This document shows positions 1 to 21,555 of a stretch of 21,555 nt of DNA, piece after piece (the stretch's first letter is position 1; every line of letters begins with the position of its first letter). The stretch spans positions 1 through 21,555 of the IMG/VR virus record IMGVR_UViG_3300032315_000108; one strand, 5' to 3'. The position numbers and the translations under genes are program-made. Source of the stretch: a virus. The notes below the pieces were generated by a model. That model was not told the DNA's origin. It made no database searches and worked only from the letters and a program-made list of their open reading frames with translations.

Positions 1-81
1 CGGCTTAACCACTGGCGTGGTCGTTGGTGGCTTGACTACTGGTGTAGTAGTTGGCGGTTTAACTACCGATGTAGTTGGCGG
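1..81 (-). repeat. Tandem 27-base repeats coding for PPTTTPVVK
   Basis: Three consecutive units (24, 27 and 27 bases, then a partial unit) encode PPTTSVVK, PPTTTPVVK and PPTTTPVVK. The array continues beyond the left edge. Third-codon positions differ between units, so the array is not a very recent duplication. Confidence 0.8.
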
Positions 82-543
82 CTCAACTGCTGGTGTAGTT
101 GGACTAATTGCTTCTTTGACAATATTGCCAAACTTGTCATAAATATATTTACCTGCAAGCGTGGCTCCACCAATAATGGCGGCATCTGTAAGCTTATCGG
201 TTAATGTATTTTTGGGTGCTGGTGGCGTGACTGGGGCTGGCAATACCGTTGTAGGAGTTTGCGTTGTAGGTGCTGTGGTTGGCGTGTTTGTAATTGTTGG
301 CGCAATTACTGATGTGCCCGATCCAGTGGGCGTGTCGCTAGGCAAAGGAGCCGTATTAATTGGCAAAGTTGGCGCAACAGAGGAGCCACCGCTAGTTACA
401 GGGGCGCTACCGCCAACTACAGGGGTTGTGGGGGCAACAGTTGTGGTATCAACCGTCGTAGGCTTTATGACGCTGGTCAGCCTGTTTTTAGGAGTAAGAA
501 ACAGCGTATTTCTTTTCTTTTGTAACTTTGCAATGTTTGCCAT
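1..543 (-). CDS. Pro/Thr-rich virion-associated protein, 3' end missing (left window edge)
   Basis: I read this frame directly: an ATG at 543 opens a frame that stays open for 181 codons to the window edge. The start has a good ribosome site (AGGAAG, about 5 bases upstream), which overlaps the end of the preceding gene (stop at 553-555). The first 25 residues are basic. A long low-complexity Pro/Thr/Val/Ala section follows, then a short hydrophobic, Gly/Ala-containing segment at about residues 115-135 that could enter a membrane or pack as a helix. Extensin-like PPTTTPVVK repeats then run to the edge. I recognise no family. The neighbouring 1243-residue protein ends in a related Pro/Thr repeat (PTGTLTPV), so the two probably share a role, perhaps as extended tail or ejection-associated proteins. 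That role is inference. The frame itself is well supported by the start signal and gene order. Confidence 0.7.
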   Translation of the reverse strand, partial: MANIAKLQKKRNTLFLTPKNRLTSVIKPTTVDTTTVAPTTPVVGGSAPVTSGGSSVAPTLPINTAPLPSDTPTGSGTSVIAPTITNTPTTAPTTQTPTTVLPAPVTPPAPKNTLTDKLTDAAIIGGATLAGKYIYDKFGNIVKEAISPTTPAVEPPTTSVVKPPTTTPVVKPPTTTPVVKP

Positions 544-552
544 TTTTGCTTC

Positions 553-3500
553 CTATGCGGGCGTGAGGGTGCCAGTTGGCTTGACCACAGATGTCAACCC
601 ACCCGTTGGTTTTGTCACAGGCGTCAGCGTACCAGTTGGCTTTGTCACGGGTGTCAGCGTGCCTGTTGGATTTGTCACGGGCGTCAACGTACCAGTCGGT
701 TTTGTCACAGGCGTTAACCCTCCTGTTGGCGGTTTCACTACGGGTGTCAGCGTACCAGTTGGTGGTGCAATTGTCGTCGAGGTTGACGTTGTAGGCAAGT
801 TAGTTGCAGGTTTTGTAACTGGCGTGAGTGTTGGGGCGCTGACCGTATTTAAGCCGCCAGTTGGTGTGACTGGGGTAGTGACAGGCTTAGTTACGGGGGT
901 CAATGTTCCCGTTGGCTTTATTACAGGAGTTAACGTTCCCGTAGGAGGGGTAACTGGCGTCAAGGTTCCCGTAGGCTTAGTTACAGAAGTTGACACACCT
1001 GTAGGGGTAACGGGCGGCAGGCTTCCAGTCGTGGTAGTAACTGAGTCTTGTGTTCCAGTAGTTTCAGCGGCGGCTTTTTCGTTGGCGGCTTTTACGGCGG
1101 CATCAGCTTTTTCTTTTGCTTCTGCTAGGGCTTTTGCATCTGCTATGGCTTTTACCTTAGCATCTGCTTCGGCTTTTAGTCTGACCTTTTCGTCATATTC
1201 AGCCTTAGCTTTTGCATAAGCGGCGGCCTTAGCGTCGTATTCAGCTTTTGCCTTAGCATCGTATTCGGCTTTTGCTTTTGCGTAAGCGGCGGCTCTTGCG
1301 TCTGCTTCAGCCTTTGCTTTGGCATCTGCCTCAGCTTTCAATCTGACTTTTTCGTCGTAATCGGCTTTGGCTTTTGCTTCGGCGGCGGCTTTTGCATCCG
1401 CTTGGGCTTTCATGTTGGCATCATATAGTGCTTTTGCTTTTGCTTGAGCCGCTAACTTAGCCTCATGATCGGCTTTTGCTTTTGCCAAAGCATCTGCTTT
1501 TGCCTTTTCCTGAAATTCTTTTGCTATTCTGACTTTTTCGTCATAGTCAGCTTTGGCTTTTGCTTTTGCCGCCTCTTGTCTTGCCATTGCCTCTGCTCTT
1601 AACTGCGCTTGTTTAGCCAGCGCCTCTTCTCTTGCCCTAGCGGCTTTTTCTTCAGCAATTTTTTTATTAATTGCCTCGGTTGCGGCGGCAGTACCAAGCG
1701 CGGTTATGGTAGCCCCAATTTGTGTTTGTTTTGGCTCAGTGGTTGCAGGAGCTTGAGTTACAGTTTTGCTTGCGGCTAATTTTGCCTGTTCTGCGGCTTT
1801 TACTTGTGCGTTGTGCTCAGCTAAAGCATCAGCATTAGCTTTATCCTTAGCTCGTTGTTCTGCGGCTAGGACTTCCGCTTTATGTTGTTCGTCTAATCTA
1901 GCTTTATCTGAAGCTAGTTTTTCTGCGGCTACGCGTAGGCGCTCAGCATTTTCAAAATCAATGCGTTGCTGTTCCTTTGCTATGGCATCGTCTCTTTCTT
2001 TTACCAGTTTGTTATACGTTGCATTTTGCTCTGCAAACATTTTTTGATTTTGCTCTGAGAACGTTGAAAGAAGTTCTCTTCGCCTATCAGGGTTTCTGTC
2101 AAGAATAAGAGATTGTTCTTGCGCTAATCTAGCGTTTTCTTCCCGCAACTTTGGCATAAGTAAATCAACGTCACGATAGCGCTCATTTAATTCAGCTTGA
2201 GTTTTAGCTTCTTGTTCTTCTTTAATTTTTCTTGCCGCTTCAACTTGCGCTTCGTGTTCTTTTCTATACAGTTCAGCCTTTTCTTCTAGACGCAGTTGTT
2301 GATACGCTTCAGGGTCATAAAGACGCATCTTTTCCCTAGGATCTAGTGCCTCGTATTTTGCTTTTGCCTCGGCTCTTTCTGCTTCTTCTCTTTTTGCGTT
2401 TTCCTCACTTATACGTTGGCTGTAAGCCGCCTCAGGATTATCCCGAGCCCATTTTTCCTGATTAGTCAGTTTAACTTCGGCTTCGGCATAGGCTTCGGCT
2501 CTCTTTCGATTTTCTTCTAGGTTCTTTTCCTGAAACAAATTTGCTTCGTCTTGAATACGTTGAGCCTTAGCCGCCTCAGGATTGTCGCGTTCAAATCTTT
2601 CCTGATTAGTTAATTTAGAATCAGCTTCGGCATAAGCTTCAGCCTTCTTTCGTTCTTCTTCTAAATGCTTTTCCTGAAACAAATTTGCTTCATCTTGAAT
2701 ACGTTGAGCTTTGGCCTCTTCAGGATTATCACGAGCAAATCTTTCTAGATTAGTTAATTTGGAGTCGGCTTCAGCATAAGCTTCGGCCTTCTTTCTCTGT
2801 TCTTCTAAATGTTTTTCCTGAAACAGATTTGCTTCTTCTTGCATACGTTCAGCAGGAGTTTGTGTGTATGCTTGTGAGGCTTTAACCAACGCATCTTGTT
2901 CTGCCTGTTGCTGTGGAGTTGTTGTAGATCGAGGACTTGTCCTTGCCTCAAATGCTTCTTGCGATTCAAATTGTGCAGGCCCCCCACCAAGATCTGTTTC
3001 TAGTTGCGTAAGTTGTTCTCGCGCTTGCATTACTTCGGCGTTTATATTTTCAGCCGCAAGCTGTGCAATCTCAGAATTTGTATAACTCTCTACAACTTTT
3101 ACAGTATCGTCATAGTCTTGATAGGCACTGCTAAATTCTTTTTGTGAATCAAATAACGCCCTATCAGCCACGCGCACATCAAAATTTGCTTGGTCAAAAT
3201 CAGTTTCTGCTTGTGCGTAGCCTGAAGTAATAGCCGAGTTTTCGTAATTAGCTCTTGCGGCGTTGTATTCTTGATTGCGAGTTTGCGCGGAATCAAAAAG
3301 ATCCTCAGCATATTTTGTCATTCGATTTACTTGTTCAGTATCAAATGTTTCTCCATCAACATATTTTTGCGATAAATCTTTTGCAAAAGAGTTTGCAAGC
3401 GCGGCGTGATCTGCCGCATCCTTAGCGGCTTTTGCGGCTAAAACCATTTTTTCGTGATCGCTTGCTAAATTTGGCTTGCTTTCCCAAATATCTTTGACTT

Positions 3501-4284
3501 TTTGTTTTGCTTCGTCATACTTCTTTTGTACGGTTTGCAATGTCTCTGAATTTTTGGTTAAGTTTTCATATGCTTTGCCAACAGTAGCCGAGCCAGCAGT
3601 CACCATAGCTGATTCAACAATTGCGTCGCCAACGGGCTTGCCGTTTAGTATTGCTCTTGTTGCCGCCGTGGTTGCGTTGTTAACTGTTTTTGTTGTTATG
3701 TCTTTAGGGTCTAAGCCGAACCCACCCTGATCTTTTGGTTTGGTTAAGATTTCAGTCGTAAAAGCGCTTACACCGCCAGTCACTCCCGCTTGCCCTATCT
3801 GCTCTCTAGTGCCGCCATTTAATAATGCAGTCATCGCAGGAACAGACATGCCAACCAAAACTTTTCCGTAATAGCTGTTTTTATCTTCGCCAAGAAAAGT
3901 ATTTAACCCCTTACTTACATAATTCATGCCCATGTCAATGGTTAATGCTTTAAAGTCTCCAGTTCTTATGGCATTGACAAGCCCTGACGCAACGCTGTAG
4001 GGCATAAATTGGGAAAGACCAACAGTAGCAATGTATGGCAATGGTTTTTTTACAAAAGCTTTAGCGGTTGCAAGAGTTGATGCAACTGTCGCCTCGGCTT
4101 GCTTTTGTACAACTTGCCCAGTTTTATCAACCACCTTTCCCACAGAGCTATCACCGCCAACTGACGTATTCCATGCGTTTTCAACTTTGTCAGGGGTAAT
4201 TGCCTTATAAACCTGATTGACCGCGTTGCCAACTTGATTGACGGCTTTGTTAAATGGTTTTGTGATTGATCCAATTCCTATCAT
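553..4284 (-). CDS. Very large coiled-coil repeat protein, candidate internal virion/ejection protein
   Basis: This 1243-residue protein has three parts. Residues 1 to about 250 look globular, with helical and weakly hydrophobic stretches (around 85-105 and 135-160) and Ala/Gly-rich segments. Residues about 250-1090 are almost all Ala, Lys, Glu and Gln, typical of a very long helical coiled coil. They include three 48-residue repeats at 480-623 and many short KAKAEYDAK-like units after about 865. Residues about 1090-1243 are a Pro/Thr/Gly repeat (PTGTLTPV). The start overlaps the preceding stop as ATGA (4281-4284). In T7-, P22- and SU10-like phages the large helical proteins encoded just after the tail nozzle are ejection proteins that leave the capsid with the DNA. 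Position, size and helical content fit that role, but I recognise no lytic or other catalytic motif. A tail-fibre shaft or a tape-measure-like protein is the alternative. Confidence 0.72.
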   Translation of the reverse strand: MIGIGSITKPFNKAVNQVGNAVNQVYKAITPDKVENAWNTSVGGDSSVGKVVDKTGQVVQKQAEATVASTLATAKAFVKKPLPYIATVGLSQFMPYSVASGLVNAIRTGDFKALTIDMGMNYVSKGLNTFLGEDKNSYYGKVLVGMSVPAMTALLNGGTREQIGQAGVTGGVSAFTTEILTKPKDQGGFGLDPKDITTKTVNNATTAATRAILNGKPVGDAIVESAMVTAGSATVGKAYENLTKNSETLQTVQKKYDEAKQKVKDIWESKPNLASDHEKMVLAAKAAKDAADHAALANSFAKDLSQKYVDGETFDTEQVNRMTKYAEDLFDSAQTRNQEYNAARANYENSAITSGYAQAETDFDQANFDVRVADRALFDSQKEFSSAYQDYDDTVKVVESYTNSEIAQLAAENINAEVMQAREQLTQLETDLGGGPAQFESQEAFEARTSPRSTTTPQQQAEQDALVKASQAYTQTPAERMQEEANLFQEKHLEEQRKKAEAYAEADSKLTNLERFARDNPEEAKAQRIQDEANLFQEKHLEEERKKAEAYAEADSKLTNQERFERDNPEAAKAQRIQDEANLFQEKNLEENRKRAEAYAEAEVKLTNQEKWARDNPEAAYSQRISEENAKREEAERAEAKAKYEALDPREKMRLYDPEAYQQLRLEEKAELYRKEHEAQVEAARKIKEEQEAKTQAELNERYRDVDLLMPKLREENARLAQEQSLILDRNPDRRRELLSTFSEQNQKMFAEQNATYNKLVKERDDAIAKEQQRIDFENAERLRVAAEKLASDKARLDEQHKAEVLAAEQRAKDKANADALAEHNAQVKAAEQAKLAASKTVTQAPATTEPKQTQIGATITALGTAAATEAINKKIAEEKAARAREEALAKQAQLRAEAMARQEAAKAKAKADYDEKVRIAKEFQEKAKADALAKAKADHEAKLAAQAKAKALYDANMKAQADAKAAAEAKAKADYDEKVRLKAEADAKAKAEADARAAAYAKAKAEYDAKAKAEYDAKAAAYAKAKAEYDEKVRLKAEADAKVKAIADAKALAEAKEKADAAVKAANEKAAAETTGTQDSVTTTTGSLPPVTPTGVSTSVTKPTGTLTPVTPPTGTLTPVIKPTGTLTPVTKPVTTPVTPTGGLNTVSAPTLTPVTKPATNLPTTSTSTTIAPPTGTLTPVVKPPTGGLTPVTKPTGTLTPVTNPTGTLTPVTKPTGTLTPVTKPTGGLTSVVKPTGTLTPA
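556..1020 (-). repeat. About 10-residue PTGTLTPV tandem repeats at the C-terminus of the large protein
   Basis: About a dozen imperfect units of roughly 30 bases encode variants of TPVTKPTGTL, with GGLTPV and GGLNTV variants. The array fills the last ~150 codons of the 1243-residue protein and stops one residue before its stop codon. It also produces a long open frame on the opposite strand, which I take to be an artefact of the repeat. Confidence 0.85.
2416..2847 (-). repeat. Three 144-base (48-residue) tandem repeats in the coiled-coil protein
   Basis: Three consecutive units begin RMQEEANLFQEK, RIQDEANLFQEK and RIQDEANLFQEK, and each ends near RDNPE(E/A)A. Each unit contains KAEAYAEA and KLTN(L/Q)E. 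Unit length is exactly 144 bases with no gaps. Similarity is high in protein and moderate in DNA, consistent with in-frame duplication and later drift. They form residues 480-623 of the large protein. Confidence 0.88.
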
Positions 4285-4706
4285 TGCTGGTCACTCCCAT
4301 CCAATGATATTTTTAAATCATATTCTTCTTTGCCGTTTTTTCCTTTTTCAACATTGCCTTTTTGCGAGAAGTAACCAGCTTGATCTATCAATTTTTTTAT
4401 CAACGGGTTGGTTGCGTGCACAGTTAATTCTTTAAATTTTGCATATGCCAATGCCCTGCAAAACTCAACGTAAGCTTTTGCCTCAGAACGAGGTGGGTCT
4501 ATGCTAAAAACAATTCCTGAGGCAACATCCTCATCATCATCATCTATTGTAAAAAACAACAAAGAGTTTTCATGCCTAAAGAGTCGACTTTTTTGCCCCT
4601 CCTGAATTGCTTGATTAATGCCGTAATACGTGATTTCCCAATGGTCACCCATTTCTTTAGTGATGGGTGCCTTGCGAATAATTTCTTGTGTAGTAACTTC
4701 TTTCAT
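4281..4706 (-). CDS. 141-residue phage protein in the T7 gp13 position, possibly GNAT-like
   Basis: I choose the ATG at 4706 because it overlaps the previous stop as ATGA (4703-4706); an upstream in-frame start at 4757 would run 55 bases into the preceding gene. The protein opens MKEVTTQEIIRKAPIT. It has a beta-strand-like segment LLFFTIDDDDED followed by GIVFSID, then a helix and KELTVHATNPLIKKLIDQAGY. The pattern of a strand, a G-containing strand, and a late strand followed by an asparagine and a helix recalls acetyltransferase (GNAT) folds. In T7-like phages a small GNAT-like protein, gp13, sits between the nozzle gene and the ejection genes, exactly as here. I see no convincing acetyl-CoA loop (Q/RxxGxG/A), so enzymatic activity is doubtful. 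Function is inferred from position and fold impression only. Confidence 0.65.
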   Translation of the reverse strand: MKEVTTQEIIRKAPITKEMGDHWEITYYGINQAIQEGQKSRLFRHENSLLFFTIDDDDEDVASGIVFSIDPPRSEAKAYVEFCRALAYAKFKELTVHATNPLIKKLIDQAGYFSQKGNVEKGKNGKEEYDLKISLDGSDQQ

Positions 4707-4969
4707 TGAGGTCTCGGATTGACCGCCCCCATCAATGCCGTTGCCCACTCCTCCCAATCATCATAGAGGTCAGTGGTTGGAGCACCCTCGTTGGTGAACA
4801 CATCAATTGCCAATAGACCGTTGCCCCACTGGTGCCAGTCTGTTGAATCGGTGGGTATTGCAAGTTGTTGGGCGGCATACAGTTCACACATGAGCGAAGC
4901 CCACGAGTTGAACGTGTGATACCTTGGGTCATATACCAGTCCAATTGGATTAGTCGTAGCCACGAACAT
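4703..4969 (-). CDS. Small conserved-looking phage protein of unknown function
   Basis: An 88-residue protein starting at an ATG that overlaps the end of the nozzle gene by 20 bases and ending in an ATGA junction with the next gene. It is acidic and rich in Trp, Tyr and Asp (for example DWHQWGNGLL and DDWEEWATALMG), with no signal peptide, membrane segment or cysteine motif. I recognise no named family. Its place between the tail nozzle and the internal protein genes suggests a tail assembly or minor structural role, which is inference. A second overlapping frame here (4732-4944) is Cys- and Met-rich with no start signal, and I treat it as a shadow. Confidence 0.7.
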   Translation of the reverse strand: MFVATTNPIGLVYDPRYHTFNSWASLMCELYAAQQLAIPTDSTDWHQWGNGLLAIDVFTNEGAPTTDLYDDWEEWATALMGAVNPRPQ

Positions 4970-6944
4970 CTCCTATTGCGCCGCTCAACAGCACTTTACC
5001 AAGTTGATAGTCACCACCAGCAATGTCTGACACAAAGCGCAAACGCATCTCACGTCGCTGTTCTTTCATGTCAATTTTTCCAGTGTTTGGCTGAAACACA
5101 AACGCCTCTGATGTCTTGTCAGCCGATTGCGCGTAGGGACGCCCAGTGATGTATAGCTCCATCTGACCACTTTGAATGAAATCAGGCTCCACGCGCTCAA
5201 GACGCAACCAGCGGTTCACGCCAGTCATTTCAGGCGCTGATGGGCCACCCCCAACCCAGCCAAGGTCATTTGTCTCAAACATGCTAGTAATGGCGTTGAC
5301 GTTTGTTCCAAACACCAAATCCACACCTGACTCATGTTGCCATAGCGATGTAAAGGTCATCAGCGTGCCAACCGTCAATTGAAAACCCGATCCCGCTGGC
5401 AGAACGGCAGACAAGACGTCGCCTATTGTGTAATTTTGTCCTTGGTTATTTATTACAACCGTCGTAACTATACCGCCAGCAACAGTAATTGTGGCTGTTG
5501 CGCCTGTGCCTGTGCCTCCAGTAAGAGCGTAAAACTGGTATGTCCCGTTGGTGTACGAAGTGCCGCCATTGGTAAGTGTCACCGCGTTAACGCCTCCACT
5601 GGCGTTGGCTTTATAACCAGCCAACACTGGAAACTGGAAAACTTGCGAGAAGTATCCCGCACAACGTTGGGAGCCAAGGGCTTCACCAGCGTCATACCAG
5701 CACTTTTCGCGCACGTTATAGATCACCGCATCGGTGCATTCGGTTGCTTGACCCCTTGGGTAATACCACCAAATCTCGCCGTATCTAGGCACTTTCATGG
5801 CAAACACTTTTTGACGTTGGACATAATTCAAGTTGTCAAAAAAGTAGTTTTGATTAAACGTATTTGGTATCTCTTGTACCGTACCGCCATACAGCAAGAA
5901 TCGGTCAATTCCGCACCAGTAATAGATGCCGTCATACTCAATCACGCCCTGCGACGACATGATAGAAGACTGGCTTGAAACAATGTCATAGCGCCAGTAA
6001 AAGGTGCTTGAGGTTACGCCAGTGGTTACCGTGGTTGGCGTGTAACTGACGCGGATCAGCGAGTCAAGAGACCAAAACAAACCTGATGGCGCATTTGAGC
6101 CGCCTCGAACAGGCAGTCCCTTAACAATTTTTGTTGACGTAATGTTGGTTGAGTTTGACGTTGCAGAAACCCAGTCGTTCAGGTTTCCAGCGCCTGAGTT
6201 GCGTAACAGTCCAAAGTTTCCAAACACAAAAAGGTATGGGTACAACATGACCGCGCCACCTGAAACAGACACGTTGTTGTTGATTGTGATGGTTACAGAT
6301 GTGGTGCTTGTTGCCGCATTCGATATTACAAACTGGGTTGCGTTGGTCACTGACACCACGGTTGTGTTTGCGGGAATGTTTGAGCCTGTGATGACTTGAC
6401 CTGCGCCAATTAGAAGGGTCGATGCAACGGTAATGGTGGTAGTGGAATTGGTGGTTGCGGCTAACGTGAACACGCCAACTTGTGACAGGTTTGTGCCCGA
6501 GGATGGGCCAAACAAGACGGGGGTGTTGGTGGTGCTGTCGATTGCGGTAAGGTTTTGCCCCGGGTGCGCTATGATGTTCGACACCCCATTCCCTGATGCG
6601 TCAAACACCGCATCAAACTGCCACAAATTGTTTGAGCTTGGCGTAAAGTTGGACAACGTAAAGTCCACAATACCAGCGCCAACACCATTTTGGTCAACCG
6701 TTAAGGTTTGCACCCCATCCGAGTAGCCGTTGTAAATGACGTTAAAGCCGTTGCGTGGGTCAATAAAAAGCCCCCTTGATGGGCCTGCCCAGTCGTTGGT
6801 GATCTCAATGTAACCCAACATTTTTCGAGGACGCCCGCGCTGAAAGCGCACCCACTCGCCATCGGTGTAGCAGGTTGCGTCGACTACCGTACCATCGCGC
6901 TGGATGCCCGGCTTCGTGTCGAGGGCAAAAACCTTTTCAGTCAT
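4950..6944 (-). CDS. Tail nozzle / P22 gp10-like DNA stabilisation protein with two inserted beta modules
   Basis: A 664-residue beta-rich protein that I assign to the gp10-like tail hub/nozzle group of short-tailed phages, which plugs or extends the tail below the adaptor. Support comes from the N-terminus (TDGEWVRFQRGRPRKMLGY), the middle block around residues 315-445 with EYDGIYYWCGIDRFLLYGG and GEIWWYYPRGQATECTDAVIYN, and the C-terminal RWLRLERVEPDFIQSG followed by a long beta run. Two Thr/Gly/Val-rich modules appear inserted: residues about 157-226 (repeated TTTITVAST-like strands) and about 449-528 (GGTSYTNGTY, GGTGTGATATITVAGG). These resemble small beta modules often found in phage fibres. 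The start overlaps the previous stop as TAATG. The adaptor lies two genes upstream, which fits a connector-tail block. Family assignment is by recognition, not alignment. Confidence 0.82.
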   Translation of the reverse strand: MTEKVFALDTKPGIQRDGTVVDATCYTDGEWVRFQRGRPRKMLGYIEITNDWAGPSRGLFIDPRNGFNVIYNGYSDGVQTLTVDQNGVGAGIVDFTLSNFTPSSNNLWQFDAVFDASGNGVSNIIAHPGQNLTAIDSTTNTPVLFGPSSGTNLSQVGVFTLAATTNSTTTITVASTLLIGAGQVITGSNIPANTTVVSVTNATQFVISNAATSTTSVTITINNNVSVSGGAVMLYPYLFVFGNFGLLRNSGAGNLNDWVSATSNSTNITSTKIVKGLPVRGGSNAPSGLFWSLDSLIRVSYTPTTVTTGVTSSTFYWRYDIVSSQSSIMSSQGVIEYDGIYYWCGIDRFLLYGGTVQEIPNTFNQNYFFDNLNYVQRQKVFAMKVPRYGEIWWYYPRGQATECTDAVIYNVREKCWYDAGEALGSQRCAGYFSQVFQFPVLAGYKANASGGVNAVTLTNGGTSYTNGTYQFYALTGGTGTGATATITVAGGIVTTVVINNQGQNYTIGDVLSAVLPAGSGFQLTVGTLMTFTSLWQHESGVDLVFGTNVNAITSMFETNDLGWVGGGPSAPEMTGVNRWLRLERVEPDFIQSGQMELYITGRPYAQSADKTSEAFVFQPNTGKIDMKEQRREMRLRFVSDIAGGDYQLGKVLLSGAIGDVRGYD

Positions 6945-8182
6945 TAAAACGTGCCCCCTGACACACCACCCGAAAAGGTTCCCGTTCCCGTAATTTCAAT
7001 ACCAGTTGCTTTTGTGTTTGACACTAAAGTCCCAAGGATTGAAATGCCATACTGTCCAGCGGCGGGTCGATAGACGCCAGTGTTTGTTTCCGAAGCAAAG
7101 AACACCGCAGGGTTTGACACCGTGCCATCGACCATTGAAATGTTTGTTCCGCTTATGGTGCTCGTATTGGCATTCAAAAAGTTAGTGCCATCGCAAATTA
7201 AAGTTGCTTGGGTGTTTGTCGCCACGTTGACCGTGGTTCCTGAAGTGGTTCCAATTGTCAGCGTAAAAGCGCCAGTGGTTTGGTTACTAATGACGTACAG
7301 GTTAACTACGGGCGGGAAGTAAACCGTAACGTTACCTGTCAAAAGCCCAGTGTATTTTTGGATACTGTTGGAGGCTTCAGACGCTGTCAGGGTGTATGTA
7401 CCAGTGGAAACCACCTTGGTAAGAGCGGTAAAAGCAAAGTCAGTGCTGACGCCGTAGCCTACGGTGATGTAGGAGTTGCCAGTACAGATGATGAACGCCG
7501 AATCCCCGGGCTGGAAAGTCTTTGCCGACGCCGTGCCATCCAACAATTCACCACTCGTAGTGTTTAACAACAATGTTCCCGTGCCATTGTTTTTCAACAA
7601 CGTAAACCAGTTATTGCTAAGGGTTGACGCCAATGGCAGGTAAGCGTTAGTCGCTCCCCCCGAGGTAGGCCAAGCCAGCACTTGGGCGCGGTCTGTGGAC
7701 GCAAAGGTGTAGTTTGCGGAGAGTTGGCTTACGGGGTGACTTTGATTGAGGGTCAAGCCGCTGGCAATTAAGCCATAACCCGCAAGAGTTGCGGCGTCAG
7801 CGGTGGAGGTGCCAGTTCCAAAAGTAAAGACACCCCAAACACCGCTGGCGGTGGAATTGTTTGTCAGGTAAATGTATCGAGCAGTCCCGCCTGCAACCGT
7901 TGCAATTGTGTTGCCGTTGTAGTCGGTCACGGTTATCGTGAAAGCGCCAACATTTCGCACCAAGGCATCAGTGCCAACCGACGCTTGATCAGCAGGTGGG
8001 AACTTTAATTGCGGGACTGAGCTTGCCGCCTGAATGTCCATTATCCGCGCACACACATTGTTTGCATCTGTGCCGTTTGCAGGCCAAACCAGTTGCAGGG
8101 TGGAAGTCAGCGTGTACGAAGCATAGCTAACGTCGGTTGGGACAATAACGTCGCCAGTGAATGGGCTTATGTATGAAGTCAT
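6944..8182 (-). CDS. Tail fibre or spike-like structural protein
   Basis: A 412-residue protein, very rich in Thr, Ser, Gly, Asn and Val with few charged residues, typical of phage fibres. At least two similar beta modules of about 85 residues can be seen (around 160-250 and 260-340). Each has a Y-T-(F/L) start, a central asparagine-rich strand, and a C(D/T)G(T/N)N or similar end. The C-terminal part has FFASETNTGVYRPAAGQYGI, a pattern seen at the ends of many fibre proteins. The gene lies between the adaptor and nozzle genes and is joined to both by TAATG overlaps, so it may attach at the tail collar. No catalytic motif is visible. It could instead be a collar or head-fibre protein. Confidence 0.72.
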   Translation of the reverse strand: MTSYISPFTGDVIVPTDVSYASYTLTSTLQLVWPANGTDANNVCARIMDIQAASSVPQLKFPPADQASVGTDALVRNVGAFTITVTDYNGNTIATVAGGTARYIYLTNNSTASGVWGVFTFGTGTSTADAATLAGYGLIASGLTLNQSHPVSQLSANYTFASTDRAQVLAWPTSGGATNAYLPLASTLSNNWFTLLKNNGTGTLLLNTTSGELLDGTASAKTFQPGDSAFIICTGNSYITVGYGVSTDFAFTALTKVVSTGTYTLTASEASNSIQKYTGLLTGNVTVYFPPVVNLYVISNQTTGAFTLTIGTTSGTTVNVATNTQATLICDGTNFLNANTSTISGTNISMVDGTVSNPAVFFASETNTGVYRPAAGQYGISILGTLVSNTKATGIEITGTGTFSGGVSGGTF

Positions 8183-8817
8183 TATGAGTCAATCGCTATG
8201 GCTTGACGGTCAGCAAGCCGTCGCTTATCTTCTTCCTTCAAGGTGCTGATGATTTGCGTGTACTGTGCTTGCCACATTTGTAAACGCTCGTCGTTCTTGA
8301 GGAAAGGCATTGCTTGCAACAAAGTTCCATACAGCATGGCTTGCGGCGCATATTGTGTGAACCAATTGGTTTGGTTGGTTGAATCCAAGGGCTGGACGCG
8401 CTCGTAGTACACGGTCTCGACGCTGTAGGCAACGTCAGGCGTGGGAGCTATTAACCAGTGTGTGTAATCGTAGTCACCGTAAAACTTTGGCTGATCAGTG
8501 GCTGTGGTGCTAGGCCAATACTCCCGCAGATATTCGTACTTGCGCAAAAACAATGGGGTGCGCTCACCATCAACAATCATGGTCATCGAAACGGTTTTGT
8601 GCCAACGCGCAGGCTTTGGAACAATCGACTGGGTTGCAACCAGCGAAAAATTGCCTACGTTAATGTTGCCCAAAAACTTCATGTCAGCGGCAAGCACCTG
8701 CTCAGCCAACATGATAAAGGTGGGAATATAGGCAATAGTTTGAGCGTCAGTGCGCTCTAAATACGCCTCGACGCTGGTGACTAGGTTGTCGTATGTTTGG
8801 GCAACTGCGGTTGTCAT
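8182..8817 (-). CDS. Head-tail adaptor protein, SU10/P22 gp4-like
   Basis: A 211-residue protein. The N-terminal pattern (YDNLVTSVEAYLERTD, then IPTFIMLAEQVLAADMK) matches what I know of the phage adaptor family found in SU10-like podoviruses and related to P22 gp4. The family binds the portal and carries the nozzle. The middle has the beta segment TVSMTMIVDGERTPLFLRKYEYLREYWP, and the C-terminal half has a helix with PQAMLYGTLLQAMPFLKNDERLQMWQAQY. Length fits the family. It starts a new block after a hairpin at 8842-8858, with the purine-rich stretch CAGGGA directly in front of the ATG. It is followed without a gap by the fibre-like gene and the nozzle gene. Confidence 0.85.
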   Translation of the reverse strand: MTTAVAQTYDNLVTSVEAYLERTDAQTIAYIPTFIMLAEQVLAADMKFLGNINVGNFSLVATQSIVPKPARWHKTVSMTMIVDGERTPLFLRKYEYLREYWPSTTATDQPKFYGDYDYTHWLIAPTPDVAYSVETVYYERVQPLDSTNQTNWFTQYAPQAMLYGTLLQAMPFLKNDERLQMWQAQYTQIISTLKEEDKRRLADRQAIAIDS

Positions 8818-8841
8818 TCCCTGCTACCTTTCATGGAGAAA

Positions 8842-8858
8842 GCCCCCAAATTGGGGGC
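8842..8858 (-). terminator. Putative Rho-independent terminator after the lysis cassette
   Basis: A perfect inverted repeat (GCCCCC, 5-base AT loop, GGGGGC) sits in the only sizeable gap of this region, between the endolysin stop (8880) and the adaptor start (8817). On the minus strand it is followed by TTTCTC, a short U tract; on the plus strand by ATTTT. The geometry suits an attenuating terminator that separates lysis from the connector genes. The weak U tract suggests partial read-through. Confidence 0.6.
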
Positions 8859-8879
8859 ATTTTAAACGTCTAAGGGGAT

Positions 8880-9308
8880 TTAAGCAAACTGTCTTGTGCC
8901 CTGTTTGTCGATGATCAAGGCCATTTGGCGTGGCTCGTTGTCGTCTTCGTTGGGAATTGAAATATGAGTCCAGCGGTCAAACTCGCGGATGACTTGATCG
9001 TATTTCAATTCAGCGTTAATGATGGCGGTCACCACCTCGTTTGGAGTCATGCCCTTGACGCGAAAATCGCAGGCTGTCCCACGCCTATGTTGTGATCGGT
9101 CACTTGAACCCACTGCTTTGTTAACTTCCGCGCTACGAAATGCAGAGTTCACGTGAATTTCTTTGCCGCCCAAAACCTCGCGAACTTCTTCCATGAAGTT
9201 GGCTAAGCGCACCAAGTTGGCTAATTCAGCCTCGTTGGGGGTGTTGTCAAACTCTCTGTGGTCAGTGTGCGTAAGTTCGTCTAGAGTGAAATGTTCGGAT
9301 AAGTTCAT
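8880..9308 (-). CDS. Endolysin, peptidase M15A-type (D-Ala-D-Ala/L-Ala-D-Glu peptidase)
   Basis: A 142-residue zinc peptidase of the M15 family, which cuts peptide cross-links of the host cell wall at lysis. The fold signature is complete: SAFRSAEVN (residues about 55-63), the zinc-binding pair H74 and D81 within SQHRRGTACDF, and the third ligand H115 in WTHIS. The N-terminal SEHFTLDELTHTD is typical of phage M15A enzymes. There is no signal peptide, so it would depend on a holin for export, and holin and spanin candidates lie directly upstream. The ATG at 9308 overlaps the previous stop as ATGA and has AAGGAG a few bases ahead of it. The size matches the single-domain endolysins of phages of Gram-negative bacteria. 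Confidence 0.92.
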   Translation of the reverse strand: MNLSEHFTLDELTHTDHREFDNTPNEAELANLVRLANFMEEVREVLGGKEIHVNSAFRSAEVNKAVGSSDRSQHRRGTACDFRVKGMTPNEVVTAIINAELKYDQVIREFDRWTHISIPNEDDNEPRQMALIIDKQGTRQFA

Positions 9309-9793
9309 GGTTTACTCCTTTGGTTCATGGTTTGGAAGGCGGCGTTGTAGGCGTCGATGCAGGCGTTAAGCTGTCGCGTGTTGGCGTCTCCTTGATCGGT
9401 GATGCTGACAATTCGTTGAGCAAACGCTGGGTCAAGTTCGGCGTTTGCTTGAACGCTATCTCCGCTGGTAGCGGGGGCATCATCGGTGGCTGGTACGGGG
9501 CACTCGGGGGCTTTGATAGGAACCCGCAACCGCAGAGCGCCACTGGCAATAGCCAAGTCACGTTTGGCAATTTCAATTTTTGCATTGTTGTTGACCTTTA
9601 CAAGTTGGTTTGCAGTTGTCGTAACAGCAGACACAAGCGCCTGCTCTTTTTGTCTCGCTTCATCATTGAGTTTGGCAATTTCCAGTTGCTGGCGCTCACG
9701 CTCAGCATCTTCGCCTTTTGTGTATGAGAACGCGCCAAGGCTCAAAAAAGCGCAAATCAGGGTAAGTATTACCCAAGGGTTTAACAAGCTCAT
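9305..9793 (-). CDS. Rz: i-spanin (Rz-like inner-membrane spanin subunit)
   Basis: A 162-residue protein with one N-terminal membrane segment (about residues 7-24) followed by a KGEDAERERQQ linker and a coiled coil (about 28-80) rich in Ala, Glu, Lys and Gln. A Pro-containing linker and a C-terminal helix follow. This is the layout of Rz-type i-spanins, which sit in the inner membrane and pair with a lipoprotein o-spanin to fuse the two membranes at the last step of lysis. The assignment is strengthened by a proline-rich lipoprotein frame nested inside it (9325-9585), the classical Rz/Rz1 arrangement. The ATG overlaps the preceding holin-like gene by four bases (ATGA) and the stop overlaps the endolysin start in the same way. 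Confidence 0.85.
   Translation of the reverse strand: MSLLNPWVILTLICAFLSLGAFSYTKGEDAERERQQLEIAKLNDEARQKEQALVSAVTTTANQLVKVNNNAKIEIAKRDLAIASGALRLRVPIKAPECPVPATDDAPATSGDSVQANAELDPAFAQRIVSITDQGDANTRQLNACIDAYNAAFQTMNQRSKP
9325..9585 (-). CDS. Rz1: o-spanin (Rz1-like outer-membrane lipoprotein) nested inside Rz
   Basis: An 86-residue frame lying wholly inside the i-spanin gene in another frame. It starts at an ATG (9585) with AAAGG about 9 bases upstream. The N-terminus is a short lipoprotein signal (MQKLKLPNVTWLLPVALCGC) with cysteine 20 preceded by L-C-G, so residue 20 is the likely lipidated cysteine. The mature part is strikingly proline-rich (PPSAPYQPPMMPPLP near its start, TTPPSKP at the end), as Rz1 proteins are. 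The nested lipoprotein plus the proline content is hard to explain as a chance shadow. The -2 cysteine in the lipobox is unusual; cysteine 18 is a weaker alternative. Confidence 0.82.
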   Translation of the reverse strand: MQKLKLPNVTWLLPVALCGCGFLSKPPSAPYQPPMMPPLPAEIAFKQTPNLTQRLLNELSASPIKETPTRDSLTPASTPTTPPSKP

Positions 9794-10104
9794 GGTGTGT
9801 CGTTGTCGTTAGCTTCAGCCTTGGCTACAGCGTTAGCCACCGCCTTGATTCCTGAGCGTCCAGCAACGCCGCCAAGCACCCCTGTGATGAAAACCATTAT
9901 GGTTGAGATCTGTTGGGTATATACGCGGTCTATAGCCGCCATTTGCCCATTCATGGGCTGTTGGACGAACGTGACCGAGTAGAGAAACATAGCCATTGCG
10001 CCGAGCAGGATGCTGACAAGCACCACAATAACGAACGCCCAAACCCGAACCTCAATCTCTTCTGCGGTCAGGCGGTTATTAAGTTTGTATCCAACGGTAG
10101 GCAT
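9790..10104 (-). CDS. Holin-like membrane protein
   Basis: A 104-residue protein with two predicted membrane segments (about 22-44 and 66-82) separated by the polar loop FVQQPMNGQMAAIDRVYTQQ, and a charged, Ala-rich C-terminal tail. Size, two segments, charged tail and position just before spanin and endolysin fit a class II-type holin, which would release the endolysin through the inner membrane. The sequence resembles small membrane proteins common in lysis cassettes of uncultured phages. No biochemical motif can prove holin activity, and other small membrane proteins in this cassette are competitors for the role. The start overlaps the preceding stop as TAATG (10102-10106). Confidence 0.7.
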   Translation of the reverse strand: MPTVGYKLNNRLTAEEIEVRVWAFVIVVLVSILLGAMAMFLYSVTFVQQPMNGQMAAIDRVYTQQISTIMVFITGVLGGVAGRSGIKAVANAVAKAEANDNDTP

Positions 10105-10289
10105 TATTTTGTCTCCTGTGCAGGTTTGATGAGCATATCAGGGCATGTGCCTGTTGCGGTGCAAAGAGGGGTCTTGCACTCGGCTATTTCCCAGTTCTTA
10201 GGATTTTGGCAGGGATAACGAAACTGATCCTCGCATCCAGTCAGCAAGACTAAGAAGAGTGACAGTATCCAAATTTCATACAGGTTCAT
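10104..10289 (-). CDS. Small cysteine-containing lipoprotein, candidate second o-spanin
   Basis: I choose the ATG at 10289, which has AGGA about 6 bases upstream; an in-frame TTG at 10313 lacks such support. The 61-residue product begins with a signal peptide ending in the textbook lipobox LLTGC (lipidated Cys19). The mature part of about 42 residues has four more cysteines (YPC, AEC, PLC, GTC), suggesting disulfides in the periplasm. Its start lies inside the end of the preceding coiled-coil membrane protein gene (14-base overlap), an arrangement like overlapping Rz/Rz1 pairs. It is not proline-rich as Rz1 is. It may be a second outer-membrane lysis protein or a superinfection or surface-exclusion lipoprotein; the sequence does not decide. 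Confidence 0.75.
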   Translation of the reverse strand: MNLYEIWILSLFLVLLTGCEDQFRYPCQNPKNWEIAECKTPLCTATGTCPDMLIKPAQETK

Positions 10290-10569
10290 CTTTGTCCTTT
10301 TGCTTTTTTTCAATTTGCCGCCTAAGCTTTTCCATTTTTTGAATTTGTACTTCGGCTTCTTTTTTTGTTTGCACCACGTCCATATACAGGATGCCGAGAA
10401 GAGGAAGCAACAAAACCACGAGCAAACACGCCGCCAGCCACCCCATCACTAACTCCCAATCCTGCTCAAGAGGCTCAGGAGTAACCACAGATACAGGAGG
10501 AATAGCAAAGTCGCTAGTAGGTATGCTTGCCTTTCGTTTGAAAGGCGCTCCTTTTCCTTGCGTAGCCAT
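10276..10569 (-). CDS. Small membrane protein with short coiled coil
   Basis: A 97-residue protein with a basic, Pro-containing N-terminus (1-40), one strong membrane segment (about 42-64, GWLAACLLVVLLLPLLGILY) and a charged helix to the end with a heptad-like pattern (QTKKEAEVQIQKMEKLRRQIEKK). The first 40 codons overlap the 3' end of the preceding gene by 121 bases in a different frame. I accept both genes because each has a coherent membrane segment and looks like small proteins of related lysis cassettes. The layout (membrane anchor, coiled coil, then an overlapping lipoprotein gene) recalls an i-spanin, but the anchor is central rather than N-terminal. Function is unknown. Confidence 0.65.
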   Translation of the reverse strand: MATQGKGAPFKRKASIPTSDFAIPPVSVVTPEPLEQDWELVMGWLAACLLVVLLLPLLGILYMDVVQTKKEAEVQIQKMEKLRRQIEKKQKDKDEPV

Positions 10570-11119
10570 GATTGTTCATCCCGCTTCTTTCTTGCTTTCT
10601 CCTGCTCTGCTTTAATGATGTCCCGAGTTGCAAATGTACGACTGTACAGAGCCCCCATCTCTGCTGGGGCACCGTATACCATCGCCTCTCTTATTTCTCG
10701 CTCCAAAGCCGCCATCTGATCTTGAGCCATGATCCGCTTGAGGGCGGCTTCCATCAAATTTGCGTCAGGGTCGTAGACGTTTTTGCTCTTCTCTTCTTCT
10801 TCCCTGATATGCGTTGCCAACTGATCCTGAAGCTTAAAGAACGTTGAAAGCTGAGTCACAATCCCCGATAAAACCTCTGTCTCATTTACGGCTACGTAAG
10901 TTTCCTTTTTTCGCGCCGCTTGCGCCACAGGCTTTTCTTTGGCTCCGAAGAGCTTCGCCCAAAAGGATCTGACCTGATTGGCAGTATCAACAGCTTCTTC
11001 AACAGTGGACTTAACCTCCATGAAAGATTCTTTGGCTTGCTTGAACAAAGCGGCTCCCTCTTGGATTGCAGAGACACAGGCTCGTGCGGCAAAGAGGATG
11101 GTAAGCGGGTCGATTTCAT
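10449..11119 (-). CDS. C-terminally anchored membrane protein of the lysis region, frame broken by one base at its start
   Basis: The body (about 220 residues) is a clear coding frame. It has a start region IDPLTILFAARACVSAIQ, typical of a phage protein group that begins M-x-I-D-P-L-T, then a long helical, charged region (for example HIREEEEKSKN and KARKKRDEQSWLRKEKERL), and a terminal membrane segment (AYLLATLLFLLYLWLLLSLL). The expected ATG (11117-11119) overlaps the previous stop as ATGA, but lies in another frame. The bases read ATGAAATCGACC, and one extra A would give M-K-I-D-P-L-T. The uninterrupted frame can only start at a TTG at 11165 with no ribosome site, 50 bases inside the previous gene. 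I therefore annotate from 11119 as a probable one-base deletion (real or a sequencing error). Function is unknown. Confidence 0.62.
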
Positions 11120-11310
11120 AGCCCCAAGAGCTTCTTGAAGAATTCGCCCGCCACGCCGGGGCCAAACAGCACGCAGATAATCACCGCGTACAACAGATAC
11201 TCAATCTTGGACATACGCTTGTCGCCATCCCGCAAAGAGCGGTCAATACTGTTGTATCGCTCTGTGCAGACGGCTTCGTGTACAGCCAATTTGGTATCAA
11301 CGTTTTCCAT
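11116..11310 (-). CDS. Small XhlA-like membrane protein
   Basis: I choose the ATG at 11310; an upstream in-frame TTG at 11319 adds only three residues. The 64-residue protein has an N-terminal helix with VHEAVCTERYNSIDRSL, then a basic DGDKRMSKIEYLL, then a single C-terminal membrane segment (about 40-55, YAVIICVLFGPGV) and the basic end FFKKLLGL. A helical N-terminus with one C-terminal anchor is the plan of XhlA/hemolysin-like proteins that work with holins, and similar small proteins are common in phage lysis cassettes. The start lies just after the stop of the 57-residue gene, so translation is probably coupled. Its stop overlaps the next ATG (ATGA at 11116-11119). Confidence 0.7.
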   Translation of the reverse strand: MENVDTKLAVHEAVCTERYNSIDRSLRDGDKRMSKIEYLLYAVIICVLFGPGVAGEFFKKLLGL

Positions 11311-11315
11311 ACCAC

Positions 11316-11489
11316 TCAAGCATCAATTTGATCTTCAGGCGCTGAGGTTGCTTTTTTTTCTTCTTGCTGGACATCTACAGCCTTCTGTATCTGCGCCATC
11401 AAATTAAAAACTTCTTGATACGGTCTTGTGCCCAAATATCCAACAATTTGATTTGCTGTTTCTAAGGTGAACCAAACTTTTTCTACCAT
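11316..11489 (-). CDS. 57-residue protein of unknown function at the head of the lysis cassette
   Basis: This short frame starts at an ATG (11489) with a good ribosome site (AAAGGA, about 6 bases upstream) and ends at 11316, just before the XhlA-like start. The product begins MVEKVWFTLETANQIVGYLG and continues TRPYQEVFNLMAQIQKAVDV, then a charged tail. It is soluble and helical, with a possible turn at G-Y-L-G-T-R-P. The pattern of an N-terminal strand, a helix, GYLGTRPYxEV and a long helix is one I associate with small hypothetical phage proteins. I know no function. The ribosome site and snug fit in the gene order are the main support. Confidence 0.68.
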   Translation of the reverse strand: MVEKVWFTLETANQIVGYLGTRPYQEVFNLMAQIQKAVDVQQEEKKATSAPEDQIDA

Positions 11490-11529
11490 TTTTGTTCCTT
11501 TAAGTTAAAAGATTTTTTGGATCTATATC

Positions 11530-11970
11530 TTAATACGCCCAACGGGTTTTCGGTTGTGGCGGCTCAATCATCTTGGCAATTTCTTCTGCGTAATATTGCA
11601 TGCCAAACTTACCATCAACGCGCACATCGTAATTTTGTGGGGGCACAAATAGCTTGTTTGTATCCTCAAACCGACCCTCTTTGATGCGGTCTACCCAAAC
11701 AATAAAGTGAGCGCCAAAAGCTTCCCGTGTTTCAGGGGTAGGACAAACAAAATCAGCAATTACATTGGCGCCGTATCTAGATGCTATGTCGCACATCACG
11801 CCCATGCGCCTTGCATGTTCCAACCTGTCAGCTACGCTAAAGCCAAGGTCTTTGTTAATTTCTTTTCGCACCTCATCGGCATTAAAGTGAACGCACTGTA
11901 GCTCCCTTGCCAAAGCGGTAGCGAGGGTGGTCTTGCCAGCGCCGGGCAAGCCCATGATCAAGATTTTCAT
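11530..11970 (-). CDS. cysC-like: Adenylyl-sulfate (APS) kinase-like protein
   Basis: A 146-residue P-loop kinase resembling APS kinase (CysC), which phosphorylates adenylyl sulfate to PAPS, the universal sulfate donor. Visible motifs are Walker A GLPGAGKTT (residues 7-15, K13), N30-A-D-E-V-R35 where CysC has DGDxxR, DLGFSVADR (41-49) with HARR after it, matching the CysC LGFSxxDRxxNxRR block, and a strand with C-P-T-P-E-T-R (76-82) at the SPxxxxR position. It is shorter than bacterial CysC (about 200), mainly at the C-terminus. The ATG overlaps the sulfotransferase stop by four bases (ATGA, 11967-11970), so the two are probably translated together, supplying PAPS to the transferase. A related nucleotide or polynucleotide kinase is the main alternative. 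Confidence 0.8.
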   Translation of the reverse strand: MKILIMGLPGAGKTTLATALARELQCVHFNADEVRKEINKDLGFSVADRLEHARRMGVMCDIASRYGANVIADFVCPTPETREAFGAHFIVWVDRIKEGRFEDTNKLFVPPQNYDVRVDGKFGMQYYAEEIAKMIEPPQPKTRWAY

Positions 11971-12791
11971 CCCTTGACCTTGTACAGTGGCTTGACCTCA
12001 AAGTTTGGTGCTGGTGTTCGCCAAAAGTCTGTGTCTTTGCCATACTTCTCCCACACCGACTTAGGCAGGATGGTAGGGCGCTCCTGCCATGTAACTTCCT
12101 TGCGTACCGTGTGCAGACTTTTCATGTTTATGGCTTTGTCGTACGTCTCGTTCTCATACTCAACATTTTTAAAGTCATGGTCAAAGTATTGTTTGCCAAT
12201 GAACTGATACAACTCACGCATCACGCTCTCAGGCTTTTTGCACAAAGACTCGTACTCAACCAACATAATCATGTCAGGGTTTAACAGCAAGCCCTCTTCT
12301 AAGAAATAGTAGGGCTTGATTACTTGACCCTCTTTCTTCACATCCATCAGGGCATCGCATCGTGTTGTCACAGTTTGATTTGCTTCGTGATCTGTTAAAG
12401 ATGCGCCATACAAAGAATTCTTAGCGGCAATACGCTCAAAACTGTCCAGTATCCAAGGCAAATCACGCACACAACAAATGATCTTGGTCTGTGGGTAAAG
12501 ATCTTTAAGGAGTGATGTCTTGGCAGTCCAGCCCCTGCTAGTGTCAAAGACTGTGTTTTGAGTGATTGTTTTGTAGTAAGCCTCAAACACGTCTTTCAAT
12601 ATTTGTTTGCGTCTGCCTTCATCTATCAGGTGATTGCTCTCGCTTCGCGTAATGACTTCAATGGTTGCTGTAACCAAGTTGCTCACAGGAGATGAGATGT
12701 CTGCGTAGAACTCAGGGTTCTGACGCAAGATAGCCGAGAGCAGGGTTGAACCTGACCTTGGCAAACCGCTGATGAAGAAAAACTCTTTCAT
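11967..12791 (-). CDS. PAPS-dependent sulfotransferase
   Basis: A 274-residue sulfotransferase-family protein, which transfers sulfate from PAPS to a hydroxyl or amine on a carbohydrate, tyrosine or small molecule. The 5'-phosphosulfate loop is clear at residues 9-18 (GLPRSGSTLL), resembling tyrosylprotein and Sulfotransfer_3-type enzymes. The 3'-phosphate site is likely at ICCVRDLPWILDSFERI (105-121), with R109 and S117. A late VEYESLCKKPESVMRELYQFIG (178-199) matches the usual conserved YExLxxxP helix. There is no signal peptide, so it acts in the cytoplasm. The gene overlaps the preceding one by four bases and the APS-kinase-like gene by four bases. The substrate is not visible; the adjacent fibre and lectin-like genes make virion glycans or host surface sugars reasonable guesses. 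Confidence 0.88.
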   Translation of the reverse strand: MKEFFFISGLPRSGSTLLSAILRQNPEFYADISSPVSNLVTATIEVITRSESNHLIDEGRRKQILKDVFEAYYKTITQNTVFDTSRGWTAKTSLLKDLYPQTKIICCVRDLPWILDSFERIAAKNSLYGASLTDHEANQTVTTRCDALMDVKKEGQVIKPYYFLEEGLLLNPDMIMLVEYESLCKKPESVMRELYQFIGKQYFDHDFKNVEYENETYDKAINMKSLHTVRKEVTWQERPTILPKSVWEKYGKDTDFWRTPAPNFEVKPLYKVKG

Positions 12792-13213
12792 TCCTTTGGA
12801 ATCCAGTTGAGAGTAGCTTCATCCCACTGGTATGCGACATTGCCGCCGTTCATAATTGCATCTGCTGGTCTTGCTACTGGTGCCGCCCAAGTCATTGTGT
12901 CCAAGTATCCAATCCATGATGGGTAAGGTCTACGCGCCTCAAGCTCTGCGGCTTTGGCGGCGGTGAACTCTGCTTCGGTTAACACCTGTAACACACCAGC
13001 AATGGTGGTGTCAGCATCATCATCGCAAGTGCCGTAATATTTTGGCGCTCTGAGGTATGTGCCATCTGATGCCAGTTCAACAGGCCATGAGGACTGGTCA
13101 AACCAAGTGACTTGCAAGCCTTTGACAGCAGGCATTGATGGCCCAGTGCGTTGTGGCGCAACAGTACAGGGGATTTTTGTTACAGCGTCTACTTCTGTTA
13201 CGCAAATGTACAT
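12788..13213 (-). CDS. Conserved-looking phage protein in the tail fibre region
   Basis: A 141-residue protein with a purine-rich site in front of its ATG (13213), starting MYICVTEVDAVTKIPCTVAP. It contains TYLRAPKYYGTCDDDADTTI in the middle and ends with AYQWDEATLNWIPK. I recognise this pattern from uncultured phages, where such proteins follow fibre genes. The closing YxWDExxxxW resembles the ends of some fibre-assembly (chaperone) proteins, so a fibre assembly role is plausible but unproven. Three cysteines, no membrane segment. It overlaps the sulfotransferase start by four bases, so it shares translation with the sulfation genes. Confidence 0.72.
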   Translation of the reverse strand: MYICVTEVDAVTKIPCTVAPQRTGPSMPAVKGLQVTWFDQSSWPVELASDGTYLRAPKYYGTCDDDADTTIAGVLQVLTEAEFTAAKAAELEARRPYPSWIGYLDTMTWAAPVARPADAIMNGGNVAYQWDEATLNWIPKE

Positions 13214-13231
13214 TGTTATGCTCCTTTAAAA

Positions 13232-13882
13232 TTAAACTGGAATACGGCGAATAGCACGAACACGCTCTGAACTGTTTTTAACAACAGAGTACCAAGCGCT
13301 GTTAGTAAAATATTGTGCCCGTGCGTTTGTGGCAGTAAGCTCAGTACTACTCCAATAAACGGCTGTATTGAACGCCTCTGCGCCGCCTGCTTGAAAATTT
13401 GTTACTGAGGTTTGCGCAGGTACAAATTGTGTGTAAGCAGTGGCACGAGGTGGGATGGCATTAGGGTTAATGCCCGAAGTTACAAATGTGTTGTTCAGAG
13501 CAGTAGACGGCTTTAAGTTGAAATAAAAAACATCCAACTCGTTTTGTGCGGGCATATACCAGTCTGTTTGACCACCTGTAGATAAGTCATTACAAAAGTG
13601 AGCCGCTGGATAAACAGTAGCGTTACCATCAGCCACCATATCTGCTGTGTTTTGTGGGCCATCTATATCACTATCAGCGCCAGTAGTGGCTGTAGCCGCG
13701 TTTTTATATTGCCTAGTCCCAGTGTCAGAGGTTGATTTTGGGCCAATAATAAGATAATGTGTTGCCACACCACTAACGCCAATTTGACCACCGTAATACC
13801 CGCCACCAAATGCCTCACCAATAACTGTTGGCACACTTGGAGCCGAGGTAGCCCCAGCAAGTGCAAGAACAATTCCGCTCAT
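13232..13882 (-). CDS. DUF1566/Lcl-type (C-type-lectin-like) adhesin, copy 2
   Basis: A 216-residue protein starting MSGIVLALAG, with AAGAAGGGTGG just ahead of the ATG. The core carries hallmarks of the DUF1566/Lcl C-terminal domain: LSTGGQTDWYMPAQNELDVFY, then VYWSSTELTATNARAQYF, then a final VRAIRRI. Such domains adopt a C-type-lectin-like fold and act as ligand-binding ends of phage fibres and bacterial adhesins. The N-terminal GEAFGGGYYGGQIG followed by THYLIIGPK probably forms the connecting strands. It is a tandem paralogue of the gene just before it, differing mostly in the loops and in the segment before VRAIRR. It may be a virion adhesin. The same kind of protein is a known target of diversity-generating retroelements. 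Confidence 0.82.
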   Translation of the reverse strand: MSGIVLALAGATSAPSVPTVIGEAFGGGYYGGQIGVSGVATHYLIIGPKSTSDTGTRQYKNAATATTGADSDIDGPQNTADMVADGNATVYPAAHFCNDLSTGGQTDWYMPAQNELDVFYFNLKPSTALNNTFVTSGINPNAIPPRATAYTQFVPAQTSVTNFQAGGAEAFNTAVYWSSTELTATNARAQYFTNSAWYSVVKNSSERVRAIRRIPV

Positions 13883-13928
13883 AAAACCACCCTTCTTGCT
13901 TTGACCATTAAATTAAACATAATTTTTC

Positions 13929-14564
13929 TTATACTACTGGTATTCTTCTTATTGCTCTAACACGGATTGCCCGAGTCTTATAACCAAAAGACTGATAACC
14001 ATTATAAAAAGTCTGAATTCTTGCATTATCAGCACTTTCCTGAGTGCTATTCCAATACTCAGTTGCTGTAAACGCTTCCGCTCCAGTAGTTACTCTAAAT
14101 GCCGCCGCAGAGGTTTGGGCGGGATTACCAGTTGTATAGCCAACTGCTCTAGCAGGAACAGCGTTAGGATTTACGCCATCTCCTACCGAGTTGTTTGCTG
14201 TTGTGGGTTTTAAGTTGTAATAGCACACCTCTAACTCGTTTTTAGCTGGCATATACCAATCAGTAAAACCACCGATAGATAACCCCTCACAGAATTGTGC
14301 CGCGGGATGGCTTGCATCATTCATTGATGCGCTGTTGGCAGGGCCGTCAATATTAGAAGTTGCACCAGCGTCGTTTGTTCTAGAGGTTTTATATTGCAAA
14401 ATAGATTGTGCAGATGCAAATGGCCCAACAATCAAGTAGTGCGTAGCAACGCTACTGACGCCAATTTGACCAGCGTAGTAGCCACCACCAAATGCCTCAC
14501 CAATAACTGAAGGCACACTTGGGGCAAAACTACCTCCAGCAAGTGCAAGAACGATTCCGCTCAT
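13929..14564 (-). CDS. DUF1566/Lcl-type (C-type-lectin-like) adhesin, copy 1
   Basis: I start at the ATG at 14564, giving 211 residues. It aligns with the paralogue's MSGIVLALAG and has GCGGGG ahead of it; an in-frame TTG at 14579 is unlikely. Domain signatures are LSIGGFTDWYMPAKNELEVCYYNLKP, EAFTATEYWNSTQESADNARIQ and the terminal VRAIRRIP. Compared with copy 2 the framework is conserved, while residues between NARIQ and VRAIRR differ almost completely (FYNGYQSFGYKT against FTNSAWYSVVKN). That pattern is expected if those residues form the binding site. The gene follows an 18-codon mini-ORF that ends four bases before its ATG. A role as a receptor-binding or decoration protein is inferred from fold and position. 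Confidence 0.83.
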   Translation of the reverse strand: MSGIVLALAGGSFAPSVPSVIGEAFGGGYYAGQIGVSSVATHYLIVGPFASAQSILQYKTSRTNDAGATSNIDGPANSASMNDASHPAAQFCEGLSIGGFTDWYMPAKNELEVCYYNLKPTTANNSVGDGVNPNAVPARAVGYTTGNPAQTSAAAFRVTTGAEAFTATEYWNSTQESADNARIQTFYNGYQSFGYKTRAIRVRAIRRIPVV

Positions 14565-14568
14565 AAAG

Positions 14569-14625
14569 CTACCCCGCAAACTGCTCGAGCATTACATGAA
14601 CCACATTGAGCATAATTCCACTCAT
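14569..14625 (-). CDS. 18-codon bridge ORF, possible coupling peptide or remnant
   Basis: An ATG overlapping the stop of the preceding gene (ATGA, 14622-14625) opens an 18-codon frame, MSGIMLNVVHVMLEQFAG. Its stop lies four bases before the ATG of the first lectin-like gene. It begins with MSGI like both lectin-like proteins. It may carry ribosomes across the gap (translational coupling) or be the stump of a lost gene. Expression is unproven. Confidence 0.35.
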   Translation of the reverse strand: MSGIMLNVVHVMLEQFAG

Positions 14626-15059
14626 GCAAGATTGCCTGTGACGACAGCAACCGTGGCGCTAATGAACAAAATAGTAGCTACACCTCTTGTTGTAACGCTA
14701 AAAGTGCTAATGTCTGCGTCTGTACCAGCCTTGTAAACTGTTGTTACGGCAGAGCAGGTGCAAGAAATGGTTGCTGATGTATTGTTAAAAATACTTATTA
14801 CATCACCCGCCGCAAATACACTCGCTGGAACCACAACTGTGCCACTTGTGCCTAGCTCAATAAATTCCCCAACATCACCAGCAACAAGGGTATAAGAAGC
14901 TGTTTTTGCTGACCCTGATTGTGGAATATTGAGATAGCCAAGCGTCCTAGATACATCCGTATCAGGTAGCGTGTAAGTTACGGTATTGTTTGTGTTTGGA
15001 GACGACAAGGTACTTGTTCCAGTACCCGATGCATTGCCTTGAACTTTTAAGTTACTCAT
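14622..15059 (-). CDS. Small tail-fibre-like structural protein
   Basis: A 145-residue protein, Thr/Ser/Val/Gly-rich with almost no charged residues. It starts MSNLKVQGNASGTGTSTLSSPNTNNTVTYTLPD, a common opening of phage fibre or structural proteins. It then has YTLVAGDVGEFIELGTSGTVVVPA and FAAGDVISIFNNTSA, the beta-module pattern also seen in other fibre genes of this window, and a CTCSAV segment. No domain with known activity is visible. It lies in a row of fibre and adhesin genes and is probably a minor fibre or capsid-surface protein. Confidence 0.7.
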   Translation of the reverse strand: MSNLKVQGNASGTGTSTLSSPNTNNTVTYTLPDTDVSRTLGYLNIPQSGSAKTASYTLVAGDVGEFIELGTSGTVVVPASVFAAGDVISIFNNTSATISCTCSAVTTVYKAGTDADISTFSVTTRGVATILFISATVAVVTGNLA

Positions 15060-15068
15060 GTTGTTTCC

Positions 15069-16964
15069 TTAAGAAAAGATTAACCAAGATTGATCCGTAC
15101 CGACTGTCACCGAAGATGAAGTGTTTATTGTTATTGTACCTAGCGCTATTGCGTTTTTCAATGCCGCAATTACGTAGTTTGTTGAGATAATTTGTGCGTT
15201 TTCAAGCAGATCTGTGGTGCCTGCCGCTGGCGCAGTTGATTGCCAAGTTGTGCCGTTGCTCGTCAGCACATTTCCAGCGGTGCTTGGGGCGACAAACAAA
15301 GGTGCAGATGTACCGTTACCCAATATAACGTTGTTAGCTGTAAGGGTGGTTGCCCCTGTACCACCATTAGCGACAGGGAGTGTTCCTGTTACACCAGTAG
15401 TCAATGGCAAGCCAGTTAAGTTAGTTGCTGTTCCGCTACTTGGTGTTCCTAATACGCCACCATTCACAACAGGTGCGCCAGCAGAACCTACAGCTACGGC
15501 TAAAGCAGTAGCTACGTTAGTGCCTAAGCCACTGACTCCAGTAGAAATTGGAAGACCTGTCGCGCTAGTTAATGTACCGCTAGTGGGTGTACCTAGTGCG
15601 CCGCCATTTATAACAGGAGCGCCAGCAGTTCCAACGTTTACAGCCAAGGCGGTTGCTATACCTGTACCAAGTCCTGACACACCAGTAGAGATTGGAAGTC
15701 CTGTTGCGCTAGTCAGCGTACCGCTTGAAGGAGTACCTAAAGCGCCGCCATTGACAACAAACGCCCCTGCCGTGCCTACGTTGACTCCTAAAGCAGTTAC
15801 AACACCTGTGCCTGTTGTTGTAGTGGCTGGAGCCGCTCCTGCGCCACCGCCAAGCACAATTGCGTTTGCCGCCAATGCCGCACTGGTTGCCCATGTGGTT
15901 CCACTTGAAAAGTAAGGGATACCGCCTGAAGTCCCAGCAACCGTCAAAGCCAAAGTACCACTTAGGGTAATTGGTGAGCCAGCAACTGAAATTATTCCTC
16001 CAGTAAATGTCTGCGCCACAGAAGTTACTGTGCCACCACCACCGCCCGCCGCCGCAATTGTGATTGTTCCATTGCCGTTGGTGATTGTGACGCCAGCCCC
16101 AGCGGTTAAAGTTGCTTTGGAAAGTGTGTTTCCTGTGGAGTTACCAATAAGCAACTGACCATCGGTGTAAGTTGTTTGACCAGTACCGCCATTGGCAACA
16201 GGCAACGCAGTGCCTGACAAAGAAATTGCCAATGTGCCGCTTGTTGTAATTGGTGAGCCAGTAACAGACAAAAAAGATGGGACTGTTGCCGCAACACTGG
16301 TTACTGTGCCACTACCACTGGCTGTGGCGTTAATGGTTTGATTAGGCCACGTGCCAGTAACAGTTACGTTTGTGCCTGCAACGATTGCAGGGGTAGCGGT
16401 TCCAGTGCCGCCATTTGCAACAGGAAGTAAGCCCGTCACCCCAGTGGTGAGTGGCAGTCCCGTCAAGTTTGTTGCAACACCACTTGTTGGTGTACCCAAA
16501 ATAGGAGTAACAAAAGTTGGACTTGTTGACAATACAAGATTGCCAGTACCTGTAGAAGTTGTGACCCCAGTTCCACCGTTTGCAACAGCCAATGTTCCTG
16601 CTAGTGTGATTGTTCCACTTGTGGTGATAGGACTGCCTGTTACGGTCAGACCAGTTGTGCCACCCGAAAAGGCGACACTTGTAACTGTTCCACTACCACC
16701 ACCACCGCCAGTTGAATTGATGGTTTGATTAGGCCAAGTTCCAGTTACTGTGACGTTTGTTCCTGCAACAATAGAAGGAGTGGCAGTGCCAGTACCGCCA
16801 TTTGCCACTGGGAGCAAGGTCGCAAATGTTGGTGCTCCTGCGCCCCCTGATAAAACTAGCTGACCTGCTGTTCCAGCGGCTGTAAACGCTAACTCGGAGG
16901 TAGCGTTGCCGTAGGCAATACCGCCAGCAGGTGGCGTATTGTTACCATTGATAATTACTGCCAT
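15069..16964 (-). CDS. Long tail fibre protein with NGGTG and 48-residue repeats
   Basis: A 631-residue Gly/Thr/Ala/Val-rich fibre. The phage fibre signature (L)PVANGGTG occurs five times in close form (near residues 52, 127, 181, 254 and 530), each followed by a variable threonine-rich stretch. Two blocks of about 35 residues with IVAGTNVTVTGTWPNQTIN (66-84, 194-212) repeat. Three 48-residue units follow from about residue 395, then a non-repetitive end with an Ala-rich helix (STNYVIAALKNAIALG) and a closing strand NTSSSVTVGTDQSWLIF. The same kind of C-terminal strand ends the short fibre gene just upstream. It probably forms a trimeric fibre shaft whose tip is supplied by other genes. The ATG at 16964 has a GGAG site. 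Confidence 0.88.
   Translation of the reverse strand: MAVIINGNNTPPAGGIAYGNATSELAFTAAGTAGQLVLSGGAGAPTFATLLPVANGGTGTATPSIVAGTNVTVTGTWPNQTINSTGGGGGSGTVTSVAFSGGTTGLTVTGSPITTSGTITLAGTLAVANGGTGVTTSTGTGNLVLSTSPTFVTPILGTPTSGVATNLTGLPLTTGVTGLLPVANGGTGTATPAIVAGTNVTVTGTWPNQTINATASGSGTVTSVAATVPSFLSVTGSPITTSGTLAISLSGTALPVANGGTGQTTYTDGQLLIGNSTGNTLSKATLTAGAGVTITNGNGTITIAAAGGGGGTVTSVAQTFTGGIISVAGSPITLSGTLALTVAGTSGGIPYFSSGTTWATSAALAANAIVLGGGAGAAPATTTTGTGVVTALGVNVGTAGAFVVNGGALGTPSSGTLTSATGLPISTGVSGLGTGIATALAVNVGTAGAPVINGGALGTPTSGTLTSATGLPISTGVSGLGTNVATALAVAVGSAGAPVVNGGVLGTPSSGTATNLTGLPLTTGVTGTLPVANGGTGATTLTANNVILGNGTSAPLFVAPSTAGNVLTSNGTTWQSTAPAAGTTDLLENAQIISTNYVIAALKNAIALGTITINTSSSVTVGTDQSWLIFS
15351..15782 (-). 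repeat. Three tandem 144-base repeats in the long tail fibre
   Basis: Units begin NVGTAGAFVVNGGALGT, NVGTAGAPVINGGALGT and AVGSAGAPVVNGGVLGT and contain GLP(I/L)(S/T)TGV(S/T)G. Spacing is 48 residues throughout. The first two are almost identical in protein, the third has drifted and runs into an NGGTG repeat. Copies at DNA level differ at many third positions. Confidence 0.88.
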
Positions 16965-16981
16965 TTTGTTTCTCCAAAAAG

Positions 16982-17296
16982 TTAAAAGACTATGTACCGT
17001 TGATTTGCACCAACAGTAAGAGTGACACCTGTATCAATGGTTATGGGCCCAACACTCTCACCATTACTGCCAGCAGTGATAGTTCTGTTTACAGAAATTG
17101 TATTTTGGTTTTCGACAATTGGTGTCGCGATTACGCTTGAAATTGACAAAACAGTGCCTGCACCGTTTTTGTAATAAATCTTGCCATCAGTGTAGTTAAG
17201 CGCAAGTTCGCCAAGAGCCAAATTTGCCGCCAAGGGCTGTGCCGCCGCTGTGCCGCTTGAATATAGTTTTATTGGTGTAAAGCCTGCCTGTGCCAT
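16982..17296 (-). CDS. Short tail-fibre-like protein
   Basis: A 104-residue protein starting MAQAGFTPIKLYSSGTAAAQP, followed by LALGELALNYTDGKIYYKNGAG, a module widespread at the start of phage fibre and hyaluronidase-like proteins. It ends with ITIDTGVTLTVGANQRYIVF, matching the end of the 631-residue fibre. No known enzymatic motif. It may be a fibre base or a short companion fibre. The start has the TTTCC-complement site AAGGAAAA, and the preceding zinc-ribbon-like gene ends nine bases upstream. Confidence 0.78.
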   Translation of the reverse strand: MAQAGFTPIKLYSSGTAAAQPLAANLALGELALNYTDGKIYYKNGAGTVLSISSVIATPIVENQNTISVNRTITAGSNGESVGPITIDTGVTLTVGANQRYIVF

Positions 17297-17305
17297 GTTT
17301 TTCCT

Positions 17306-17590
17306 TTACGTAGGGCCGTATTTACCTTGGTACTCGGGGGACTGATTATCGACTTGGGTCAATGTGCTATCAGGTCGCGGGAATCGAAGGTTGATGCGTT
17401 CGGTTTGTCGAGCCGCCATGCGGTAGGGGTCAAGTTCGTCTTTACAGCCTTCGCTTACGGTGCCACAGACGCGGAGGCCGGGGAAATTCGGGTCGCTCTC
17501 CAACTCCACAAAGGCACGCTTCATCTTGCATCTATCGCACACAGCGATAGCCAGCGATGTAAGTCCTTCGGTGTTTAGGAAAACTGGCAT
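17306..17590 (-). CDS. Small Cys4 zinc-ribbon-like phage protein
   Basis: A 94-residue protein with four cysteines in two pairs: C18-x2-C21 (VCDRCKMKRAFVELE) and C42-x6-C49 (LRVCGTVSEGC). This spacing suits a small zinc ribbon. It continues DELDPYRMAARQTE, then RINLRFPRPDSTL, a segment I recognise from uncultured phages where this protein sits next to connector genes. Function is unknown; zinc binding is inferred from the cysteine pattern. It could be a minor virion protein or an assembly factor. Confidence 0.75.
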   Translation of the reverse strand: MPVFLNTEGLTSLAIAVCDRCKMKRAFVELESDPNFPGLRVCGTVSEGCKDELDPYRMAARQTERINLRFPRPDSTLTQVDNQSPEYQGKYGPT

Positions 17591-17593
17591 GCG

Positions 17594-18667
17594 TTACCTT
17601 GTGTAGACCGAAATGTTAGGAGCCCAATAGATAGGTGAATTATCCCTCTCTTCTTGCTCCGCTTCAAGCTGATATCGAGCCGCTTGGGTCTCAAGATACT
17701 GGGTACGCGCCATGTCAACGTTTGGCAACTCCATGGACATACGGTGTGACAAATTCATCAAGACTGCCTCATACCAACGCTGAGGTATCTCCAACTCGCC
17801 GTAAAGCTGTCCAACGTCCATGATTTGACGCGAATACCATACCGTTGCCTGTACAAAATTGCTACTCGGGACAGGCCAAACCTGCATTTGAGGAAGCGGA
17901 ATTGTGCGGTTAAACCAAAACTGAAAGGGTTGATTGGCAGTGAAATTCTTGTTTGGTAGGTTGGTGTAGTCGTCGCGGTTAAGGCGAGACATTTGAATTT
18001 CGCGGCTATCTGTACCAAAATAAAGCTCCCGCAGAGCCAAGATGGTGGCGCCAGTGGCACGCATGCGGTAATACCCGACAGTGGCACCGGGGTCTATGTC
18101 CTGCCACACCCACTGCTTATCAGTCACCAACACCGAGGTTCCCGTGTACAACGTCGTCCACGTTATCCCATCCAGTGAGCTTTCAAAAACATAATTCCAT
18201 GTCTGCGATCCACCGCCCGCCACGTATGGCATAAAGCCAATTGAGCCAATGTAGTATGGATCGGAGACGCCGTAATTGATTGCAATGTTGCCTGCCGCTG
18301 ATGTTTGCAAGCAATAGGTGTCTATGTCGTTATCAAAAGCGTTTATGGCAATACCACCAGCGGAAGAGCTATATGCGCCAGTTGGTCTAGTCATAGTCCT
18401 GTACAGGACGTTTAGTGCGTCCACGGCACCAAGCGGCAGGCTGTAGATGTACTCGTTTGCCTTAAGTCCAATAACCACCTTGCTGATACACCAATATTGG
18501 ATGCCTCGGTTTATCAGGTGACTCAAGAAGAAATACAGTGACTCGCGGGCTGACAAAACCTGCTCAGAGGTTAATTCCTCAGCTAATTTGCCGCACCGAC
18601 GCGCCCCATGGTCAATCAGGGTTTGTACGTCAATTACAGTAGTTCCAACGCTTCCTGAGTAAGCCAT
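17594..18667 (-). CDS. Connector/tail protein with inserted discoidin-like domain
   Basis: A 357-residue protein. Residues 1-95 (LTSEQVLSARESLYFFLSHL, NEYIYSLPLGAVDALNVLYRTMTRP) and 220-357 (REIQMSRLNRDDYTNLPNK, PQMQVWPVPSSN, LEIPQRWYEAVLMNLSHRMSMELP) look like one phage tail/connector fold. Between them, residues about 96-219 resemble a discoidin (F5/8 type C-like) galactose-binding module: AFDNDIDTYC, a strand ending IAINYG, FESSLDGITWTTLYTGT, then YYRMRATGATILALRELYFG. Such modules often bind sugars, so this may expose an extra receptor-binding patch on the tail. Domain naming is by pattern recognition. Without the insert, the remaining ~230 residues would match a typical adaptor or tail-tube length. 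Confidence 0.76.
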   Translation of the reverse strand: MAYSGSVGTTVIDVQTLIDHGARRCGKLAEELTSEQVLSARESLYFFLSHLINRGIQYWCISKVVIGLKANEYIYSLPLGAVDALNVLYRTMTRPTGAYSSSAGGIAINAFDNDIDTYCLQTSAAGNIAINYGVSDPYYIGSIGFMPYVAGGGSQTWNYVFESSLDGITWTTLYTGTSVLVTDKQWVWQDIDPGATVGYYRMRATGATILALRELYFGTDSREIQMSRLNRDDYTNLPNKNFTANQPFQFWFNRTIPLPQMQVWPVPSSNFVQATVWYSRQIMDVGQLYGELEIPQRWYEAVLMNLSHRMSMELPNVDMARTQYLETQAARYQLEAEQEERDNSPIYWAPNISVYTR

Positions 18668-18670
18668 GTT

Positions 18671-18967
18671 TTAAAACCGTGAATTAAAATTTTTCTTTGC
18701 AGTGTTTACTTTGCAACCAGCCAAATTAATTTTTCCACCTTTAGCTTTTTTGATTGGTCTTTTCATAGACTCAGGCATTGGATATGCGGCATCAAATTCT
18801 GCCGTAGAGTCCTTCATAACATCATCCATGATTTGACCTGTTTTGGTTTTTAATCTTTCGAACGATGCCTTATCTTGTATCTCACTACCATTGATAAAAT
18901 ACTTTGTCTTCCCGTCTTTGCCGACAGCTTCGGAAAATTTGTAATTTTTTACAAGTGGCTCATCCAT
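18671..18967 (-). CDS. Small basic phage protein of unknown function
   Basis: A 98-residue protein starting MDEPLVKNYKFSEAVGKDGKTKYFINGSE. A beta hairpin-like segment at about 10-30 is followed by a helix (SFERLKTKTGQIMDDVMKD) and a lysine-rich end (KRPIKKAKGGKINLAG). The KAKGGK motif links it in style to the KKGG-rich protein further upstream. No family recognised. Start has AAAGGA a few bases ahead. Confidence 0.68.
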   Translation of the reverse strand: MDEPLVKNYKFSEAVGKDGKTKYFINGSEIQDKASFERLKTKTGQIMDDVMKDSTAEFDAAYPMPESMKRPIKKAKGGKINLAGCKVNTAKKNFNSRF

Positions 18968-18977
18968 GATTTTTCCT

Positions 18978-19232
18978 TTACCAACCGGGGCAGTTCCACC
19001 GCTTTAGCGATGCTTTGGCGCGTGGTGCGTCCCCTTTTGCATGTTCCACAACACCGCTCATACGTGCGCAAAAAGAATCTTTTCGAGCGCCGCCTTTGGG
19101 CTGTGGAGCCTTTAAATTGCTTCCAGTCTCACGATTGTATTTTGCTCGACCTTTGGCTGTTAATCCAGCGCCTTTTTCAACGGGCAACTTCTCGCCTCGA
19201 CCAACTGCAAGATTAACTTCTTTTTTTTTCAT
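18978..19232 (-). CDS. Small basic protein resembling DUF6321
   Basis: An 84-residue protein with GLTAKGRAKYNRETGSNLKA followed by KGGARKDSFCARMSGV and a terminal LKRWNCPGW. I recognise this pattern as the small phage family I know as DUF6321, whose function is not known; the family number should be checked. It is strongly basic and may bind nucleic acid. It overlaps the previous stop by four bases (ATGA, 19229-19232). Confidence 0.75.
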   Translation of the reverse strand: MKKKEVNLAVGRGEKLPVEKGAGLTAKGRAKYNRETGSNLKAPQPKGGARKDSFCARMSGVVEHAKGDAPRAKASLKRWNCPGW

Positions 19233-19507
19233 TTTACTTTGGCTGTCTTAGCTGACTGCTTAAAGTCTTTAGCCGTTGGAGCGCCTTCGCTACCAACTCG
19301 ACGCATTTTTTCGCCTGATCCTTCAGCGATTCTTTTACGTTTTGCATTGATATTTTCATACAAGCCGCCGCCTTTCATTGTTTTTTCTTTATCAGCTTTA
19401 ACAAACTCTTTGCCAACTTTTGTGGAAATGCCAACTTTTTTGGCAAACGCAGGGTTGTGCGCAACCGCCGCCATCAATTTGTGTTGTGAGGGTGATTTGC
19501 TTGGCAT
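19229..19507 (-). CDS. MPSKS-type small basic phage protein
   Basis: A 92-residue protein beginning MPSKSPSQHKLMAAVAHNPAFAKKVG, followed by KVGKEFVKADK and a lysine-rich tail. The N-terminal pattern is common in phage structural clusters, where it has no known role. It is highly basic, with no cysteine or membrane segment. The neighbours are other small basic proteins, which suggests a DNA- or scaffold-binding set, as inference. Confidence 0.75.
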   Translation of the reverse strand: MPSKSPSQHKLMAAVAHNPAFAKKVGISTKVGKEFVKADKEKTMKGGGLYENINAKRKRIAEGSGEKMRRVGSEGAPTAKDFKQSAKTAKVK

Positions 19508-19509
19508 AA

Positions 19510-19794
19510 TTAACCGCAGAAAATAGTTACTGACGCAGTACCGGGCAAAGTGACATGAATATCGGTTGTGAAACGGATGCCGTCGCCGGGGATAATGTTG
19601 GCAAACGGGTTGTTTGTGTTTGCTGGAATATTGATGCGCAAACGAATAGTTCCGCTTGCCCCGCCATCGCGAAACACAATCTCGCCAGCAGTGCCGCCGG
19701 ACAGCGCCTGATACCCAGCGAGATTCGTCGCGCCAGCGTAAATTGTTCCCGTCGCATCTCTATGCGCAGAAAATACATTTGTCAATGTTGACAT
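19510..19794 (-). CDS. Small beta-rich virion protein
   Basis: A 94-residue protein starting MSTLTNVFSAHRDATGTIYAGATNLAGYQ. It is rich in Thr, Gly, Ala and Asn with alternating hydrophobic residues (GTIRLRINIPANTN, IRFTTDIHVTLPGTASVTIF), the pattern of a small beta sandwich. Its position near the capsid end and composition suggest a head decoration or minor virion protein. No named family recognised. The ATG has GGAG seven bases upstream, just after a hairpin at 19813-19832. Confidence 0.72.
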   Translation of the reverse strand: MSTLTNVFSAHRDATGTIYAGATNLAGYQALSGGTAGEIVFRDGGASGTIRLRINIPANTNNPFANIIPGDGIRFTTDIHVTLPGTASVTIFCG

Positions 19795-19812
19795 CTAAAT
19801 CTCCAATTAGAA

Positions 19813-19832
19813 GTGGGAGCCGAAGCCCCCAC
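19813..19832 (-). terminator. Hairpin after the KKGG-rich gene
   Basis: On the minus strand GTGGGGGC, a TTCG tetraloop and GCTCCCAC form an 8-pair stem with one G-T pair, starting six bases after the stop at 19839. The following TTCTAATT is only a weak U tract; on the plus strand TCGTTTTT follows. It is probably an attenuator or an mRNA-stabilising 3' end rather than a strong terminator. Confidence 0.5.
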
Positions 19833-19838
19833 TCGTTT

Positions 19839-21179
19839 TTAACAAGCACTACCGCCGCGCTTCTTTCCTGCTGGGGACACCGTCACAGACCTTTCGGTTT
19901 CTGTAATAGCGCCTTGACCACGGATTAAAGAGTCAATATCACGTTGGCTTCGACCACTTTTTTTCATGGCATCACGCAACTTCTGCGCATCCACCGTACT
20001 GGCTCCGCTTCGCCGACTTTCTTCCACCATGCGTTGCATTGCGTCTCTTTCGGCGGCGCTTACAGAACCTTGACCGCGTAACGCATTACGCGTTTTTCCG
20101 TAAAGCTCCTTAGCCATACTAAAAGGGTTCATTGCCTCTTCCAACTCACGACTTGCTTTGTCGCTAACCTCTTTAGGGTTCTCAACATAGTATTTGTCTT
20201 TGCTAGAAGAGGAGCCACCATCTTGCATGCGCTTAGGCGAACCATATTTCAGGTTGCTGTCAGCTTTAGCGGCACGCATCGTAGGCGCATACTCAGCATC
20301 GTTTACCTTTTGCAACGCTTTGTTGTTTGGGGCAACTTTGCCACCCTTTTTGTAGACGCCGCTGAAGTTTTGCTGGGTCTTAGGTGCGGGAACAGGTTTG
20401 TTTCCCTCTTTCATCGCGACAGGTTTGCCTGTATTAACAGTTCCCCCCGTCGCGTAGGCTTTTTTTGAGGCTTTCCCCCCCATTTTGTAGCCGCCCGCGT
20501 TGGACTTAGCCACCCCACCAGTAGCGTAGCCACCGCCGTTGCCGTTCTTCACGCCGCCGGTCATAGCGGGTGAGTGGTTGGGATTGACCGTGTCCATCTT
20601 GGTGTTGCGATACTTGCCGCCTTGGCCTTCGGTGTTAATGATGCCGCCTTTGGCGTATCCACCTTGACCATTGGCAACCCCGCCAGTTGCCATTTTGCCG
20701 CCCTTTTTAAGCGCCAACTTGGTACCTTTGCCGCCTTTGTGCTCTTGAGCGTCGTGCTGTTTAAAGGCTTTTTTGATCATAGCCTTGTCTTGAGCCTTGT
20801 CCATATTGCCGCCCTCAGCTTTGCCGCCTTTTTTCATGGGAGGCATCATAGGAGGCATCATCGACATGTCTTTTGGCTCAGACATTGGCATAGGCATAGG
20901 ACGCTTTTTAGGCATCGCAGGTTTCTTTGCCGCCATTGCCTTGCGGCGTGCAGACATGGAGGGCTTGCCGGGGCTCTTGACGGGCGCATTGACCGCAGGG
21001 CGACCAACAAGCGCTGGTGTCATACCCAACATAGCCATTGTGCCTCCACCAGCCATCTTCTTGTGACCACCCTCAGCCATGCCACCTTTTTTCATGTTGA
21101 CGTGACCGCCTTTTTTGAGTTTTAACTCAACTGAAGGCTCAGTGGTCTCCATCTTCACCATTGGTTTAAATTGTCCCAT
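19839..21179 (-). CDS. Lys/Gly/Met-rich low-complexity phage protein (KKGG repeats)
   Basis: A 446-residue protein. Residues 1 to about 290 are low complexity: five KKGG tetrads, three ATGGV/T units, PMPMPM-like Met/Pro stretches and NGNGGGYATGG. The rest is more ordinary, with helices such as DKASRELEEAMNPFSMAKELYG and RRSGASTVDAQKLRDAMKKSGRSQRD, and ends GKKRGGSAC. The protein is strongly basic. Proteins with this KKGG style occur beside capsid genes of uncultured phages, but no function is known to me. A flexible, DNA-associated internal virion protein or an assembly scaffold is possible. The ATG at 21179 has a strong AGGAG site overlapping the stop region of the preceding gene, so the start is well supported. 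Confidence 0.78.
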   Translation of the reverse strand: MGQFKPMVKMETTEPSVELKLKKGGHVNMKKGGMAEGGHKKMAGGGTMAMLGMTPALVGRPAVNAPVKSPGKPSMSARRKAMAAKKPAMPKKRPMPMPMSEPKDMSMMPPMMPPMKKGGKAEGGNMDKAQDKAMIKKAFKQHDAQEHKGGKGTKLALKKGGKMATGGVANGQGGYAKGGIINTEGQGGKYRNTKMDTVNPNHSPAMTGGVKNGNGGGYATGGVAKSNAGGYKMGGKASKKAYATGGTVNTGKPVAMKEGNKPVPAPKTQQNFSGVYKKGGKVAPNNKALQKVNDAEYAPTMRAAKADSNLKYGSPKRMQDGGSSSSKDKYYVENPKEVSDKASRELEEAMNPFSMAKELYGKTRNALRGQGSVSAAERDAMQRMVEESRRSGASTVDAQKLRDAMKKSGRSQRDIDSLIRGQGAITETERSVTVSPAGKKRGGSAC

Positions 21180-21190
21180 GTCGGTCTCCT

Positions 21191-21555
21191 TTAGGCTTGA
21201 GTTACACCGAGAGCGCCAACGCGAGTAGCGTTAGGGCCGACAGCGATTGCAGGCAACAAGATTCCTACTACTGTGCGAACGATGCCGTTCGATGCGGTAG
21301 CAGGGGTGTATGTGCCGCGAACGTCACCAGTGGTGGTCGTAGCAGTTGCAGTGTCTGCGGCAACAAAAGTACCACCATCTTGCGCCAAAGCGTTGTTGCT
21401 CTTGACGCTTGCCACATAAGCAATGTTAGGAACACGAATTGGACAACCCAACACGTTGGTTGTGCCAACGGTCAGAGCAGTGCCAGTAGCGCCACTTACG
21501 CTTACAGAGGTGATGAGATAGAAGGCTTTTAAACCATTAACAGCAGTGCTTACAG
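21191..21555 (-). CDS. Virion-type protein, 5' end missing (right window edge)
   Basis: The frame is open from the window edge (about position 21553) to a stop at 21191, giving at least 120 residues. An in-frame GTG at 21454 is not a real start because the frame continues upstream (VNGLKAFYLITSVSVSGATGTALTVG). The visible part is rich in Thr, Ala, Val and Gly with few charges, and contains RVPNIAYVASVKSNNALAQDGG and DVRGTYTP. Composition and its place at the capsid end of the cluster suggest a head structural or decoration protein. The major capsid gene is probably beyond the edge. No named family recognised. Confidence 0.72.
   Translation of the reverse strand, partial: VSTAVNGLKAFYLITSVSVSGATGTALTVGTTNVLGCPIRVPNIAYVASVKSNNALAQDGGTFVAADTATATTTTGDVRGTYTPATASNGIVRTVVGILLPAIAVGPNATRVGALGVTQA

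Follow-up and report, generated by a model that had tools for sequence, protein, structure and literature searches.

Phage sulfotransferases are known, and their function has been called unclear (PMC10580990); viral cysC has been recorded as a gene of sulfate assimilation or sulfur metabolism (PMC12713726, PMC8066274, PMC12766990). No description of a phage APS-kinase/sulfotransferase pair was found in the literature covered by our search, which lies mostly outside subscription journals. In rhizobia the Nod-factor genes (NodH, NodP, NodQ) bring a sulfotransferase and PAPS-forming enzymes together in one operon. The locus described here, found in a virus contig of 21,555 bases (the window, that is, the whole stretch of DNA that was analysed), resembles them in this respect, and a homologue of its kinase is present in such an operon in Microvirga; it differs in that Mesorhizobium has CysD and a CysN-APS kinase fusion, whereas the phage encodes the kinase only. 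With APS kinases (CysC; the APSK domain of PAPSS1/2; PF01583, TIGR00455) the window kinase, hereafter K, shares the P-loop kinase fold, Walker A, the D and R of DGDNxR, the F of DLGF and the R of the DR motif, but it is only about 146 aa long, carries a short loop RIKEGRFEDTNKLF instead of the lid and a His/Gln instead of the contact Asn, and scores below the equivalog cut-off. The Sulfotransfer_3 proteins of cyanophages and marine phages (S-SKS1, S-SRM01; OM43 phages, PMC10580990) are about 30% identical to the window sulfotransferase, hereafter S; unlike S, the cyanophage genes examined have no adjacent K homologue. S and K very probably make PAPS and sulfate some molecule late in infection.

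Both genes belong to a minus-strand chain of late genes, which leads from a tail fibre gene through two genes for Lcl_C proteins and a 141-aa gene to S and K, with the spanin, endolysin and structural genes beyond them:

15069..16964, minus strand: tail fibre protein, 631 aa (phrog_31660)
13929..14579, minus strand: second Lcl_C-domain paralogue (Pfam; 60% identical to the first)
13232..13882, minus strand: Lcl_C-domain protein, 216 aa, candidate adhesin or fibre tip (Pfam, PHROGs)
12788..13213, minus strand: 141-aa gene, conserved upstream partner of S-K (weak phrog_7759 match)
11967..12791, minus strand: S, predicted PAPS-dependent sulfotransferase (Sulfotransfer_3), 274 aa (ORF, Pfam, PAPS-site residues)
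11967..11970, minus strand: ATGA overlap of the S stop and the K start, 4 bp (an overlap of this length recurs in about 95 loci)
11530..11970, minus strand: K, an APS-kinase-like protein of 146 aa with a short lid (ORF, Pfam, fold, purifying selection)
9305..9793, minus strand: lysis protein of the Rz-like spanin type, lying downstream of K in late-operon context
8880..9308, minus strand: endolysin, late-operon context
8182..8817, minus strand: virion structural protein, the backbone marker of the presence/absence test (phrog_2941)

The preliminary description of this DNA had reported two genes overlapping by four bases, and we find them as the open reading frames 11530-11970 and 11967-12791 on the minus strand, which share ATGA at 11967-11970; K has both motifs that it quoted for this protein, GLPGAGKTT and DLGFSVADR, and S has LPRSGSTLL. 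Such an overlap points to translational coupling of S and K. The 141-aa gene (12788-13213) overlaps S by 4 bp as well, so that this gene, S and K are chained by 4-bp overlaps. As to the fibre and lectin-like neighbours that had been noted, the fibre gene is there, while 'lectin-like' is refined to the two tandem Lcl_C paralogues (13232-13882 and 13929-14579; 60% identity across 195 residues), possibly duplicated adhesins. The 1243-aa protein encoded at 553-4284 has no PHROGs match at E 0.001.

The Pfam APS_kinase profile matches K at 9.3e-16, above the gathering score and with profile positions 5-91 of 152 covered; against the apsK equivalog (TIGR00455) K reaches 57.3 bits, below the cut-off of 138.7. 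Its AlphaFold (AF2) model (pLDDT 91.9) is predicted to have the fold of an APS kinase: the top 50 PDB matches in the fold search are all APS kinases (best E 1.3e-9, TM 0.82 by query length), and the best PDB match of the K family profile is an adenylyl-sulfate kinase. With fold and profile matches of this kind we rejected K as a polynucleotide, nucleotide or zeta-toxin-type kinase. Nor does K have a P-loop domain of the NadR ribosylnicotinamide-kinase type: the kinase domain matches APS kinases, and NMNAT likeness is found only in the C-terminal domain of long relatives. Walker A occupies residues 6-14 (MGLPGAGKT). The usual APS contacts we take to be those of the Penicillium and human enzymes, and K positions were read off an alignment to human PAPSS1; four of the five are kept, namely D32, R35, F44 and R49. 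In 50 K relatives, free-living bacteria included, neither D32 nor R35 varies, and conservation is at least 90% at F44 and R49. The fifth contact, the Asn of DRxEN, is not kept (H52 in window K, Q in most relatives), and the canonical long lid is absent, its place being taken by the short loop. At 146 aa K consists of the kinase domain only, with no ATP-sulfurylase domain. It is under strong purifying selection (dN/dS 0.02-0.07). Since K is divergent, short-lid and below the apsK cut-off, APS is strongly supported yet unproven as its substrate.

S is matched by Sulfotransfer_3 at 9e-18 and by Sulfotransfer_1 at 1.9e-11, above the gathering score in both cases (65.8 versus 27 bits for PF13469, 44.3 versus 22 for PF00685). 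PRSGST, the 5'-phosphosulfate loop, begins at residue 11. The 3'-phosphate site of known sulfotransferases has an Arg/Ser pair spaced by eight, and R109 and S117 of S show just this spacing; together with G14 they are invariant across 18 clusters at 70% identity. S has a dN/dS of 0.06. By its sequence, it is a PAPS-type sulfotransferase with both PAPS-binding motifs. Its nearest solved relatives by sequence are tyrosylprotein sulfotransferases (TPSTs), a weak match with E of about 1e-4. The catalytic Glu of TPSTs lies in a GEETR segment, opposite which a weak phmmer alignment places DISSP in S; with similarity so weak and the segment not kept, S was rejected as a tyrosylprotein sulfotransferase.

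The association of the two genes is seen across phages. In a scan of 2.9 million viral contigs, K matched 531 stretches and S matched 173, of which the best 80 were kept in each case. Over all fetched loci, a K homologue lies no more than 600 nt downstream in 121 of 131 compact S (230-330 aa), and the S/K overlap is exactly 4 bp in about 95 loci; these contigs are fragments, and since the loci are related the counts are not independent: clustering the S of the adjacent S-K loci gives 42 groups at 95% identity and 15 at 90%. Close relatives of S have a K homologue directly downstream in all cases but L127 and L144, whose contigs end just past S. Conversely, a sulfotransferase is found upstream in 47/47 K loci with at least 6 kb of upstream sequence: 43 were detected by script, and the other four (L017, L026, L029 and L030) were missed by it only because the K start had been called early, S being adjacent there. 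In loci without a compact S, a 590-aa Sulfotransfer_3 protein is usually encoded 0.4-4 kb upstream of K.

The structural gene at 8182-8817 allows presence and absence to be compared on a shared backbone. In the 22 phage loci that have this gene and at least 8 kb upstream, both K and S are present in two, neither in 20 and one alone in none (Fisher p 0.004, ignoring relatedness). A whole-contig search of 15 backbone-phage contigs, several of them 54-62 kb, detected neither gene anywhere; these contigs were picked as earlier showing neither gene, so this result excludes copies elsewhere and is not an independent sample. K and S have been gained or lost together in phages sharing the window's structural gene, and chance adjacency is ruled out by the presence/absence test. 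It should be noted that K is not strictly exclusive to sulfotransferases, an idea that proved untrue in distant large phages: among 136 proteins neighbouring the K family there (41 dereplicated loci) only 3 have a sulfotransferase-family match, and DUF2061, PurA, Fe-S, MetK and MazG genes are among those that adjoin it. In Salvovirus and DLP_6 phages, kinase and nucleotidyltransferase occur with no annotated sulfotransferase nearby, and K was not found on some contigs (31-48 kb) that carry the 590-aa sulfotransferase.

With these data most of the preliminary description can be kept. The two assigned identities agree with the Pfam matches; K falls outside the nucleotide- and polynucleotide-kinase families, as its top 50 folds and its best profile match show, and the pair is strongly linked in related phages, by the counts for compact S as well as by the backbone test. 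That K makes PAPS and S uses it is supported by fold, residues and linkage, while the divergence of K, its short lid and its score below the apsK cut-off hold this claim back. The phage had also been said to lack ATP sulfurylase, which is true of the window, but many relatives have K fused to a nucleotidyltransferase that could do this step.

Gene context outside phages agrees with the K-S pairing. A 555-aa frame of Rhizobium (L406:5131-6798) unites Sulfotransfer_2, APS_kinase and CTP_transf_like domains, and its kinase part is 64% identical to K. On a Rhodoferax plasmid the order is tail fiber assembly protein, sulfotransferase, adenylyl-sulfate kinase, the last two overlapping by 4 bp; the kinase is 43% identical to K, the sulfotransferase and tail protein have no blastp match to their window counterparts at E 1e-3, and the gene annotated as tail fiber assembly protein corresponds to the window 141-aa gene by position only. 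A Microvirga plasmid has a nod-type operon of NodJ-like (read by eye), sulfotransferase, K with a fused nucleotidyltransferase (K-NT; 61% identical to K), CysD and CysN genes. Its CysN (L472:8181-9770) has DUF2061 at 464-515, whereas the Mesorhizobium nod CysN has an APS kinase at 463-612; by this comparison, DUF2061 takes the place of the APS-kinase domain in the Microvirga protein, whose operon also holds the K homologue. Two haloarchaeal plasmids carry a sulfotransferase, a small gene and cysC, and this cysC encodes a canonical full-length APS kinase fused to the same nucleotidyltransferase as long K.

Elsewhere, DUF2061 separates sulfotransferase from cysD in Mesorhizobium (L476) and S from K-NT in one phage (L133). 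In plasmid records of Bradyrhizobium and Natrinema the DUF2061 genes have no sulfate-activation neighbours, and therefore the domain is not exclusive to sulfate activation.

K comes in two lengths. The 121 adjacent S-K pairs comprise 73 short K and 48 long K (about 40%) with an extra C-terminal domain, and K is joined to this nucleotidyltransferase domain in many marine bacteria too. The domain bears the motifs GRWQPWHxGH and ISATKIR and is closest in sequence to NMN adenylyltransferases; when the long K-NT model was used for a fold search, the kinase domain dominated the matches. Animal PAPS synthase has its APS kinase at the N-terminus and its ATP sulfurylase at the C-terminus, and long K shows the same order, a kinase followed by a HIGH-type nucleotidyltransferase, but it is 264 aa long against about 600 aa, and its C-terminal domain is NMN adenylyltransferase-like, not ATP-sulfurylase-like, in sequence. 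SAR86 encodes the nucleotidyltransferase in a gene of its own, which overlaps that of the kinase. Seven SAR86 genomes (L424, L436, L443, L451, L455, L457, L459) each carry 1-3 Sulfotransfer_3 genes, and none gave a match to ATP sulfurylase or CysD or had a canonical APS kinase; going by the record title, one of them is a complete chromosome, and the rest are draft, MAG or single-cell assemblies. The nucleotidyltransferase motifs are degenerate (HESH, VSPTAVQ) in Microvirga, where CysD and CysN are present, a single suggestive case.

The presence of K, nucleotidyltransferase and sulfotransferases in SAR86, where no ATP sulfurylase is detected, suggests a compact PAPS synthetase. In such a family a short-lid APS kinase would be fused to a small NMNAT-like nucleotidyltransferase or act alongside it, and with the latter as an unrecognised type of ATP sulfurylase the two would supply PAPS to sulfotransferases in phages, SAR86, SAR11 and haloarchaea (there with the canonical kinase), and phages of the window type would keep the kinase alone where the host makes APS. 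We advance this tentatively, as a serious possibility that falls a little short of probable, because the degenerate Microvirga motifs are one suggestive case and most of the SAR86 assemblies are not complete. The nucleotidyltransferase domain of the long relatives may, then, help to make APS. If it activates sulfate, it would be a new enzyme type and would explain the PAPS source of SAR86, which has sulfotransferases and no detected ATP sulfurylase.

For the window itself we consider it likely, with good confidence, that S and K are a two-gene phage sulfation module, in which K would make PAPS from host APS and S would sulfate a late-infection target. What the computation shows is that K has the fold and APS-site residues described, that S has the residues of a PAPS site, and that the two genes overlap, are inherited together and are under purifying selection; from this we infer catalytic activity, the supply of PAPS from K to S, and the target. 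Host ATP sulfurylase would make APS, which must come from the host since the window has K alone. K would then phosphorylate the 3'-OH of APS to give PAPS, as its fold, residues and context indicate, and S, to go by its family, would transfer sulfate from PAPS to a target that is produced, or simply present, at a late stage of infection. Our best guess for this target is a sugar, on the host surface or on phage fibres; sulfation of a host-surface sugar would keep phages from adsorbing again to infected cells or debris. In sibling loci the same slot holds Methyltransf_11 (L024) and Glyco_transf_25, an LPS-type glycosyltransferase (L081), and because sugar-modifying genes occupy it, we judge a glycan a likelier target than a protein. 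A virion protein, for example a tail fibre carrying sulfotyrosine, would alter the target alone and otherwise overlaps the module reading. It fits with the fibre genes that S and K adjoin and with the weak resemblance of S to tyrosylprotein sulfotransferases, but the lost catalytic Glu segment and the sugar-type genes of the siblings speak against it, and we think it unlikely, though not negligible.

K might also be a kinase for another small molecule, linked to S indirectly: nicotinamide riboside, as in NadR, or a nucleotide of phosphoramidate type. In the capsule phosphoramidate pathway of Campylobacter, Cj1415 is a kinase and Cj1416 a cytidylyltransferase. This pathway likewise has an APS-kinase homologue and a nucleotidyltransferase working on a PAPS-like donor, but its partner genes are not seen here, and the fold and context of K favour APS. 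The missing lid, the changed APS contact, the resemblance of the long relatives' second domain to NMN adenylyltransferases and the non-sulfation neighbours of the K family in large phages would all suit another substrate. They are opposed by fold and profile matches to APS kinases rather than to NadR or polynucleotide kinases, by the tight K-S linkage, by the Rhizobium sulfotransferase fusion and the Microvirga nod-type operon with its CysN domain swap, both pointing to sulfate, and by the same nucleotidyltransferase domain sitting on a canonical APS kinase in haloarchaea, so this explanation seems to us rather improbable. Scarcely credible is a decayed K beside an S that relies on host PAPS: the lid is shortened and the match spans about half of the APS_kinase profile, but the low dN/dS, the confident fold and key residues invariant across 50 relatives, free-living bacteria among them, are not those of a remnant. 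Reviews and surveys routinely place viral cysC under sulfur energy metabolism or assimilatory sulfate reduction (PMC12713726, PMC8066274). On that view K would serve the host's assimilatory sulfate reduction as an auxiliary metabolic gene, with S an unrelated neighbour. This is very improbable, as K overlaps the sulfotransferase gene and comes and goes with it, as none of the window proteins scanned was recognised as acting in sulfate reduction, and as SAR86 combines K with sulfotransferases where no ATP sulfurylase was detected. The sulfation module preferred here suggests, on the contrary, that at least some of the viral 'cysC' genes make PAPS for sulfation, not cysteine, which alters how such genes are to be read in ecological surveys.

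Two further observations concern the surroundings of these genes. Downstream of K, L041 and L056 have genes that look by eye like those of ADP-heptose synthesis (HldE-like, epimerase-like). Among the 590-aa phage sulfotransferases (L309-L386) one member has a weak TPR match, and in several loci the sulfotransferase gene lies among RCC1-like fibre genes.
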